NCBI RefSeq assembly: GCF_001610975.1
Contig: NZ_CP013342.1
Location: 2,985,001-3,049,000, forward strand
DNA from: Sphingopyxis terrae subsp. terrae NBRC 15098
GTDB lineage: Bacteria; Pseudomonadota; Alphaproteobacteria; Sphingomonadales; Sphingomonadaceae
Direction: 5' to 3'
DNA: 64,000 nt
A model generated the notes under the pieces. The model did not search any database. It was not told the origin of the DNA and saw nothing but the letters and a program-made list of their open reading frames with translations. The position numbers were made by a program, and so were the translations under genes. Numbering within the stretch: position 1 is the first letter of the stretch; every line of letters begins with the position of its first letter. Below, piece after piece: positions 1 to 64,000 of the stretch.

Positions 1-156
1 GACCGCGGCGTCCGGCTCGACAGCGGCAAGCCGGGGACGGGGCTTGGCCTCGCCATCGTCCGCGACGTTGCTGAAATCTATGGCGGCAGCGTCGCGCTCG
101 AAGAGAGCGAGGATCTTGGCGGGACGCTCGTACGGCTCAAACTGCCCGCCGGCTAG
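1..156 (+). CDS. Sensor histidine kinase, C-terminal fragment
   Basis: The gene enters from outside the window; only the last 51 codons are visible, ending at a TAG. The frame reads through a GTGLGLAIV segment, the G2 box of the HATPase domain, followed by the usual GG.V.L.....GGT.V.L.LP ending of class I sensor kinases. The protein would be the ATP-binding end of a membrane sensor that phosphorylates a response regulator. Its sensor domain and its partner lie upstream of the window, so the signal cannot be named. The PhoQ-like class is a guess from the tail only. Confidence 0.85.
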   Translation, partial: DRGVRLDSGKPGTGLGLAIVRDVAEIYGGSVALEESEDLGGTLVRLKLPAG

Positions 157-264
157 GTGCGCCGCGCAAAAGAAAAGGCCCACCGGCGGACCGGCGGACC
201 TTCGATTGTGGAAATATGCGGGGCCGGTGCGACATGCCTGAAAGGCGGCCGGCCCGTGGCTGCG

Positions 265-444
265 TTACGGCGCGAGGATCGCGACGGTCAGATAGACCAG
301 CAGCGGCAGGCCGAAGCCCAGCAAAGTCAGTGCCACAAAGGCGACGCGCGTCCACAAGACGTCGAAGCCGAAGTGGTCCGCCATGCCGGCGCAGACGCCG
401 AAGACCATGCCATCGCGACGATTCTTGCGAAAACCCTGTTTCAT
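265..444 (-). CDS. PspC-domain membrane protein
   Basis: A 59-residue PspC-domain protein. The basic N terminus (MKQGFRKNRRDG) leads into the family pattern VFGVCAGMADHFGFD, then one hydrophobic segment at about residues 35-57. PspC proteins sit in the inner membrane and, in enterobacteria, help sense envelope stress for the phage-shock response; many alphaproteobacterial copies are short stand-alone versions like this one. An upstream in-frame ATG at 711 would add about 89 residues without PspC character, so the start at 444 is preferred; it follows an A/G-rich stretch. The gene lies just downstream of a 42-residue membrane protein on the same strand and is probably co-transcribed with it. 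No pspA or pspB is seen. Confidence 0.85.
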   Translation of the reverse strand: MKQGFRKNRRDGMVFGVCAGMADHFGFDVLWTRVAFVALTLLGFGLPLLVYLTVAILAP

Positions 445-505
445 TTCTTTCCTTTCCGTCCCGGTCCCTCTGGGACCGGCGTTGTTCATGGGTGGGGGCG
501 GCTGG

Positions 506-634
506 TCAGATGACCAGCCGGCCGAGTTCCGCACCGTTCGGGCCAGCAGCGGCCAGGAACATGATCGAGCAGTAGAGCGTGGCAACCGCCGCGATGGCGT
601 AGCTCTTGAGCGATTCGGTGTTGAAATGAGCCAT
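506..634 (-). CDS. Small membrane protein upstream of the PspC gene
   Basis: A 42-residue open frame starting MAHFNTESLKSYAIAAV, with one hydrophobic segment at about residues 12-31 and a short polar tail. A good ribosome site (AAAGGA, then seven bases) precedes the ATG at 634, while longer in-frame starts have no such site; this supports translation. I do not recognise a named family. The position directly upstream of the PspC gene on the same strand suggests a shared transcript and an envelope role, which is inference only. It is short enough that automatic gene calling may miss it or extend it wrongly. Confidence 0.6.
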   Translation of the reverse strand: MAHFNTESLKSYAIAAVATLYCSIMFLAAAGPNGAELGRLVI

Positions 635-884
635 GATATAATCCTTTCGTTCCTCCCACCCGGACCATCCGGTGGATGCCACAAGTAATGCAGGAGGCGT
701 GCCAATTTCATACATTGGCGGTTAACCGCGGTTTTTTCGACATTGAAACTATATTTCAGCGGGAAAAAATCAATGATGTGGTGAAAATTGCCTCAAATTG
801 GAATTTTTTGCGTTTCACCTTTGCCGGACAGCGATGATGCGCGGGACTCGCATCGCACACAGGGCTGGGGTAGGCGCAACGCAG
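635..884. other. Divergent promoter region, small membrane protein / recF
   Basis: This 250-base gap is much more A/T-rich than its surroundings between about 715 and 820. It must hold the promoter for the leftward small-protein/PspC unit and probably one for recF. I see a GCGGTTAACCGC palindrome followed by a short T-run, and a TGAAA/TTTCA inverted repeat (five-base spacer) at 744-758. I cannot assign either to a regulator and find no convincing additional gene. Confidence 0.4.
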
Positions 885-1994
885 ATGACGCTGATCCGCC
901 TTTCGTTGACCGATTTCCGCAATCACGCGGGGGCCGATCTGGCCGCCGGGCCCGGCCTTGTCGCTCTTCACGGCGACAATGGCGCGGGCAAGACCAATAT
1001 ATTGGAGGCGATATCGCTGCTCGCGCCGGGGCGCGGGATTCGGCGCGCGGCGTTGCCCGATATGGTGCGCGACGGCGCCGCCGGCGGCTTCGCAGTGTTC
1101 GGCGAGGTGCAGGGTGATCCCGCGCTCGCCCCCGTGGCGCTTGGTACCGGGGTCGAACCCTCGGCGCCGGGGCGCCGGATCGTCCGGATCAACGGCAGCG
1201 CCGCGGCCGCGACGGCACTCGGCGACTGGCTCGCCATCCTCTGGCTCACTCCGGCAATGGACCGTTTGTTCATCGAAACGGCGGGCAATCGGCGGCGCTT
1301 CCTCGACCGCCTCGTCCTTGCCCTTGACCCGCGCCATGCCCAGCATGGCAATCGTTATGAAGCGGCGATGCGCGCGCGGGGAAAATTGCTCGCCGACCTT
1401 CCCGCCGCCGATCCGCAATGGCTGGCGAGCTTGGAGGCGCAGCTGGCCGAGCATGGTGCGGCGATCGATGCGGCGCGCCAGCGGACGCTCGCGGCACTGT
1501 CCGCCGAACTGGCGGAACAGCCCGAAGCGCCCTTCGCGCGTCCGCTACTCACCCTTGTCGATGCCGATGGCGCCCCGCGCGGCGCGGCGCACGACGCCGC
1601 GGCGCTGCGCGATCTGTTTGCGGCGCGGCGCCGGATCGATGCCGCCGCCGGGCGCGCGACGGCCGGCCCGCACCGCGACGATCTTGCCGCCGTCCACGCG
1701 GCGAGCGGCCGCGCCGCGGCGCGCTGCTCGACCGGCGAGCAAAAGGCGATGCTGCTCTCGCTCGTGCTTGCGCACAGCGATTGCGTGGCGCGCGACCGGG
1801 GACAGCGGCCGATATTGCTGCTCGACGAAGTCGCCGCGCATCTCGACCCGCTGCGCCGCGCCGCGCTTTACGCGCGCCTTGCCGGTCAGGGCGGGCAGGC
1901 GTGGCTCACCGGAACCGAGGCGGGGCTGTTCGTCGCGATGCCGGGTCAGGTGTCGCGCTTTCGGGTTGCGGGCGGGCGGATCGCGCCGGGCTAG
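885..1994 (+). CDS. recF: DNA replication and repair protein RecF
   Basis: RecF, 369 residues, an SMC/ABC-type ATPase that helps load RecA at gaps in single-stranded DNA, acting with RecO and RecR. The start at 885 gives [14 protein letters not shown], the canonical RecF beginning; an upstream in-frame ATG at 798 would add 29 untypical residues. The Walker A motif is GDNGAGKTN (residues 30-38), the ABC signature region is [10 protein letters not shown], and Walker B is [13 protein letters not shown] (about 309-321). Length and motif order are normal for the family. It is not next to dnaA/dnaN here, which is common in alphaproteobacteria. Confidence 0.97.
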
Positions 1995-2105
1995 GGCGTC
2001 GCCGCGCCGCGACGAACACTGCGCCTTTCCACGCTTCGCCCGCTTGTGCGGCCCGTCGTTCGTCCGTAACGCTGAGGCGAATCTCCGGCGCCCGACCGGA
2101 CGGAT

Positions 2106-3869
2106 ATGGGAGCAATGCGCGTGACGAGTGACGTGATGATAGAGCCGCTGGTGGCGCTCGATCCGGCCTGGCCGAAGATGTCGATGGCCGATGCAACCGC
2201 GGTGCTGACCGCGCCAGGCGCGCGCTTCGAGATGGAGACGGTAACGATCCGCGGCGTCCCGACGCGCGTCTGGAAAAATGCCCCCAACGATCTGGGCGTC
2301 CTTCTGGACCTGTCGCGCACCCATGGCGCGCGGCTATTCTCAATTCTCGACGACGACCGCGTCAGCTTCGAGGCGAATTGGCGCGCCACCGCGGCGCTGG
2401 CGCATGCGCTGCAGGAGATGGGCGTCGGCAAGGGTGACCGCGTCGCCTTTGCGATGCGCAACCTGCCCGAATGGCCGATGGTCTTTTTCGCGATCACGAC
2501 GATCGGCGCGATCGCAGTGCCGCTCAACGCGTGGTGGACCGGCGCCGAACTGGCCTATGGCATCCGCGATTCGGGGGCGAAGGTCGTGATCGTCGATGGC
2601 CAGCGGCTGGAGCGGCTGCGCGATCATCGCGAAGAACTGGGCGGCGTATCGCGCTGGATCGTCGCGCGCGGCGGCGCTGAAGGGGACACGACGGCGATCG
2701 AGGATATCGTCGGCGCACCCGCAAGCTGGGCGGCGCTTCCCGATATTGCGCGGCCTGTCGTTGCGATCGATCCCGATGACGAGGCGACGATCTTCTACAC
2801 CAGCGGTACGACGGGCAATCCCAAGGGCGCGCTCGGCACCCATCGCAATCTGATGAGCAATATCCTCTCGGGCGGCTTTTCGGCGGCGCGCAGCTTTCTG
2901 CGCCGCGGCGAAGCGATCCCCGATCCGCAGCCGCGCACGACGCTGACCGTCATTCCGATGTTTCACGTCACCGCCTGTTCGGCCAGCCTGATGGGCAGCA
3001 TGGCGGCGGGCAACACGACGATTTTCATGCGCAAATGGGACGTGGTGCAGGCGATGGAGATCATCGCGCGCGAAAAGGTCAATGTGACCGGCGGCGTGCC
3101 GACGATCGCCTGGCAGCTGATCGAGCATCCCGACCGCGCCAATTACGACCTCTCGTCGATCGAAGCGATCGCCTATGGCGGCGCGCCGTCGGCGCCCGAA
3201 CTGGTCAAGCGCATCTACGAAGAATTCGGGGCGCTGCCCGGCAACGGCTGGGGGATGACCGAAACAATGGCGACAGTGACGTCGCATTCGTCGGAAGATT
3301 ATCTCAATCGTCCGACCAGCGCCGGGCCGGCGGTTGCGGTCGCCGACCTTGAAATCCGCGACGATGACGGCGTGACGGTGCTGCCGACGGGAACGGTCGG
3401 CGAGCTGTGGGCGCGCGGCCCGATGATCGTCAAAGGCTATTGGAACAAGCCCGAGGCAACGGCCGAAACCTTTGTCGACGGCTGGGTGCGCACCGGCGAT
3501 CTCGCGCGCCTCGATGACGAAGGCTTCGTCTATATCGTCGACCGGGCGAAAGACATGGTGCTGCGCGGCGGCGAGAATATCTATTCGTCGGAAGTCGAAA
3601 ACGCGCTCTACGAACATCCGGCGGTCACCGATTGCGCGATCATCGGCATCCCGCATCGCACGCTGGGCGAAGAACCCGCGGCGGTCGTCCATCTGGCGCC
3701 GGGGATGACGGCAAGCGAGAGCGAATTGCAGGATTGGGTGCGCGCGCGGCTCGCCGCGTTCAAGGTGCCGGTGGCGGTGCATTTCGTCGCCGACACGCTG
3801 CCGCGCAACGCCAATGGCAAGATATTGAAGAAGGATCTGAAGGCGCTGTTCGCCGACCGCGCAAGCTGA
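2106..3869 (+). CDS. AMP-dependent acyl-CoA synthetase/ligase
   Basis: A 587-residue adenylate-forming enzyme (ANL superfamily), activating a carboxylic acid to its acyl-AMP and then acyl-CoA. The phosphate-binding loop FYTSGTTGNPKG lies at about residues 230-241, the A5-type GWGMTET follows near residue 380, and the hinge/C-terminal part has GWVRTGDLA, KDMVLRGGENIYSSEVE and the catalytic lysine motif NGKILKKDL. Length and motifs suit medium/long-chain or aryl acid ligases, but the substrate cannot be told. ATGs at 2106 and 2115 are both possible starts. It stands alone on its strand between recF and a lipoprotein gene, so context gives no substrate clue. Confidence 0.93.
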   Translation: MGAMRVTSDVMIEPLVALDPAWPKMSMADATAVLTAPGARFEMETVTIRGVPTRVWKNAPNDLGVLLDLSRTHGARLFSILDDDRVSFEANWRATAALAHALQEMGVGKGDRVAFAMRNLPEWPMVFFAITTIGAIAVPLNAWWTGAELAYGIRDSGAKVVIVDGQRLERLRDHREELGGVSRWIVARGGAEGDTTAIEDIVGAPASWAALPDIARPVVAIDPDDEATIFYTSGTTGNPKGALGTHRNLMSNILSGGFSAARSFLRRGEAIPDPQPRTTLTVIPMFHVTACSASLMGSMAAGNTTIFMRKWDVVQAMEIIAREKVNVTGGVPTIAWQLIEHPDRANYDLSSIEAIAYGGAPSAPELVKRIYEEFGALPGNGWGMTETMATVTSHSSEDYLNRPTSAGPAVAVADLEIRDDDGVTVLPTGTVGELWARGPMIVKGYWNKPEATAETFVDGWVRTGDLARLDDEGFVYIVDRAKDMVLRGGENIYSSEVENALYEHPAVTDCAIIGIPHRTLGEEPAAVVHLAPGMTASESELQDWVRARLAAFKVPVAVHFVADTLPRNANGKILKKDLKALFADRAS

Positions 3870-3995
3870 CGGACGTTTTGGGACGAGCGGGGAGTGCGGC
3901 TTTGCCGCCCCCGCGACGTCTTCCGGGCAAAGGATAGGCCTTTGCCAAATTTTCTATACGATTTTCCGCTCCATGTTTGCTTGCCGCGTGGCGCG

Positions 3996-4679
3996 ATGAT
4001 CCTGCCTCTGCTGACTCTCGCAGCCTGCGGCGCACCGCATTCGCCCTCCGATCAGGCGATTGCGACCTTCTCGCTGACGACGCGCGCGGGCATTACCGAT
4101 TATGCGGTCGATCCCGATCCGCTCAAACATGCCGCTGCCGGCTATTTTCGCGATGTCGCGGTGGCGGCGCCGGACGAATCGGCCGGGCAGTTTCGCGCTC
4201 GCGTCGCTACCGCCATCTATTCCGAAAAAGGCGTCCACGCGTCGCTCGGGGCAGCGGCGCAGCAGGCGATCGTGCCGCGGCTCGCGGCGCTCGATGCCGC
4301 CGCGCGGCAGGACGACCGGCAGGGTGCCGGACTCGCCGCGCTCGAAATCTATCGCGCGCTGGTCGAGGATATGGCGACGGTGTCGAAGGCGACAACGGCA
4401 ATGGCGCTGATTGATTATGCGCAATTGGCCGGGGCCGCGCGTCTTGCGGCGGCGCGGCCGGACTGGTCCGGGGTCGATGCCGCGATGACAATGGCCGGCC
4501 AGCATTGGGATGACATTGCGGGCGACGTCGGCGACCCGGCGCTGGCGGGCCAGATGGGTGCAGCACTGAAGGCGGCACGGGAGGGCGCGGCGCGGCGCGA
4601 CGATGCCGCCACCGAGCAGGCGTTACAGGCTGCGCGGCCGTCGATCGATCGCCTGATCGCCTATTTCAAACGGACATAG
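3996..4679 (+). CDS. Putative lipoprotein, family not recognised
   Basis: A 227-residue protein whose first residues, MILPLLTLAACG, contain a lipobox (L-A-A-C), so it is probably lipidated and held in the envelope. The remainder is alanine-rich and helical with many basic/acidic pairs and no motif I recognise. The exact start is uncertain: the signal peptide from 3996 is short and lacks a basic n-region, so a start further upstream in the same frame is possible. Its end overlaps the end of the convergent endonuclease pseudogene by 19 bases. Confidence 0.7.
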   Translation: MILPLLTLAACGAPHSPSDQAIATFSLTTRAGITDYAVDPDPLKHAAAGYFRDVAVAAPDESAGQFRARVATAIYSEKGVHASLGAAAQQAIVPRLAALDAAARQDDRQGAGLAALEIYRALVEDMATVSKATTAMALIDYAQLAGAARLAAARPDWSGVDAAMTMAGQHWDDIAGDVGDPALAGQMGAALKAAREGAARRDDAATEQALQAARPSIDRLIAYFKRT

Positions 4680-5738
4680 CCGAGCGGGCCGCGTGCGGCG
4701 GTCGGCGCGAGCGGCCTCGCAAGGGGCGCGAGGCGATAGCGCGCGAGATAGCCGGTATGGTCGGACAGCATGCGGCCGTCGGCGCCGCGCCCGAACGGCA
4801 CCGATATGGCTTCAGCGGTGAGCGCGGCAAAGCGTGTCGATGCAAATAATTGCCAGTCCTTCGAGCGGCGAAAGCTTTCGAGCGCGGCGCGGGGGAGGCC
4901 GCTTGTGCTGCGCGAGCAGGCGTGCATCGCATCGTCGAGCGCGCCGGTGCGGCCATTTCCCCACCAGCCATCCGTTGCCGACGCGAAGGCGCGGGCGCGC
5001 GGCGCGATCTTGCCGACGTTGAAGTCACCGGCAAAGATGATCGGATAGCGATGCCATGGGCTTTGCGCCATGAACCGTCCGGCAGCGTCGAGCTGGCGGC
5101 GATAGGCATAGTCGGCGCGCTCATCCGAAACCCCCCGACGCGCCGCGCGAATTGAAATGTGCGGTGGTGACGACGACCGGCGTTGCCGCGCCCGGCACCG
5201 CGACGAGCGCCATCAATATGCCCTTGTTGGCAAGGCAGTCATAACCGGCACAGGCATAGGCCGGAAAGGGCGCGCGGCGTACCGCGAGGATCGGATAGTC
5301 CGACAGCAGTTGCAGCCCGCTGCCGAGCAGCTTGCCCGACCGCTCGCCCTTGAACCACGATGCCGAGGCAGCGAAGCGGCGGCCGGCGTCGGTTGCGGGC
5401 AGGCTGCTTCGATCGGCGGCGGCCGGGCCGTCCACGACATAGCGATAGCCGCTTTCTGCGCCGATCCGCTGGGCGGAGCGGGTGAAGGCTTCCTGCAGCA
5501 CGACGATGTGCGGCTGGATTCCCGCCTGCCGCATCGCGCGCAGCCGCGCCGCGATCTGTCCGAAATCATCGCTGCGCCCCCAGGCAAGCGGCCAGGGAAG
5601 ACCATGGATATTGTAGGTGAGGACACTGATCGGCGTTGCGGAGGCTGGCGACGGCGCGGCGGTGGCGGTGCAACTTGCGGCAAACGCCCCCGCCAGCGCA
5701 GCGATCCGGAGCGCGCGGCGGGACAGGATTTGGGACAT
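4661..5738 (-). pseudogene. Endonuclease/exonuclease/phosphatase family protein, frameshifted
   Basis: Two adjacent leftward frames together make one secreted EEP-superfamily protein of about 355 residues. The first (5738 to 5121) has an export signal with a twin-arginine-like start (MSQILSRRALRIAALAG) and the TYNIHGLPWPL and VVLQEAF motifs. The second (reading on from near 5130 to 4661) carries IIFAGDFNVG and SDHTGYL, the family's C-terminal catalytic motifs. They are in different frames; removing one base from the run of six C (six G on the coding strand) at 5131-5136 restores a continuous reading through GASGVSDERADYAYRRQLD. Such enzymes include sphingomyelinase-like phosphodiesterases. 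Either the gene is newly inactivated or the run length is a sequencing error. Confidence 0.82.
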
Positions 5739-5894
5739 GGGGCAAGACTCCCGCTACGCAATTCGACCATTGCCCCTGTCAAATGGACGACGCCGCGCGC
5801 GATTTTCCGCATCGGCACGAAAAAAGCGTCGCATTGCCGATCGATGGGCGCGATCCGATTGCGGCTTGCGCGCGGCATTGGTATGGGGCGGCGC
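5739..5894. other. Intergenic region between EEP pseudogene and ECF sigma gene
   Basis: A 156-base divergent gap that should hold promoters for both the leftward EEP gene and the rightward sigma/FecR/receptor unit. I see no clear inverted repeat and no Fur-box-like 19-bp palindrome that I would defend. Confidence 0.3.
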
Positions 5895-6416
5895 ATGATC
5901 GCCGACGGTCTGGATGGGGCGTTCCTGGCCCACCGCGCAGCGCTGGAACGTTTCGTGCGGGCCCGCTGCGGCGACGCGTCGGACGCCGAGGATATTCTGC
6001 AGGATTTGTGGATCAAGATCGGCGGGATCGCGGCGGTTCCAGACGATCCGCTCTCCTATCTCTATCGGGTCGCCGACAATCTGGTGATCGATCGCCGCCG
6101 CTCGGCGCAGCGCCGCGAGCGGCGCGACGATGCGTGGAGCGCGCTGGCAACGGGCGACGCGGGCGAGGCGTCGCCGGCTCCATCGGCCGAGCGCACGGCG
6201 ATCGCGAAGAGCGAGCTTGCCCGCGTCGCGGCGCTGTTTGACGAACTGGGCGAGCCGACCACCGGCATCTTCCGCAGCTACCGCATCGATGGCACACCGC
6301 AGCGCGATATTGCCGCGCATTTCGGCCTCAGCCTGAGCGCTGTCGAAAAACATCTACAAAAGGCCTACAAGGCCGTATTGCAATTACGTGACAAACTCGA
6401 TGCGGAAAATGACTGA
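5895..6416 (+). CDS. ECF RNA polymerase sigma factor, FecI-like
   Basis: A 173-residue group 4 sigma factor. Region 2 is seen in ALERFVRARCGDASDAEDILQDLW, followed by LSYLYRVADNLVIDRRR, and region 4 in QRDIAAHFGLSLSAVEKHL, a typical helix-turn-helix. FecI-type factors direct polymerase to the gene of a TonB-dependent receptor once a FecR partner relays that the ligand has been bound. The gene is followed after 36 bases by fecR and then a receptor with the signalling N-domain, the classic arrangement. An ATG at 5883 (MGRRMIADG) is an alternative start. Confidence 0.9.
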   Translation: MIADGLDGAFLAHRAALERFVRARCGDASDAEDILQDLWIKIGGIAAVPDDPLSYLYRVADNLVIDRRRSAQRRERRDDAWSALATGDAGEASPAPSAERTAIAKSELARVAALFDELGEPTTGIFRSYRIDGTPQRDIAAHFGLSLSAVEKHLQKAYKAVLQLRDKLDAEND

Positions 6417-6452
6417 CCATACCGTCCTAGCTGCGAAGGGACGGTTTTAGGC

Positions 6453-7388
6453 ATGGCAAACGGCGCGGCAGAAAAGGAAGCGGTGGGCTGGTTCGTCCGG
6501 CAGCGCGACCCCGCGCATGCCGATTGGCCCGCCTTCACCGCGTGGCTGGAGGCCGATCCGGCGCACGCCGCAGCCTATGACCGGGTAGCGATCGCCGATG
6601 CGGCGATGACCGAGGCCCTCGCCGCGCGCCCCTTGGCCGCGGATCGCCCCGACGCCGCGCCTGCCAACGACAATGCCCCCGGATTCTTCCGCCGCTCTGG
6701 TGCAGTCGCCGCCGCGCTGCTTGTCGCGGTGAGCGCATGGCCGGTCTACCGCGTCGCGGTGCCGACCTATGCGGTCGAGACCGCGCTCGGCGAGCAGCGC
6801 AGCGTGACGCTGGACGACGGGACGGTGATAGACTTAAACGGCGGAACGCGCGTGACACTCGACCGCCGCAATCCGCGCATCGCCACGCTCGAAAGCGGCG
6901 AGGCGGTGTTCCGCGTCACCCACGATCCGACCGATCCCTTCACCGTCGTATCGGGCGATATGCGGCTGCGCGATATCGGCACGGTCTTCAACGTCGCGCG
7001 CGAGGACGGACGTGCCGAAGTGAGCGTTGCCGAAGGTGCGGTGATGTTCGATCCCGATCGCGCGGCCCTGCTGCTCCGCGCGGGGCAGCGGCTGCTCATC
7101 GCACATAGCGGCGCGGCGCCGGTCGTCACCCGCGTCGATCCCGCAACGGTGGCGGGGTGGAAGACGGGCCGGCTCGATTTCACCGCGACACCGCTGTCGG
7201 ATATTGCACCCGACCTGTCGCGCGCGCTTGGCGCCCCGATCGCCGTCGATCCCGCCATCGCCGATCGCACCTTTACGGGCACGATCCTGATCGACGGCAA
7301 GGATAGGGCCGCTATAGAAAAGATCGCGATCCTGATGGGCGTTTCGGCCCGCAAGGTCGGCGAGGAGTGGCGACTGACCGCGAACTGA
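6453..7388 (+). CDS. FecR-family anti-sigma/signal transducer
   Basis: A 311-residue FecR protein. Residues 1-50 form the DUF4880-type cytoplasmic anchor (WFVRQRDPAHADWPAFTAWLE is its core), one membrane span lies near residues 83-103 (AVAAALLVAVSAWPVY), and the periplasmic FecR domain follows (GEQRSVTLDDGTVIDLNGGT, GEAVFRVTHD). The protein binds the upstream sigma factor on the inside and the receptor's N-terminal signalling domain in the periplasm. The stop codon overlaps the ATG of the receptor gene (TGATG), so the two are translationally coupled. Confidence 0.92.
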   Translation: MANGAAEKEAVGWFVRQRDPAHADWPAFTAWLEADPAHAAAYDRVAIADAAMTEALAARPLAADRPDAAPANDNAPGFFRRSGAVAAALLVAVSAWPVYRVAVPTYAVETALGEQRSVTLDDGTVIDLNGGTRVTLDRRNPRIATLESGEAVFRVTHDPTDPFTVVSGDMRLRDIGTVFNVAREDGRAEVSVAEGAVMFDPDRAALLLRAGQRLLIAHSGAAPVVTRVDPATVAGWKTGRLDFTATPLSDIAPDLSRALGAPIAVDPAIADRTFTGTILIDGKDRAAIEKIAILMGVSARKVGEEWRLTAN

Positions 7389-9760
7389 TGGTGCAGCGTT
7401 ACAGGCAATGGGCGGCGGCCAGCCTCGTGGCGGCTCTGGCCCCCGCGTCGGTCCATGCCGCCGAGACGCATCGCTTTGCCATCGCTGCCGGCCGGCTCGA
7501 CCAGGCGATCCTCGACCTCGGGCGCCAGGGCGGCGTCAGCGTCGCGCTTGCCGATCCTGCGATGGGCGAGATCCGGGTGCGCCGCGTCGCCGGCACGATG
7601 GACGTCGAAACCGCGCTCGCGCGGCTGCTGCGCGGCACCGCGCTGGGCGTGACGATCATCGACGCGCGCAGCTTTCGCATTGTGCGCGTCCCCGTCCGGG
7701 CGCGCCCGGCACCGCCGCCGCGCCGCCCGGCGCCGCGCCCCGCGGCTCCGCGCCCGGCCGACTCCGCGCCGCCCGAAGAGATTATCGTCACGGCCAGCAA
7801 GCGCGACACCTCGCTCGCCGACTATCCCGCTGCGGTCACGGTGATGCGCCTCGATGACAGTTTCGCGGGCGCGCCCGGGCAGCATGGTTCGGACGTCATC
7901 GTGCGCCAGCTTCCGTCGGTCAATTCGACCAACCTCGGCCCCGGCCGCAACAAACTGTTCATTCGCGGCGTCGCCGATTCAAGCTTCACCGGCCCGACGC
8001 AGGCGACGGTTGGGCAATATTTCGGCTACGCGCGGCTCAACTATAACGCGCCCGATCCCGACATCGCGCTCTATGACATCGACAAGATCGAGGTGCTGGA
8101 AGGGCCGCAGGGGACGCTTTACGGCGCCGGATCGCTCGGCGGCATCATCCGCATCGATCCGGCAAAGCCCGATAGCGGCGGTTTCGCGGCGCGGATGCAA
8201 GCGGGCTATGCACTGACCCAGCACGGCGCCGACAGCCACGATGCGGCGGCGACGCTCAACCTGCCGCTGTTGACCGACCGTGCTGCGCTGCGTGTCGTCG
8301 GCTATCATCGCATCGATGGCGGCTATATCGACGACAGCGCCCGCGGGCTGAGCAACGTCAACCGCAGCCGCATCTTCGGCGGGCGCGCGGCGCTGCGTGT
8401 GACACCGGGCGACGGCTGGACGATCGATGCGGGCTGGGTGCGGCAGGACATCCAGACGCGCGACGGTCAATATTCGGAGGCCGGGCTGCCCGACCTGACG
8501 CGGCAGAGCCTGATCGCGCAGCCCTTCGACAATGATTATTCGCTGCTTTACGCGACGGTCGAAAGAAGCTGGGGTCCGCTGGTGCTGCGATCGACTGGTG
8601 CGATCGTGTCGCACGATCTGGCGAACCGCTTCGATGCGTCGGCGCTCGGCGGCGGGAACCCCTTGGCCTTTACGCAGGATATTGGGATCCGCCAGCACGC
8701 CAATGAAACCACGCTGTCGCGGCAGGGCGCGCACGGGCATGGCTGGATCGCGGGGATCGGCATCACCGACGGGAAGGACCGGACCCGGCGCGCGCTTGGC
8801 GACCCCGCCGCGCCCGCCCCGATTGCCGATATTCTGAACGAACGCAGCGAGGTGGCGCTGTTCGGCGAATGGACCTTCGGCCTCGCGCCGCGGCTCAGCG
8901 CCAGCCTCGGCGGCCGCTATGCCCATACGCGTTTTTCGGGCGAGTTGATCGATCCCGCCAACCCGAACCCGCCCGAACCGCGCCGCGCCGTCGACTATTT
9001 CGTACCCGCCGTGGCGCTGCGCTGGAAGCCGGGGGGCGGGTGGCTGATCTACGGGCGCTATCAGGAGGGATTCCGACCCGGCGGCTTGTCGGTGAGCAGC
9101 CCGGGAAGCGCGGTCGCCTTCCAGTCGGACACCATTGCGACGTTCGAACTCGGCGCGCGGCGGGGCGCGCCCGATCATGATCCGCTCAGCGTGGCGCTGT
9201 CGGGCTCATACGCGCGCTGGGAATCGATCCAGGCCGACCTCGTCGATGCGCAGGGTTTTCCCTACACGGACAATATCGGCAATGGTTCGATTCTCGGATT
9301 CAGCGCGTCTGCGACGTGGAACGCCACCCCGTCGCTGCGCCTCGACGGCAGCGCCTTTCTCAACCACAGCAGCCTGACCCAGGCCGCACCGGCCTATGCG
9401 CGGGCGGAGGACAATGATCTGCCCAATATCGCGCAGTGGGGCGCGCGGGTGGGCGCGCGCTGGGTGCAGAGCGTCGGCGCCGATGCCCGCCTGTCGATTG
9501 CCGCCGATGCGCGCTATGTCGGCAAATCCTATCTCGGCGTCGGCAATCTGCTCGACATCAGCCAGGGCCGCTATGTCGACACGGCTCTGAACCTGCGTCT
9601 CGAGCGCGGGCGTTTCGGCTTTGCGCTAGGTGTCACGAACCTGTTCAACGCCGATCGTAACCGCTTTTCCTATGGGAACCCCTTCACTGTGGTCGCCGGT
9701 CGGCAGGAAACGCCGCTGCGGCCCCGCACCGTCAGGATTGGCCTGGATGCAGCCTTTTGA
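7388..9760 (+). CDS. TonB-dependent outer-membrane receptor with STN signalling domain
   Basis: A 790-residue outer-membrane receptor. After a signal peptide ending near ASVHA, a secretin/TonB N-terminal (STN) domain occupies about residues 25-100 (RFAIAAGRLDQAILDLG...), then a proline-rich linker, the plug domain opening with EEIIVTASKRDTSLADYPAA, and a long beta barrel ending in a C-terminal phenylalanine (RIGLDAAF), as needed for insertion. The STN domain and the upstream sigma/FecR pair indicate ligand-controlled trans-envelope signalling. The ligand is unknown; iron-siderophore is usual, but no siderophore genes are nearby. The start at 7388 overlapping fecR is preferred over an ATG at 7367 inside fecR. 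Confidence 0.93.
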   Translation: MVQRYRQWAAASLVAALAPASVHAAETHRFAIAAGRLDQAILDLGRQGGVSVALADPAMGEIRVRRVAGTMDVETALARLLRGTALGVTIIDARSFRIVRVPVRARPAPPPRRPAPRPAAPRPADSAPPEEIIVTASKRDTSLADYPAAVTVMRLDDSFAGAPGQHGSDVIVRQLPSVNSTNLGPGRNKLFIRGVADSSFTGPTQATVGQYFGYARLNYNAPDPDIALYDIDKIEVLEGPQGTLYGAGSLGGIIRIDPAKPDSGGFAARMQAGYALTQHGADSHDAAATLNLPLLTDRAALRVVGYHRIDGGYIDDSARGLSNVNRSRIFGGRAALRVTPGDGWTIDAGWVRQDIQTRDGQYSEAGLPDLTRQSLIAQPFDNDYSLLYATVERSWGPLVLRSTGAIVSHDLANRFDASALGGGNPLAFTQDIGIRQHANETTLSRQGAHGHGWIAGIGITDGKDRTRRALGDPAAPAPIADILNERSEVALFGEWTFGLAPRLSASLGGRYAHTRFSGELIDPANPNPPEPRRAVDYFVPAVALRWKPGGGWLIYGRYQEGFRPGGLSVSSPGSAVAFQSDTIATFELGARRGAPDHDPLSVALSGSYARWESIQADLVDAQGFPYTDNIGNGSILGFSASATWNATPSLRLDGSAFLNHSSLTQAAPAYARAEDNDLPNIAQWGARVGARWVQSVGADARLSIAADARYVGKSYLGVGNLLDISQGRYVDTALNLRLERGRFGFALGVTNLFNADRNRFSYGNPFTVVAGRQETPLRPRTVRIGLDAAF

Positions 9761-9890
9761 ACGGAGGTTCAGCCGCGCGCGGCGGCGGCGCCTTTGCGGG
9801 CGCGGTGCGGGTGCGAGGCGCCTTGTCCGCGTTGCGGCTGCCCCAGACGAGCAAGCGATAGACCATCGCCATCAAGGACATGTCAGTCAT
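9732..9890 (-). CDS. Possible 52-residue protein antisense to the DUF2334 start
   Basis: A leftward frame (MTDMSLMAMVYRLLVWGSR, then a proline/alanine/arginine-rich tail) of 52 codons. A strong ribosome site (GGAGGG, five bases from the ATG) precedes it, better than that of the opposing gene. It overlaps the first bases of the DUF2334 gene and the last bases of the receptor gene on the other strand, so coding bias from those genes could create it. I do not recognise the product. It is offered only because the translation start looks real. Confidence 0.3.
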   Translation of the reverse strand: MTDMSLMAMVYRLLVWGSRNADKAPRTRTAPAKAPPPRAAEPPFKRLHPGQS

Positions 9891-10689
9891 GCGGCCCTCC
9901 GATAAATCCTCGCGCAAATTCCTCGCCTCGATCCACGACGTCAGCCCGCGCTTCGCCGACGAGGTCGATCGCCTGCTCGATCAACTCGTCCGCCACCTTG
10001 GTGGGCCGAAGGTCGCGATGCTGGTCGTTCCCGACCATTGGGACAGCGCGCCGATCGCCGAAGACCGGGGCTTTCAGAGCCGCCTGCGCGGCTGGGCCGA
10101 CGCGGGTGTTGAAATGTTTGTGCATGGCTGGGCGCATCGCGACGACAGCCGGCACAGCGGAGCGCTCGACGGCTTCCGCGCGCGCCACATGACGGCGGGC
10201 GAGGGCGAGTTCCTCGGCCTTGACCATGCCACCGCGCTGGCGCGGATGACGGCGGCCAAGAAACTGGTTGAGGACGTGACAGGGGTTGCCGCAACCGGTT
10301 TCATCGCGCCCGCGTGGCTCTACGGAGCTGGGGCTCTGTCCGCTTTGCCACAGGCCGGATTTACGATGGCCGAGGATCATATGAAGGTGTGGAATCCGCA
10401 AACCGGCGCGGTGCTCGCGCGCGGTCCGGTCATCACCTGGGCAAGCCGCAGCAGGGCGCGGATTGCCAGTTCCTTGTTGTTTTCTGCGCTCGCGCGGCAT
10501 GCGCTGAAGCCGATGCGCGACGTGCGCGTCGCGGTGCATCCGGGCGATGCGCATGTGCCCAACCTTGTGACCAGCATCGACAAATGCTGTGCCGCGCTGC
10601 TCGCCGGACGCCGGGTCGCCCGCTATGGGGATCTCGCGGCCGATCATGCCGCCACCCGCGACGAACGCGCGGCGATCAGCGCGTCATAA
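9880..10689 (+). CDS. DUF2334 polysaccharide deacetylase-like protein
   Basis: A protein of 266-269 residues (start at 9880 or 9889) related to polysaccharide deacetylases of the DUF2334 type. It opens with KFLASIHDVSPRF, where the HD pair matches the first metal motif of the deacetylase fold, followed by VPDHWD, the HGWAHRDD segment (second metal motif) and FIAPAWLYGAGAL. No signal peptide is seen. Such enzymes are thought to act on sugar N-acetyl groups, but substrates are undefined. It ends 46 bases inside the convergent glycosyltransferase gene; that neighbour and the nearby glycosyltransferase at 13.4 kb suggest a role in surface or lipid-linked sugar chemistry, which is inference. Confidence 0.85.
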   Translation: MSVMRPSDKSSRKFLASIHDVSPRFADEVDRLLDQLVRHLGGPKVAMLVVPDHWDSAPIAEDRGFQSRLRGWADAGVEMFVHGWAHRDDSRHSGALDGFRARHMTAGEGEFLGLDHATALARMTAAKKLVEDVTGVAATGFIAPAWLYGAGALSALPQAGFTMAEDHMKVWNPQTGAVLARGPVITWASRSRARIASSLLFSALARHALKPMRDVRVAVHPGDAHVPNLVTSIDKCCAALLAGRRVARYGDLAADHAATRDERAAISAS

Positions 10690-11828
10690 TGGCGGAGCAG
10701 GTCCGCGACATGGTCGCGGTCCGACCGGACGGCGATGGCGGCACGGCGCGCCGCCTGACGGACCGCCGCGCGATCGCGCGCGCAGAAGCGGGCGATGGCC
10801 TGCGTCGCTGCGGCGGCATCGCGTGCGGCATAGGTTTCCGCAAAATCCTGGCGAGCGATCTCGGCACAGCCGCCCTCGTCGGGGACGATCAACGGCAGGC
10901 CCGACGCCAGCGCTTCCGACGCCACCAGGCCGAAGGTTTCGCCTTCGCATCCGTGGATCAGCGCGTCGCAGCTCGCCATCAGCGTTGCCAGTTGCGGCCG
11001 GTCATAGATTGGCTGGAACATGCGGATATGCGGATTGCCGCCGACCTGCTTGCGCAGCGCGGCGCTCGCCGGTCCCTTGCCGATCAGGATCAGGCCGACG
11101 GGTTCGCGGGCGGCGGCCGCCTGCACCGCGTCGATCACCATGTCCCATCGCTTTTCGCCATGGTGCCGCCCGATGCCGACCAGCAGCGTGGCGCTTTCGG
11201 GAAGGTCGCATTGCGCCAGCAGGTCGGCGCGCAGGCTGGCGTCGCGCAGGGTCGGTGAAAAGGCGGCGCGATCGATGCCCAGCGCGACGCAATGCGCCGG
11301 ACCGATGTGGCGGTCGCTCAGCCGCTTGCCCAGCGAATCGCCGCAGACCACCAGACTGTCGAACAGCGGCATCGCGCGGCGCAGATAACGATTGAACCAT
11401 TCGAAGGCGGCGTCGATCTTTTCGCGCGAGGCGATCCGTCCGAACCAGCGCTGCGGATAGGATACGACCGGGTCGCTGTGCAGGAAAAAGACCTTCGCGG
11501 CGTCGCCGGCCCATTTTCCGACGATCCACGCGGGGCGCCAGGGCGAAGAGGCTTCGACGACATCGGGGTGCAACCGGTCGAGCCAGGCATGGATCGGCGC
11601 CGCATCCCAGAACATGCGATAATTGGCATCGAACGGCAGCGGCGGCGCCTTGACCCAGATGATCCGGCCGCCGGTCGCGCGCACTTCCTCGCGATCCTCG
11701 GCGCCGGGCGCGAGGACGATCAGTTCGTGGCCGGCTTCGGCAAGCAACTGCATCTTGCGGTCGACATAGGAGCGGATGCCGCCGCCGGTGGGGGAATAGA
11801 ATTCGCAGACGTCGACGATCCGCATCAC
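10644..11828 (-). CDS. Glycosyltransferase family 4 protein
   Basis: A 394-residue GT-B glycosyltransferase. The N-terminal domain has the acceptor-side glycine loop SPTGGGIRSY; the C-terminal half contains LLVGIGRHHGEKRWD, LILIGKGP, and the nucleotide-sugar motif GCEGETFGLVASEALASGLP, in which the E-x7-E spacing is typical of GT4. It should transfer a hexose from a nucleotide sugar to a lipid or glycan at the inner face of the membrane; donor and acceptor are unknown. It is the last gene of a leftward three-gene unit behind a DUF2141 protein and a polytopic membrane protein, one base after the preceding stop. Confidence 0.9.
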   Translation of the reverse strand: MMRIVDVCEFYSPTGGGIRSYVDRKMQLLAEAGHELIVLAPGAEDREEVRATGGRIIWVKAPPLPFDANYRMFWDAAPIHAWLDRLHPDVVEASSPWRPAWIVGKWAGDAAKVFFLHSDPVVSYPQRWFGRIASREKIDAAFEWFNRYLRRAMPLFDSLVVCGDSLGKRLSDRHIGPAHCVALGIDRAAFSPTLRDASLRADLLAQCDLPESATLLVGIGRHHGEKRWDMVIDAVQAAAAREPVGLILIGKGPASAALRKQVGGNPHIRMFQPIYDRPQLATLMASCDALIHGCEGETFGLVASEALASGLPLIVPDEGGCAEIARQDFAETYAARDAAAATQAIARFCARDRAAVRQAARRAAIAVRSDRDHVADLLRHYDALIAARSSRVAA

Positions 11829-11829
11829 C

Positions 11830-12360
11830 TCAATCCTTCTTGACCGGCGAAAAGCCCAGGCCGTGGAAATAATTCATCATCACGTGCATTTCCGTGACAC
11901 CGCTGCCCAGCGTCACCGCGGCCTTTGCCGATTTGGGTTTGCTCCACCCCAATTTGGGATTGCCGGGAAAGCCGACGCCGTCGGAGGAAAAGCTGAACTT
12001 GTGCTTGCCGTCGCGGTCGTGGATCATCGCGAAGCTGAAGCGGCCAGGCCGCGGCGCCCGGATGCACACCGCGACCGGACCGGCGGCGGGGGCCGCAAAT
12101 TCGATGCGGCGGAAATCCTTGCCCGCTTTCTGAAGGACGAAATCATCCTCCAGAAAATCCTTGTCGTTGCTCGGGAACAGCTCGACCCGGATCCGTCCCT
12201 TGCGGTCCTTCAGCCCGTCGAGCCAGACGAGCAGCGCCGGCGTTGTCGAACCCGCGGCGCAGGCGGGCGCGTCGCCATAGACCGCGGCGCGTGCGGACGG
12301 CACCATTGCGGCTGAAGCCAGCATGGCGGCGGCGAGGGCAGGGAAGCGGAAGCGGGTCAT
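11830..12360 (-). CDS. DUF2141 secreted protein
   Basis: A 176-residue exported protein with a signal peptide (MTRFRFPALAAAMLASAAM... cut near SARA) and a DUF2141 domain: GRIRVELFPSNDKDFLEDDF, FAMIHDRDGKHKFSF and GFPGNPKLGWSKP match the family's pattern of a calcium-binding-like acidic stretch and a small beta fold. Function is not established for the family. The start at 12360 overlaps the stop of the membrane protein by four bases, so translation is coupled. The family is frequent in sphingomonads, often beside glycosyltransferases. Confidence 0.85.
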   Translation of the reverse strand: MTRFRFPALAAAMLASAAMVPSARAAVYGDAPACAAGSTTPALLVWLDGLKDRKGRIRVELFPSNDKDFLEDDFVLQKAGKDFRRIEFAAPAAGPVAVCIRAPRPGRFSFAMIHDRDGKHKFSFSSDGVGFPGNPKLGWSKPKSAKAAVTLGSGVTEMHVMMNYFHGLGFSPVKKD

Positions 12361-13280
12361 GCGGCCGCTCCCTTGCGCAGCGGCAGCCAGGTCAGCGCAA
12401 AGACGATGACGTGGCAGAGCAGGGTCAGCGCGACTGTCAGAGCCACGAGCCGCGTCACCGCGGCGTCGTTGCCGACCAGAAAGACCGCCAGATTGGCAAA
12501 GACGATGTCCTTGTTGGGGACGAGCGGCAGGCGCGCGACGAGTTGGCGTCCCGTCACGAGCAGCATCCAGAGCGCGAGCGGCACGAGCGGCAGCGCAAGA
12601 TGCCAGCACAGCGCGAGCAGCCCGGTGTAGGCGATGGTGCGGACGAGGTGGATCAGGAACACCCGGCGCAGTTCACTCGCAGGAAGCGAGAACAGGCGGC
12701 CGCGGAAGAGCAGGATGGCGAGCGACAGGGCGAGCATGACCCCTACCGACCCCAGGATCGGGCGGATATGCTCGGCGGGCAGCAGCGAATAGGCGAAGGG
12801 CGTGGCGATAGCGAGCAGTGCCAGCGTGAAGATGTTGCCGACGACCGCCGACAGGATGCTGACATCCTTGATCGCCGCGAAAGGCGCCGCGACCATGTTG
12901 AGCCGCGTCCGGGCCCAGGCGTAGAAATAGGCTTCCCCCGAATAGCCGAGCAAAATCTCGTTCGCGACCAGCTTGCGCAGGATCGGCACGATGCCCGACA
13001 GCGGCAGGCCCCACAGCCGCCGGAAAATCACCAGATCGGACAGCGGCTGCACCGCATAGATGGCAAGGAAGACCAGATAGAATAGCGGGTTGGTGGGCAG
13101 CGCCTCGTGCAGCGCGGCCAGTCCGCCGCCCAAAAGCTCGCGTATCAGTCCGGCGAGCAGCGCCAGGCTGAGCAGGCCGCTGACCAGCGCCGGCCAGCGG
13201 CTGCGGATTGGTGTCAGCGGCTCAAGTGCGGCGAGGGGAGGCGTCGGTGTGGGGGCTGTGGCAACCGTCAATCCGTTCAC
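12357..13280 (-). CDS. Polytopic membrane protein, possibly flippase-like
   Basis: A 307-residue integral membrane protein with about seven or eight hydrophobic segments (first at about 31-50, last at about 282-298) and a proline-rich cytoplasmic N terminus. I do not recognise a specific family; the overall layout and the charged RRVFLIHLVRTIAYTG segment recall lysylphosphatidylglycerol-synthase TM-like or other flippase-like proteins, but this is weak. It leads a unit with DUF2141 and a GT4 glycosyltransferase, so transport or assembly of a lipid-linked sugar is a reasonable hypothesis. Confidence 0.75.
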   Translation of the reverse strand: MNGLTVATAPTPTPPLAALEPLTPIRSRWPALVSGLLSLALLAGLIRELLGGGLAALHEALPTNPLFYLVFLAIYAVQPLSDLVIFRRLWGLPLSGIVPILRKLVANEILLGYSGEAYFYAWARTRLNMVAAPFAAIKDVSILSAVVGNIFTLALLAIATPFAYSLLPAEHIRPILGSVGVMLALSLAILLFRGRLFSLPASELRRVFLIHLVRTIAYTGLLALCWHLALPLVPLALWMLLVTGRQLVARLPLVPNKDIVFANLAVFLVGNDAAVTRLVALTVALTLLCHVIVFALTWLPLRKGAAA

Positions 13281-13451
13281 GCTTTTATCCCGTTAGTATC
13301 GTTTCCAGCGATTTTTCGCTTCTTCAGCTTCAGACGCCGCGGCGCGGCCGATCCCGCATCGGCGCGGTGCGGAAAATCGACGCGCGCGGCGTCTTGTCGA
13401 TGGAAGGGCGTCCGACACGGGCGCCGGTATGGCATCGGAAAGGCCTGCGGC
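13281..13451. other. Divergent intergenic region between membrane-protein and glycosyltransferase genes
   Basis: About 170 bases separate the two divergent genes if the GTG at 13452 is the true start of the glycosyltransferase. Promoters for both are expected here; I find no distinctive operator. The same stretch stays open in the glycosyltransferase frame, so a longer N terminus from a non-ATG start cannot be excluded. Confidence 0.3.
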
Positions 13452-14666
13452 GTGGCGCGAGCGCAGCACATCGTCATCATTTTCCACGATTTTTCGTTCG
13501 GAGGGACCGAGGTGATCGCGCTGCGGCTGGCGCGCGAATGGGTGGCGCAGGGGCGCCGCGTCACCTTGCTTTGCGGCACATTCGATGGTCCGCTGCGCTC
13601 CGCCGTGCCGCGCGGGGTACACACCGAACGCCTCGAACCCGAAATTCCCAGAACGCCGCTTTCGCGCCTGCGCCTGCGGCGTGCGCTGTCGGCGGCGATC
13701 GCTCGCCTGCGGCCGGACGTCCTCTTTCTGCCGGGCAATTTTCATCATGTGCTGGCGGGCGCCGTGCGCGATTTGCCGCGGCGGCCGAAGGTCGTGGCGA
13801 AGATCAGCAATCCGCTGGCGCCTTCGGCGATCCCGGCGCTACGCGCGCTGCTTGCGCGGGCCTTTCGTTGGGCGGCGCGCGATGTCGACTGGTTCGCCGC
13901 CATGTCGACCGGGCTCGCGGACGATGTGCGTGCGCTGACGGGACGCGCGGAGGTCAGCGTGATCTTCGATCCCAATATCGACACGATCATAAATTTGCCG
14001 GCAGCCAGGAAGGTGCCGGGCACCGGGCCGCTGCATCTGCTGGCGGCGGGGCGACTCGTCGAGCAGAAGGATTTCGGTCTCGCGGTGCGCGTTGTCGCCG
14101 AACTGGCCAAGCATCGCGACGTGCGGCTGACCATTGCGGGCGACGGGCCCGACGCGCCGCGGCTGGCGCGGCTGGCGCGGCGTTTGGGCGTTGCGGACCG
14201 GATTGCGCTACCGGGGCGCCTGGCATCGATCGGGCCGGCGCTCGACCATGCCGACCTGCTGCTGATTACCTCGCGCTACGAAGGCGGGCCTGCCGTTGCG
14301 GTCGAAGCGCTCGAACGCGGCGTTCCGGTTATCGCCACCGACTGTTCGCATTTCCTGCGAGATTTGCTCGCGGACGGTGATTGCGGCGCGATCGTCCCCA
14401 GCCGCGAACCGGCGGCGATTGCCGAGGCGATGCTCGAATGGATCGACCGGCAGGATCGCCGACCCTTTTCTCCGGCGGTCGTTACCGAGCCTTTCGGCAC
14501 GGCTTTCGCTGCGCGCCGCTATCTCGATCTTTTCGACCGTCTGGCCGGGGCGGGCGGTTGCGCCGCGGCGGTCAGCAGGTCAACGCCGCCGCGAACAGGC
14601 AGCGAAAGCGCTCGACGCACTCGGCCCCTTCTTCGGCATCGAGTTCGAAATTATCGACCTTCATGA
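13452..14666 (+). CDS. Glycosyltransferase family 4 protein
   Basis: A 404-residue GT-B glycosyltransferase from the proposed GTG start (VARAQHIVIIFHDFSFGGTEVIAL). The acceptor loop is FGGTE, the donor domain has LLAAGRLVEQKDFGLAV, LTIAGDGPDAPRL, and SRYEGGPAVAVEALERGVPVIA with the family's paired glutamates. No in-frame ATG lies close upstream, hence the GTG choice. The last 35 or so residues are arginine- and serine-rich, run into the 3' end of the convergent tetR gene (95-base overlap) and do not look like GT sequence, so the natural stop may have been lost. Sugar and acceptor are unknown. Confidence 0.87.
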   Translation: MARAQHIVIIFHDFSFGGTEVIALRLAREWVAQGRRVTLLCGTFDGPLRSAVPRGVHTERLEPEIPRTPLSRLRLRRALSAAIARLRPDVLFLPGNFHHVLAGAVRDLPRRPKVVAKISNPLAPSAIPALRALLARAFRWAARDVDWFAAMSTGLADDVRALTGRAEVSVIFDPNIDTIINLPAARKVPGTGPLHLLAAGRLVEQKDFGLAVRVVAELAKHRDVRLTIAGDGPDAPRLARLARRLGVADRIALPGRLASIGPALDHADLLLITSRYEGGPAVAVEALERGVPVIATDCSHFLRDLLADGDCGAIVPSREPAAIAEAMLEWIDRQDRRPFSPAVVTEPFGTAFAARRYLDLFDRLAGAGGCAAAVSRSTPPRTGSESARRTRPLLRHRVRNYRPS

Positions 14667-15168
14667 TCGTCCGCAGGACGCCGACGCCCATCAGGATCGC
14701 CAGCAGCATATTGGCGCGCATCTCGCCCTGATCGCCGCCGATCGTTCCGGCGAGCGGCTCCAGAACGTCGCGGTTCACCAGTTCGCGGATGATATCGCCC
14801 GCCTTGGGAGACGAGGCCGAGCGCAGCATGATGACGAACATCTCCATGCGATGATGGCGGTCGGCGTCGTCGTCTTCGGCGACGAGTTGCGCCAGAAAAC
14901 CGGGTAATTCGTCGATGCTTTTGGGCTCGCGGAACAGATGCGGCTTTGCTTCGTCGCTGACGACTTCGCGGAACAGCCCTTCCTTGCCGCCGAAATAGCG
15001 GCTGATCAGCGCGACATCGACCCCGGCATCACCCGCAATGTCGCGCAGTCCGACATTTTCATACGCCTCGCGCAGAAAGCGTTGGTGCGCGGCCGCCAAT
15101 ATCGACGCGCGGGTTGCAACGGCATCGCGCCGCTTGATGGTTGAGCTTCTCTCCATTTTTGCGTCCAT
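14572..15168 (-). CDS. TetR-family repressor, probable regulator of the adjacent efflux operon
   Basis: A 198-residue TetR/AcrR-type regulator. The DNA-binding part is TRASILAAAHQRFLREAYENVGLRDIAG followed by the recognition helix VDVALISRYFGGKEGLF; the C-terminal ligand domain ends with a cysteine. It is divergent from the MFP-RND-OMF operon, the standard arrangement in which such a protein represses both itself and the pump until a substrate binds. An inverted repeat (TCAACA/TGTTGA) lies at 15188-15201, 20 bases upstream. Starts at 15168 or 15156 are possible. Confidence 0.92.
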   Translation of the reverse strand: MDAKMERSSTIKRRDAVATRASILAAAHQRFLREAYENVGLRDIAGDAGVDVALISRYFGGKEGLFREVVSDEAKPHLFREPKSIDELPGFLAQLVAEDDDADRHHRMEMFVIMLRSASSPKAGDIIRELVNRDVLEPLAGTIGGDQGEMRANMLLAILMGVGVLRTIMKVDNFELDAEEGAECVERFRCLFAAALTC

Positions 15169-15187
15169 AATGGTGAATGAGAATAAA

Positions 15188-15201
15188 TCAACAACTGTTG
15201 A
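15188..15201. promoter_or_regulatory. Candidate TetR operator in efflux promoter
   Basis: A perfect inverted repeat, TCAACA and TGTTGA separated by two bases, lies between tetR and the efflux adaptor gene. The right arm overlaps a TTGACT hexamer at 15198-15203 that could serve as a rightward -35 element. Position between divergent regulator and target, plus symmetry, makes it the best operator candidate; the arms are short for a TetR site. Confidence 0.45.
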
Positions 15202-15303
15202 CTTACGATGAACGGCCCACTAGTTGACAGCGACCGTCATCGCGCAACTTCCCCCCCTCCCTGTCGCGCGATGGCGGAACGCTTCAACAGAAAAGACAAG
15301 ATC

Positions 15304-16494
15304 ATGCAAAAGCGCTTTCTCCTCGCGCCCGTCCTGTGCCTTTCGTTCGCGCTGGCTGCCTGTTCGGGCGGCGGCGACCAAGGACAGGGCGGTCCGCCGT
15401 CGCTTCCCGTCACCGTGTCTCAGCCCCTCGTCCGCGACGTGACGGAGTGGGATGATTTTGTCGGCCGTTTCGAAGCGATCGACAGTGTCGAAGTGCGGCC
15501 GCGCGCCTCGGGATATTTGCAGCGCGTACACTTTGCCGACGGCCAATATGTGCGGGCCGGGCAGCTTCTCTTTTCGATCGATGCGCGCCCGAACCAGGCG
15601 GCGCTCGATCAGGCGCGCGCGCAGTTGGCGCGCGCCAACGCGACCTTGGCGAACGCAAAAACCGAATTCGCGCGCTCGGCGACACTGGCCGCATCGCAAG
15701 CGGCGAGTACCGAGGAGGTCGAGCAGCGCCGTGCCGCGGTGCGCGCTGGCGAAGCCGATGTGGCGGCGGCGCAGGCCGCGGTGCGATCGGCGCAGCTCAA
15801 CGTCGGCTTCACGCGCGTGACCGCACCGATTTCGGGGCGTATTTCGCAGCGGCTGGTCGATCCCGGCAATGCGGTCACCGCCGATCAGACGGTGTTGACG
15901 ACGATCGTGTCGACGAGCCCCATCCATTTCAGCTTCCAGGGTTCCGAGGCGAGCCTGCTCGGCTATGAACGCCGCGGCGACAAGCTCGACGGCGCGCCGG
16001 TGCGTATCCGCCTGCAAGGACAGCAGGATTATGCGATTTCGGGCCGGATCGACTTTGTCGACAACGCACTGTCGAACGGATCGGGGACGATCACCGTCCG
16101 CGCCGTCGTGCCCAACCCCGATGGCAAGCTGCGCCCGGGCATGTTCGGCCAGCTTCAGCTTGCGGCTTCGGCGCCGCACGCCGCCGTCATGGTTCCCGAC
16201 ACCGCCATCGTCACCGATGCGGCGCGGCGCCTGGTCTATGTGATCGGCGACAAGAATGTGGTGCAGGCGCGCCCGGTCGAGCTTGGCCCCGTCATCGACG
16301 GGCTGCGCGTGATCCGTTCGGGCATCACCGCCAAGGATCGCGTCGTCGTCGGCGGCATCCAGCGCGCGATGCCGGGCAAGCCCGCGAAGATCGAGGCGGG
16401 CCGGATCGGTGCCGATGGCAAGGTCGTGCCCGCCAAGGCGGCCGCGAAGCCTGCCGCGGCGGGCGCTGCAGCGGGCAAGGGCGGCGCACAGTGA
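15304..16494 (+). CDS. RND efflux periplasmic adaptor (AcrA/MexA type)
   Basis: A 396-residue membrane fusion protein, anchored by lipid: the signal peptide ends at a lipobox (LAACSGGG). The lipoyl half-motifs and hairpin follow (VEVRPRASGYLQRVHFADGQYV, a coiled hairpin near residues 95-170, then VTAPISGRISQRLVDPG), and the C-terminal domain has RPGMFGQLQL. It bridges the inner-membrane pump and the outer channel. The ATG at 15304 directly gives the signal peptide; a start at 15208 would put unrelated residues ahead of it. The tail is an alanine/lysine-rich extension. Its stop overlaps the pump's GTG start (GTGA). Confidence 0.95.
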   Translation: MQKRFLLAPVLCLSFALAACSGGGDQGQGGPPSLPVTVSQPLVRDVTEWDDFVGRFEAIDSVEVRPRASGYLQRVHFADGQYVRAGQLLFSIDARPNQAALDQARAQLARANATLANAKTEFARSATLAASQAASTEEVEQRRAAVRAGEADVAAAQAAVRSAQLNVGFTRVTAPISGRISQRLVDPGNAVTADQTVLTTIVSTSPIHFSFQGSEASLLGYERRGDKLDGAPVRIRLQGQQDYAISGRIDFVDNALSNGSGTITVRAVVPNPDGKLRPGMFGQLQLAASAPHAAVMVPDTAIVTDAARRLVYVIGDKNVVQARPVELGPVIDGLRVIRSGITAKDRVVVGGIQRAMPGKPAKIEAGRIGADGKVVPAKAAAKPAAAGAAAGKGGAQ

Positions 16495-19400
16495 ATTTCA
16501 GCCGATTTTTCGTCGACCGCCCGATCTTCGCGGCGGTCATCGCCATCTTCATCACGCTGATCGGCGCCTTTGCCTATCCGCAGCTTCCGCTCGCCCAATA
16601 TCCGGAGATCGCGCCGCCGACGATCAGCATCACCGCATCCTATCCCGGCGCCTCGCCCGACACGATCGCCGAAACGGTGTCGTCGACCATCGAGCAGGAG
16701 GTCAACGGCGTCGAGAATATGCTCTATATCCAGTCGTCCTCGACGCAGGGTCTGGCGCAGATAACGGTGACATTCCAGCCAGGCACCGACCTCGATGCGG
16801 CGCAGGTGCTCGTTCAGAACCGCGTTGCGCTCGCCGAACCGCGCCTGCCCGAACAGGTGCGCCAGATCGGCGTGCAGGTGAACAAGCAGGAAACCGGCTT
16901 CCTGATGATCGTCGCGCTGACGACGACCGATCCGGCGATCGACCTCGATTATGTCGGCAACTATGCCAATTCGACGCTGCGCGACCGGCTGCTGCGCCTG
17001 AAGGGCGTCGGCGGGGTGCAGATTTTCGGCGGCGGCTATTATTCGATGCGCGTGTGGATCGACCCCGACAAGGCCGCCGCGCGCAACCTGACCGCGACCG
17101 AGATTGTCGCGGCGCTGCAGAGCCAGAATGTCCAAGTCGCCGGCGGCTCGGTCGGCGCGCCGCCCTATGGCAAGGGCAATCCCGCGTTCGAGCTTCCGGT
17201 CGAAGTGCCGGGACGCCTCGTGACGCCCGAACAATTCGCCAATGTCGTGATCAAGACCGATACGCAGAATGGCGCGATCACGCGGCTGAAGGACGTCGCG
17301 CGGGTCGAGCTTGGCAGTCAGGATTATGGCGTGCGCGGCGTTTTCAACGGCCAGCCGGGCGTCGGCATGGCGGTGATCCAGCAGCCGGGCGCCAACGCGC
17401 TCGATGCCGCGAAGCTGGTGCTCGACGAGGTCAAGGCGGCGTCGAAGGACTTCCCGCCGGGGCTGGAATATCAGATCCCCTTCAACCCGACCGAATATGT
17501 GCAGGCGTCGGTGAGCGCGGTGCAGGAAACGCTGATCGAGGCAATCATCCTCGTCGTCATCGTCGTGCTCGTCTTTCTGCAGACCTGGCGCGCGGCGATC
17601 ATCCCGATCATCGCGATTCCGGTGGCGCTCATCGGCACCTTTGCGGTGCAGCTGGCGCTCGGCTTTTCGATCAACTCGCTGTCGCTGTTCGCGCTGGTGC
17701 TCGCGGTCGGCATCGTCGTCGACGACGCGATCGTGGTCGTCGAGGCGGTCGAGAAGCATATTCGTCAGGGCCTCACCCCGCGCGAAGCCGCGCACCGGAC
17801 GATGAGCGAAGTGTCGGGCGCGCTGATCGCGATCGGCCTCGTCCTTGTCGCGGTGTTCGTGCCGACGGCCTTCATCCCCGGCATCCCCGGTATCTTCTAT
17901 CAGCAATTCGCGGTAACGATCGCGGCGGCGACGGTCTTTTCGCTGCTGACGTCGCTTACCCTGTCGCCCGCGATGGCGGCGCTGCTGCTGAAGCCACACG
18001 AGGAGCATCACGCCGAACCGAAAAACCGGATCATGCGCGTGGTCCGCCGCGCCGCGAACAGGTTCAACGACGGGTTCGACCGACTGTCCGAACGCTATGG
18101 CACCACCACCGCGTCGCTGATCCGCAAGACGGCGCTGATGCTGGGCATCTATGCGGTACTGCTCGCCGCGACCGGCTGGCGCCTCGCAGATACGCCGACG
18201 GGCTTCATCCCCGATCAGGATCAGGGCGTGCTGATCGGCGTGGTTCAGCTTCCGCCCGGCGCGTCGCTCGATCGCACGAGCGAGGTGCTGGCGCGCGCGC
18301 AGAAGACGGTGTCGCAGATCGACGGCGTCGAGAGCATCGCGACCTTTTCGGGGCTCGACGGCGCGAGCTTTTCGACCGCATCGAACGCGGGCACGATGTT
18401 CATCCGTCTGAAGGACTGGAGCGAGCGCGGCAGCGATCTGAGCGCCAGCGCATTGTCGGGCAAGCTGTCGGGCGTCCTCGCGATGGCGCTCCCTGAAGCA
18501 AACGCCTTCGTCATCGCGCCGCCCGCGGTGCAGGGCCTCGGTAACGGCAACGGCTTCACCATGATGCTGCAGGCGCGCGAGGGGCAAAACTATCGCGACC
18601 TTGAAAAGGTGACGCAGGCGATGATGGGCGGGGCGCAGCAGGTGCCCGACGTCACGCAGGTCTTTTCGCTGTTCAACACCGGAAGCCCGCGCATCTTCGC
18701 CGATGTCGATCGTGACAAGGCGCAGATATTGGGCGTCGACCCGAGCCAGGTCTACGCCGCGCTCGGCACCTATCTTGCCTCGACCTATGTCAACGACTTC
18801 AACTTCCTTGGCCGCACCTTCCGCGTCACGGCTCAGGCCGAACCAAGCGCGCGCAGCCGGATCGAGGATGTGGGCCGATTGCAGGTGCGGTCCTCGTCGG
18901 GCGAGATGGTTCCGCTCTCGTCGGTCGCGACCTTCCGCGACGACAGCGGTCCGACCCGCGTCGTGCGTTACAATCTGTTCCCCGCGGTCGAACTGCAGGG
19001 ACAGGCGGCGCCGGGCGTCTCATCGGGTGCGGCGTTGACCTCGATGGAGGGACTGGCCGCGAAGACGATGCCGCAGGGCTTTTCCTATGAATGGACGGGC
19101 CTTGCCTATCAGGAAAAGCAGGCGGGGAGCAGCGCGGTGCTGATCTTCCTGCTCGCGGTGGTCTTCGTCTTCCTGGTGCTGGCGGCGCAATATGAATCGC
19201 TGCCGCTGCCGCTCGCGGTGATCCTGATCGTGCCGATGTGCATATTGGCGGCGATGCTTGGCGTGAACCTGCGCGGGATGGACAATAATATCCTGACGCA
19301 AGTCGGGCTGGTCGTGCTGATTGCGCTCGCGGCGAAGAACGCGATCCTGATCGTCGAATTCGCCAAGCAGGCGGAGGAAGAGGAGGGGATGGCTCCGCTC

Positions 19401-19688
19401 GACGCCGCGGTTCACGCCGCGCAGTCGCGCCTGCGTCCGATCCTGATGACCAGCTTTGCCTTCATCTTCGGCGTCATTCCGCTCGCGGTGGCAAGCGGGC
19501 CGGGGCAGGAAATGCGCCAGGCACTCGGCACGGCGGTGACGTTCGGCATGCTCGGCGTCACCATATTCGGGCTGATCTTCACGCCGATCTTCTACGTCGT
19601 GTCGCGCAAGCTGGGCTATCGCGTCCAGCAATGGTTCGCGCGCGGCCGCACCAACAAGGGCGGCGATGCGCCGCTGGAGATGCCATGA
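16491..19688 (+). CDS. RND multidrug efflux pump, inner-membrane subunit (AcrB/MexB type)
   Basis: A 1065-residue HAE1-type resistance-nodulation-division transporter of normal length. It begins MNFSRFFVDRPIFAAVIAIF, contains the QYPEIAPP segment, the TM4 proton-relay motif GIVVDDAIVVVEAVEKH with its two aspartates, and the C-terminal repeat LVVLIALAAKNAILIVEFAKQ with the TM10 lysine environment. It exports amphiphilic drugs, dyes or detergents from periplasm or membrane using the proton gradient. The start is GTG, overlapping the adaptor stop by four bases; its stop overlaps the next gene's ATG, so all three pump components are coupled. Confidence 0.96.
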   Translation: MNFSRFFVDRPIFAAVIAIFITLIGAFAYPQLPLAQYPEIAPPTISITASYPGASPDTIAETVSSTIEQEVNGVENMLYIQSSSTQGLAQITVTFQPGTDLDAAQVLVQNRVALAEPRLPEQVRQIGVQVNKQETGFLMIVALTTTDPAIDLDYVGNYANSTLRDRLLRLKGVGGVQIFGGGYYSMRVWIDPDKAAARNLTATEIVAALQSQNVQVAGGSVGAPPYGKGNPAFELPVEVPGRLVTPEQFANVVIKTDTQNGAITRLKDVARVELGSQDYGVRGVFNGQPGVGMAVIQQPGANALDAAKLVLDEVKAASKDFPPGLEYQIPFNPTEYVQASVSAVQETLIEAIILVVIVVLVFLQTWRAAIIPIIAIPVALIGTFAVQLALGFSINSLSLFALVLAVGIVVDDAIVVVEAVEKHIRQGLTPREAAHRTMSEVSGALIAIGLVLVAVFVPTAFIPGIPGIFYQQFAVTIAAATVFSLLTSLTLSPAMAALLLKPHEEHHAEPKNRIMRVVRRAANRFNDGFDRLSERYGTTTASLIRKTALMLGIYAVLLAATGWRLADTPTGFIPDQDQGVLIGVVQLPPGASLDRTSEVLARAQKTVSQIDGVESIATFSGLDGASFSTASNAGTMFIRLKDWSERGSDLSASALSGKLSGVLAMALPEANAFVIAPPAVQGLGNGNGFTMMLQAREGQNYRDLEKVTQAMMGGAQQVPDVTQVFSLFNTGSPRIFADVDRDKAQILGVDPSQVYAALGTYLASTYVNDFNFLGRTFRVTAQAEPSARSRIEDVGRLQVRSSSGEMVPLSSVATFRDDSGPTRVVRYNLFPAVELQGQAAPGVSSGAALTSMEGLAAKTMPQGFSYEWTGLAYQEKQAGSSAVLIFLLAVVFVFLVLAAQYESLPLPLAVILIVPMCILAAMLGVNLRGMDNNILTQVGLVVLIALAAKNAILIVEFAKQAEEEEGMAPLDAAVHAAQSRLRPILMTSFAFIFGVIPLAVASGPGQEMRQALGTAVTFGMLGVTIFGLIFTPIFYVVSRKLGYRVQQWFARGRTNKGGDAPLEMP

Positions 19689-21100
19689 TGAGCCGTAATG
19701 TCCTGCTGGCCGGTGCCGCCGCGCTTGCACTGTCGGGCTGTGCCGTCGGTCCGGCCTATGTGTCGCCGACCCCCGCCGCTCCCGGACAGACGCCTTTCCT
19801 CGAGGCAGGCAAATCGCCCGCCTTCACCGGCGAGCAGCCGGCGGGGCATTGGTGGAGCCTGTTCGGCGACCCGACGCTCGACGCGCTCGTCGAAGAGGCG
19901 CTCGCCGCCAATACCGATCTGCGCGTCGCCGCCGCCAATCTGGCACAGGCGCGCGCGGTGTTGAAGGAATCGCGAGCGGGGCGCCTGCCGACCACCGGAA
20001 TAAGCGCCAGCGGCACCTACGCCCGCCAGCCGGGCAGTGTCACCGGCATCGGCCCGGTCGAGGGCGAAAGCTATGATGTCGGGCTCGACATCGGTTATCA
20101 GGTCGATCTGTTCGGGCGCGTCGAAAGTGCGATCCGCGCGAGCCGCGCAGATGCCGACGCGGTGCAGGCGGCCTTCGACCTGACGCGCATCACGGTCGCG
20201 GCGGAAACGACGCGCGCCTATGCTGACGTCTGCGCCTACAACCGCCAGCTTGCGGTGGCGGAGGAAACGCTGCGCATTCAGGAACAGACCTTCGACCTGA
20301 CGCGCCGGCTGTTCGAAGGCGGGCGCGCGACGCGGCTCGACACCGGGCAGGCAGGGGCGCTGTTGGAACAGACGCGCGCGACCCTGCCGACCTTGAAGGC
20401 GCAGCGCGCCGGGGCGCTCTATCGCCTTGCGCTGCTGACTGGCAAGCCGCCCGCCGAAGCGCCGCAGGCCGCGTTGCAATGCCAGGCGCCGCCCGAACTC
20501 GACCGTCCGATTCCGGTCGGTGACGGCGCCGCGCTGCTCGCCCGTCGCCCGGATATTCGCCGGGCCGAGCGCCAGCTCGCCGCCGCCGCGGCGCGCGTCA
20601 ATGTTGCGACCGCCGACCTTTATCCCAGCATCAGCATCGGCGGGTCTGTGGGATCGACCGCCGACGCGGTGTCGGGGCTGGGCAAGTCCGACAGCTTCCG
20701 CTTTTCGATCGGGCCGCTGATTTCGTGGAGCTTTCCGAACATCGCGGTCGCGCGTTCGCGGCTGAAGCAGGCGGAGGCCGGCGCCGACGCGGCGCTGGCG
20801 ACCTTCGACGGCACCTGGCTCGGCGCGCTTCAGGAAACCGAAAGCGCGCTCGCCAACTATGCCGGCGAACTCGACCGGCTTGCCGCGCTACGCCGTGCAG
20901 CGGACGAAGCGGGCGAGGCGGCGCGGATCGCGCGGCTTCGCTATCAGGCGGGGCGCGAGAATTTTCAGGTCGTACTCGATGCCGAGCGCTCGTTGGCGCA
21001 GATCCAGGCGAGCATCGCCCAGTCCGAACAGCAGCGCGCGACCTATCTGGTCGCGCTGTTCCTGGCGCTGGGCGGCGGCTGGCAGGACGGCGCCGCCTAA
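19685..21100 (+). CDS. Outer-membrane efflux lipoprotein (NodT/OprM type)
   Basis: A 471-residue outer-membrane factor. The lipobox LSGCAVGP follows the signal peptide, and the two TolC repeats are visible (HWWSLFGDPTLDALVEEALAAN and RPDIRRAERQLAAAAARVNVATADLYPS). NodT-type proteins trimerise into the outer channel of RND pumps. The start overlaps the pump stop in an ATGATG. It closes the efflux operon and is followed by a strong terminator hairpin. Confidence 0.95.
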   Translation: MMSRNVLLAGAAALALSGCAVGPAYVSPTPAAPGQTPFLEAGKSPAFTGEQPAGHWWSLFGDPTLDALVEEALAANTDLRVAAANLAQARAVLKESRAGRLPTTGISASGTYARQPGSVTGIGPVEGESYDVGLDIGYQVDLFGRVESAIRASRADADAVQAAFDLTRITVAAETTRAYADVCAYNRQLAVAEETLRIQEQTFDLTRRLFEGGRATRLDTGQAGALLEQTRATLPTLKAQRAGALYRLALLTGKPPAEAPQAALQCQAPPELDRPIPVGDGAALLARRPDIRRAERQLAAAAARVNVATADLYPSISIGGSVGSTADAVSGLGKSDSFRFSIGPLISWSFPNIAVARSRLKQAEAGADAALATFDGTWLGALQETESALANYAGELDRLAALRRAADEAGEAARIARLRYQAGRENFQVVLDAERSLAQIQASIAQSEQQRATYLVALFLALGGGWQDGAA

Positions 21101-21118
21101 GGCGCCGATCTCGTGAAA

Positions 21119-21157
21119 GAAAAAGGCCGGTGCAGCGTGGGCTGCGCCGGCCTTTTT
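21119..21157. terminator. Bidirectional intrinsic terminator between efflux and cyd operons
   Basis: A 15-bp stem (21122-21136 with 21141-21155, a single G-U-type mismatch) closes a GTGG loop and is flanked by T-runs on both strands (ending CCTTTTTC rightward and CCTTTTTCTTTC leftward). It sits between the convergent efflux operon and cydX and should stop transcripts from both sides. Confidence 0.88.
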
Positions 21158-21174
21158 CATGGCTGCTTTGCCGG

Positions 21175-21285
21175 TCAGAGCGTCGCGTCGTCGTCGGCGG
21201 GCGAGTGGAATTCGTGCCACAAGCCGTTCAATATGCCGAAGCCGACCGCGAGGCCGAGGCCGAGTACCCAGGTAAAATACCACAT
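21175..21285 (-). CDS. cydX: Cytochrome bd oxidase small subunit CydX
   Basis: A 36-residue single-span protein starting MWYFTWVLGLGLAVGFGI and ending in an acidic tail (HEFHSPADDDATL). The MWYF start, one transmembrane helix and position just after cydB are the hallmarks of CydX, a third subunit that stabilises haem b595/d in cytochrome bd. An AGGAGG-like ribosome site precedes it, 15 bases after the cydB stop. It is too short for usual gene-length cut-offs. Its stop lies just beyond the convergent terminator. Confidence 0.92.
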   Translation of the reverse strand: MWYFTWVLGLGLAVGFGILNGLWHEFHSPADDDATL

Positions 21286-21300
21286 GGCGTGTTCCTCCGG

Positions 21301-22449
21301 TCAGTAGAAATCGAGGTTGGTGCGAACGTCGTCGAGCGTGACGCGGCCGAACAACACCTTGAGCACCCACGCCGTGTAGGCGAGGACGATGGGCAGGAAG
21401 ATCAGGGTCACGACGAGCATGATCCACAAGGTGAGGTGGCTCGACGAGGCATTCCAGACCATCAGGCTCGAATGCGGGTCGATCGAGCTGGGCAGGATGA
21501 AAGGGAACATCGACAGGCCGACCGTCGAGATGATCCCGACCACCGCGAGCGCCGAGCCGACGAAGAGCAGGCTCTGCTTGCGCCCGGCGATCGCGACATA
21601 GGCGAGGATCGGGCCCAGGAAGCCGAGGATCGGCGCGAGCAGCATCCACGGGTGGCGCCCATAATTGTCGAGCCATGCGCCCGCCGCCGGGACTGACGTT
21701 GCCCACAGCGGGTTCGAGGGGCCGGCGGGATCGAGTTCGCCCTCCAGCCGGTAGCCAATGTTCGTCGTGGCGACCATCGCGCCGCCGATTGCGAACAGCG
21801 CGATGACGAGCAGCGCGGCGATCTTGCCCCAGCGGCGCGCCCGGTCCATCACGACGCCGTCTTCGGCCTTGAGCGCGAGCCAGCCGGCGCCGTGCAGCAC
21901 GACCATCGCCACCGACAGCAGGCCGGTGAGCAAGGTGAAGGGCGAAAAGAGGCCGAGCAGCGAGCCTTCGTAAAAGGCGCGCAGGTCGCTATCGAGGCGG
22001 AAGGGTGCGCCCAGAAGGACGTTGCCGACCGCGACCCCGAACACCAGTGCGGGGACGAAACCGCCGACGAACAGCGCCCAATCCCAGCGGCTGCGCCAGG
22101 CGGGATCGTCGTGCTTCGAGCGATATTTGAATGCCACGGGGCGCAGGATCAGCGCCGCGAGGACAAGTAATATCGCGAGATAGAAGCCCGAAAAGCTGAT
22201 CGCATAGACAAAGGGCCATGCGGCGAAGATCGCGCCGCCGCCTAGGATCAGCCAAACCTGATGCCCCTCCCAAGTCGGGGCGATGCTGTTGATTGCCAGC
22301 CGCCGTTCCTCGTCGGTCCGCGCGATGAAGGGCAGCAGCGCGGCGACGCCGAGGTCGTAGCCGTCGGTGAGCGTGAAGCCGATCAGCAGCACGCCGAGAA
22401 GCAGCCACCAGATCAGGCGGAGCGTTTCATAGTCGAAGGGAATCGCCAT
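21301..22449 (-). CDS. cydB: Cytochrome bd ubiquinol oxidase subunit II
   Basis: A 382-residue, mostly hydrophobic subunit of cytochrome bd. It begins MAIPFDYETLRLIWWLLLGV, with the DGYDLGVAALLPF and PTWEGHQVWLILGGGAIFAAWP motifs typical of CydB, and ends in FGRVTLDDVRTNLDFY. The ATG at 22449 follows an AGGAGGAT ribosome site; the longer frame to 22518 lies inside the end of cydA. It forms the pseudo-symmetric partner of CydA in the inner membrane. Length is normal. Confidence 0.96.
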   Translation of the reverse strand: MAIPFDYETLRLIWWLLLGVLLIGFTLTDGYDLGVAALLPFIARTDEERRLAINSIAPTWEGHQVWLILGGGAIFAAWPFVYAISFSGFYLAILLVLAALILRPVAFKYRSKHDDPAWRSRWDWALFVGGFVPALVFGVAVGNVLLGAPFRLDSDLRAFYEGSLLGLFSPFTLLTGLLSVAMVVLHGAGWLALKAEDGVVMDRARRWGKIAALLVIALFAIGGAMVATTNIGYRLEGELDPAGPSNPLWATSVPAAGAWLDNYGRHPWMLLAPILGFLGPILAYVAIAGRKQSLLFVGSALAVVGIISTVGLSMFPFILPSSIDPHSSLMVWNASSSHLTLWIMLVVTLIFLPIVLAYTAWVLKVLFGRVTLDDVRTNLDFY

Positions 22450-22462
22450 CGTCTGATCCTCC

Positions 22463-24043
22463 TTATTCGGCCGGCAGCGGGGTATAGCCCGCGTCGGTGG
22501 GTTCGATGCCCGAGGCAAGGTCGCGGCCGCGCTTGGACTCGGGGCCCTTGCGGATCGCCGCGAGCATCAGCCGCACCTCGATGAAAGCGAGCGCGCTGTA
22601 GAGCAGGGTGAAGGCCGCGATGGTCGTCCAGACCTGCGCCACCGTCAGGCTCGATGCGCCGAGGAAGGTCGGCAGCACGCCCTCGATCGCCCATGGCTGG
22701 CGGCCATATTCGGCGAGCACCCAGCCCATTTCGGCGGCCAGCCACGGCAGCGGCATGATGATCACCGCGGCGCGCAGGAACCACTTCACATCGAAGCGCC
22801 GCACCGTCGCATAATAGAAGGCGAGGGCGAAGAAGCCGATGAAGAAGAAGCCGAGCCCCGCCATGAAGCGGAACAGCCAGAAGGTGACCGGGACGTTGGG
22901 CACCGTGTCCCACGCCGCCTGCATGACCTGGTCGGCGGTCGCGTTGCGCGGATCGGGGACATAACGCTTGAGCAGCATCGCATAGCCGAGGTTGCTGCGG
23001 TTCGCCTCGAAGATCGCGCGCGCGGTTGCGTTGGTGCGATCGGCCTTCAGATCCTCGAGCGCGCCATAGGCGAGCTTGCCGCTTTCGATGCGTTCCTGCG
23101 CGTGGAGGACCAGTTCGTTGATCCCCTGGACCTGCCCGGTCAGGCTGCGCGTCGAAATCAGGCCGAGGACATAGGGTATCTTGATTTCATAGCGCGTCTC
23201 GCGGTCCTTGACCGACGGCAGGCCGAAGAGCGTGAGCCCGGCGGGCGCCATTTCGGTGTGCCACATTGCCTCGATCGCGGCGAGTTTCATCTTCTGATGA
23301 TCGGTGAGCGCATAGCCCGATTCGTCGCCGAGGACGACCACCGACAGCGAGGAGGCGAGGCCGAAGGCCGCGGCGACGGTCAGCGAGCGCTTCGCGAGCG
23401 CGGTGTAACGGCCGCGGAGCAGATACCAGGCCGAAATGCCGAGAACGAAGACCGAGGCGGTGACATAGCCGGCGCTGACCGTGTGGACGAACTTCGCCTG
23501 CGCGACGGGGTTGAACAGCACCGAATAAAAGTCGACGACTTCCATGCGCATCGTGTCGGGATTGAAGCGCGACCCGACCGGATTCTGCATCCAGCCGTTG
23601 GCGATCAGAATCCAAAGCGCCGAAAGATTGGAACCCAGCGCGACGAGGAAGGTGACGAGGAGATGGAGCTGCTTGGACAATTTGTCCCAGCCGAAGAACA
23701 TCAGCCCGACGAAGGTCGCCTCGAGGAAAAAGGCCATGAGCCCCTCGATCGCGAGCGGCGCGCCGAAGATGTCGCCGACATAGTGCGAATAATAGGACCA
23801 GTTCATCCCGAATTCGAACTCCATCGTCAGGCCGGTCGCGACCCCGAGGACGAAGTTGATCCCGAACAGGCGGGCCCAGAAACGCGTGATGGTACGCCAG
23901 ATTTCCCTTTCGGTGATGACATAGATGCTCTCCATGATCACCAGCATGAAGGAAAGCCCCAGCGTCAGCGGAACGAAGAGGAAATGGTACATCGCCGTAA
24001 GGGCGAATTGCAGGCGGGATAATTCGACTACGGCCAGGTCCAT
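22463..24043 (-). CDS. cydA: Cytochrome bd ubiquinol oxidase subunit I
   Basis: A 526-residue CydA, which binds haems b558, b595 and d and oxidises quinol to reduce oxygen to water. The first helix includes LSRLQFALTAMYHFLF, with His20 matching the haem ligand His19 of E. coli; glutamates of the proton path lie in EGLMAFFLEATF, and the GRQPW signature is present (AEYGRQPWAIEGV). The Q-loop region looks short. Cytochrome bd has high oxygen affinity and is known to tolerate sulfide, cyanide and nitric oxide. The start at 24043 gives the standard N terminus; an in-frame ATG at 24100 is less likely. Confidence 0.96.
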   Translation of the reverse strand: MDLAVVELSRLQFALTAMYHFLFVPLTLGLSFMLVIMESIYVITEREIWRTITRFWARLFGINFVLGVATGLTMEFEFGMNWSYYSHYVGDIFGAPLAIEGLMAFFLEATFVGLMFFGWDKLSKQLHLLVTFLVALGSNLSALWILIANGWMQNPVGSRFNPDTMRMEVVDFYSVLFNPVAQAKFVHTVSAGYVTASVFVLGISAWYLLRGRYTALAKRSLTVAAAFGLASSLSVVVLGDESGYALTDHQKMKLAAIEAMWHTEMAPAGLTLFGLPSVKDRETRYEIKIPYVLGLISTRSLTGQVQGINELVLHAQERIESGKLAYGALEDLKADRTNATARAIFEANRSNLGYAMLLKRYVPDPRNATADQVMQAAWDTVPNVPVTFWLFRFMAGLGFFFIGFFALAFYYATVRRFDVKWFLRAAVIIMPLPWLAAEMGWVLAEYGRQPWAIEGVLPTFLGASSLTVAQVWTTIAAFTLLYSALAFIEVRLMLAAIRKGPESKRGRDLASGIEPTDAGYTPLPAE

Positions 24044-24134
24044 GGCGCCACTCCTGAACAGCGACTCGGCGGGGTGCCGCACGGCTTGCGGCATCGTCAT
24101 TTAATGAATATGGGAATGTGTGAATATTAGAAAA
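24044..24134. promoter_or_regulatory. Divergent cydA/cydD promoter region with TGAATAT direct repeat
   Basis: This short gap must drive both cydABX (leftward) and cydDC (rightward). It contains two TGAATAT repeats at 24105-24111 and 24121-24127, spaced 16 bases start to start, i.e. about one and a half helical turns. The second overlaps the possible GTG start of cydD at 24120, which would fit a start at the ATG at 24135 instead. No clear FNR box is seen. The regulator is unknown. Confidence 0.35.
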
Positions 24135-25781
24135 ATGTCAAGTAGAGATAACGCCACATCTGCAGCACCCGCCGCCAGCCGCGGTGCCTTGGCCGCTTGG
24201 CTTGGCGATGCCGTTGCCGCGGTGCTCTTCGCGCTCGCGCTCGCGCAATTGCTGGCGCTCCACGTCGCGCGCGACCTTCGCGGCGGCGGAGGGGGCGACG
24301 CGGGATTCGGCATTGCGGGCTGGGCGTGGATGCTGCTGCTGATTGGCGCGGCGCTGGCACGCGGCGCTTTGCAGGGCGGCGCCTTTGCGATCGGCCTGCG
24401 CCACGCCGCGCGCTTTGCCGCCGAGCTGCGCGCGCGCGTCGCGCCCGCGCTCATGGTGAGCGCGGCGGGGCGCGGACGCCTGATCGGTGAAGATGCCGAA
24501 CTAGCGGTGACCGCGATCGACCGCATCGAGCCCTATGTTGCGCGTTTCCTGCCGCTGCGCCGCGCCGCGATGCTTTCGCCGCTGCTGATCGCGCTGGCGG
24601 CGCTGCCCGCAAGCAGCGTCGCCGCGGCGATCCTGTTCGGCACGCTGTTGCCCTTCGCGATCGGTATGGCGCTCGCCGGCAGCGCCGCGGCGCGGGCGAG
24701 CGAGGCGCAATTGGGGGCGCTGTCGCGGCTCGGCGGCTTGTTCGTCGACCGGGTTCGCGCGCTGCCGCTGATCCTCTCCTATGGCGCCGAGGATCGCGTC
24801 ACGCGTCAGATCGGCGGGGCGGCGCGCGATCTGGCGGAACGGACGCTGGGCGTGCTGCGCATCGCCTTTGCATCGAGCGCGATCCTCGAATTTTTCAGCG
24901 CGCTCGCGGTCGCGCTCGTCGCGGTTTATTGTGGCTTTTCGCTGCTCGGCCTGCTGCCCTTTCGCGCGCCCGAAAGCCTCGACTTCGCCGAAGCCTTTTA
25001 CGTTCTTGCGCTCGCGCCCGAATTTTATCTCGGCATGCGCCGCCTGGCCGCGGCCTATCACGACAAGCAGCAAGGCGAAGCGGCGCTGGCGGCGCTTGCC
25101 GCCGCGGAGGCACCGATCGCCGATCACGCAGTCGCACCGCCGTTACCCGGCGCACCGGCGGCTCTTGTCGTCGATGCGTGGGTTGTTCGGCACCCCGAAG
25201 GCGCGGCGATCGGACCGATCAGCGCGCGCTGGATCGGCCCCGGCCTTCACCTGATCGTCGGGCCGAGCGGATCGGGCAAGACCAGCCTCCTCCGCGCGTT
25301 GATCGGGCAGGTGTCCGTCGAGTCGGGGCGCCTTTACGCCGACGATGCCGCGGTCGACCCACGCGCGCTCGCCTCGCTGTGCGGCTGGGCGGGTCAGCGG
25401 CCCTTGCTGTTGCCCGGGAGTCTCCGCGCCAATCTGCTCGTAGGAGAGGCGAAGGCGCGCGATGCTGCGATCATTGCCGAACTCGACGTGCTCGGTCTTT
25501 CGGCGCTGATTACCGCGCGTGGCGGCGGGATCGACTGGGTTGTCGATGACCGCGGCAGCGGGTTGTCGGGCGGCGAACGGCGACGGATCGGGCTGGCGCG
25601 CGCGCTGCTGTCGCCCCGCCCGCTGCTGCTGCTCGACGAGCCGACTGCCGACCTCGACGCCGCGAGTGCGGCGCGCGTCGTCGCGGTGTTGCAGGCCGCT
25701 GCGACGACCCGGACGATCGTCGCGGCGACGCACGATCCGGCGCTGATCGCCGCGGCGGACAGCGTGGTGGAAATCGGATGA
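24120..25781 (+). CDS. cydD: ABC exporter of thiols CydD
   Basis: A 553-residue half-exporter with an N-terminal six-helix domain and a C-terminal nucleotide-binding domain: Walker A VGPSGSGKTSLL, signature LSGGERRR, Walker B LLLLDEPTADLD and switch histidine in AATHDP. CydD pairs with CydC to export cysteine and glutathione to the periplasm, which is required for cytochrome bd assembly. It is divergent from cydABX. Starts are GTG 24120 or ATG 24135. The stop overlaps the ATG of the next gene by four bases. Confidence 0.93.
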   Translation: MNIRKMSSRDNATSAAPAASRGALAAWLGDAVAAVLFALALAQLLALHVARDLRGGGGGDAGFGIAGWAWMLLLIGAALARGALQGGAFAIGLRHAARFAAELRARVAPALMVSAAGRGRLIGEDAELAVTAIDRIEPYVARFLPLRRAAMLSPLLIALAALPASSVAAAILFGTLLPFAIGMALAGSAAARASEAQLGALSRLGGLFVDRVRALPLILSYGAEDRVTRQIGGAARDLAERTLGVLRIAFASSAILEFFSALAVALVAVYCGFSLLGLLPFRAPESLDFAEAFYVLALAPEFYLGMRRLAAAYHDKQQGEAALAALAAAEAPIADHAVAPPLPGAPAALVVDAWVVRHPEGAAIGPISARWIGPGLHLIVGPSGSGKTSLLRALIGQVSVESGRLYADDAAVDPRALASLCGWAGQRPLLLPGSLRANLLVGEAKARDAAIIAELDVLGLSALITARGGGIDWVVDDRGSGLSGGERRRIGLARALLSPRPLLLLDEPTADLDAASAARVVAVLQAAATTRTIVAATHDPALIAAADSVVEIG

Positions 25782-27373
25782 TCGCGGCATTGCTCCGATC
25801 CGCGCGCGCGGGCCAGCGCCGCGCGGTGTTGCTCGGCATGGCGGCAGCTGCAGTCGCTGCGCTGTCGGCGATCGGCCTGCTCGCGGTGTCGGGCTGGTTC
25901 CTGACCGGTGCGGCGATTGCCGGCCTGACCGGCGCGGCGGCGGTCAAGGCGTTCAATTATCTGGTGCCCAGCGCCGCCATCCGCGGGCTGGCGATCTTGC
26001 GCACGCTGTCGCGCTATGGCGAGCGGCTGTTCAGCCATCAGGCGATGCTGTTTGCCCTTGCCGAGGTGCGTGCCGTGCTGTTTGCGCGGTTGATCGCGGC
26101 ACCGCCGGCGACGGCGCTTCTCCACAATCGCGGCGATGTCACGGCGCGGCTTGGTGGCGACGTCGAAACGCTGGAGGAGGCACTGCTGCGCACGACGCTG
26201 GTACCGTCGGGCATCGCAACGCTCGCGGGGACGATGCTGTTGATGGCACTCGCGGGCTGGGCTGCTGCAGCGGCCTTGCTGGGCGCAGCGGGGGCAAGTT
26301 TTGCAGTCGCGCGCCGGATCGGGCGCGACCGGATCGCCCCGGCGCTCGACGCCGAAAGCGCAGCGCTCGGTGCGCTCAAGCGATGCTATGTCGAACTGGC
26401 GGCCGGGGGCGACGATATTGCGGTCTATGGGCTTGCCGCCGACGTGCGAGCGGCAATCGCGGCGGCCGAAGCGCCGCTCCACCGCGCCCGCGCGGCGATG
26501 GCCGGCGCCGACACGCTGGTGTCGATCGTGCATTGGGGGCTGACCGGTGCGGCGGTGGCCGCGATCGTCGCGCTGTCGCCCGCTAGCGCCCCGGTTGTCG
26601 CGCTCGCAGCGCTTGCTGCGACCGCTGCTATGGAGATCGTCGGCGGCCTCGCCCGGCTCGACATTCAACGCTGGAAGAGCCGCGGTGCGCGCGCGCGGCT
26701 CGATGCGATGTTTCCGGACGTCGCCGCCCCGGCGAGCGATGGTGCGCCGGCGCAGCCGATCGTCGAACTGGCGGTCGCGGGCGCCCTGTACCGCATTGTT
26801 CCGGGCGACCGCGTTCTGCTCGCCGGGCGGTCGGGGAGCGGCAAGACGCGGTTGCTCGAAACGCTGACGGGGCTGCGCGACGATGCGCCCGAAGATGTGC
26901 GGATCGGCGGATTGCTTGCGGTAGGCTTGCCGCTCGCGGCGCGGCGGTCGCTGTTCGCGCTCGCGGCGCAGGACGCGGCGATGATCGCGGGCAGCGTGGC
27001 CGACAATCTGTCGCTCGCACGGCCGGGCATCACGCGCGACGAGATGCAGGCGGCGCTGACCGTTGCCTGCCTTGACGATGTCGTTGCGCAATTGCCCGGT
27101 GGGCTCGACTGCCGGCTGGGCGACGACGGCGCGCGGCTGTCGGGCGGACAGCGCAAGCGGCTGTCGCTGGCGCGAGCGCTGCTGGCGCAGCGGCCGTTCC
27201 TGCTGCTCGACGAACCGAGCGAAGGGCTCGACGGGGCGACCGAAGCGCGGCTGATCGTGCGACTGGGCGACTGGCTTGCGGAGGCGGGAAGCGGGTTGAT
27301 CCTCGTCGGCCACCGCCCCGCAATGCGGGCGCTTGCCACGCGGCAGATCGAGATGGACGGCGATCCCGGCTAG
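25778..27373 (+). CDS. cydC: ABC exporter of thiols CydC
   Basis: A 531-residue ABC half-exporter, partner of CydD. Six membrane helices occupy roughly residues 1-300 (SGWFLTGAAIAGLTG is typical of CydC), followed by an ATPase domain with Walker A LAGRSGSGKTRLL, signature LSGGQRKR, Walker B FLLLDEPSEGLD and a switch histidine in LVGHRP. The heterodimer supplies reduced thiols for periplasmic redox balance and bd assembly. It ends ten bases before the stop of the convergent arsR gene. Confidence 0.92.
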   Translation: MIAALLRSARAGQRRAVLLGMAAAAVAALSAIGLLAVSGWFLTGAAIAGLTGAAAVKAFNYLVPSAAIRGLAILRTLSRYGERLFSHQAMLFALAEVRAVLFARLIAAPPATALLHNRGDVTARLGGDVETLEEALLRTTLVPSGIATLAGTMLLMALAGWAAAAALLGAAGASFAVARRIGRDRIAPALDAESAALGALKRCYVELAAGGDDIAVYGLAADVRAAIAAAEAPLHRARAAMAGADTLVSIVHWGLTGAAVAAIVALSPASAPVVALAALAATAAMEIVGGLARLDIQRWKSRGARARLDAMFPDVAAPASDGAPAQPIVELAVAGALYRIVPGDRVLLAGRSGSGKTRLLETLTGLRDDAPEDVRIGGLLAVGLPLAARRSLFALAAQDAAMIAGSVADNLSLARPGITRDEMQAALTVACLDDVVAQLPGGLDCRLGDDGARLSGGQRKRLSLARALLAQRPFLLLDEPSEGLDGATEARLIVRLGDWLAEAGSGLILVGHRPAMRALATRQIEMDGDPG

Positions 27374-27383
27374 CGCCAGGATC

Positions 27384-27737
27384 CTAGCGCAAGATTCTCG
27401 CGAAATGGGCGGCGCTGGCGGAGGCGTCGCGGGTGCTCGTCGTCGCGGCGGGACTGACGCCGAACTGGTCGGCGAACGCGCGGACGGGCGCGAGCGCTTC
27501 GGGTTTCAGGCGGTAGAAAATCTGCTTCGCCTCGCGCCGCGTTTCGACGATCCGCGCGTTGCGCAGCACGCCGAGTTGCTGGCTGAGCAGCGGCTGGCCG
27601 ATGCCGGTCGCGCTTTCGATCTGCCCCACAGCAAGTTCCTGATCGCGCACGGCGAAGATCAGCTTGAGCCGCACCGGATGCGCCAGGACGCGCAGCAGTT
27701 CGACCAGATCGTCGTCGATGAGCGCCTCACCGGTCAT
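27384..27737 (-). CDS. ArsR-family regulator without cysteines
   Basis: A 117-residue winged-helix repressor. LRVLAHPVRLKLIFAV and the recognition region GIGQPLLSQQLGVLRNARIVETRREAKQIFYRL are clear ArsR features. It contains no cysteine, so neither the ELCVCDL metal site nor a disulfide/persulfide switch is possible; its signal must be something else, or it must be sensed by other residues. The ATG overlaps the peroxiredoxin stop (ATGA), so the two form an operon and probably autoregulate through the A/T-rich region at 28431-28464. The C-terminal 25 residues are serine/alanine-rich. Confidence 0.88.
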   Translation of the reverse strand: MTGEALIDDDLVELLRVLAHPVRLKLIFAVRDQELAVGQIESATGIGQPLLSQQLGVLRNARIVETRREAKQIFYRLKPEALAPVRAFADQFGVSPAATTSTRDASASAAHFARILR

Positions 27738-28390
27738 TGCGCCCTGGCATCCTTCGCGAGCGTGTAGAACCAGCCGGTCGGATTGTCGGCCGCGAGCACG
27801 CCTTCGGTGGCGAGTTCGGGCGGGACGAGGAGGTCGTCGCCGGGCTGCCAACCCGCGGGCGTCATCGCCGACCCGTCGCTCGTGCACTGGAGCGCCGCGA
27901 CGGTGCGCACCATCTCGTCGACCGAGCGGCCGACGGTCAGCGGATAGATGGTCAGCGCACGGACGACGCCGTCGGGATCGATGAAAAAGGCCGCGCGCAC
28001 CGTCGCGGCGCTGAAGGACTGGGCGTCGACCATGCCGAAAGCGTGCGCGATTTCGAGCGAGGGGTCCTCGACGATCGGAAAGGGGATGGCGACGCCCAAG
28101 TCGTCGCGCAGCGCGCGGATCCACGCGAGATGCGAAAAAAGGCTGTCGACCGAATGGGCGAGCAGCGCGCAATCGAGCGCGGCAAAGCGGTCGGCGGCAC
28201 GTGCGATGGCCAGAAACTCGCTGGTGCAGACAGGGGTGAAATCGCCTGGGTGCGAAAAGAAGAGCAGCCACCGGCCGCGATAATCGCTGAGCCGCACCGG
28301 TCCGGCGGTGCTGCGCGCGATGAAATCGGGCGCGGTGTCGCCGATGCGGATCGGGCGCGCAGCGGGCCGGTTGTCGCTGTTGTCGGGCAT
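27734..28390 (-). CDS. 1-Cys peroxiredoxin (Prx6 type)
   Basis: A 218-residue thiol peroxidase reducing hydrogen or organic peroxides. The peroxidatic site is HPGDFTPVCTSEF with Cys55; the long C-terminal domain (LVPPELATEG..., ending near NPTGWFYTLAKD) is typical of the Prx6/1-Cys branch. A second cysteine in LQCTSDG is not at the standard resolving position. The start at 28390 (MPDNSDN) has an AGGAAT ribosome site. It is first in an operon with arsR, next to sulfide-oxidation genes, where persulfide or peroxide removal would fit. Confidence 0.9.
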   Translation of the reverse strand: MPDNSDNRPAARPIRIGDTAPDFIARSTAGPVRLSDYRGRWLLFFSHPGDFTPVCTSEFLAIARAADRFAALDCALLAHSVDSLFSHLAWIRALRDDLGVAIPFPIVEDPSLEIAHAFGMVDAQSFSAATVRAAFFIDPDGVVRALTIYPLTVGRSVDEMVRTVAALQCTSDGSAMTPAGWQPGDDLLVPPELATEGVLAADNPTGWFYTLAKDARAQ

Positions 28391-28430
28391 CGGGATTCCT
28401 CTGGGAGCTTCCTCTCGCTCGACAGCGATC

Positions 28431-28464
28431 ATATATAATTCATAATATCGTGTAAATGTGATAT
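28431..28464. promoter_or_regulatory. A/T-rich operator-like region upstream of the peroxiredoxin-arsR operon
   Basis: Between the peroxiredoxin gene and the end of the TauE gene lies an A/T-rich patch containing ATATC and GATAT (28445-28449 and 28460-28464) as an inverted repeat with a ten-base spacer, preceded by further ATAT elements. It differs from the AATATTA-type boxes found at 30.2 and 33.1 kb, which suggests it is the site of the cysteine-free ArsR rather than of the second ArsR protein. Confidence 0.45.
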
Positions 28465-28468
28465 GCGC

Positions 28469-29269
28469 TCAGCCGAGCATGGCCCCGGCGCTGTGGTAGA
28501 GCATATAGGCGGCCACGACGAGAACGAGCAGCGCGAACAGCGTGTTGAGCCGTCCAGTTCTGGCCGACAGGCGCTGCGCACCCTTGAGCCCCAGCCAGCT
28601 TCCCAGCGCGCCGCCCGCGATGAACAGCCCGGCAAGCGGCCAGTCGACGAGGCCCGACCAGGCATAGTTGGCGGCGGTGGTGAGCCCGAAGGCGGTTACC
28701 GCGACCAGCGAGGTGCCGACCGCGTTGATCATCGGCATTCCCGTCGCGGCGACGATGCCGGGGACGATCAGAAAGCCGCCGCCGATGCCGAAAAAGCCGC
28801 TGAACGCTCCGCTGCCGAGGCCGTAGCCGAGCAGGCGCGGCGCATTTTCCCGGCTGATCCGCACCGCGGGATCGCCGATCTGGCCGCGCTTGCGCAGCAT
28901 GATGACCGCGATGACGACCATCAGCAGCGCGAAGAGAAAGAGCAGCTTGGCGCCGTCGAAGCTCTTGCCGAGGGTCGATCCGGCGAAGGCGCCGACGATT
29001 CCGGCGCCGGCGAAGGTCAGCCCGCACGGCCAGCGCACATTGCCAGCGCGCGCATGGTTGGTCAGCCCAACCGCCGCATTGGCGGCGACGGCGAGTGCTG
29101 CGGTCCCGATCGCGACATGCGGCTGCGGCACCCCGACGAGATAGACCATCAGCGGCACCGCAAGGATCGACCCGCCGCCGCCGACGAGCCCGAGCGTGAA
29201 GCCGACGAGCACGCCGGAGAGCGCGCCGAGGATCATCTGGGCGAGGCTGATCGTCATGGGATCGGTCAT
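28469..29269 (-). CDS. TauE/SafE-family anion permease
   Basis: A 266-residue membrane protein with about eight spans. GFTLGLVGGGGSILAVPLMVY near the N terminus and the matching GAFSGFFGIGGGFLIVPGIV in the second half are the twin glycine motifs of the TauE/SafE (DUF81) family, proposed exporters of sulfite, sulfoacetate or related anions. It follows the persulfide dioxygenase-like gene by 13 bases on the same strand. A dioxygenase that makes sulfite followed by a permease that exports it is the order found in bigR-type operons. Starts at 29269 or 29257. Confidence 0.92.
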   Translation of the reverse strand: MTDPMTISLAQMILGALSGVLVGFTLGLVGGGGSILAVPLMVYLVGVPQPHVAIGTAALAVAANAAVGLTNHARAGNVRWPCGLTFAGAGIVGAFAGSTLGKSFDGAKLLFLFALLMVVIAVIMLRKRGQIGDPAVRISRENAPRLLGYGLGSGAFSGFFGIGGGFLIVPGIVAATGMPMINAVGTSLVAVTAFGLTTAANYAWSGLVDWPLAGLFIAGGALGSWLGLKGAQRLSARTGRLNTLFALLVLVVAAYMLYHSAGAMLG

Positions 29270-29282
29270 CGCGCGCGCTATC

Positions 29283-30206
29283 CTACAGCTTATCGAGCGG
29301 CAGCTTCAGATATCGGGTGCCGTTCGCTTCAGGTTCGGGGAAATGACCCGCGCGCATATTGACCTGGATCGACGGGAGGATCAGCCGCGGCATCGACAGC
29401 GTCTTGTCGCGCGCCTCGCGCATCGCGACGAACTGATCTTCGTCCACGCCTTCGTGGACATGAACGTTGGCGGTGCGCTCGGCCGCGATCGTCGTTTCCC
29501 AAGCAAAGCTGTCGCGATCCGGCGCCTTGTAATCGTGGCAGAGGAACAGCCGCGTTTCGCCGGGAAGCGACAGCAAGCGCTGGATCGAGCGATAGAGGGT
29601 GCGCGCATCGCCGCCGGGAAAGTCGGCGCGCGCGGTGCCATAGTCGGGCATGAACAAGGTATCGCCGGTGAACAGCGCATCGCCGATGATCCACACCATG
29701 CACGCCGGCGTGTGGCCGGGGGTGTGGAGGACCATCCCCTCGATCTCGCCGAGCATGAAGCGCTCGCCGTCGGCCATCAGCCGGTCGAACTGCGAGCCGT
29801 CGCGCGCGAAGCGCTCATCTTCGTTGAAAATGGCGCCGAACACCGTCTGCACCGTTTCGATATGCCGACCGATGACGATCTGGCCGCCGAGCTTCGCTTG
29901 CAGATAGGGGGCAGCGGAGAGGTGGTCGGCATGGGCGTGGGTTTCGATCTGCCATTCGACGGTCAGCCCTTCGCGGCGGACATAATCGACGATCGCGTCG
30001 GCCGACGCATGGCCGGTGCGGCCCGAAGGCTGGTCGAAATCGAGTACCGAGTCGATGATTGCCGCCTTGCGCGTCGCGGGGTCGTGGACGACGTGCGTCG
30101 CGGTGAAGGTCGGTTCGTCGAAGAAGCTTTTGACGACGGGGATAAGGCCGGTTGCCCGCGCCTTGTCGATCAGCGCGGCGGCGGAATCGCGGTGAAGGTC
30201 GTCCAT
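29283..30206 (-). CDS. ETHE1/BLH-like persulfide dioxygenase (MBL fold)
   Basis: A 307-residue metallo-beta-lactamase-fold protein. It has ETHAHADHLSAAPYL (His90, His92, Asp94, His95), HTPGHTPACMVW, FTGDTLFMPDYGTARADFPGG and the late CHDY segment, the pattern of ETHE1/BLH enzymes, which oxidise glutathione persulfide to sulfite with one Fe(II). Glyoxalase II is the main alternative, but the GTARADFPGG stretch and the sulfur neighbours favour the dioxygenase. The promoter holds a palindrome (30227-30248) 21 bases upstream of the ATG that matches those upstream of the SQR and rhodanese genes. Confidence 0.92.
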   Translation of the reverse strand: MDDLHRDSAAALIDKARATGLIPVVKSFFDEPTFTATHVVHDPATRKAAIIDSVLDFDQPSGRTGHASADAIVDYVRREGLTVEWQIETHAHADHLSAAPYLQAKLGGQIVIGRHIETVQTVFGAIFNEDERFARDGSQFDRLMADGERFMLGEIEGMVLHTPGHTPACMVWIIGDALFTGDTLFMPDYGTARADFPGGDARTLYRSIQRLLSLPGETRLFLCHDYKAPDRDSFAWETTIAAERTANVHVHEGVDEDQFVAMREARDKTLSMPRLILPSIQVNMRAGHFPEPEANGTRYLKLPLDKL

Positions 30207-30226
30207 GCGATCATTCCTTCGTTTAA

Positions 30227-30248
30227 AATATTAGATAAAACTAATATA
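30227..30248. promoter_or_regulatory. BigR/SqrR-type operator, box C
   Basis: Inverted repeat with arms AATATTAG and CTAATATA around a six-base spacer (one mismatch at the outer base). It lies just upstream of the dioxygenase gene and has the same 8-6-8 layout as two boxes at 33140-33177. A repressor bound here would block the dioxygenase-permease transcript. It is not next to any other promoter. Confidence 0.78.
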
Positions 30249-30284
30249 GTGAGGCGGCGCCGTTTGTCCAGTGGAGGAGGAGGC

Positions 30285-31550
30285 CTATTCGATACCGCAG
30301 AGCAGGCGGAGGCGCCACGCCGCGGTCTGCACCGATGCCTGCGCTTCGGCGAGCCGCGCGGTCGCGGCGATCGCTTCGCGTTCGGCATCGAGCTCGGCGA
30401 GCGGGGGGCGGGCGCCCGAGCGCACTTCGAGGCGGGTGCCGCGTAGCGCCTCGCGCGCCGCGGCGTCGCCATCGCGCGCGGCATCGAGCGCGCGTTCGGC
30501 GCTGTCGAGCCCGCTCCACGCCTCGATCACCGCCTGGGTGACGTCGTCGCGCGCCTGACGCAGCCGCGCTTCGCTGGCCGAGAGTTTCGATTGCGCCTCG
30601 CGGACGCGCGCGCTGCCCGCGCCGCTGTCGAAGAAGGTCCAGCGCCCGCGCAGCCCGACGGTGACATTGTCGGCGCGATAGTCGGGGAAAAATTGGTCGC
30701 GGATCCGCGCGCCCTCGGCAAAGACGCCGAGCTGCGGGCGGTTGGTCGCCTTGGCGGCGCGCACTCCCGCGGCGGCGCCGTCGACGCCGGCATCGGCCTG
30801 CGCGAGCAGGACATTCGCGGCGACGGCGGCCTCGACCGCTTCGCCGAGCGTCGCGGGAACCTCGGGGCGCGGGGGCAGGGGGGCGAGATCGCCGACAGGC
30901 TTGCCGGTCAGCCGCTCGAGGCGGGCGAGCGCGGCGGTGAGGCGGCCCTGGGCCTGGACAAGACCGGCCTGTCCCTCGGCGCGGCGTGCTTTCGCCTGGG
31001 CGACCTCGCTGCTCGTCGCATCGCCGACGTCGTAGCGCAGGCCGGTATGACGAACGATCTCGCCCAGCGCATCGACGAGCTTGCCATAGCTCGCGACAAG
31101 ATCGCGCGCGGTGAGCACTTCGGCATAGGCGCCGACAGTCGCGAGGGTCAGATTCTGGCGCGCCATATCCTTGCCAAGCGTCGCAGCGCGGCTGCCCGCT
31201 GCGGCCTGATCGATCGCGGCGCTGATCCGTCCACCGGCGTAGAGCGGGTATTCGCCGACCAGTTGCACGGCGCTGGGGGTCACGTTTTGCGCGGTTAGAC
31301 CGAAATAGCCGCCAGGGTCGAGCCGGCCGGTGCCGACGCTGCCCTCGACACTGGCGGTGGGACCGGCGGCGGCGCGCGCCTGCGCGAGCCGCGCGGCGGC
31401 GGCATCGGCATCGGCTGCCGCCGCTTCGAGCGCGGGCGAGTGCGCGCGCGCGTCGGCGATGGCGGTCGCCAGATCCTGCGCCGCCGCGGGGTGCGGCAGC
31501 GCGAGCGCGGCAAGGCATGCCGCCGTCAGCAGGGTCGCGGCGCGCTTCAC
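30285..31550 (-). CDS. TolC-family outer-membrane channel of the sulfur island
   Basis: A 421-residue TolC-type outer-membrane factor with a cleavable signal peptide (ends PHPAAAQ) and no lipobox, unlike the NodT-type protein at 19.7 kb. The first repeat contains AIADARAHSPALEAAAADADAA; the second repeat opens near LGEAVEAAVAANVLLAQADAG. The start is GTG at 31550, overlapping the DUF2892 stop (GTGA). It is transcribed with SQR, while the adaptor and pump that should use it lie on the divergent transcript. Confidence 0.9.
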   Translation of the reverse strand: MKRAATLLTAACLAALALPHPAAAQDLATAIADARAHSPALEAAAADADAAAARLAQARAAAGPTASVEGSVGTGRLDPGGYFGLTAQNVTPSAVQLVGEYPLYAGGRISAAIDQAAAGSRAATLGKDMARQNLTLATVGAYAEVLTARDLVASYGKLVDALGEIVRHTGLRYDVGDATSSEVAQAKARRAEGQAGLVQAQGRLTAALARLERLTGKPVGDLAPLPPRPEVPATLGEAVEAAVAANVLLAQADAGVDGAAAGVRAAKATNRPQLGVFAEGARIRDQFFPDYRADNVTVGLRGRWTFFDSGAGSARVREAQSKLSASEARLRQARDDVTQAVIEAWSGLDSAERALDAARDGDAAAREALRGTRLEVRSGARPPLAELDAEREAIAATARLAEAQASVQTAAWRLRLLCGIE

Positions 31551-31750
31551 TTAAAGGCGGCTCCCTGCCGCACGCCGAGACGCTTGAAAATGGCCGCCGC
31601 GGGACAGAAGCCGGTGAAGCTTGCCTGGATCATGTTGAGCCCCGCAAAGGCGGCGAGTCCGATCCACCAAGGATGGACGAACCAGGCGAGCAGCACGCTC
31701 GTCAGCACGACGAGGCCCGCGAAGCGCAAAACAGCACGATCGAGGTTCAT
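31547..31750 (-). CDS. DUF2892 (YgaP-like) membrane protein
   Basis: A 67-residue protein with two hydrophobic segments (about 10-27 and 29-45) and the motif ASFTGFCPAAAIFKRLG, typical of DUF2892, the membrane part of the YgaP rhodanese. In YgaP the soluble rhodanese domain and this domain are fused; here a stand-alone rhodanese is encoded from the divergent promoter, so the two may cooperate in passing sulfane sulfur at the membrane. An AGGAAG ribosome site precedes the ATG at 31750; it lies between SQR and the TolC gene. Confidence 0.9.
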   Translation of the reverse strand: MNLDRAVLRFAGLVVLTSVLLAWFVHPWWIGLAAFAGLNMIQASFTGFCPAAAIFKRLGVRQGAAFK

Positions 31751-31764
31751 GGGTCTTCCTTTCG

Positions 31765-33042
31765 TCAGAAGCGGAGTTTTTTGATCCCGAGCGCATGCAT
31801 CGCGAGCTTTTCGTAAAAGGGCTCGCTCTCGCCCTTGCGGACCTTGCGCAGGAAATATTTTTCGAAGCCGATCTTCGCGAGATGGACCCACTTGCCTGAC
31901 GACGACCAGTTGAGGTTGCGTGGCGGGATCTGTGGCTGCGCGACAAAGGCGACGCCGCCGTCGCCGAAGTCGGCGAGGCAGACGGCGTTCCACGTCGCCT
32001 CATGCTTCGGTGGCTGACCGGCGAGTTCGAGTTTCAGATTCTGCGCGATCGCGGTGACCATCGATTCGATCATGAAGCCCGTCTTGGGCACGCCCACCGG
32101 GACCGGGGTCGGGCCGACCGGCGGGATCGCGACGCAGACGCCGAGCGAATAGATGTTGGCGAAGGTCGGATTGCGCTGATGCTTGTCGGCGATGATGAAG
32201 CCGCGCGGATTGGTCAGTCCTTCGATGCCGAAGACGGCATCGACGCCGCGAAAGGCGGGCAGCAGCATCGAATAGCCGAAGGGCAGGTCGTGCTTGGCCT
32301 TGACGCTGCCGTCGTCGGCGACTTCCTCGACATGCGCCATGCCGGCCTCGAAGCTGGTGACGCGCGCATTGGTGATCCATTTGATGTGACGGTTGCGCAG
32401 CTCGCTTTCGAGCAGGCTCTTGGTATCGCCGACGCCATCGAGGCCGAGATGGCCGATATAGGGTTCGGCGGTGACGAAGGTCATCGGCACCCGGTCGCGC
32501 AGCTTGCGGCGCTTGAGTTCGGTGTCGAGGATCAGCGCGAATTCATAGGCCGGCCCATAACAGGAGGCGCCCTGTGCGGCGCCGACGACGATCGGCCCCG
32601 GATTTTCGCAGAAGCGGTCGAAGGCATCGGCCGCGGCGGCGGCATGATCGGTGGCGCATACCGATACGGTGTTCGCCTCCGGCCCGAAGCCCTCGATCTC
32701 GTCGAAGGCGAGTTTCGGCCCGGTTGCGATGACCAGATAATCATAATCGATGAAGGCGCCGTCGTTCAGTTCGACCCGATTTTCCTTGGGGTGGACGCGC
32801 TTCGCGCCGACCGCGGTGAAATCGATGCCCTTGCGCTTCATGACGGGGGGCAGGTGAACGCAGATCGCTTCGGGTTCGCGCCAGCGGACCGCGACCCAGG
32901 GGTTGGAGGGGACGAACCAGTAATTTTCCTGGTCGGAAATCACCATCACCTCGGCCTTGCCCTTGGAAGCCTCCCGTATTTCGTAAGCGGCAATGGTGCC
33001 CCCGAGTCCGGCGCCCAGAACGACGATCCGCGGTAACGACAT
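31765..33042 (-). CDS. sqr: Sulfide:quinone oxidoreductase
   Basis: A 425-residue FAD protein of the SQR family, oxidising sulfide to sulfane sulfur and passing electrons to quinone at the inner membrane. The FAD-binding glycine loop is VVLGAGLGGTIAA; IATGPKL and GVCVAIPPVG follow. Cys129 (SVCATD), Cys161 (GASCYGPAYE) and Cys355 (NAVCLADFGD) lie within one residue of the three catalytic cysteines reported for the Acidithiobacillus enzyme (128, 160, 356, from memory), strong evidence for real activity. The C terminus has the amphipathic membrane-binding part. The start at 33042 has a GGAGAG ribosome site; 33087 is an unlikely alternative. Confidence 0.95.
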   Translation of the reverse strand: MSLPRIVVLGAGLGGTIAAYEIREASKGKAEVMVISDQENYWFVPSNPWVAVRWREPEAICVHLPPVMKRKGIDFTAVGAKRVHPKENRVELNDGAFIDYDYLVIATGPKLAFDEIEGFGPEANTVSVCATDHAAAAADAFDRFCENPGPIVVGAAQGASCYGPAYEFALILDTELKRRKLRDRVPMTFVTAEPYIGHLGLDGVGDTKSLLESELRNRHIKWITNARVTSFEAGMAHVEEVADDGSVKAKHDLPFGYSMLLPAFRGVDAVFGIEGLTNPRGFIIADKHQRNPTFANIYSLGVCVAIPPVGPTPVPVGVPKTGFMIESMVTAIAQNLKLELAGQPPKHEATWNAVCLADFGDGGVAFVAQPQIPPRNLNWSSSGKWVHLAKIGFEKYFLRKVRKGESEPFYEKLAMHALGIKKLRF

Positions 33043-33139
33043 GCTTTCTCTCCTTGTTCCGGCGCTGGCTGGCTCCGGCTTTTTCAAATGGTTCGGTGTG
33101 CGGCCAGTTCGGTGAGTCGGACCCGATTGCTGTCGGCAT

Positions 33140-33161
33140 AATATTAGATATTGCGAATATT
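33140..33161. promoter_or_regulatory. BigR/SqrR-type operator, box A
   Basis: Inverted repeat with arms AATATTAG and CGAATATT (one mismatch) around a six-base spacer, in the region shared by the leftward SQR operon and the rightward rhodanese-RND operon. Its right arm is also the left arm of box B, so the two overlap and would be bound on alternate faces or cooperatively. Confidence 0.78.
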
Positions 33162-33177
33162 ACAACTAAGTAATATT
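33156..33177. promoter_or_regulatory. BigR/SqrR-type operator, box B
   Basis: A perfect inverted repeat with eight-base arms AATATTAC and GTAATATT and a six-base spacer, the best of the three boxes. It lies 59 bases before the rhodanese ATG and 114 bases before the SQR ATG, in the most A/T-rich patch of the region, where the divergent core promoters should be. Confidence 0.82.
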
Positions 33178-33235
33178 ATCAGTGTCGAAATCTGGCCGCG
33201 CCGGTTAGCGTGCCGGTCAACCGAGGAGTTTCGTC

Positions 33236-33574
33236 ATGCTGAGCCTATTCCGCAAACCGCGCCATAAGGAGATTCCCGCACAGCAGCTTGCGGCTTTGCT
33301 TGACCAAAAGCGTGCGATTCTGGTCGATGTCCGCGAATCGGACGAATTCGCGAGCGGCCATGTCGCGGGCGCGCTGTCGATGCCGCTGTCGCGGTTTCAG
33401 GCAAGCGCGCTTCCGGCGGGCGACAAGCCGGTCATCCTGACCTGCGCCGCGGGTCGCCGTTCGGCGATGGCGCTCGACAAGGCGGCGGCGGGGCGGCCCG
33501 ACATCGACACCCATCTTGCGGGCGGGATGGGCGCCTGGCGCGCGGCCGGCCTGCCGGTCGTGACGGGGAATTGA
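33236..33574 (+). CDS. Single-domain rhodanese
   Basis: A 112-residue rhodanese (sulfurtransferase). VDVRESDEFASGHVAGA is the family N-terminal signature, and the active-site loop is CAAGRRS with Cys70. It should move sulfane sulfur, for instance from glutathione persulfide or the SQR product, to an acceptor. It is cytoplasmic, with a short basic N terminus, and leads the rightward operon under boxes A and B; a GAGGAG ribosome site precedes it. The adaptor gene starts two bases after its stop. Confidence 0.95.
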   Translation: MLSLFRKPRHKEIPAQQLAALLDQKRAILVDVRESDEFASGHVAGALSMPLSRFQASALPAGDKPVILTCAAGRRSAMALDKAAAGRPDIDTHLAGGMGAWRAAGLPVVTGN

Positions 33575-33576
33575 CG

Positions 33577-34641
33577 ATGCGCCCATCATCCCTGCTCACC
33601 TCTGCGCTGCTCAGCGCCGCCCTGTTTGCGGCATCGCTGTCGCTCGCCGGCTGTGGCGGCGAGACGACTGCGCCCGCCGAAAAGAGCGCGGCCGTGACGG
33701 GCGAAAGGCTGGCGTTGCAGCCGGTGACGATCACCGACTGGAAGGATGTTGGCGCGCTGGTAACGAGCGTCGATATGGCCGACGCCCGCGCGCGTATTCC
33801 CGGCATCCTCGACAGTCTGAGTGTTCGCGAAGGCGACATGGTGCGCAAGGGACAGGTGATCGGCCGCGTCGTCGACAGCCGCCTCGGCTATGAAGGCGCG
33901 GCCTATGGCGCGCAGGCGGCGGCGGCCCAGGCGCAGGCTGCACAGGCCGATGCCGAGCTGGAGCGCGTGCGCTACCTCCATGCCAATGGCGTCTATGCGC
34001 AGGCGCGGCTCGATCAGGCCGAAGCGCAGGCGCGTGCGGCGCGGGCACAGGTTTCGGCGGCGCGGGCGCAGCAATCGGCGGTCGGTGCGGTCGCCGGGCA
34101 GGGCGCGGTGGTCGCCCCCTCGACAGGGCGCGTGCTGATCGCGCAGGTTCCGGCGGGTTCGGCGGTCGCGCCCGGCACGTCGATCGCGACGATCACCTCG
34201 GGACCGATGGTCCTGCGCCTCGAACTGCCCGAAACCTTGGCCGACAAGGTTCATGTCGGAAGCGCGGTGCTGGCGACGGGGCTTTCGGACGACAAGGGCG
34301 CGGCACCGCCGCGCGCCGGCGTCGGCCGCGTCTATCCCGCGGTCAGCGGCGGGCAGATGTCGGCCGACGTTCCGATCCCCGGACTTGCCAGCACGATGGT
34401 CGGTCGCCGCGTCGCGGCGCGCGTTGCGGTCGGCGAGCGGCAGGCGCTCGTCGTTCCGCGCCGCTTCGTCGAAACCAGCTATGGCATCGACTATGTGACG
34501 ATCATCGTCGGCAAGGATGCGACGTCGCGGGTGCCGGTCCAGATCGCGCCGACCGACGATCCGGCGCGGGTCGAGATATTGTCGGGCGCGGGCAAGGGCG
34601 ACACGCTGATCGCGGTGGCGCGCGGGGCGGCAGGCAAATGA
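33577..34641 (+). CDS. RND efflux periplasmic adaptor of the sulfur island
   Basis: A 354-residue membrane fusion lipoprotein: the signal peptide ends at LSLAGCGGE. It shows the lipoyl motif RIPGILDSLSVREGDMVRKGQ, a coiled hairpin rich in alanine/glutamine (about residues 110-165), and VVAPSTGRVLIAQVPAGSAV. It should connect the adjacent RND pump with a TolC-type channel, presumably the one encoded with SQR. ATG at 33577 is preferred; a TTG at 33571 would overlap the rhodanese stop. It ends overlapping the pump ATG by four bases. Confidence 0.93.
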   Translation: MRPSSLLTSALLSAALFAASLSLAGCGGETTAPAEKSAAVTGERLALQPVTITDWKDVGALVTSVDMADARARIPGILDSLSVREGDMVRKGQVIGRVVDSRLGYEGAAYGAQAAAAQAQAAQADAELERVRYLHANGVYAQARLDQAEAQARAARAQVSAARAQQSAVGAVAGQGAVVAPSTGRVLIAQVPAGSAVAPGTSIATITSGPMVLRLELPETLADKVHVGSAVLATGLSDDKGAAPPRAGVGRVYPAVSGGQMSADVPIPGLASTMVGRRVAARVAVGERQALVVPRRFVETSYGIDYVTIIVGKDATSRVPVQIAPTDDPARVEILSGAGKGDTLIAVARGAAGK

Positions 34642-37600
34642 GCCTGGGCCTGTCGGGGCGGCTGACGCGCGCGACGATCCGCAGTCCGCTGACGCCGCTG
34701 ATGCTGCTCGCCGCCATAATGGTGGGGCTGCTCGCGATCATGACGATCCCGCGCGAGGAGGAGCCACAGATCAGCGTGCCGATGGTCGACCTGATGGTCG
34801 CCGCGCCCGGCCTGTCCGCGAGCGATGCGGTCGAGCTGATCGGCAAGCCGCTGGAGACGATCGTCAAGAGCGTCGACGGCGTCGAACATGTTTATACCCA
34901 GGCCGAAGACGACGGGGTGATGGTCACCGCGCGCTTCCTGGTCGGGTCCGATCCCGACGACGCCGCCATCCGTATCAACGAGCGGCTGTCGGCGAATATG
35001 GACAAGCTGCCGCAGGGCATCCAGCCGCCGCAGGTGACGGTGCGCGGGATCAGCGATGTGCCGATCGTGGTGCTGACGCTGTCGCCCAAGGCCGGCGCGC
35101 GCGGCGACTGGAACGAGCAGGCGCTGCGGTCGCTCGCCGCCCGGTTGCGGACCGAGGTTGCGAAGGTCGACAATGTCGGCCTGACCTTCATCACCGGCGG
35201 GCAGGAGGAACAGCTTCGCGTCGTTCCCGATCCGGCGAGACTCGCCGCGCATGGCGTCTCGCTCGGCGCGCTGATGGACGCGGTGGGACAGGCAAACCGC
35301 AGCTTCCCGCTCGGAACGGTGCGCGAAGGCGGCGCGGCGACCGCCGTCGTTGCCGGACAGACGGTCCGCAGCGCCGAGCAACTGGCGACGATCACGGTGC
35401 GCGCCGCCAACGGCAATCCCGTCTATCTGCGCGATGTCGCGACGGTCACGCAGGGGCCGGGTGAGGATCAGGCGCGAGCATGGCGCTGGGCCAAGGGCGC
35501 GGGCGATCGCTGGTCGATGGCGCCCGCGGTCAGCCTGGCCATCGCGAAGCGTTCGGGGGCCAATGCCGTCAATGTTTCGGACGCTGTGGTCGCGCGGGTC
35601 GAGGCGCTGCGCGGCAGCCTGATCCCGCCGGGCGTCGAGGTCGCGGTGACGCGCAATTATGGCGAAAGCGCCAATGAAAAGGCGAACGAGCTGATCTTCC
35701 ACCTCGGACTCGCGACGGTGTCGATCGTCATTCTGATCGGCTTCGCGATCGGCTGGCGCGAGGCGGGGGTGACGGCGGTGGTCATCCCGACCACGATCCT
35801 GCTCACCATGTTCGCGTCGAACATCATGGGCTTCACGATCAACCGCGTCAGCCTGTTCGCGCTGATCTTTTCGATCGGCATCCTGGTCGATGACGCGATC
35901 GTGATGATCGAGAATATCGCGCGCCACTGGGCGATGGCCGACGGGCGCAGCCGGATCGACGCGACGGTCGATGCGGTCGCCGAGGTCGGCAATCCGACGA
36001 TCATCGCGACGCTGACCGTCGTCGCGGCGCTGCTTCCCATGCTGTTCGTATCGGGACTGATGGGCCCCTATATGGCGCCGATCCCGATCAACGCCTCGGC
36101 GGCGATGCTCTTTTCCTTCTTCGTCGCGGTGATCATCGCGCCGTGGCTGATGGTGCGCTTTGCGCGCGATACGCTGGCGCAGGGCGCGCACGACCATGCG
36201 GGCGGGGGCAAGCTCGGCGCGCTCTATGGCCGCGTCGCCATCCGCGTGATCCGCGATCGCAAGAGCGCGCGCAATTTCCTGATTGCCGTCGGCGCCGCGA
36301 CGCTCGTCGCCTGCTCGATGTTCTATTTCAAGGCGGTGACGGTGAAGCTGCTGCCCTTCGACAACAAGTCGGAGGTGCAGCTTGTCCTCGACATGCCCGA
36401 GGGCACGTCGCTCGAGACGACGGGGCGCACGCTCGACGCCGCCGCGGCGGTGGTGCGGCAGATTCCCGAGGCGCGGTCGATGGAAGCCTATGCGGGCACC
36501 TCGGCGCCGTTCAATTTCAACGGCCTCGTGCGGCACTATTTCCTGCGCAATCGGCCCGAGATGGGCGATTTGATGGTGACGCTGACGCCCAAGGGCGAGC
36601 GCGACCGGTCGAGCCACGCCATTGCGCTCGATCTGCGCCAGCGGCTGAAGAAAGCGCTGCCGCTGCCCGCCGGTGAGTCGATCAAGGTCGTCGAAACCCC
36701 GCCGGGACCGCCGGTGCTCGCGACGCTGCTCGCCGAAATATATGGTCCCGACGAAGCGACGCGGCGCAAGACCGCCGCGCAGGTCGAGGCGCTGTTCCGC
36801 ACCGTCCCCTATGTCGTGGATGTCGACAACAGCTTCGGCGTCCCGCGCCCCCGCCTGCGGCTGATACCCGATCGGGCGCGGATGGACGCCTATGGCATTT
36901 CGGAGCGCCAGCTTTTCGACAGTATCGGCGCGCTGCTGGGCGGGCAGACCGTCGGCTATGCGCCGCGCGGCGACGGGCGCGATCCGCTGCCGATCCGCAT
37001 CGCGCTCGATCAGTCGCAGCGCAGCTGGAGCGCCGACCTTGCCGCGACGCCGGTTGCGACGATGGGACCGGGCGGGCGGCTCGTCCAGCTCGGCGAGATC
37101 GTCGATGCGCGCGAGGAGGCAGGATCACCCGCGCTGTTCCGCCGCAATGGCCGCGCCGCCGATATGGTCACCGCCGAACTGGCGGGCGAATATGAAGCGC
37201 CCATCTATGGCATCTTCGCGGTCGACGATGCGATCGAGGCGTTCGACTGGAAGGCGCACGGGATGGAAAAGCCGGTGGTCCGCTTCAACGGTCAGCCCGA
37301 CGATGAACAGGTGCCGACCCTGCTGTGGGACGGCGAGTGGGAGATCACCTGGGTGACCTTCCGCGACATGGGCGCCGCCTTCATGGTTGCGCTCCTGGGC
37401 ATCTATGTCCTGGTCGTCGGGCAGTTCCGCAATTTCAAGATTCCGCTCGTCATCCTGACGCCGATCCCGCTGACGCTCGTCGGTATCGTGCTGGGGCATA
37501 TGCTGTTCGGCGCGCCCTTTACTGCGACGTCGATGATCGGCTTCATCGCGCTGGCCGGGATTATCGTCCGCAATTCGATCCTGCTGGTCGACTTCATCAA

Positions 37601-37856
37601 CCATGCGAAGGGCGAGGGCAAACCGCTGCGCGATACGCTGCTCGAAGCGGGGATGATCCGCTTCAAGCCGATCGTGCTGACGGCGGCGGCGGCGATGATC
37701 GGGGCGGCGACGATCCTGACCGACCCGATCTTTCAGGGCCTTGCGATTTCGCTGCTCTTCGGACTCGCCTCCTCGACACTGCTCACCGTGCTCGTTATTC
37801 CCGCGATTTACATCGTCCTGCGCGACGATGGCCGTGAAGGAACCCTCTCCCCATGA
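34638..37856 (+). CDS. RND efflux pump of the sulfur island
   Basis: A 1072-residue RND transporter. It starts with a short cytoplasmic segment and the PREEEPQISVPMVDL signature, distinct from the QYPEIAPP form of the multidrug pump at 16.5 kb, and so belongs to another subfamily. TM4 carries GILVDDAIVMIENIARHW with the two proton-relay aspartates; the second half has GIIVRNSILLVDFIN. Substrate is unknown. Placement between rhodanese/adaptor and a BigR/SqrR-type repressor gene, all coupled by four-base overlaps, suggests it exports something that accumulates during sulfide or persulfide stress. That link is inferred from context. Confidence 0.95.
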   Translation: MSLGLSGRLTRATIRSPLTPLMLLAAIMVGLLAIMTIPREEEPQISVPMVDLMVAAPGLSASDAVELIGKPLETIVKSVDGVEHVYTQAEDDGVMVTARFLVGSDPDDAAIRINERLSANMDKLPQGIQPPQVTVRGISDVPIVVLTLSPKAGARGDWNEQALRSLAARLRTEVAKVDNVGLTFITGGQEEQLRVVPDPARLAAHGVSLGALMDAVGQANRSFPLGTVREGGAATAVVAGQTVRSAEQLATITVRAANGNPVYLRDVATVTQGPGEDQARAWRWAKGAGDRWSMAPAVSLAIAKRSGANAVNVSDAVVARVEALRGSLIPPGVEVAVTRNYGESANEKANELIFHLGLATVSIVILIGFAIGWREAGVTAVVIPTTILLTMFASNIMGFTINRVSLFALIFSIGILVDDAIVMIENIARHWAMADGRSRIDATVDAVAEVGNPTIIATLTVVAALLPMLFVSGLMGPYMAPIPINASAAMLFSFFVAVIIAPWLMVRFARDTLAQGAHDHAGGGKLGALYGRVAIRVIRDRKSARNFLIAVGAATLVACSMFYFKAVTVKLLPFDNKSEVQLVLDMPEGTSLETTGRTLDAAAAVVRQIPEARSMEAYAGTSAPFNFNGLVRHYFLRNRPEMGDLMVTLTPKGERDRSSHAIALDLRQRLKKALPLPAGESIKVVETPPGPPVLATLLAEIYGPDEATRRKTAAQVEALFRTVPYVVDVDNSFGVPRPRLRLIPDRARMDAYGISERQLFDSIGALLGGQTVGYAPRGDGRDPLPIRIALDQSQRSWSADLAATPVATMGPGGRLVQLGEIVDAREEAGSPALFRRNGRAADMVTAELAGEYEAPIYGIFAVDDAIEAFDWKAHGMEKPVVRFNGQPDDEQVPTLLWDGEWEITWVTFRDMGAAFMVALLGIYVLVVGQFRNFKIPLVILTPIPLTLVGIVLGHMLFGAPFTATSMIGFIALAGIIVRNSILLVDFINHAKGEGKPLRDTLLEAGMIRFKPIVLTAAAAMIGAATILTDPIFQGLAISLLFGLASSTLLTVLVIPAIYIVLRDDGREGTLSP

Positions 37857-38170
37857 CCAAGCCGACCGACCTTTCGATCCTGAAACGCGATGCGCGCGAG
37901 ATGGCCGACTATTTGAAGCTGCTCGCGCATCCCGAGCGGCTGCTGATGCTGTGCCAGATGGACGAGCGCGAAGTGTCGGTCGGCGAACTCACCGAACTCA
38001 GCGGGCTGTCGCAATCGGCCGTGTCGCAGCATCTGGCGCGCTTTCGCGACCAGGGCATCGTGTCGGCGCGCGGCGAGGCGCAGACGCGCTATTACAGCCT
38101 GTCCGACGCCAAGATGCAGCGCATCATCGCGGCGCTGTGCGAGGCATGTCACGGGCACGAAGCGGCTTAA
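37853..38170 (+). CDS. BigR/SqrR-type ArsR repressor with redox cysteines
   Basis: A 105-residue ArsR protein. LKLLAHPERLLMLCQM places Cys34 where BigR and SqrR have their first reactive cysteine; the C-terminal helix has ALCEACHG (Cys96, Cys99), matching the second one in position, if not to the exact residue. The recognition helix is SGLSQSAVSQHLARFRDQ. BigR/SqrR proteins release DNA when persulfides link the two cysteines. It is encoded within the operon it probably controls, and three matching palindromes lie in the relevant promoters. ATGA overlap with the pump gene. Confidence 0.9.
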   Translation: MTKPTDLSILKRDAREMADYLKLLAHPERLLMLCQMDEREVSVGELTELSGLSQSAVSQHLARFRDQGIVSARGEAQTRYYSLSDAKMQRIIAALCEACHGHEAA

Positions 38171-38173
38171 CAC

Positions 38174-39964
38174 TTGACCCGGAGCCGCCGCCGCGCTTGG
38201 AGCGCCGACGTGTTCCGGATACGCAAAACCCGTCTGCTGATCGCCGCCGCGCGGCAACGCCGGCGGCTGCGCGAGAGCGAAGCCGCGTTCATCCTGCTCG
38301 CCGCGCTGGCGGGGCTGGCGGCTGGGGTGCTGACCAACATCCAGCAATTTCTGGCGCATGGCATACAGCAGCTTCTTTACGGCGTCACGATCAACCGGCT
38401 GAGCGCGCTCGGTGAGATCCATCATCCGTGGAAGCTGATCGCGCTGCCCATCGGCGGCCTTCTGCTCGTCCTGCTCGCGCGCGGCCTGCGCAACCGCAAG
38501 CGCATGCCCGTCGACGTGGTCGAGGCGAACGCGCTGCACGGCGGACGCATTCCCTTTGCCGACAATCTGGTGATCGCGTCGCAGACGATTATCTCGAACG
38601 GTGCTGGCGCGTCGGTGGGGCTCGAAGCCGCCTATGCGCAGATGGGCGGCGGCTTCGCCTCGCAGCTCGGCCAGTGGTTCGCACTGCGCCGCAACGATCT
38701 GCGCACGCTGGTCGGCGCCGGGGCGGGCGGGGCGATCGGCGCGGCCTTCGGCGCCCCGCTGACCGGCGCCTTCTATGCGTTCGAGATCGTCATCGGCAAC
38801 TATACCCCCGCCGCGATCGCCCCGGTGATGGTCGCGGCGCTGTCGGCCGTGTTCGTCAGCCGCGCGCTCGGCGTCGATCCCTATCTGATCGCGACGACCG
38901 TCGACCGCGCTTTTTCGACCGCCGACTATCTTGCCTATGCGTTGCTCGGGCTGGTTGCCGCGCTGTTCGGCATCCTCATCATGCGGCTCGTCACCTTCGC
39001 CGAAATTCGCGTTCAGGGATGGCAAAGGATCGCAGGCTGGCGGCCACTGATCGGCGGCTTGCTGCTGATCCCCTTGGCGCTGGTGTCGCCGCAGACGCTG
39101 TCGGCGGGGCATGGCGCGCTGCACCTTGATCTGGTGCTCCGCCCGGCGCTGTCCTTCCTCGCCATCGTGCTGCTGCTCAAGATCGCGGCGTCGGTCGTGT
39201 CGCTCAGCTTCGGCTTTCGCGGCGGGCTGTTCTTTGCCTCGCTGTTCCTGGGGTCGCTGATCGGACAGATCTTTGCGGGACTCGTCAACATGAGCCCCCT
39301 CGGCATCGCACTCGATCCCAATGACGCGGCGCTGGTCGGCATGGCGGCGCTCAGCGTCTCGGTCGTTGGCGGGCCGATGACGCTCGCGGTGCTGATGCTC
39401 GAGACGACGCATGATTTCGCGCTGATGGGCGTGGTGCTGACCGCGACGCTGGTGTCGAGCGCGCTGACGCGCGAATGGTTCGGCTACAGCTTCTCGACCT
39501 GGCGCCTGCATTTGCGCGGCTCGAAGATCCGCAGTCCGCGCGACATTGGCCGGTTGCTGACGCTCACCGCCGGACGGATCATGCGCACCGACTGGACCGC
39601 CGTCCCCGCCGCCATGACCGTCGCCGATTTCCGCCTGCGCGTGCCGCTCGGTTCGACGGCCAAGGCCGTACTCACCGATGGCGAGGGCCGCTATGGCGGG
39701 ATCGTCGTCACAGCCGCGGCCTATCATCCCGACATTGCGGGCGACGCCCCGATCGCCAGCCTTGCGACGCTCACCGACGACACGCTGCACCCCGCAACCG
39801 GGGTCGAGGCGATGATCGCAGCCTTCGATGCCGCCTCGGCCGATGAACTCGCGGTGGTCGACGATGGCGGAAAGGTGATCGGCGTCGTCACCGAAAAACA
39901 TGCACGGCGCCGCTATTTCGAGGCGCTCGAAGAGGCGCAGCGCGACCTGTTCGGAGAAAGCTGA
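38174..39964 (+). CDS. ClC-family chloride channel/antiporter
   Basis: A ClC protein of up to 596 residues. The selectivity-filter region reads NGAGASVGLEAAYAQMGGG, where Glu of GLEAA stands at the gating-glutamate place of the usual GREGP; then GAAFGAPLTGAFYAFE and, later, GFRGGLFFASLFLGSLIG are standard ClC motifs. The C-terminal 130 residues look like a degenerate CBS pair (DELAVVDDGGKVIGVVTEKHARR). The start is TTG at 38174, three bases after the repressor stop, or GTG at 38210. It is the last gene of the rhodanese-RND operon, an unusual partner. Confidence 0.92.
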   Translation: MTRSRRRAWSADVFRIRKTRLLIAAARQRRRLRESEAAFILLAALAGLAAGVLTNIQQFLAHGIQQLLYGVTINRLSALGEIHHPWKLIALPIGGLLLVLLARGLRNRKRMPVDVVEANALHGGRIPFADNLVIASQTIISNGAGASVGLEAAYAQMGGGFASQLGQWFALRRNDLRTLVGAGAGGAIGAAFGAPLTGAFYAFEIVIGNYTPAAIAPVMVAALSAVFVSRALGVDPYLIATTVDRAFSTADYLAYALLGLVAALFGILIMRLVTFAEIRVQGWQRIAGWRPLIGGLLLIPLALVSPQTLSAGHGALHLDLVLRPALSFLAIVLLLKIAASVVSLSFGFRGGLFFASLFLGSLIGQIFAGLVNMSPLGIALDPNDAALVGMAALSVSVVGGPMTLAVLMLETTHDFALMGVVLTATLVSSALTREWFGYSFSTWRLHLRGSKIRSPRDIGRLLTLTAGRIMRTDWTAVPAAMTVADFRLRVPLGSTAKAVLTDGEGRYGGIVVTAAAYHPDIAGDAPIASLATLTDDTLHPATGVEAMIAAFDAASADELAVVDDGGKVIGVVTEKHARRRYFEALEEAQRDLFGES

Positions 39965-39998
39965 AAAATTTGCGCCGGCGGATGGGGCCGCCGGTGCA
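39963..39998 (-). terminator. Intrinsic terminator for the leftward CoA-thioester operon
   Basis: An 11-bp stem (39971-39981 with 39988-39998, one G-T pair, six-base loop) is followed, when read leftward, by AAATTTTTC. It therefore suits transcripts arriving from the leftward operon at 40.2-47.5 kb; read rightward, after the ClC gene, the stem is not followed by a T-run. Confidence 0.65.
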
Positions 39999-40160
39999 CC
40001 TCCCTAAGGGGGGCGGGAGAGGAGAACAGCGTATCGTGCTTTGCCCCGCCGCTGTGGGCGCAATCGGCGGTCGGCGCGCCTGCGCTGCGCCGAAACGCGA
40101 TTATCGCGCCACGAAGGTTGCGGGAGATAGTGCGGGAGGCCGGGGGGCGCCGCGCCGGTG
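39999..40160. other. Intergenic region without recognised gene
   Basis: The rest of the convergent gap between the ClC gene and the hydratase gene. It contains short G/C-rich repeats and no open frame with coding character or ribosome site. Confidence 0.4.
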
Positions 40161-41015
40161 TTAGCGGGTGGCGCTCGCCGCCATCACCTGCCGCCCGTCG
40201 CTCGCGAAAGCCCCAAGAACGATATCGTCGCCGTCTCCGCGCAGCGCCAGATGCAATTGCTCGCCGCAGATCGCCGGAGACGTGCCGCGGAAATCGAAGC
40301 GGGTGAGGGCGTTGTCGCCGAAGTGCCGCGCCGCGAGGTCGAGAAGCAGCGTCGCGGTGAGCGGGCCGTGGACGACGAGGCCGCGATAGCCCTCTTCTTC
40401 GGTCGCATAAGGCAGGTCATAGTGGATGCGGTGGCTGTTGAAGGTCAGCGCCGAGTAGCGGAACAGCAGCGCCTCCGACGGCACAAGCATCTGGTGCGCG
40501 TCCCAGCCCCCGGGATCGAAGCGGCCCTCGCCCGGCGGCGGCGGGGCTGGTGGGGCGCCGCCGGGCGCGGGTTCGCGGAAAACGATGGTCTGCGTCTCGC
40601 GCACCGCGAGTTCGCCGTCGCCATGCGTTTCGTGCGCGACCTCGGCAAAGACGAGCGCGCCGCTGCCGCCCTGCTTTTCGGTGATCGCGGCGACGCGCGA
40701 GCTGCGCATTACCGTCTGGCCGGGGCGCAGGGGATTGAGGAATTCGACCTTGCTTGCGGCCCACATTCGGCGCGGGAGGGGGATGGGGGGCAGGAAGCTG
40801 TCGTCGCTATCCTCGCGCACGGGGTGGCCGTCGGCGCCGAGGATCGCCGTCGGTGCATCGGGGAGGCAGAGGCACCAGTGATAGGCTTGCGGAACGCTAT
40901 CGTCGGCGGGCGCGGAGCGGTCGAGCGTCGCGAGCCAGCGCTTCACCGCGCCGGCATCGACATGATCGTGGCGGATATCCTCGCGGCCGATCCAGGCGCT
41001 CCAATCCTTCATCAA
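40161..41015 (-). CDS. MaoC/FAS1-like acyl-CoA hydratase, mesaconyl-C4-CoA hydratase-like
   Basis: A 284-residue double hot-dog protein. The first half has the FAS1-like dehydratase domain (PPIPLPRRMWAASKVEFLNPL), the second half a MaoC-like stretch with SHRIHYDLPYATEEEGYRGLVVHGPL, carrying the catalytic His pair and the GLVVHGPL loop. Length and domain order fit the mesaconyl-C4-CoA (3-methylfumaryl-CoA) hydratase group, which yields citramalyl-CoA; generic acyl-CoA dehydratase is the alternative. It is the last gene of the operon, with its ATG overlapping the stop of the methylsuccinyl-CoA dehydrogenase-like gene. Starts at 41015 or 41012. Confidence 0.82.
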   Translation of the reverse strand: MMKDWSAWIGREDIRHDHVDAGAVKRWLATLDRSAPADDSVPQAYHWCLCLPDAPTAILGADGHPVREDSDDSFLPPIPLPRRMWAASKVEFLNPLRPGQTVMRSSRVAAITEKQGGSGALVFAEVAHETHGDGELAVRETQTIVFREPAPGGAPPAPPPPGEGRFDPGGWDAHQMLVPSEALLFRYSALTFNSHRIHYDLPYATEEEGYRGLVVHGPLTATLLLDLAARHFGDNALTRFDFRGTSPAICGEQLHLALRGDGDDIVLGAFASDGRQVMAASATR

Positions 41016-42607
41016 TTGCGTCCTCCGGTCAGCCCGCGCGCGATCACCTGCGCCTGTATTTCCGCCGCGCCCTCGAAGATGTTGAGGATGCGGGCATCGC
41101 AGAGCACCCGGCTGATCTCATATTCGAGCGCATAGCCATTGCCGCCGTGGATTTGCAGCGCGGCGTCGGCGTTCGCCCAGGCGGCGCGCGCGCCGAGCAG
41201 CTTTGCCATACCGGCTTCGATGTCACAGCGTTTGCCGCTATCCTTGGCGCGCGCGGCGGCGTAGCTGAGCTCGCGCGCCATCACGAAGTCGACGAGGCCC
41301 ATCGCCAGCTTGTCGGACACGCGCGGGAAATGGACGATCGCCTTGCCGAACTGCTTGCGGTTGAGGGCATAGTCGAGCCCGAGTTCGAGCGCGCGGCGCG
41401 CAACGCCGACCGCGCGCGCGGCGGTCTGGATACGCGCGCCTTCGAAGGTGCGCATGAGCTGCTTGAAGCCCTGCCCCTCCTCGCCGCCGAGCAGCGCGTC
41501 GGCGGGTGCGGTCATGGCGTCGAATTGCAATGCATATTCGCGCATCCCGCGATAACCGAGCACCTCGATCTCGCTGCCGGTCATGCCGGGGGCGGGGAAG
41601 GGATCGGCCTCGGTTCCGCGCGGCTTGGGGACGAGCAGCATCGACAGGCCGGCATAGCCTTTCGCGTCGGGCAGGGTGCGCGCGAGCAACGTCATCAGGT
41701 CCGAACGCGCGGCGTGGGTGATCCAGTTCTTGGCGCCGTCGATGACCCAATGTTCGCCCTCGCGCCGCGCCCTGGTCTGCAGTGCGCCGAGGTCCGAGCC
41801 GACGTCGGGTTCGGTGAACACCGCGGTGGGCAGGATTTCGCCGCTCGCGATCCGCGGCAGCCATTCGGCCTTCTGCGCATCGGTGCCGCCATGAACGATC
41901 AACTCGCCCGCGATCTCGGACCGGGTGCCGAGCGAACCGGTACCGATCCAGCCGCGCGATAGTTCCTCGGTGACGATGCACATGACGAGCTTGCCGAGGC
42001 CGAGGCCGCCAAATTCCTCGGGAATACAGACGCCAAAGGTGCCTAGCTCAGCCATCGCCTGAACCGTCGCATCGGGGATCAGCTCATTGGCGAGGTGCCA
42101 GCTATGCGCGTGCGGGATGATCGCGGCGTCGGTGAAGCGGCGATACTGGTCGCGGATCGCGTCGAGGTCGGCGTCGTGGAGCGTCTCGCTCGGCCATTGA
42201 TTTTCGGCTAGCGCGGCGGCGACCTCGGCGCGGGTGACGGCATGGTCGGCGTCGAGCAGGTTCGCGCAGGCGTCGGCGAGCGTTCGGGCGGCGGCGGCGA
42301 GGCCGAGGTCGGCGGGACGGAAAATCTCGTTCTGGCCCATCGGCAGGCCCCCGGTGAGCTGACCGATGCTTTCGGCGAAGGCGAGGGTAGCGATTTTTGC
42401 GTCGAGCGGGTTTGTGCCCTTGCCCGCCTCGAGCCAGTCGAGCGTCGCTTCGAGCGCCGCGACCGTGGTCGCGACCCATGCGAAGCCGTGCGCCGCGCGC
42501 TGCTCGCTGTCGATTAGTGTGGCCGCCAGCCGCTCGGCGAGCGCGGCTTGCGCCGCACCGCGATACGCCTGCGCGGCAATCAGCGCGGCGTTCAGATTAG
42601 CAAGCAT
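41012..42607 (-). CDS. mcd: Methylsuccinyl-CoA dehydrogenase-like acyl-CoA dehydrogenase
   Basis: A 531-residue flavoprotein, about 150 residues longer than ordinary acyl-CoA dehydrogenases. The N-terminal helical extension has AHGFAWVATTVAALEATLDW and GGLPMGQNEIFRPADLG, which match my memory of methylsuccinyl-CoA dehydrogenase (Mcd) of the ethylmalonyl-CoA pathway. The core has FTEPDVGSDLGALQT, a WITHAARSD stretch and IHGGNGYALEYEISRVLCD. Mcd makes mesaconyl-C1-CoA. The specificity call rests on remembered motifs; a related branched-chain dehydrogenase remains possible. ATG at 42607 preferred. Confidence 0.82.
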   Translation of the reverse strand: MLANLNAALIAAQAYRGAAQAALAERLAATLIDSEQRAAHGFAWVATTVAALEATLDWLEAGKGTNPLDAKIATLAFAESIGQLTGGLPMGQNEIFRPADLGLAAAARTLADACANLLDADHAVTRAEVAAALAENQWPSETLHDADLDAIRDQYRRFTDAAIIPHAHSWHLANELIPDATVQAMAELGTFGVCIPEEFGGLGLGKLVMCIVTEELSRGWIGTGSLGTRSEIAGELIVHGGTDAQKAEWLPRIASGEILPTAVFTEPDVGSDLGALQTRARREGEHWVIDGAKNWITHAARSDLMTLLARTLPDAKGYAGLSMLLVPKPRGTEADPFPAPGMTGSEIEVLGYRGMREYALQFDAMTAPADALLGGEEGQGFKQLMRTFEGARIQTAARAVGVARRALELGLDYALNRKQFGKAIVHFPRVSDKLAMGLVDFVMARELSYAAARAKDSGKRCDIEAGMAKLLGARAAWANADAALQIHGGNGYALEYEISRVLCDARILNIFEGAAEIQAQVIARGLTGGRN

Positions 42608-42617
42608 CACCAAAAAT

Positions 42618-42704
42618 CCGTTCGCGCTGAGCCTGTCGAAGGGCTGTTCTTCTCTTCAACGCGGCGAAGGAAGGACGGTGCTTCGACAAGCTCAGCACGA
42701 ACGG
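42618..42704. repeat. Large inverted repeat, sphingomonad-type palindromic element
   Basis: Arms of 26 bases at 42618-42643 and 42679-42704 pair with two C/T differences that would still wobble-pair in RNA. The arm reads like the intergenic element containing GCTGAGCTTGTCGAAG that I associate with sphingomonad genomes. It fills the gap between the thiolase and dehydrogenase genes of one operon, so it may stabilise the transcript or set the relative expression of the two halves. Confidence 0.8.
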
Positions 42705-42749
42705 CTTTTTGCGGAGAGGCCGCTCCAATGTTCATTGGTCGGATATCCT

Positions 42750-43964
42750 TCAAGCCGCGCGCTCGAAGATCGCGGCGATGCCTTGGCCGCCGCCGATACA
42801 CATGGTTTCAAGGCCGTAGCGGCCATTCCTGCGAACGAGTTCGCGCGTCAGATTGGCGAGGATGCGGCCGCCGGTCGCGCCGATCGGATGGCCGAGCGAG
42901 ATGCCCGAGCCGTTGACGTTGAGGATTTCGTTCCGGCTGTCGTCGTCGGACCAGCCCCAGCCCTTGAGCACCGCGAGCACCTGCGGCGCGAAGGCTTCGT
43001 TGAGTTCGACAAGGTCGATGTCGCCCCAGCCGAGGCCATTGCGCGCGAAGAGGCGTTCGACGGCCGGGACGGGGCCGATGCCCATGCGGCTGGGGTCGCA
43101 GCCCGCCGCAGCCGAGCTGTGATACCAGGCGATGGGGGTCAGCCCGAGTTCGTCGAGCTTGTCTTCGGCGACCACGAGGCACGCGGCGGCGGCGTCATTC
43201 TGTTGGCTGGCGTTGCCCGCGGTGACGACGCCGCCTTCGAGTGCGCGCAATTTGCCCAATGTTTCCATCGTCGCGTCGGCGCGGTAGCCTTCGTCGTGGG
43301 CGAAGACGACCGGGTCGCCCTTTTTCTGCGGGACCGAGACGGGGACGAGTTCGTCATCGAACAGGCCATTCGCCCAGGCGGCGGCGGCGCGCTGGTGGCT
43401 GCGCACGGCATAGGCGTCGCAGGCCTCGCGGCTGATGTCATAATCCTTGGCGAGATTTTCTGCGGTCTCGATCATCCCGGTGATGACGCCGAAGCGTTCG
43501 ACGGGCTGCGACATCAGCCGCCCGCGGGTCAGCCGGTCGTGGAGCGTGAGGTTCCCCGCCCGCACGCCCTTGCGGATATCGGTCGAATAATGCTCGACGT
43601 TCGACATCGATTCGACGCCGCCCGCGACGACGACGTCGGACATGCCGGTCTGGACCATCATTGCGGCGTTGACGACCGCCTGCAGTCCCGAGCCGCAGCG
43701 GCGGTCGAGCTGGTAGCCCGGCACGTCGAGCGGCAGCCCTGCTGCAAGCCACGACCAGTGGCCGATCGCCGGCGCTTCGCCATTGCCATAGCCCTGCGAA
43801 AAGACGACGTCATCGACGCGCGCGGGGTCGATCTTCGTGCGCTCCATGAGCGCCTTCAGAATGACCGCGCCGAGGGCGCCGGCGGTCATGGAGGACAGCG
43901 AGCCGCCGAACTTGCCGACGGCGGTGCGGATCGGGGCGACGATGGCGGCGCGGCGAAGGGTCAT
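42750..43964 (-). CDS. Acetyl-CoA acetyltransferase (thiolase)
   Basis: A 404-residue thiolase. The nucleophile is Cys90 in QLDRRCGSGLQAV, the histidine motif is SLGHPIGATGGR, and the second catalytic cysteine is in MCIGGGQG. It either cleaves 3-ketoacyl-CoA or condenses two acetyl-CoA; in this operon with dehydrogenases, an SDR and hydratase, the degradative direction is likelier. Length is normal. A short GC hairpin (44003-44022) lies just upstream, between it and the CoA-transferase gene. Confidence 0.93.
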   Translation of the reverse strand: MTLRRAAIVAPIRTAVGKFGGSLSSMTAGALGAVILKALMERTKIDPARVDDVVFSQGYGNGEAPAIGHWSWLAAGLPLDVPGYQLDRRCGSGLQAVVNAAMMVQTGMSDVVVAGGVESMSNVEHYSTDIRKGVRAGNLTLHDRLTRGRLMSQPVERFGVITGMIETAENLAKDYDISREACDAYAVRSHQRAAAAWANGLFDDELVPVSVPQKKGDPVVFAHDEGYRADATMETLGKLRALEGGVVTAGNASQQNDAAAACLVVAEDKLDELGLTPIAWYHSSAAAGCDPSRMGIGPVPAVERLFARNGLGWGDIDLVELNEAFAPQVLAVLKGWGWSDDDSRNEILNVNGSGISLGHPIGATGGRILANLTRELVRRNGRYGLETMCIGGGQGIAAIFERAA

Positions 43965-44002
43965 TTGGGGTCTCCGGTTTGTGTTCGTTCAAAATGCCAC
44001 GT

Positions 44003-44022
44003 GCCCCCGCGAAGGCGGGGGC
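44003..44022. repeat. GC-rich hairpin element
   Basis: A perfect eight-base stem (GCCCCCGC with GCGGGGGC) closes a GAAG tetraloop, flanked by GT and CCAC so that it can extend. This hairpin type recurs between genes in sphingomonad chromosomes. It lies inside the operon between the CoA-transferase and thiolase genes and is not followed by a T-run, so it is not a typical terminator. Confidence 0.7.
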
Positions 44023-44044
44023 CCACAGAGAGAAGAAGGGAAGG

Positions 44045-45241
44045 CTAGGCGACACCGACGATACCGGCATCAATCAGGCGGGCGATTTCGCCCGAGGAGA
44101 GCGAAAGGCGCGAGGTCAGCACTTCTTCACTGTGCTGGCCGTTGAGCGGGGCAGGGCGCGGGGGTTCGCGTTCCGCCTGCGGGATGGTCGCGAAGGCGCC
44201 CGCGGCGGGGTAGGCGAAGCCGCTGGGGTTCTGCGCCGCGCCGAAGATCGGGTTGTTCGCGACGAGCGCCGGGTCCTGAACCGCATCAAGCATCGTGCGG
44301 TAGAGCGAATAGACGATCCCGCCCGCATCGAAGGCGGCGGCGAGATCGGCATGGTCGCGATTTGCGATGGCTTTCTCGAACAAGGGGTAGAGCGCATCGC
44401 GGTGGTCGAAGCGGAGGCCGTCGTCCTTGGCGAACGAGACGCCGCGCGCCGCCTCGATGCTCGCGATGGCGTCGCCGAGATTGAGCGCCGCAATCAGGTT
44501 CGCCCATTGGCGCGGCGTGACGACGACGATCATCGTCCGCTGGCCGTCGCGGGTCACGAAGTCGCGACCGAACAGGCCGTAAACCGCGTTGCCGAGCCGC
44601 GGGCGGCTTTCGCCCGAATAGAGGACTTCGGCGACACCGCCGAGGTTGGCGACGGTGCCGATCGCGACGTCCGACAGGGGTATGCGGACCTCGCCGCCTT
44701 CGCCGCTGACGCTGCGCCGCTGGATCGCGGCGAGCAGCGCAAAGGCGGCATAGGCACCGGTGAGCAGGTCCCAGGCGGGCAGGACATGGTTGACCGGCTC
44801 GGGCCCGGCGCCGGTTAGCATCGGATAGCCGACGCTGTTGTTCACCGTATAATCGAGCGCGGGCGAGCCGTCGGCCCATCCCATGACGCGGACGGTGATG
44901 AGGTCGGCGCGGCCTTCGGCGAGCGTGTCGTGCGACAGGAAGCCGCCCGCCGGAAAGTTGGTGATGAACTGGCCGGTCGCGCGGACCAGTTGCTGCAGCA
45001 ACTCGCGTCCCTCTGGCCGGGACAGATCGAGCGCCACCGACTTTTTCGCCCGGTTCAGATTTTCCCAATAGAGCGAATTATTCTCTGCGGTCACCGGCCA
45101 GCGGCGGAAATCGGGGCCGCCGCCGATCTGGTCAACGCGGATCACCTCGGCGCCGAACTGCGCGCAGTAGAGCCCGGCCGTGGGCGAGGCGACGAAGGAG
45201 GACGCCTCGATGACCGAGAGGCCGGAAAGGAGGTTATACAT
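44045..45241 (-). CDS. mct: Mesaconyl-CoA C1-C4 CoA transferase-like (family III CoA transferase)
   Basis: A 398-residue class III (CaiB/BaiF) CoA transferase. Segments GGGPDFRRWPVT, FITNFPAGGFLS, LDYTVNNSVG, VNHVLPAWDLLTG and VYGLFGRDFVT run parallel to the Chloroflexus mesaconyl-CoA C1-C4 CoA transferase (2-methylfumaryl-CoA isomerase) as I remember it, more closely than to carnitine or formyl-CoA transferases. The enzyme moves CoA within mesaconate from C1 to C4. The expected catalytic aspartate of family III is not securely located by eye. Together with the Mcd-like and hydratase-like genes this suggests a route from methylsuccinyl-CoA to citramalyl-CoA. Confidence 0.85.
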   Translation of the reverse strand: MYNLLSGLSVIEASSFVASPTAGLYCAQFGAEVIRVDQIGGGPDFRRWPVTAENNSLYWENLNRAKKSVALDLSRPEGRELLQQLVRATGQFITNFPAGGFLSHDTLAEGRADLITVRVMGWADGSPALDYTVNNSVGYPMLTGAGPEPVNHVLPAWDLLTGAYAAFALLAAIQRRSVSGEGGEVRIPLSDVAIGTVANLGGVAEVLYSGESRPRLGNAVYGLFGRDFVTRDGQRTMIVVVTPRQWANLIAALNLGDAIASIEAARGVSFAKDDGLRFDHRDALYPLFEKAIANRDHADLAAAFDAGGIVYSLYRTMLDAVQDPALVANNPIFGAAQNPSGFAYPAAGAFATIPQAEREPPRPAPLNGQHSEEVLTSRLSLSSGEIARLIDAGIVGVA

Positions 45242-45267
45242 GGCGTGTTCCGTCGTCCCCCGCTCCC

Positions 45268-45343
45268 GTCATCCCGGCGAAGGCCGGGATCTCGCCGGTG
45301 CATTCAAACGCTACGGCGAGATCCCGGCCTTCGCCGGGATGAC
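45268..45343. repeat. Perfect 30-bp inverted repeat, REP-like
   Basis: Arms at 45268-45297 and 45314-45343 are exact reverse complements with a 16-base loop. Each arm itself contains the palindrome TCCCGGCGAAGGCCGGGA, giving a possible cruciform. The motif is of a type scattered in alphaproteobacterial intergenic DNA. It lies between the acyl-CoA dehydrogenase and CoA-transferase genes in the middle of an operon. Confidence 0.88.
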
Positions 45344-45370
45344 GATAGGGTGTGAGGCGGCGCTCCACCC

Positions 45371-46540
45371 TCAATTCGCCGCCGCAAACTCGCGCAGCAT
45401 ATGCTTGGCGATCTGGAGCTGCAGGATCTGCGTCGTCCCTTCGTAGATGCGATAGATGCGCGCATCGCGGAAGAAACGCTCGGCGTCATATTCGGCGAGA
45501 TAGCCCGCGCCGCCATAAACCTGCACGCACGCATCGACGACGCGGCCGCACATTTCGCTGGCGAAGACCTTGAACGCCGCCGCCTTGCGCAGGACATTCT
45601 CGCCCGCGTCGGCGCGGCGGGTGACGTCCTCCATCATGCATTCGGCGCCATAGATATCGATCTCGCTCTGCGCGAGCATCTGCTGGATCAGCTGGAAATT
45701 GGCGATCGGTTCGCCGAACGCCTTGCGTTCGGTCGCATAGCGTACCGCGCTGTCGAGCGCGCGGCGGGCATAGGCGGTCGCCGCGGCGCCGACCGACATG
45801 CGGCCGTTGTCGAGGCTCATCATCGCATAGGCAAAGCCTTTGCCGAGCTCGCCGCCCAGCAGCGCTTCGCCGCCAACGCGAACATCCTCCATGATCACGT
45901 CGGCGATGTGACTGCCCGCCTGGCCCATCTTCTTGTCCGACTTGCCGATCGATACACCGGGGGCGTCCATTGGCACGACGAACGCCGAGACATGGGCGTT
46001 CTTCGGCAGATTTTCCTTGCTCGTCCGCGCCATGATCAGGCCGACCTTGGCGAAGGGCGAGTTGGTGATGTAGCGTTTGGTGCCGTTCAAGACCCAGCCA
46101 TTGTCGGTCTGCGTCGCGGTCGTCTGGAGCCCCGCCGAGTCCGATCCCGAGCCGGGTTCGGTGAGGCCGAAGCAGGCGATCTCGCCCGCCGCGACGCGCG
46201 GCAGCCATTCGGCCTTCTGCGCCTCGGTCCCGCCATTCTTCAATGCCGAGGCGAACATGCCGATGTTGATCGAGATGATCGAGCGGAACGCCGGCATCGC
46301 ATAGCTGATCGTGTGGATCGTGCGGATATACTGGCTGACGTTCATCCCCGCGCCGCCAAATTCCTCCGGGATCGTCAGTCCGAAGAGGCCCATGTCGCGC
46401 ATCTCGGACAGGATATCGTCGGGGATCGCGTCGCTCTCGATGATCTCCTTCTCGGCGGGGAGAAGGCGATCGCGGACATAGCGTTCGAGTTGTTCGATGA
46501 ACTGTTCGAAGACGTCCGCGTCCATGCCGGGATTGCTCAT
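45371..46540 (-). CDS. Acyl-CoA dehydrogenase
   Basis: A 389-residue FAD-dependent acyl-CoA dehydrogenase. Hallmarks are FGLTIPEEFGGAGMN, CFGLTEPGSGSDSAGLQT, RYITNSPFAKVGL, and the C-terminal VYGGAGYLAEYDAERFFRDARIYRIYEGTTQI with Arg-rich flavin contacts; the base should be a glutamate in YEGT. It introduces a 2,3-double bond in an acyl-CoA and passes electrons to ETF. Start at 46540 (MSNPGMDADV) has an AGGAC ribosome site and sits ten bases after the SDR gene. Second gene of the IclR-linked operon; substrate chain unknown. Confidence 0.93.
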   Translation of the reverse strand: MSNPGMDADVFEQFIEQLERYVRDRLLPAEKEIIESDAIPDDILSEMRDMGLFGLTIPEEFGGAGMNVSQYIRTIHTISYAMPAFRSIISINIGMFASALKNGGTEAQKAEWLPRVAAGEIACFGLTEPGSGSDSAGLQTTATQTDNGWVLNGTKRYITNSPFAKVGLIMARTSKENLPKNAHVSAFVVPMDAPGVSIGKSDKKMGQAGSHIADVIMEDVRVGGEALLGGELGKGFAYAMMSLDNGRMSVGAAATAYARRALDSAVRYATERKAFGEPIANFQLIQQMLAQSEIDIYGAECMMEDVTRRADAGENVLRKAAAFKVFASEMCGRVVDACVQVYGGAGYLAEYDAERFFRDARIYRIYEGTTQILQLQIAKHMLREFAAAN

Positions 46541-46550
46541 CTTAAAGTCC

Positions 46551-47468
46551 TCAGATCGGGTCGTAAGGGAAAACATGCGCCGACACCTCGTCGGCGCGCG
46601 CGAAAGCTGGGCGGAAGGCGGGGATCAACTCGTCGGCAATCGCTTCGGCGGTCCAGCCTTCGAGCTTCGCCATCGAGCGGACCGGGCGCGGCTTCGAGAA
46701 AAGCAATATCTCGTTCTTGCGCACGCTGAAGATCTGGTTGGTCACATCCTTCGACAGGTCGGACGCGAGATAGGCGACGAGCGGCGCGATCTTGTCGGGC
46801 GACATTTCCTGCAACCGCTTGACGCGCTCTTGCTCTGCCGGGGTCGTCGCCGGGATCGAACTGGTCATGCGGCTCCACGCGAAGGGCGCGATGCAGTTCG
46901 AGCGCACCCCGACGCGCGCCATGTCGAGCGCGATCGATTGCGACAGCGCGACGACGCCGAGCTTGGCGGCGGAATAATTGGCCTGGCCGATGTTACCGAT
47001 AAGCCCGCTGGTCGAGGTGAAGTGGATAAAGCTGCCCGACTGCTGCTCGCGGAAGTACGGCGTCGCGGCCTTCGAGACGTTGAAGACGCCGGTGAGGTTG
47101 ACCTCGATGACGCTCTTCCAATCCTCGTAGCTCATCTTGTGCCAGATGGTGTCGCGCAGGATGCCGGCGTTGTTCACGACGGCATCGATGCGGCCGAACT
47201 TTGCGACCGCATCCTCGATGATGCCGGCGGCTTCCTTGGGATCGGCGACATTGCCGAAATTGGCGGCAGCCTTGCCGCCCGCGGCGACAATGTCGTTCGC
47301 GGTGGTCTCCGCCGGGGCAGCGTCGCCGCCATCGCCCGCCTGCGCGACGCCGGGGTCGTTGACGATGACCGCTGCGCCTTGCGCGGCGCAGTGGAGCGCC
47401 AGTTCGCGCCCGATGCCGCGTCCCGCGCCGGTAATCGCGACCACTTTGCCGTCCAGACAACCGCTCAT
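46551..47468 (-). CDS. SDR-family 3-hydroxyacyl-CoA dehydrogenase-like
   Basis: A 305-residue short-chain dehydrogenase with NAD-binding motif TGAGRGIG, the VNNAGILRD loop, and YSAAK catalytic pair. The sequence around GILRDTIWHKMSYEDW resembles the dehydrogenase unit of multifunctional enzyme type 2 (17-beta-HSD4) used in beta-oxidation of branched acyl-CoAs. The last 60 residues extend beyond the usual SDR fold. It leads the leftward operon, divergent from iclR; the start at 47468 is preferred over 47513. Confidence 0.9.
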   Translation of the reverse strand: MSGCLDGKVVAITGAGRGIGRELALHCAAQGAAVIVNDPGVAQAGDGGDAAPAETTANDIVAAGGKAAANFGNVADPKEAAGIIEDAVAKFGRIDAVVNNAGILRDTIWHKMSYEDWKSVIEVNLTGVFNVSKAATPYFREQQSGSFIHFTSTSGLIGNIGQANYSAAKLGVVALSQSIALDMARVGVRSNCIAPFAWSRMTSSIPATTPAEQERVKRLQEMSPDKIAPLVAYLASDLSKDVTNQIFSVRKNEILLFSKPRPVRSMAKLEGWTAEAIADELIPAFRPAFARADEVSAHVFPYDPI

Positions 47469-47541
47469 GTCACTCTCCCGTCGAATCAATCGATAGCGCG
47501 ATAGGGCGGGCAATGCATCATTTCAACATTGGGAATTGTTC

Positions 47542-47557
47542 TTTCATATATATGAAA
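47542..47557. promoter_or_regulatory. Candidate IclR operator
   Basis: A perfect 16-base palindrome, TTTCATATATATGAAA, lies 14 bases before the iclR ATG and 74 bases before the first gene of the divergent operon, in an otherwise GC-rich region. Placement suits autoregulation plus control of the CoA-thioester operon. Confidence 0.6.
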
Positions 47558-47570
47558 ATATAGGAAAGCC

Positions 47571-48329
47571 ATGACCGGCCCCGTGCGTTCCGTTTCCGTG
47601 GCTTTTGCGATCCTGCGCCTGCTCGCCGACGCGGGACCGCTGACGCTGTCCGATATCGGCCGTAGCCTCGGCCTCAGTCCGTCCAGTTGCCTCAATCTTC
47701 TCAAGACGCTGGCGGGTGAAGGCGCGATCGAGCGCGCCGAGCCGGGCAAGCGGTACCGGCTGACGGCGGCCTGGCAGGCGGCTGCGCTGCTGCGCGACAA
47801 TGGCGGCGCCGCGGCGCTTGCCGAACGCGCCCGCCCCCTGATGCTTCGCTTCGCGCAGCGCAGTGAGGCGGCGGTCGGCCTGTGGGCGGCGGTGTCGCGC
47901 GAGCGGATGCAATTGCTCGCGCATGCCGAAAGCGATGCCGGAATGCGGCTGCGCCTCGCCGACGAACAGCGCCAGCCGCTCGGCGGGGGCGCGGCCGGCC
48001 GGGCGCTCGCGGCGGCGCAGGGCGTCGATGCCCCTGAACTTGCGCGTCGCTTTGCACCGGTGCGCTGGCAGGCCGCGCTCGATTTCGACACCTATGCCGC
48101 GCAGGTGCGCGAGGCGGCGGCGAAGGGCTTTGCCGTCGACGAGGGCTTCGCGCATCGCGGCGTCGTGACCGTGGCCGCAGGGCTGGCCGAGCCACGCCCC
48201 GGCTTTTGCCTGTCGGCGTCGATCGTCGCGGGGTCGCGCAGCGCGGCAGAGATCGAAGCGCTTGGGGATGCGCTGCGGCAATTGCGCGATGCGCTCGGCG
48301 CAGGCGGGGTCGCCGACGCAGGGCGATAA
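47571..48329 (+). CDS. IclR-family transcriptional regulator
   Basis: A 252-residue IclR protein: N-terminal winged helix (VAFAILRLLADAGPLTLSDIGRS then SPSSCLNLLKTLAGEGAI) and a C-terminal effector domain with GLWAAVSRERMQLLAHAES and GFAVDEGFAHRGVVTVAAG. IclR regulators usually sense a pathway acid. It is divergent from the SDR-dehydrogenase-mct-thiolase-mcd-hydratase operon and is its likely regulator. The molybdoenzyme gene starts 60 bases downstream on the same strand and may read through. Confidence 0.92.
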   Translation: MTGPVRSVSVAFAILRLLADAGPLTLSDIGRSLGLSPSSCLNLLKTLAGEGAIERAEPGKRYRLTAAWQAAALLRDNGGAAALAERARPLMLRFAQRSEAAVGLWAAVSRERMQLLAHAESDAGMRLRLADEQRQPLGGGAAGRALAAAQGVDAPELARRFAPVRWQAALDFDTYAAQVREAAAKGFAVDEGFAHRGVVTVAAGLAEPRPGFCLSASIVAGSRSAAEIEALGDALRQLRDALGAGGVADAGR

Positions 48330-48389
48330 GCTCTGGAGTTCATGCAATGGCGGGACCATAGTGGGCGTCCAATCGCTCGGGATACGACC

Positions 48390-50657
48390 ATGGCCGAAGG
48401 CAAGCCCCGCTACACCCCCTACAAGCAGCCCGCGGGCGGATGGGGCGCCGCCGCGGCCACCGCAAAAGTGCTGCTCGAACAAAGCGTCGTTACCAAGGGA
48501 TCGCGCGCGCTGCTGTCGATGAACCAACCGGGCGGTTTCAAATGTCCGAGCTGCGCCTTTCCTGATGCGAGTTGCACCAAGAAGCTGGAATTCTGCGAGA
48601 ATGGGGCCAAGGCGCTCGCGCATGAGGCGACGAAATTCCGGGTCACGCGCGACTTCTTCGCGGCGTACAGCGTCACCGAGCTCATGGCGCAGTCGGACTA
48701 TTGGCTCGAGATGCAGGGGCGGCTCACCGAGCCGATGCGCTATGACGCCGCGACCGACCATTATGTGCCGGTGAGCTGGGACGACGCCTTTGCGCTGATC
48801 GGCCGGCACCTGCGCGCGCTCGACGATCCCGACCAGGCCGAATTCTATACCTCCGGTCGCACTCCGAACGAGGCGGCGTTCCTTTATTCGATCTTCGTGC
48901 GCGAGTTCGGCACCAACAATTTTCCCGATTGTTCGAACATGTGCCATGAGCCGACGAGCCGCGGCCTGCCGCCCGCGATCGGGGTGGGCAAAGGGACGGT
49001 GATCCTCGACGATTTCGACCATGCCGAGGCCATCTTCGTGATCGGACAGAACCCCGGCACCAACGCGCCGCGCATGATGACCTGCCTCGTCGAAGCGCGG
49101 CGGCGCGGGGTTCCGATTGTCGCGGTCAATCCGATGCCCGAACGCGCGCTGATCCGCTTCACCGAGCCGCAGGACATCGCGCAGATGGCGACCTTCGGCT
49201 CGACGCCGATCGCCAGCGAATTCGTGCATGTGAAGATCGGCGGCGATCTTGCGCTGATCAAGGGCATGATGCGCGCGATGTTCGAGCGCGAAGCCGCGGG
49301 CGAAACGATCTTCGACCATGATTTCATCGCCGAGCATACCGAAGGCTTCGAGGAACTGCGCGACGATATCATGGCGCAGGACTGGGGCGAGATGGTCGCG
49401 GTGTCGGGCATTTCGGAAGAGCAGATTCGCCGATGCGCCGAAGTCTATATCCGCTCCAACGCCACGATCATCTGTTACGGCATGGGGCTGACCCAGCATC
49501 AACTGGGATCGCGGCTGCTCCAGCAAGTTGCGGCGCTGCTGCTGCTCAAGGGCAATTACGGCAAGCCCGGCGCCGGCATCTCCCCGATCCGCGGCCATTC
49601 GAACGTGCAGGGCGATCGCACCGTCGGCATCGACGAAAAGCCGACCGAGGCTTATCTCGATCGCGTGCGCGATGTCTTCGGCTTCGAGCCGCCGCGCGCA
49701 CACGGCCATCACACCGTCGAATCGGTCGAGGCGATGATGGCGGGCACCGCGAAGGTCTTCATCGGGCTGGGCGGCAATTTCGTGCGCGCGGTGCCCGATA
49801 CCGACCGCGCCTATGACGCGATGCGCAAGCTGGACCTGACCGTCGGCATCGCGACCAAGCTCAACCGCGGGCATCTGGTGCATGGCAAGGATGCGCTCAT
49901 CCTGCCGGTCATCGCGCGATCCGAACGCATCGAAACCGCGGCGGGCGAGCAATTCGTCACGATCGAGGATTCGATGTCGAACGTCACCGCCTCGGGCGGG
50001 GTGCTCGATCCGGCGAGCGAACATCTGTTGCCGGAGGTCGAGATCGTCTGCCGCATGGCAATGGCGGCCTTGCCGGACAGCAAGGTCGATTGGGCGAGCT
50101 ATATCGACGATTATGCCCGCATCCGCGACCGGATCGCCGATGTCTATCCTGCCGTCTACGCCGATTTCGGCGAGCGCATCAAAGCGCCCAAAGGCTTTCA
50201 TCTCGACATCGCGCCGCGGCGGCGCGCGTGGCTGACCCCGAACGGGAAAGCCAACTTCCTGCCGCTGCCCGGACTGCACGTCGATGCGCCGGTCGAGGAT
50301 CCCGGCATGCTGCGGCTGGCGACGGTGCGATCGCACGATCAGTTCAACACGACGATCTACAGCTATAATGATCGCTATCGCGGCGTGTACAACGACCGGA
50401 TGGTGGTGTTCATGAATGCCGAGGACATGGCGGCGCGCGGCTTGGCCGAAGGCGCGAAGATCACGCTGGAAACGATCAGCACCGACGGCATCGTGCGGCG
50501 GGTCGAGGGGCTGACCGCGATCGACTATCCGATGCCGGCAGGTTCCATCGCGGGCTATTATCCCGAACTCAACCCGCTGCTGCCGCTCGCCTATTATGAC
50601 CCGATCAGCGGCTGTCCGGCGGCAAAGTCGATCCCGGTGCGGGTCGTCGGCGCCTAA
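48390..50657 (+). CDS. FdhF/YdeP-family molybdopterin oxidoreductase
   Basis: A 755-residue molybdenum or tungsten bis-MGD enzyme. Near the N terminus Cys52, Cys55, Cys62 and Cys69 (CPSCAFPDASC, EFCENG) form a cluster-like site; SGRTPNEAAF is the usual oxidoreductase motif, and PDCSNMCHEPTS holds Cys185 where formate dehydrogenases have the metal-binding (seleno)cysteine. GKPGAGISPIRGHSNVQG is typical of the FdhF/YdeP branch. Function is not settled: formate oxidation or an acid-resistance oxidoreductase. FdhD and MobA encoded opposite support a cysteine-ligated MGD cofactor. No partner electron-transfer subunit is present. Start at 48390 (MAEGK) preferred over 48342. Confidence 0.9.
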   Translation: MAEGKPRYTPYKQPAGGWGAAAATAKVLLEQSVVTKGSRALLSMNQPGGFKCPSCAFPDASCTKKLEFCENGAKALAHEATKFRVTRDFFAAYSVTELMAQSDYWLEMQGRLTEPMRYDAATDHYVPVSWDDAFALIGRHLRALDDPDQAEFYTSGRTPNEAAFLYSIFVREFGTNNFPDCSNMCHEPTSRGLPPAIGVGKGTVILDDFDHAEAIFVIGQNPGTNAPRMMTCLVEARRRGVPIVAVNPMPERALIRFTEPQDIAQMATFGSTPIASEFVHVKIGGDLALIKGMMRAMFEREAAGETIFDHDFIAEHTEGFEELRDDIMAQDWGEMVAVSGISEEQIRRCAEVYIRSNATIICYGMGLTQHQLGSRLLQQVAALLLLKGNYGKPGAGISPIRGHSNVQGDRTVGIDEKPTEAYLDRVRDVFGFEPPRAHGHHTVESVEAMMAGTAKVFIGLGGNFVRAVPDTDRAYDAMRKLDLTVGIATKLNRGHLVHGKDALILPVIARSERIETAAGEQFVTIEDSMSNVTASGGVLDPASEHLLPEVEIVCRMAMAALPDSKVDWASYIDDYARIRDRIADVYPAVYADFGERIKAPKGFHLDIAPRRRAWLTPNGKANFLPLPGLHVDAPVEDPGMLRLATVRSHDQFNTTIYSYNDRYRGVYNDRMVVFMNAEDMAARGLAEGAKITLETISTDGIVRRVEGLTAIDYPMPAGSIAGYYPELNPLLPLAYYDPISGCPAAKSIPVRVVGA

Positions 50658-51172
50658 GCGAAACGATCGAGATCGGGCGGTCGGTTGATGTTCGGCAGTT
50701 CGACATCGCTCTCGACCGCACGCGCACCGATGCGGCGGGCGAAGCTGCGCACCGACCGGTCGTCCTCTTCGCTGAGAAGCGCGTCGAGCAGCGTCAGCGC
50801 CTGCACCGGCCACAGACCGATAACCGGCTGCGCGGCGACAAACGCGGGCGGCGGGGCAAGCAGGTCGCGCAGATTCGCGGGTAGCCGCAAGCAGTCGACC
50901 GGCACCGTCAGCACCGCATCGAAGCCTTCGTTTGCGGCATAAGAAAGCGCCCCGGCGATGCCGCCGAGCGGGCCGAGGCCGGGCTGCGGCCGGTCGGGTA
51001 TCGCGGCGACGCGCCCGTTTTCGCGCCCGACGATGACGATCCGGTCGCATTGCGGCTTCAGCGCCGCGACGGCATGATCGAGGAGCGTCGTGCCGCCCAA
51101 GAGCGCCTGCGCCTTGTCCGAGCCGAAGCGGCGCGACTGCCCGCCGGCGAGCACCGCGCCGAGCAGCCTCAT
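50654..51172 (-). CDS. mobA: Molybdenum cofactor guanylyltransferase
   Basis: A 172-residue MobA, joining GMP to molybdopterin to give MGD. The nucleotide-binding loop is LAGGQSRRFGSDKAQ, followed by DRIVIVGRE and LTVPVDCLRLP. It is a little shorter than the E. coli protein but complete. Its ATG overlaps the fdhD stop and its stop overlaps the end of the convergent molybdoenzyme gene by four bases, linking cofactor supply with the enzyme. Confidence 0.92.
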   Translation of the reverse strand: MRLLGAVLAGGQSRRFGSDKAQALLGGTTLLDHAVAALKPQCDRIVIVGRENGRVAAIPDRPQPGLGPLGGIAGALSYAANEGFDAVLTVPVDCLRLPANLRDLLAPPPAFVAAQPVIGLWPVQALTLLDALLSEEDDRSVRSFARRIGARAVESDVELPNINRPPDLDRFA

Positions 51173-51981
51173 GCGATCATGCCCTGCGCGTCGGAGATGA
51201 TAAGGGCATTGTCGGCGCGCGCCAGCGAGACGAGCGTCAGCCCGGCCGATGCGGCGCGCTCGGCGGCCAGGCTGGTGGGCGCCGAGATGGTGACGAGCAT
51301 CGGGCAACCCGCGCGCACCGTCTTTTCGACCAGTTCATAGCTGCAGCGCGCCGACAGCAGGATGAAGCCGCCCGCCGGATCGGTAGCGCCGCGCGCGAGC
51401 GCACCGACAAGCTTGTCGAGCGCATTGTGCCGGCCGACATCTTCACGAACGAGCAGAATGTCGCCATCGGGGTCGCAGAAAGCGGCGGCGTGAGCGGCGC
51501 CGGTCGCACGCCCGAGCGGTTGCCGCTCGGGGAGCGCCGCAAGCGCGCGCGCGATCGCCGCGCGCGGCACGGTGACGCGCGCGGTCACGGGGGGCAGCGG
51601 GCGCAGCACCGCGTCGATATTTTCGAGGCCGCACAGGCCGCAACTGCTCTCGCTCACGCGCGTCCGGGCGCGGTCGAGCGCGCGCGCGGCGCAAGCGGGG
51701 GAAAGCCAGAGTCGCAGCGCTTGGCCGCCGGGAACCGGCTGCGCGTCGATCCGGTCGATCTGCGCTGCCGTATCGACGAACCCCTCGGCCAGTGCAAATC
51801 CGACGCCGAAATCTTCGAGATCGGCGGGCGTCGCCATCATCACGGCATAGGCGAGCCCCTGAACCTCGATCGAGACCGGCATTTCGACCGCGATCATGCG
51901 CTCGATGTCGGCATCGCCCGCCACCCCCAGACCCATCCGGCGCACCGGGCGCGGAAGGAAGGGCGGGGTATCGGCCATCAA
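51169..51981 (-). CDS. fdhD: Formate dehydrogenase accessory sulfurtransferase FdhD
   Basis: A 270-residue FdhD, which takes sulfur from IscS and inserts it into the bis-MGD cofactor of formate dehydrogenases. The sulfur-carrying cysteines are in SSCGLCG (Cys114, Cys117), and LVREDVGRHNALDKLVG is the family's cofactor-binding motif. Starts at 51981 or 51978; the first overlaps the preceding dehydrogenase stop. Its place next to mobA and opposite the FdhF/YdeP-like gene supports that enzyme as its client. Confidence 0.94.
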   Translation of the reverse strand: MMADTPPFLPRPVRRMGLGVAGDADIERMIAVEMPVSIEVQGLAYAVMMATPADLEDFGVGFALAEGFVDTAAQIDRIDAQPVPGGQALRLWLSPACAARALDRARTRVSESSCGLCGLENIDAVLRPLPPVTARVTVPRAAIARALAALPERQPLGRATGAAHAAAFCDPDGDILLVREDVGRHNALDKLVGALARGATDPAGGFILLSARCSYELVEKTVRAGCPMLVTISAPTSLAAERAASAGLTLVSLARADNALIISDAQGMIA

Positions 51982-53150
51982 TAGGACCGCAGCATGCCGA
52001 GGACATGCTCGGCGAGGAAGGAGAGGATGAGGTTCGTCGAGATCGGCGCGACCTGATAGAGGCGCGTCTCGCGGAACTTGCGCTCGACGTCATATTCCTC
52101 GGCAAAGCCGAAGCCGCCGTGGGTCTGGATGCAGACATTGCCGGCTTCGACCGACGCGTCGGCGGCGAGCATCTTTGCCATATTGGCCTCCGCGCCGTTG
52201 GGCTGTGCGGCTTCATAGAGCCGGGCGGCTTCGTGAACCATCAATTCGGCGGCGCGCATATTGGCATAGGCACGGGCGATCGGGAAGGAGATGCCCTGGT
52301 TCTGGCCAATCGCGCGGCCGAAAACATGGCGTTCGTTCGCATAGTCGGCGGACTTCCGGATGAACCATTTGGCGTCGCCGACACATTCGGCGGCGATCAA
52401 CGTCCGTTCGGCGTTCATGCCCGAGAGGATGTAACGGAAGCCTTTTCCTTCCTCGCCCAACAGGTTGGCGACCGGAATGCGCATATTGTCGAAGAAGACC
52501 TCGGTCGTCGCATGATTCATCATCGTGCGGATCGGGCGGATGGTGAGCGACCCGTCGGCCAGCGCCTTTTTCATGTCGACGATGAAGGTCGAGAGGCCTT
52601 CGGTCTTTTTCGCCGCCTGATCCTTGGGGGTCGTGCGCGCGAGGAGCAGCATCAGGTCGCTATGCTCGGCGCGGCTGGTCCAGATTTTCTGGCCGTTCAC
52701 GACATAATCGTCGCCATCGCGCACCGCGACGGTGCGCAGCGCGGTCGTGTCGGTGCCGCTCGTCGGCTCGGTGACGCCGAAGGCTTGCAGGCGCAACTCG
52801 CCGGTTGCAATTTTGGGCAGATAGGCTTGCTTCTGTTCTTCCGACCCGTGGCGCAGGATCGACCCCATGATGTACATCTGCGCATGGCAGGCGCCGCCAT
52901 TGCAGCCTTCGGCTTGGATCGTCTCGAGGATCGCCGCCGCCGCCGACAGGCCGAGCCCCGATCCGCCATATTCTTCGGGGATCAGCACCGAGAGATAGCC
53001 CGCGTCGGTCAGAGCCTTGACGAAGGCGGTGGGATATTCGCGCCTTACGTCGAGTTCGCGCCAATATTCGCCCGGAAACTCGGCGCACAGCCGCCGCACG
53101 CCCTCACGAATCTCGGGAAAATGCTCGCTGTCATAGGGGCTGAGCTGCAT
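51978..53150 (-). CDS. Acyl-CoA dehydrogenase
   Basis: A 390-residue acyl-CoA dehydrogenase with YLSVLIPEEYGGSGLGLS, AFGVTEPTSGTDTTALRT, KIWTSRAEHSDLM and C-terminal THGGFGFAEEYDVERKFRETRLYQV. The tail near the usual catalytic glutamate reads APISTNLI, without the common YEGT, so the base may lie elsewhere, as in isovaleryl-CoA- or FadE-type variants. Substrate unknown. It precedes fdhD and mobA on one strand with overlapping codons, an unexplained pairing. Confidence 0.9.
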   Translation of the reverse strand: MQLSPYDSEHFPEIREGVRRLCAEFPGEYWRELDVRREYPTAFVKALTDAGYLSVLIPEEYGGSGLGLSAAAAILETIQAEGCNGGACHAQMYIMGSILRHGSEEQKQAYLPKIATGELRLQAFGVTEPTSGTDTTALRTVAVRDGDDYVVNGQKIWTSRAEHSDLMLLLARTTPKDQAAKKTEGLSTFIVDMKKALADGSLTIRPIRTMMNHATTEVFFDNMRIPVANLLGEEGKGFRYILSGMNAERTLIAAECVGDAKWFIRKSADYANERHVFGRAIGQNQGISFPIARAYANMRAAELMVHEAARLYEAAQPNGAEANMAKMLAADASVEAGNVCIQTHGGFGFAEEYDVERKFRETRLYQVAPISTNLILSFLAEHVLGMLRSY

Positions 53151-53242
53151 CGTCGCTGGTCCAATCCTCTCTTTGCTTCGCGCCGCTTATGCCGAAGCGC
53201 CGCGCCGCCGCAACCATCAAGCGTGAGAGGGAGGGCGGCCGA
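53151..53242. other. Short intergenic gap
   Basis: Ninety-two GC-rich bases between two leftward genes. It probably holds the promoter of the dehydrogenase-fdhD-mobA unit; no distinctive site seen. Confidence 0.3.
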
Positions 53243-54703
53243 TCACTCGGCCTCGGTGCTCAACCCCAGCGCCGGGATGCCTATCGACCGGCGTCCGCCG
53301 AAATCCGACCGCACCACCACCGCGCCCTGCCGCTCCATATATTCGACGAGGCGGCGGACCCGGCCCGGCGAGCGCGTGCCATAAGCCGCGCCGAGCGCAT
53401 CGTCGTCCGGGCAGGGCGATCCCTCCATCGCGGCGCGCCCGATCAGCAGGAAGGGCGCGAGCATGTCGTCGGGCAGGCGCGCCGCCGCGTCGAGCAGGTC
53501 GTGCCATTGCGGCTCGGCGGGATCGAAGATGCCCGCCTTCGCGAGCGCGAAGCGGCGCCGGAACTGCGCAAGGTCGAGCGGCACCTGCCGCAGCTTCTGC
53601 ATCCGGCAGCGCACCGAAAAATCCTGATAGAGAAAGGATTCGGCATGAAAGCCGCACGCCGGGTCGGCGAGCATGTCGCGCAGCGCCGCGATGACCACGG
53701 GTTCGGGATCGATCGCCGGTGCCGGCTCCGACGGCGGGCCGTCGTCGATGGGCGATGTGGCGTCTTCGGCGGGGACGACGAAGCGCTCCATCAACTCCTG
53801 GGCCGCGACCGGGCGTGGGGCCGGGGCGGGGTGCGGCACGGGTTGGGCGTCGAGATTGGCGAAGAGCATCGTCTGCATATCGGCCGGCTCGGCGCTTGGC
53901 AGCGGCAACAGGCTGTGCGTGCCTGCGCGCGTCGCGGTGCGGGTCGAGCCGATACGGATCGATACCGGCCGCCGCGTGATCGCGGGACCAAGGCCGAGAA
54001 AGCAGCCGCGGTCGAGGTCGCGTATCTGCTCGGCCTGGCGGCGCTCCATGCCGAGCAGGTCGGCGGCGCGCGCCATGTCGATGTCGAGGAAGGTGCGCCC
54101 CATCAGGAAATTGCTCGCCTCCGCGGCAACATTCTTGGCGAGCTTTGCGAGCCGCTGCGTCGCGATGGCGCCGGCGAGGCCGCGCTTGCGGCCGCGGCAC
54201 ATCAAATTGGTCATCGCCGACAGCGAGGCGCGCCGGACCGCGTCGGATACTTCGCCCGCCGCGCTCGGCGCGAACATCTGGGCTTCGTCGACGACGACGA
54301 GCGCCGGGAACCAGTGTGCGCGCGGCGCATCGAACAAGGCGTTCAGGAAGACCGCGACGCAGCTCATCTGCGCCTCGATCTCCAGCGTGTCGAGGCTGAG
54401 GACGACCGAGGCGCGGTGTTCGCGGATGCGCGCGCCCATCGCCGCGATTTCGGCCTCGCTATAATCGCCTGCGTTGACGACGATGTGCGAATATTGGTCG
54501 GCGAGGGTGACGAAATCGCCCTCGGGATCGATCACGATCTGCTGGACGAGTCCCGCGCTTTCTTCGAGGAGGCGGCGGAGCAGGTGCGATTTGCCCGAAC
54601 CCGAATTGCCCTGGACCAACAGGCGCGTCGCCAGCAATTCCTGGACATTGACATGAACGGGCCGCTGCGCGCCGTCGATTCCGATTTCGATGCTGTTGTC
54701 CAC
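53243..54703 (-). CDS. HerA/DUF87-like ATP-binding protein
   Basis: A 486-residue P-loop ATPase from the GTG at 54703 (VDNSIEIGID). Walker A is VQGNSGSGKSHLL, Walker B is ALVVVDEAQMFAP, and an arginine/glutamine sensor lies in RGRKRGLAGAIATQRL. This is the HerA/FtsK-like DUF87 layout, a hexameric DNA pump in known members. Residues 290-370 are a proline-rich linker, followed by a winged-helix-like C-terminal domain (RSPGRVRRLVEYMERQGAVVV). No NurA nuclease or other defence partner lies beside it, so its role is open. An ATG at 54739 is the alternative start. Confidence 0.85.
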   Translation of the reverse strand: MDNSIEIGIDGAQRPVHVNVQELLATRLLVQGNSGSGKSHLLRRLLEESAGLVQQIVIDPEGDFVTLADQYSHIVVNAGDYSEAEIAAMGARIREHRASVVLSLDTLEIEAQMSCVAVFLNALFDAPRAHWFPALVVVDEAQMFAPSAAGEVSDAVRRASLSAMTNLMCRGRKRGLAGAIATQRLAKLAKNVAAEASNFLMGRTFLDIDMARAADLLGMERRQAEQIRDLDRGCFLGLGPAITRRPVSIRIGSTRTATRAGTHSLLPLPSAEPADMQTMLFANLDAQPVPHPAPAPRPVAAQELMERFVVPAEDATSPIDDGPPSEPAPAIDPEPVVIAALRDMLADPACGFHAESFLYQDFSVRCRMQKLRQVPLDLAQFRRRFALAKAGIFDPAEPQWHDLLDAAARLPDDMLAPFLLIGRAAMEGSPCPDDDALGAAYGTRSPGRVRRLVEYMERQGAVVVRSDFGGRRSIGIPALGLSTEAE

Positions 54704-54773
54704 TGCGCAGCCCCTAACGAGGCGCCCGCGCCGTGACAACCGGGCTCGGCGTCCGGCGACGGCGCTCGCCTTG

Positions 54774-56051
54774 TCAGCGGATGATCGTCCCGCCTTTCAT
54801 CACATGATCGATCCGTTCGAGGACGCGGATATCGGTCAGCGGGTCGGCCTTCACCGCGATCAGGTCGCCATAGCGGCCCGGCGCCACCGCGCCGACATCG
54901 CTACGGCCCATTTCTTCCGAAGCGCGGCCGGTCGCGGCCTGGATCGCCTGCATCGGCGTCATGCCATAACGGACCATATAGGCGAATTGCCGCGCGTTGA
55001 GCCCGTGCGGATAGACCCCCGCGTCGGTCGCGAAGCCGATCTTGATTCCCAATTCGACGGCCCGCCTGAACGCCGCGCGCTGCGTGTCGGTGGTTTCGCG
55101 ATTCTTGCGCAAATATTCCTCGGGCCAACCCTCTTTCGTCCCGATGTCGTTGATGTAATCGCCGTTGTAGATGTCCATCGCGAGCCAGGTGCCGTGCGCC
55201 TTCGCCATTTGCAGCGCCTCTTCGTCGACGAGGCTTGCATGCTCGATGCTGTCGACCCCGGCACGGATCGCATTCTTGATCCCTTCGGCGCCATGCGCGT
55301 GAGCCGTGACGCGCTTGCCGCGTGCGTGGGCGACCGTCACGACGGCGCGAAGCTGATCCTCGGTGAGTTCGGGCGCACCGGGTTCGGTGCCGATCGCCAG
55401 CACCGCGCCGGTCGCAATCGTCTTGATGAAATCGGCGCCATGATCGAGCAGAAAGGCGGTCTTGTCCGCCGCCTCTTCGGGCGTCGCGGCGACTCCCAGC
55501 CGCATATCGGGCGGGAGCTGGTCATTGGGGACGACGCCGTTGAGTTCGCCGCCGCCGCCGGGGATGGTGATATAGGCGCCCGCGACCCGCATGCGCGGCC
55601 CCGGTACATCGCCGCGGTCGATCGCATTGCGGAGCGCGAGATCGGTCAGCCCGCGATAGGTGCCGACGTCGCGCACGCTGGTGAAGCCGGCGTCGAGCGT
55701 CACGCGTGCGTTGCGCGCGCCGACGAGCGCGGTTTCGGCGGGCGAGGCCTTCATCGGTGCGGCAAGATCGGCGCTCTGCCCCAGATCGGCGAGGTGCGTG
55801 TGCAGGTCGATCAGCCCGGGCAGCACGGTATAGGCCGACCAGTCGACGACCTGCGCGCCGTCGGGCGCCTTGCCGCACGGCGCGACCGCGACGATATGCT
55901 CGTCGGCGATGGTGATGCACTGGCCGGTGCGAACGGTGTCGGTCAGCCCGTCGATCAGGCGCCCGGCCTTTACATAGATGCTTGCCGCCGAAGCGGGCGC
56001 GGATGCCGCCGCCAGCGCGGCGATCAGAGCGAAACGTTGAAGGTGTCGCAC
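54774..56051 (-). CDS. Secreted amidohydrolase, imidazolonepropionase-like
   Basis: A 425-residue metal-dependent hydrolase with signal peptide (MRHLQRFALIAALAAASAPASA). The first metal motif is GLIDLHTHLA, a carboxylated-lysine candidate lies in FIKTIATG, and HAHG, SIEHAS and FATDAGV supply the remaining His and Asp ligands. Members of this subgroup hydrolyse dipeptides such as Xaa-Pro or Xaa-Arg, or xenobiotic amides. Likely periplasmic. Its ATG is 28 bases inside the end of the upstream zinc peptidase gene, so the two are coupled. Confidence 0.92.
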   Translation of the reverse strand: MRHLQRFALIAALAAASAPASAASIYVKAGRLIDGLTDTVRTGQCITIADEHIVAVAPCGKAPDGAQVVDWSAYTVLPGLIDLHTHLADLGQSADLAAPMKASPAETALVGARNARVTLDAGFTSVRDVGTYRGLTDLALRNAIDRGDVPGPRMRVAGAYITIPGGGGELNGVVPNDQLPPDMRLGVAATPEEAADKTAFLLDHGADFIKTIATGAVLAIGTEPGAPELTEDQLRAVVTVAHARGKRVTAHAHGAEGIKNAIRAGVDSIEHASLVDEEALQMAKAHGTWLAMDIYNGDYINDIGTKEGWPEEYLRKNRETTDTQRAAFRRAVELGIKIGFATDAGVYPHGLNARQFAYMVRYGMTPMQAIQAATGRASEEMGRSDVGAVAPGRYGDLIAVKADPLTDIRVLERIDHVMKGGTIIR

Positions 56052-56929
56052 TGGCGCGGATCTCCGGTTTCCAGGCCGCGGCGCAGCCAGCTCATGCGCT
56101 GTTCGCTCGTGCCGTGGGTGAAACTTTCAGGAACGGGACGCTGCCCGGCCGAGCGCATCAGCGTATCGTCGCCGATCGCGTTGGCGGCGCGCATCGCTTC
56201 TTCCATATCGCCGGGTTCCATCACCGGCTGACCGTCCTTCGTCCGCGCGCGATTGGCCCAGACGCCGGCGTAGCAGTCGGCCTGCAGCTCCATGCGAACC
56301 TGCAGTGCATTGCCCTCGGCCTGTGACGATCGCGCCTGCATCTGGCGAACCTTGTCCGAAATGCCGGTCAGCGTCTGGATGTGGTGACCGACCTCGTGCG
56401 CGACGACATAGGCCTGCGCCGCATCGCCGGCGGCGCCGAAACGGCTGGCCAGTTCGTTGAAGAAGTTGGTGTCGAGATAGACGCCCTGATCGGCGGGGCA
56501 GTAGAAGGGCCCCATCGCCGCCTGCGCCGCGCCGCAGCCCGACCGGTTTTCGTCGGTGAAGAAATTGAGCGTCGGCTTGCGATAGCCGTCGACGAGCTGA
56601 CCCCAGACCTGATGCGTCGAGCCGAAGACGTTGCAGGCGAATTTCTCCGCCGCCGTGTCGCAGGCAACCCCCTGCGGTGCGCCGCGGCTTTGTGCCATCG
56701 GGTCGGCGCTTCCGCCCCCGGTGCTGAGCAGGCTGGCGCCGGGACCGAGAAAGACGAAGGCGAGCACGCCGAGCAGCAGGATGGTCCCGCAGCCCATCTT
56801 GCGTCCGAGCAGCATCGGCAGCAGGCCGACGAGCAATCCGCCCATGCCGCCGCCCCCGCCGCCGAATCCGCCTCCGCCGCGACCGAGATCGCGAATGTCG
56901 TCGCCGGGATCATAATCGTCGAGGCGCAT
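56024..56929 (-). CDS. Neutral zinc metallopeptidase, YpfJ family
   Basis: A 301-residue membrane-anchored zincin. A glycine-rich cytoplasmic start (GRGGGGFGGGGGGMGG) precedes one span at about residues 47-65; the periplasmic domain has the active site AYVVAHEVGHHIQ (HEVGH at 178-182), the third ligand in MELQADCYAG, and a conserved end QRMSWLRRGLETGD. Substrates of the family are unknown. The start at 56929 (MRLDDYDPGDD) fits the family; the longer frame to 57043 does not. First gene of a two-gene leftward unit. Confidence 0.94.
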   Translation of the reverse strand: MRLDDYDPGDDIRDLGRGGGGFGGGGGGMGGLLVGLLPMLLGRKMGCGTILLLGVLAFVFLGPGASLLSTGGGSADPMAQSRGAPQGVACDTAAEKFACNVFGSTHQVWGQLVDGYRKPTLNFFTDENRSGCGAAQAAMGPFYCPADQGVYLDTNFFNELASRFGAAGDAAQAYVVAHEVGHHIQTLTGISDKVRQMQARSSQAEGNALQVRMELQADCYAGVWANRARTKDGQPVMEPGDMEEAMRAANAIGDDTLMRSAGQRPVPESFTHGTSEQRMSWLRRGLETGDPRQCDTFNVSL

Positions 56930-57087
56930 GCCTGTCTCCGCCGTCAAAGCCTTGTCGTAAAACGGTTGTGGCAGCAGCACCCCGCAATTGGAAGGGGATT
57001 CGCGCTGCACAGCACCCTTGCATTGTTCGCTGTTGCGGCGCACAAAAGACGCGGGTGCCGACCCAGAAGAGGATCGTTTCCGAGTCC
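56930..57087. other. Divergent region between zinc peptidase and patatin genes
   Basis: About 158 bases with promoters expected for both directions. I see no clear operator. A GTG at 57055 in the patatin frame could shorten this gap. Confidence 0.3.
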
Positions 57088-58233
57088 ATGCCTCGCCGCG
57101 CTGCCCGAGCCGCCCTGCCGCTTCCCGACCTTGTGGTGCTTGTCCTGCAGGGGGGCGGTGCGCTTGGCGCCTTTCAGGCGGGCGTTTACGAAGCGCTGAT
57201 CGATCTGGGGATCGAACTCGATTGGGTCGCGGGCATTTCGATCGGGGCGATCAACGCCGCCATCATCGCGGGCAATCCGCGCGACGAGGCGGTCGGAAAG
57301 ATGCGCGCCTTTTGGGAGGGCGTGTCGTCGGCGCTGCCCTCGCTACCGGTGGTCGACAATGATGCGGTGCGTGAGTGGGTGCATCTGGGCGCTGCCGCGC
57401 AGGTCGCGAGTTTCGGGGTGCCGGGATTTTTCGTTCCGCGCATCCCGCCGCCGCTTTTCGCCGAACGGCAAACGCCTGCCGCGGTCAGCTATTATGACAC
57501 GACGCCGCTGATCGCGACGCTCGACCGGCTGATCGACTGGGATCGGCTCAACACGGGCAATGTCCGGCTTTCGGTCGGCGCGGTCGCGGTCGAGACGGGC
57601 AATTTCCGCTATTTCGATACCCGCACCGACCGGATCGACGCGCGGCATATCATGGCGTCGGGCGCCTTGCCGCCGGGACTGCCGCCGATCGAAATCGACG
57701 GGCATTGGTATTGGGATGGCGGGCTGGTGTCGAACACGCCGCTCGAGCATGTGGTCGAGGCGGCGCACGAGGATATGCTCGTCTTTCAGGTCGATCTTTT
57801 CCCGGCGCGCGGCGATCGTCCGCACGATCTGGAAGAGGCCTGGTCGCGCGAAAAGGATATCCGCTATTCGAGCCGTACGCGGCGCATTTCCGACGGTCTG
57901 GTACGGCGGCGCAAGGAGCATGCGTTGATCGATCGGATGCTGGCGAAGCTGCCGCCCGAGGCGCGCGATCTGCCCGAGGTCAAGGCGGTCCAGAAGATGG
58001 TCGATTGCAAGGCGCTGAACGTCGTGCAGCTCATTCATCAACCGCCCGCCTGGCAAACCGGTGCGCGCGATTTCGAATTCTCGCGCTCGACGATGGAGGC
58101 CAATTGGGCGCTCGGCCGCGCCGCGGTCGAAGCGGCGATGAAGGACGGGCATCTTCTTGCCGAAAGCATCGCCGAAGGGCGATCGGACAGTTTCGCGGTG
58201 CAGGCCGACCTGCTGCGGCCCAAGGCCGGCTGA
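57088..58233 (+). CDS. Patatin-like phospholipase, DUF3734-type
   Basis: A 381-residue patatin-fold lipase. The oxyanion loop is QGGGALGAFQAG, the nucleophile elbow GISIGAINA (Ser51), and the catalytic aspartate is in WYWDGGLVSNTP near residue 210. The C-terminal part (IRYSSRTRRISDGLVRRRKE, SRSTMEANW) matches the DUF3734 tail found in many proteobacterial patatins. The likely activity is acyl-ester hydrolysis of lipids. It is followed by a 3-hydroxybutyrate dehydrogenase gene after 37 bases, a pairing that has led to speculation about polyhydroxybutyrate turnover; that is not shown here. Confidence 0.92.
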   Translation: MPRRAARAALPLPDLVVLVLQGGGALGAFQAGVYEALIDLGIELDWVAGISIGAINAAIIAGNPRDEAVGKMRAFWEGVSSALPSLPVVDNDAVREWVHLGAAAQVASFGVPGFFVPRIPPPLFAERQTPAAVSYYDTTPLIATLDRLIDWDRLNTGNVRLSVGAVAVETGNFRYFDTRTDRIDARHIMASGALPPGLPPIEIDGHWYWDGGLVSNTPLEHVVEAAHEDMLVFQVDLFPARGDRPHDLEEAWSREKDIRYSSRTRRISDGLVRRRKEHALIDRMLAKLPPEARDLPEVKAVQKMVDCKALNVVQLIHQPPAWQTGARDFEFSRSTMEANWALGRAAVEAAMKDGHLLAESIAEGRSDSFAVQADLLRPKAG

Positions 58234-58270
58234 CCGCCATCATTATCTCCCCCCGAAGAAAGGATTATTT

Positions 58271-59056
58271 ATGCGACTGCAAGGCAAGACGGCTCTCGTC
58301 ACTGGATCGACGTCGGGCATCGGCCTCGGCATTGCCAAGGCGCTCGCCGCCGAGGGCGCGAACATCATCATCAACGGCTTCGGCGAAGCGGCGGCGATCG
58401 AAGCCGAACGCGCGGCGCTGCAGGTGCTGAACAGCGGCAAGGCCGCCTATGATGGTGCCGACCTGACCAAGCCCGACGAGATCGAGGCGATGTTCAAGCG
58501 CGCCGACAAGGACATGGGCGGCGTCGACATCCTCGTGAACAATGCGGGCATGCAATATGTCGCGCCGGTCGAGGATTTCCCGGTCGAAAAATGGGACATG
58601 ATCATCGCGCTCAACCTGACCGCGGCTTTCCACACGATCCGCCATGCGGTTCCGGGGATGCGCAAGAAGGGATGGGGGCGGATCATCGGGACCGCATCGG
58701 CGCACTCGCTCGTCGCCTCGCCGTTCAAATCGGCCTATGTCACCGCGAAACATGGTCTGGCTGGCCTGACCAAGACGGTTGCGCTGGAAGTTGCCGATGC
58801 GGGCATCACGGTCAATTGCATCAGCCCCGGCTATGTCTGGACGCCGCTCGTCGAAAACCAGATCCCCGATACGATGAAGGCGCGGCATATGACGCGCGAG
58901 CAGGTCATCAACGACGTGCTGCTCGCTGGTCAGCCGACCAAGCAGTTCGTGACGGTCGAGCAAGTGGCCGCGATCGCCGCCTTCCTGACCCGCGACGAGG
59001 CCGCGAACATCACTGGCGCCAATCTGAGCGTCGATGGCGGCTGGACCGCCGCCTGA
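58271..59056 (+). CDS. bdhA: D-3-hydroxybutyrate dehydrogenase
   Basis: A 261-residue SDR enzyme oxidising 3-hydroxybutyrate to acetoacetate. NAD-binding TGSTSGIG, NNAG, catalytic Ser143 (TASAHSL), Tyr156 and Lys160 (YVTAK), then SPGYVWTPLVENQIPD and the EQVAAIAAFLTRDEAANITGAN ending all match 3-hydroxybutyrate dehydrogenases rather than generic SDRs. A strong AAAGGA ribosome site precedes the ATG. Together with the upstream patatin gene it probably forms an operon for ketone-body or PHB-related carbon use. Confidence 0.92.
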   Translation: MRLQGKTALVTGSTSGIGLGIAKALAAEGANIIINGFGEAAAIEAERAALQVLNSGKAAYDGADLTKPDEIEAMFKRADKDMGGVDILVNNAGMQYVAPVEDFPVEKWDMIIALNLTAAFHTIRHAVPGMRKKGWGRIIGTASAHSLVASPFKSAYVTAKHGLAGLTKTVALEVADAGITVNCISPGYVWTPLVENQIPDTMKARHMTREQVINDVLLAGQPTKQFVTVEQVAAIAAFLTRDEAANITGANLSVDGGWTAA

Positions 59057-59138
59057 GGGCGCTTGCGCGCGTCCCGCCCTTGAGCATTCGTCCGTCGCCT
59101 CCTAAGGGTTAACCAAAGCCGATCAGGAGAGACGGAGA

Positions 59139-59783
59139 ATGCGGGGTCGCACTACGCTTGTTTCTACCCTGGCGCTGGGGTTGACCCTTGGCGCCTGCCA
59201 GACCGTGCCCGCCGTGCCGCCTTCGGCGGCCGACGCCCTTGCGTCCGCAGGAACGTGGCGCGCGACGGCGACCGATCAGGACAAGGAACGCATACGCAGC
59301 TGGTACAAGAGCTGGCAGGCGGCGCTGACCGATGCGCGCGCGAAAGGCTACGGCGCCGAAATCGAGCGCGAGGGCGTTTTGCTCGAGCCGATGGCGGCGC
59401 TGCCCAATCCGCACATTCCCGCCGGCGATTACCGGTGCCGGACGATCAAGCTCGGTACGCAGGGGCGCAGCACGCTCGCCTATATCGCTTATGACCGGTT
59501 CCGGTGCCGCATCGCCGACGAGCAGGGCATCGCGAGCTTCGTCAAGCTGACCGGATCGCAGCGTCCCGTGGGCCTGATCTTTCCCGACAGCCTGAACCGG
59601 CAGGTCTTTCTGGGCACGTTGCAGCTTGGCGACGAACGGCTGGCCATCGATTATGGTACCGACCGCATGCGCGATATGGCGGGGCTGCTCGAACGGATTG
59701 GCGACAATCGCTGGCGGCTGGTGCTGCCGGCGCCGGCCTATGAATCCTTGCTCGACGTGATCGAGCTGGTTCCCGCAAACTGA
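59139..59783 (+). CDS. DUF4893 lipoprotein
   Basis: A 214-residue lipoprotein: signal peptide MRGRTTLVSTLALGLTLGAC with the lipobox cysteine at 20. The mature part has RSWYKSWQAALTDARAKGY, GDYRCRTIKLG and RPVGLIFPDSLNRQVFLG, the pattern of DUF4893, an alphaproteobacterial envelope family of unknown function. An AGGAGAGACGG stretch supplies the ribosome site. It is followed by an M20 hydrolase gene after 43 bases. Confidence 0.88.
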   Translation: MRGRTTLVSTLALGLTLGACQTVPAVPPSAADALASAGTWRATATDQDKERIRSWYKSWQAALTDARAKGYGAEIEREGVLLEPMAALPNPHIPAGDYRCRTIKLGTQGRSTLAYIAYDRFRCRIADEQGIASFVKLTGSQRPVGLIFPDSLNRQVFLGTLQLGDERLAIDYGTDRMRDMAGLLERIGDNRWRLVLPAPAYESLLDVIELVPAN

Positions 59784-59826
59784 CGGAAAAATTTGACGGA
59801 CGAGATTGACGGACAAAGGGGGATTT

Positions 59827-61140
59827 ATGCGGATTTTGTGGACGGGCGTTGCGGCACTGGCGCTGACGATGCCGGCGGCGGCGCAATCGCTGGGCGATCA
59901 GGTGCAGCAGCAGATGCCCTCGTTGATGGCGATCTACAAGGATCTGCACGCCAACCCCGAACTCAGCTTCATGGAGGTGCGCTCGGCCGGCATTCTCGCC
60001 ACCGAAGCGCGCAAGCTCGGCTTCGATGTCACCGAAAAGGTTGGCGGAACCGGCGTCGTCGCCGTGATGAAGAACGGCCCCGGTCCGGTGGTGCTGGTGC
60101 GCGCGGACATGGACGGATTGCCGGTGACCGAACAGACGGGCCTGCCCGGTGCGTCAAAGGTTCGCGTGACCACCAAGGAAGGCGTCGAAACCGGCGTGAT
60201 GCATGCGTGCGGCCACGATACGCACATGACGTCGTGGATCGGCACCGCGCGGCTGATGGCGGCGAACAAGGATAAATGGTCGGGAACGCTGGTGATGATC
60301 GGCCAACCCGCCGAGGAGCGCGGCGCGGGCGCGCGGATGATGCTCGAGGATGGGCTCTATACCCGCTTTCCGAAGCCGGAATATGCGCTCGCCTTCCACG
60401 ACGCAGCGCAGTTTCCGGCCGGAGCGATCGGCTACACGCCGGGCTATGCGCTCGCCAATGTCGATAGCGTCGACATATTGGTAAAGGGCGTCGGCGGTCA
60501 TGGCGCCTATCCGCAGGCAACCAAGGATCCGATCGTGCTGGCGAGCCGGATCGTCACCGCGCTGCAAACGCTCGTGTCGCGTGAAATCAGCCCGCTCGAC
60601 AGCGCCGTCGTCACCGTCGGCAGTTTCCATGCCGGCGCGAAGCATAATATCATCCCCGACGAGGCGCGACTGCAGTTGACGGTTCGCAGCTATACCGACG
60701 AGGTGCGCAACCATCTGCTCGACGGCATTGCGCGCGTGGCCAAGGGCGAAGCGATCGCCGCAGGCCTCCCCGACGACAAATTGCCGGTGGTCAGCGTCGA
60801 AAAGGACGAATTCACGCCCTCGACCTTCAACACCCCCGATTTTACCGAGGATATGGCGGCGTTCCTGACGACGCGCTTTGGCGACAAGCGCGTCATCAAG
60901 ATGCCGCCGGTCATGGGCGGCGAGGATTTCGGCCGCTTCTCACGCGATGACAAGGACATCAAGAGCCTGATCATCTGGGTCGGCGGCGTGCCGCAGGCCA
61001 AACTCGATGCGGCGAAGAAGGAAGGGCGGACCCTGCCCAGCCTTCACTCGCCCTTCTGGGCGCCCGACGCGCCCGCGGTCATCTCGACCGCGACCGAGGC
61101 GCTGACGTCGATGGCGATGAAGCTGATGCCGAAGGGGTGA
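59827..61140 (+). CDS. Secreted M20-family amidohydrolase
   Basis: A 437-residue zinc hydrolase of the M20/ILL-type (hippurate hydrolase, N-acyl amino acid amidohydrolase) with signal peptide (MRILWTGVAALALTMPAAAQ). Motifs are DLHANPELSFME, VLVRADMDGLPV, HACGHDTHMTS with the bridging cysteine, QPAEERGAGARMML, and GGHGAYPQATKDP in the dimer domain. It probably releases amino acids from N-acyl or dipeptide substrates in the periplasm. The start at 59827 has a GGGGGA-type site; an ATG at 59806 would precede the signal peptide and is unlikely. Confidence 0.93.
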   Translation: MRILWTGVAALALTMPAAAQSLGDQVQQQMPSLMAIYKDLHANPELSFMEVRSAGILATEARKLGFDVTEKVGGTGVVAVMKNGPGPVVLVRADMDGLPVTEQTGLPGASKVRVTTKEGVETGVMHACGHDTHMTSWIGTARLMAANKDKWSGTLVMIGQPAEERGAGARMMLEDGLYTRFPKPEYALAFHDAAQFPAGAIGYTPGYALANVDSVDILVKGVGGHGAYPQATKDPIVLASRIVTALQTLVSREISPLDSAVVTVGSFHAGAKHNIIPDEARLQLTVRSYTDEVRNHLLDGIARVAKGEAIAAGLPDDKLPVVSVEKDEFTPSTFNTPDFTEDMAAFLTTRFGDKRVIKMPPVMGGEDFGRFSRDDKDIKSLIIWVGGVPQAKLDAAKKEGRTLPSLHSPFWAPDAPAVISTATEALTSMAMKLMPKG

Positions 61141-61271
61141 TCGGCGGATTGGGGCCGACGCGCTGACCTGATTCGGGCGGCTCGGTCGCAGGCATGATCG
61201 GCCTGGCCCTAGCGCCATTTCCCAAATAAATTGGGATGGACCTGTCGGTGGCGCTGTGGTGAGCAAAATCC
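61141..61271. promoter_or_regulatory. Promoter region of the LuxR-type regulator, with CCCAA/TTGGG palindrome
   Basis: In this 131-base gap an inverted repeat CCCAA-TTGGG with five-base spacer lies at 61221-61235, 37 bases before the ATG. Such placement is compatible with autoregulation by the encoded protein, but the arms are short. Confidence 0.35.
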
Positions 61272-62096
61272 ATGTCTGCGAATGACCCGTTTCCCGGCTT
61301 GTCTGCGCGTCTTACCGACCGGGAAGTGGAGGTTTTGCGCCTGTTGGTCGCCGGGCATACCGTCAAGACCATCGCGGCGCGCCTGGGGCGTTCGGAAACC
61401 TCGATCAATGAGCGCCTGCGCTCCGCCCGCCGCAAGACGGGGGTCGGCAGCAGCCGCGAATTGGCGCGCCTTCTCGACCTCCAAGAAACTTGTGACGAAA
61501 ATATCGATCTTCCGAAACCGCCCTCCGATGTGGAGCCGTTGGCGCACACCGCAACCATCGGGGTTCGCGGTTCGAAAGGATTGATCGCCATGCTCTTTGC
61601 AATATCCCTGGCCGCCGCCGGGTTGATGTTTGCGGCCGCCCCGTCCGATGACCAGCCGGGTTCATCGAACGCCGCCCATGATACGGCATCGCGTTCCTTG
61701 CCGCTGGTCGGAAGATGGTCGCTGGACGCATCGCAGTTGCCCGAAAAAGAACGGCCCCGGCGAGTGACGATCAGCTTCCGGCCGGCGCAGGACGGCAAGT
61801 GGACAACGCGCGTCGAAATCGTCGCGCCCGACGGCTCGGTCAAATATTCGGAATCGACCGCCGCGCTCGATGGCGTCGCCGTGCCGATCACCGGCAATAT
61901 GGGGTTCATCGACACCGTCGCCCTGCGTCAGCCGGCACCGGACACATTGGTCATGACATTGGGAAAGGCAGGCACCCGGGTATCGACGCGGGTCTATACC
62001 GTCGCCAAGGATCTGAAATCGATGACCGAAACGATCGTCTGGTCGAGCGACAATAGCCAGAAGCTGGAAACCACGCATTTCAATCGCGTCGAGTGA
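61272..62096 (+). CDS. Membrane-anchored LuxR-type regulator with extracytoplasmic domain
   Basis: A 274-residue protein with an unusual order: an N-terminal LuxR/GerE helix-turn-helix (residues 13-70: LTDREVEVLRLLVAGHTVKTIAARLGR, ETSINERLRSARRKTG), a linker, one transmembrane span at about 103-123 (IAMLFAISLAAAGLMFAAA), and an outward domain of about 150 residues with beta-strand character (PLVGRWSLDASQLPE..., VTISFRPAQDGKW). By topology, the DNA-binding part is cytoplasmic and the other end periplasmic, like ToxR/CadC one-component sensors but with a LuxR fold. The outer domain resembles a small lipocalin-like beta barrel; this is a visual guess. Ligand and targets unknown. Confidence 0.85.
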   Translation: MSANDPFPGLSARLTDREVEVLRLLVAGHTVKTIAARLGRSETSINERLRSARRKTGVGSSRELARLLDLQETCDENIDLPKPPSDVEPLAHTATIGVRGSKGLIAMLFAISLAAAGLMFAAAPSDDQPGSSNAAHDTASRSLPLVGRWSLDASQLPEKERPRRVTISFRPAQDGKWTTRVEIVAPDGSVKYSESTAALDGVAVPITGNMGFIDTVALRQPAPDTLVMTLGKAGTRVSTRVYTVAKDLKSMTETIVWSSDNSQKLETTHFNRVE

Positions 62097-62152
62097 TCGA
62101 CGCGTAGCGTCCCGTCGCCGGCAGGCGTTCTCCCAAATGTCCCCGGGAGGAC

Positions 62153-62181
62153 TTGCAAGCGGCGGGGCGCTATCCTACATT
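62153..62181 (+). promoter_or_regulatory. Sigma-70-like promoter for the DUF465-terC transcript
   Basis: TTGCAA at 62153-62158 and TACATT at 62176-62181 are separated by 17 bases, close to consensus. Transcription would begin near 62188, just before the structured leader, leaving a leader of about 160 bases. Confidence 0.6.
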
Positions 62182-62193
62182 TGAAAAGTGCGG

Positions 62194-62314
62194 GCCGGGC
62201 CCCTCTGGCGTCGGCGGGATATTTCCCGCCACGTGATGTCGGACCGCATCGGGTGACACCGATGCCTTGGCGGCCCATCCTCCCCCCTACCAAAGGGCCC
62301 GGCATCGGCGTCAC
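62194..62314 (+). promoter_or_regulatory. Structured leader RNA with two alternative folds (riboswitch-like)
   Basis: Fold one: an outer stem GCCGGGCCC/GGGCCCGGC (62194-62202 with 62295-62303) encloses two hairpins, GGCGGGA/TCCCGCC with TATT loop (62213-62230) and GCATCGG/CCGATGC with six-base loop (62246-62265). Fold two: GTGACACCGATGCC (62253-62266) pairs with GGCATCGGCGTCAC (62301-62314) over 14 bp, which breaks the second hairpin and the outer stem, and is followed by CTGTTTT. Such mutually exclusive stems are typical of attenuators and riboswitches. The downstream TerC family is often under the manganese yybP-ykoY riboswitch, but I do not find that class's conserved loop sequence. Confidence 0.6.
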
Positions 62315-62347
62315 CTGTTTTGAGCAATCTCAATCAGGAGGCGCCTT

Positions 62348-62530
62348 ATGTCCATGAATACCCACATTTATCGATTGACCGTGCTGCACCGCAAGCTCGA
62401 CGACGCCGTGCGTCGCGAGCGCGGACGGCGTGGCGGCGATCCGTTTCGCCTGTTGCGGCTGAAGAAGCTGAAGCTGGCGGTCAAGGATCGCCTTGCCATG
62501 CTCGCGCGGCGCCCGGCCTTCGGCCGCTAA
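62348..62530 (+). CDS. DUF465 (YdcH-family) protein
   Basis: A 60-residue basic protein matching DUF465: THIYRLTVLHRKLDDAVRRE then RLLRLKKLKLAVKDRLAML, i.e. a helical hairpin with the family's LKK.KL..KD.L core. Function unknown; it is a small cytoplasmic protein widespread in proteobacteria. An AGGAG ribosome site stands seven bases before the ATG at 62348 (62354 is also possible). It lies between the structured leader and the TerC gene. Confidence 0.85.
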   Translation: MSMNTHIYRLTVLHRKLDDAVRRERGRRGGDPFRLLRLKKLKLAVKDRLAMLARRPAFGR

Positions 62531-62550
62531 CCATCGATAATCCATGATAT

Positions 62551-62592
62551 GGGCGCGTCGCTTGCGAGCGGCGCGTCCCTTCTTTTGGGACG
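62551..62592 (+). promoter_or_regulatory. Competing hairpins before terC
   Basis: A GC-rich imperfect stem at 62551-62579 runs into CCTTCTTTT, and a second perfect stem, CGTCCC/GGGACG (62574-62579 with 62587-62592, loop TTCTTTT), shares its right arm. The second hairpin ends eight bases before the terC ATG and covers the place where a ribosome site would be. Either an attenuating terminator or a translational gate is plausible. Confidence 0.45.
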
Positions 62593-62599
62593 GACGCAT

Positions 62600-63586
62600 A
62601 TGGAATTTCTGTTTTCCGACTGGCTCGGCACGCCGGTCTGGTTCTGGGCCGCCTTCATCGTCCTTGTCGTCGCGCTGACCGCATTCGACCTTGGCATCCT
62701 GCACAAGGAGAACAAGGAGATGGGGATCGGCGAGAGCCTGAAGCTCTCGGCGCTCTATATCGGCATCGCGCTGGCCTTCGGCGCCTGGATCTGGGCGGAG
62801 AAGGGCGGCGAGGCCGGCCTGCAATATTATACGGGCTTCTTCATCGAGAAGGCGCTGTCGATCGACAATATCTTCGTTATCTCGCTGATCTTCGCGACTT
62901 TTGCCATCCCCGCGCGCTATCAGTATCGCGCGCTGCTGTGGGGCATCGTCGCGGTGATCGTGCTGCGCGGGATCATGATCGCGGGCGGCGCGGCGCTGGT
63001 TACCGAATATGAATGGCTGCTCTATGTCTTCGCCGCCTTTCTGGTCTTCACCGGCGTCAAGATGCTGTTCGCGAGCGACAAGCCGATGGACGTTGCGGGC
63101 AATCCGGTCGTCCGCTGGCTGTCACGGCACATTCCGATCACGCCCGACCTGCACGGCGAAAAATTCTTCGTCCGCACGATCGACAAGAAGAGCGGCAAGC
63201 TCGCGCTCGCCGCGACGCCGTTGTTCCTGGCGCTGGTGGTCATCAATCTGGCCGACCTCGTTTTCGCGGTCGATAGTGTGCCGGCGATCTTCGCGATCAC
63301 GACCGACACCTTCATCGTCTATACGTCGAACATCATGGCGATCCTCGGTCTTCGCGCGCTCTATTTCGCGCTCGCCGCGATGGTGCACCGTTTCCACTAT
63401 CTGAAATATGCGCTGGCGCTGGTGCTCGTCTTCATCGGGTCGAAGATCTTCGTCGCCGACTTCCTGCTCGGCGGGGCCAAATTCCCGCCGCTGATCAGCC
63501 TGGGCGTCACGGTCGCGTTGATCGCCGGCGGCGTGCTCTGGTCGCTCGTTAAGACGAAGGACGGCGACGCATCGGCATCCACATAG
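62600..63586 (+). CDS. TerC-family (Alx-like) metal exporter
   Basis: A 328-residue polytopic membrane protein with about nine spans. The family's acidic motifs are present: VALTAFDLGIL, EKALSIDNIFVISLIF and NLADLVFAVDSVPAIFAIT, whose aspartates are thought to bind metal. Alx/TerC proteins export manganese, in some bacteria to charge exoenzymes. The start at 62600 (MEFLFSDWLG) gives the standard N terminus; 62549 is an unlikely alternative. It lies 69 bases after the DUF465 gene and shares its leader. Confidence 0.94.
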   Translation: MEFLFSDWLGTPVWFWAAFIVLVVALTAFDLGILHKENKEMGIGESLKLSALYIGIALAFGAWIWAEKGGEAGLQYYTGFFIEKALSIDNIFVISLIFATFAIPARYQYRALLWGIVAVIVLRGIMIAGGAALVTEYEWLLYVFAAFLVFTGVKMLFASDKPMDVAGNPVVRWLSRHIPITPDLHGEKFFVRTIDKKSGKLALAATPLFLALVVINLADLVFAVDSVPAIFAITTDTFIVYTSNIMAILGLRALYFALAAMVHRFHYLKYALALVLVFIGSKIFVADFLLGGAKFPPLISLGVTVALIAGGVLWSLVKTKDGDASAST

Positions 63587-63690
63587 GAAGCGTGCGGGCC
63601 GTCTTTACCTCCCGACAGGGTGGAGGCGGCCCGAACTGCAGCCTGCATGGGAACTCCAGCAGAAAATGCCGGAGCGGCCAGCGGACCGGA
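63587..63690. other. Convergent gap with weak hairpin
   Basis: Between the TerC gene and the leftward hypothetical, GGGCCG and CGGCCC arms with inner CCTCC/GGAGG pairing form a GC-rich hairpin (about 63609-63633). No clear T-run follows on either side. Nothing coding is seen. Confidence 0.35.
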
Positions 63691-63990
63691 TTAGATCGAC
63701 AGGACGAGCGTGTCTTCGTCCTTCGGCGCCACGGGCTCAAAGGCCGGGAGCGGGTCGAAGCCTTCGTCGACCAGCTCGGTCTGCGCCAGTCCATCGAGCT
63801 TGAAATGGCCGAGCCGGCGCTCGTCGTCGGAACGCCAATTCTTGTCGAGGTTGAGCGCGCTGACGAACAGCGCGCCGTGGCGTTCGAACATCAGATGCGG
63901 CGCGAGGCGCATCACATTGCCATTGTAGCGCGCGGTCACGGTTCGCTTGCGCGCGATGGCTTCCATCAGTTTCAGTCGGGTATCGTTCAT
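63691..63990 (-). CDS. Small WYL-like hypothetical protein
   Basis: A 99-residue protein, MNDTRLKLMEAIARKRTVTA onward. The segments VTARYNGNVMRLAPHLMFERHGALFVSAL and GHFKLDGLAQTELVDEGF look like a stand-alone WYL-type beta domain, which in larger proteins binds nucleotides or nucleic acid ends and regulates transcription. It lacks a DNA-binding domain. The WYL assignment is by eye. Neighbours upstream lie outside the window, so its operon is unknown. Confidence 0.7.
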   Translation of the reverse strand: MNDTRLKLMEAIARKRTVTARYNGNVMRLAPHLMFERHGALFVSALNLDKNWRSDDERRLGHFKLDGLAQTELVDEGFDPLPAFEPVAPKDEDTLVLSI

Positions 63991-64000
63991 GGGGAGATGC

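Follow-up and report, generated by a model that had tools for sequence, protein, structure and literature searches.

Several described regulatory RNAs lie close to the leader analysed here. The yybP-ykoY riboswitch (RF00080) precedes TerC-family genes in other bacteria and is linked to Mn2+ and alkaline pH (PMC9603457), while the Na+-I riboswitch, formerly the DUF1646 motif, controls Na+/H+ antiporters and pH-related genes, with a terminator in the reporter studied (PMC9337991). The terC RNA motif (RF03067) is catalogued as a cis-regulatory bacterial element. No reported ligand for it was found in the literature searched, which did not include the original motif paper, and terC is unmentioned in three riboswitch reviews, including that of 2022, according to which no proton-sensor riboswitch was known (PMC9971707).

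In the window, i.e. the whole stretch of 64,000 nucleotides that was analysed, cmscan returned a single Rfam match. It falls on the leader upstream of the DUF465 and terC genes (Table 1), scores 55.2 bits against a cutoff of 39.9 and covers the RF03067 model in full length (positions 1-59 of 59). The leader thus belongs to terC RNA. The conserved internal loop GCCCCUCUG (62199-62207)/GAUG (62235-62238) between P1 and P2 is present in its exact form, P1 has six of seven pairs, and the gene context, DUF465 followed by TerC, is as expected for this RNA. The remaining P1 position, 62194/62243, is a G·A and corresponds to the purine·A mismatch typical of the P3-type leaders described below (67 of 71). 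Across the family, this mismatch is near-invariant in P3-type and carbonic anhydrase leaders, and a U-A pair is usual if terC follows directly. Sequence, core fold, conserved loops and the position before terC-type genes are all alike, and we see no difference that excludes membership; the P3/P4/P5 platform discussed below lies outside the 59-position Rfam model. The earlier note, which had recommended a search with covariance models, considered a divergent or undescribed class of RNA; in view of the confident family match, the claim of an undescribed class falls. Its remark that the conserved loops of yybP-ykoY cannot be found holds for that family, RF00080 giving no match at the gathering cutoff in the window and none up to E = 10 in 61900-62600; the leader does, however, carry the conserved loops of a different Rfam family. 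Matches to MIR1432 and M23 in the scan of the leader were far below cutoff and were dismissed. The added value lies in the switch between P3 and P3* and in the ligand hypothesis set out below; some of the gene associations may already have been reported in the original motif paper.

Table 1. Coordinates of the features of the leader and of the genes behind it (positions in the window).
Feature	Position	Strand	Details
Probable promoter	62153..62181	+	TTGCAA 62153-62158, 17-nt spacer, TACATT 62176-62181
terC RNA core (RF03067)	62187..62251	+	P1 62192-62198 with 62239-62245; P2 hairpin about 62208-62234
Extended P1	62189..62248	+	62189-62198 with 62239-62248; final bases 62246-62248 overlap the P3 5' arm
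P3 hairpin	62246..62265	+	GCATCGG 62246-62252 with CCGATGC 62259-62265, loop GTGACA
P4, alternative long helix	62252..62315	+	62252-62266 (P3 loop and 3' arm) with P3* 62301-62315
9-bp junction-closing stem of the earlier note	62194..62303	+	62194-62202 with 62295-62303
P5, putative SD-covering hairpin	62314..62338	+	62314-62317 with 62335-62338; 62320-62324 with 62329-62333
Shine-Dalgarno AGGAGG	62336..62341	+	from sequence; 6 nt before ATG at 62348
DUF465 small protein, 60 aa, first regulated gene	62348..62530	+	Pfam PF04325, 37.4 bits, cutoff 25
terC, TerC-family membrane protein	62600..63586	+	Pfam PF03741, 168 bits

For comparison with homologous leaders, 170 terC RNA loci were taken, of which 168 could be oriented, and their downstream genes were classed by clustering. 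As to the promoter that had been called good, a strict sigma-70 scan found none here, but the TTGCAA-17-TACATT element sits where promoter-like elements recur before the 168 terC RNA cores, the best-pair promoter score at these cores being above that of shuffles (10.3 versus 8.8). With this promoter, the RNA would start near 62188.

None of 200 dinucleotide shuffles of the region 62180-62320 folds as well as the region itself (z = -3.69), and both stems noticed at first sight are present in it. The 9-bp stem, GCCGGGCCC with GGGCCCGGC, is perfect in the window, as had been stated. The long stem, GGTGACACCGATGCC with GGCATCGGCGTCACC, also exists, but it had been described as a 14-bp stem of 62253-62266 with 62301-62314, which is one base off, and it is imperfect, with 14 of 15 pairs and an A·C mismatch at 62258/62309; CTGTTTT follows it from 62315. 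In two relatives of the same genus, the 9-bp stem is kept by G·U changes only, and elsewhere the pairing of the core 5' strand with the spacer is near chance, which is a weak test as the 5' strand is mis-anchored in some leaders. We therefore rejected the 9-bp stem as a conserved element.

The long stem has a different standing in the homologues. A hairpin, P3 (GCAUCGG-loop-CCGAUGC), was found in 71 leaders; its 5' arm is what the Rfam model contains as its conserved tail. P3 itself covaries in the DUF465 leaders, with G-C or A-U at pair 7, and in a swap of its arms none of 20000 permutations reached the original. Downstream lies P3*, which is complementary to P3 including its variable loop, so that the long stem of the window corresponds to the helix P3:P3*, here named P4. 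In the swap test for this helix, the P3 of each leader was paired with the downstream region of another leader in 20000 permutations; these treat the leaders as independent, which is a limitation, and the test is conservative because close relatives are included among the leaders. The 34 DUF465 leaders reached -23.6 kcal/mol with their own P3* against -17.1 kcal/mol when permuted, and no permutation was as good (0/20000). For 15 zf-TFIIB leaders, 7 of 20000 permutations were as good, for 55 leaders of all classes none of 20000, and for the nine leaders outside DUF465 and zf-TFIIB one of 20000. Both halves of P3 contribute to the pairing in the DUF465 leaders, where the P2 control is negative, and in the zf-TFIIB leaders significance is limited to the 3' half, with a weakly positive P2 control (406/20000). 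The same P3/P3* arrangement recurs in a second terC RNA of the same genome (L001:1501-1554; G000:C1:3687359-3687412), directly before a zf-TFIIB zinc-ribbon gene. Since P3* tracks the variable P3 hairpin and swapped arms pair more weakly, the switch between P3 and P3:P3* is real; covariation shows both helices to be conserved, and they are mutually exclusive. The idea of a riboswitch-like leader with mutually exclusive stems is thereby strengthened, whereas of the folds for which covariation in relatives had been recommended as a check, P3 and P3:P3* covary but the 9-bp stem stays near chance.

How such a switch would act on expression is a separate question. The earlier note read the leader as a transcription attenuator, in which the long stem with CTGTTTT would be an intrinsic terminator and the three-way junction closed by the 9-bp stem the antiterminator. 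This agrees with a long stem that is GC-rich and followed by four T, and with a perfect 9-bp stem that overlaps P3*. However, a T-run of at least four is found in just 4 of 34 DUF465 leaders, three of them from the window's own genus, the CTGTTTT of the window reads CTGCTTGA after the stem in both same-genus relatives, the terminator scan does not list the long stem, and the 9-bp stem is not clearly above chance elsewhere. Moreover, the bases of the supposed U-run lie on the 5' side of P5, where they can pair against the Shine-Dalgarno (SD) sequence. Because the U-run is missing in relatives and lies here in a small hairpin over the SD, a transcription terminator is unsupported and attenuation very improbable; the switch mechanism is most likely translational.

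The putative P5 consists of CCUG:CAGG and UUGAG:CUCAA in the window and of CCUG:CAGG and UUGA:UCAA in the same-genus leaders L097 and L110. In all three, P3* runs into P5, whose 5' strand overlaps the end of P3* and whose 3' strand enters the SD. When the downstream part alone was folded with P4 forced instead of P3, the SD became freer in 21 and less free in 5 DUF465 leaders (P = 0.0025), and freer in 12 and less free in 2 zf-TFIIB leaders; the change in the window itself is small (0.17 to 0.31 unpaired). The two states are equal in energy on average in the DUF465 leaders; in the zf-TFIIB leaders the state with P4 is disfavoured by a mean of 7 kcal/mol. When the fold took in the whole leader, exposure of the SD was significant for zf-TFIIB (P = 0.035) and not significant for DUF465 leaders (P = 0.14). 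The gap between own and swapped P5 strands lies beyond 100/100 and 99/100 shuffles, on which the test was calibrated, as splitting leaders at their own predicted hairpin favours own pairs. A fixed-window swap test gave no support for P5, nor did a chimera test, the design of which favours chimeras and is thus biased against P5. Taken together, a P5 hairpin and the exposure of the SD in the P4 state are moderately supported by these predictions. A simpler platform that hides the SD may exist in the DUF4112-type leaders L144, L146, L149, L158 and L159, in which CUUCCAC just after P1 looks by eye complementary to the SD UGGGAG.

We consider a terC RNA with a two-state translational expression platform, the signal of which we infer from the regulated genes, to be the best explanation of the locus and probably the correct one. 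In the first state, the local P3 would form and leave P3* free, so that P5 could form over the SD and translation would be low. In the second, P3 would open and its loop and arms would pair with P3* as P4, which would use up the 5' strand of P5 and expose the SD. The choice between the two would be made by the terC core, as a stabilised extended P1 would take the first bases of P3 and favour P4. In the 71 P3-type leaders, the four pairs of extended P1 beyond the purine·A mismatch are paired in 90-100%, and P4 mostly starts at the third P3 base. Extended P1 occupies the opening bases of P3, which P4 mostly spares, so that a ligand with a stabilising effect on P1 should shift the balance to P4 and switch translation on; the direction of control would accordingly run from a stabilised P1 through P4 to the ON state.

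The genes within about 0.9 kb behind the 168 terC RNAs were counted by locus, and one representative per type was checked against Pfam. They comprise TerC at 71 loci (with 9 more of a shorter TerC type), DUF465 at 40, zf-TFIIB at 30, DUF4112 at 7, a Na/Ca exchanger at 6 and NhaA at 4 loci. A further 21 loci carry carbonic anhydrases, namely alpha at 10 (L073, L112-L114, L124, L127, L128, L131, L135, L137), iota at 7 (L058, L072, L078, L086, L106, L119, L133) and beta at 4 (L021, L105, L109, L123). The iota assignment is based on one representative, which matches solved iota enzymes with E = 4e-92 and 9e-28 and which the NCBIfam model of metal-independent carbonic anhydrase matches below its cutoff. 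In genome G055, terC RNAs precede NhaA, an iota and an alpha enzyme (L015, L078 and L124). Alpha-, beta- and iota-carbonic anhydrases are three evolutionarily unrelated classes for one reaction, and their shared association with terC RNA therefore points to CO2/bicarbonate or pH as the signal.

Mn2+ has to be weighed against this, as the earlier note had thought of a divergent yybP-ykoY switch. The core would then sense Mn2+ convergently and control TerC, which would act as a Mn exporter or metal chaperone, and it fits such a role that TerC genes are targets of Mn riboswitches in E. coli and B. subtilis (PMC9603457, PMC10550928) and that the mntP switch of E. coli binds Mn2+ more strongly at alkaline pH (PMC9603457). 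However, the closest characterised relatives of the iota enzymes work without metal (PMC8132391), and neither carbonic anhydrases nor NhaA are Mn genes. Apart from the leader, the genome carries a separate Mn riboswitch of the RF00080 family (L181:376-554; G000:C1:2865675-2865853), before a UPF0016 gene. This gene, named from its sequence, belongs to a Mn-exporter family. UPF0016 homologues were found at 9 of 10 RF00080 loci examined versus none of 170 terC RNA loci, and the two RNAs coexist, terC RNA being present in about 36 of the 57 genomes that have the Mn riboswitch. Because of the downstream genes and the separate Mn riboswitch before UPF0016, an alkaline-pH or bicarbonate signal is favoured over Mn2+, which we regard as distinctly unlikely.

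Sensing of Na+ would be in line with the NhaA (4 loci) and Na/Ca exchanger (6 loci) genes and with the control of Na+/H+ antiporters by Na+-I riboswitches (PMC9337991). It is nevertheless very unlikely, since carbonic anhydrases, of which three classes occur at 21 loci, are not Na+ genes and the Na+ riboswitch paper (PMC9337991) does not mention them; Na+-I is, moreover, another RNA, without an Rfam match here. Somewhat less unlikely, though still improbable, is that a regulatory protein or small RNA binds the core, which would then not be a riboswitch: the conserved loop, of which the sequence is given above, is short and pyrimidine-rich, and the lack of a reported ligand in the literature searched would agree with this. 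Against it stands the conservation across many unrelated genes together with an alternative-fold platform, which is typical of riboswitches but compatible with a protein too.

The genes thus suggest that the signal is not Mn2+ but alkaline stress, in the form of pH, bicarbonate or a linked ion. We tentatively propose, as a possibility that falls short of being probable, that terC RNA is a natural riboswitch for alkaline pH or for bicarbonate/carbonate, which would run an alphaproteobacterial pH/CO2 regulon through the P3/P4/P5 translational switch, with the three unrelated carbonic anhydrase classes, NhaA, the Na/Ca exchanger and TerC as proposed members. Carbonic anhydrases, NhaA and TerC behind terC RNA, sometimes several per genome, together with the separate Mn riboswitch make this a concrete ligand hypothesis, and the covarying P3/P3* switch offers mutants with which it can be tested directly.

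Some further observations concern the locus and the distribution of the family. Between DUF465 and terC, a terminator-like hairpin followed by CTTCTTTTGG (62551-62578) may modulate terC separately. The gene just upstream (61272-62096) encodes, as judged by eye, a protein in which a LuxR-like DNA-binding N-terminus is joined to a membrane segment and to a further domain at the C-terminus. Within the taxonomic family of the window, 83 of 150 genomes carry terC RNA, and within the class 40 of 289 do. Head-to-head pairs of terC RNAs occur at G187:C2:1489503 (-)/1489661 (+), G275:C157:2785 (-)/2971 (+) and G276:C9:125403 (-)/125560 (+), and a close tandem pair is found at G137:C1:2189309 and 2189696 (+).
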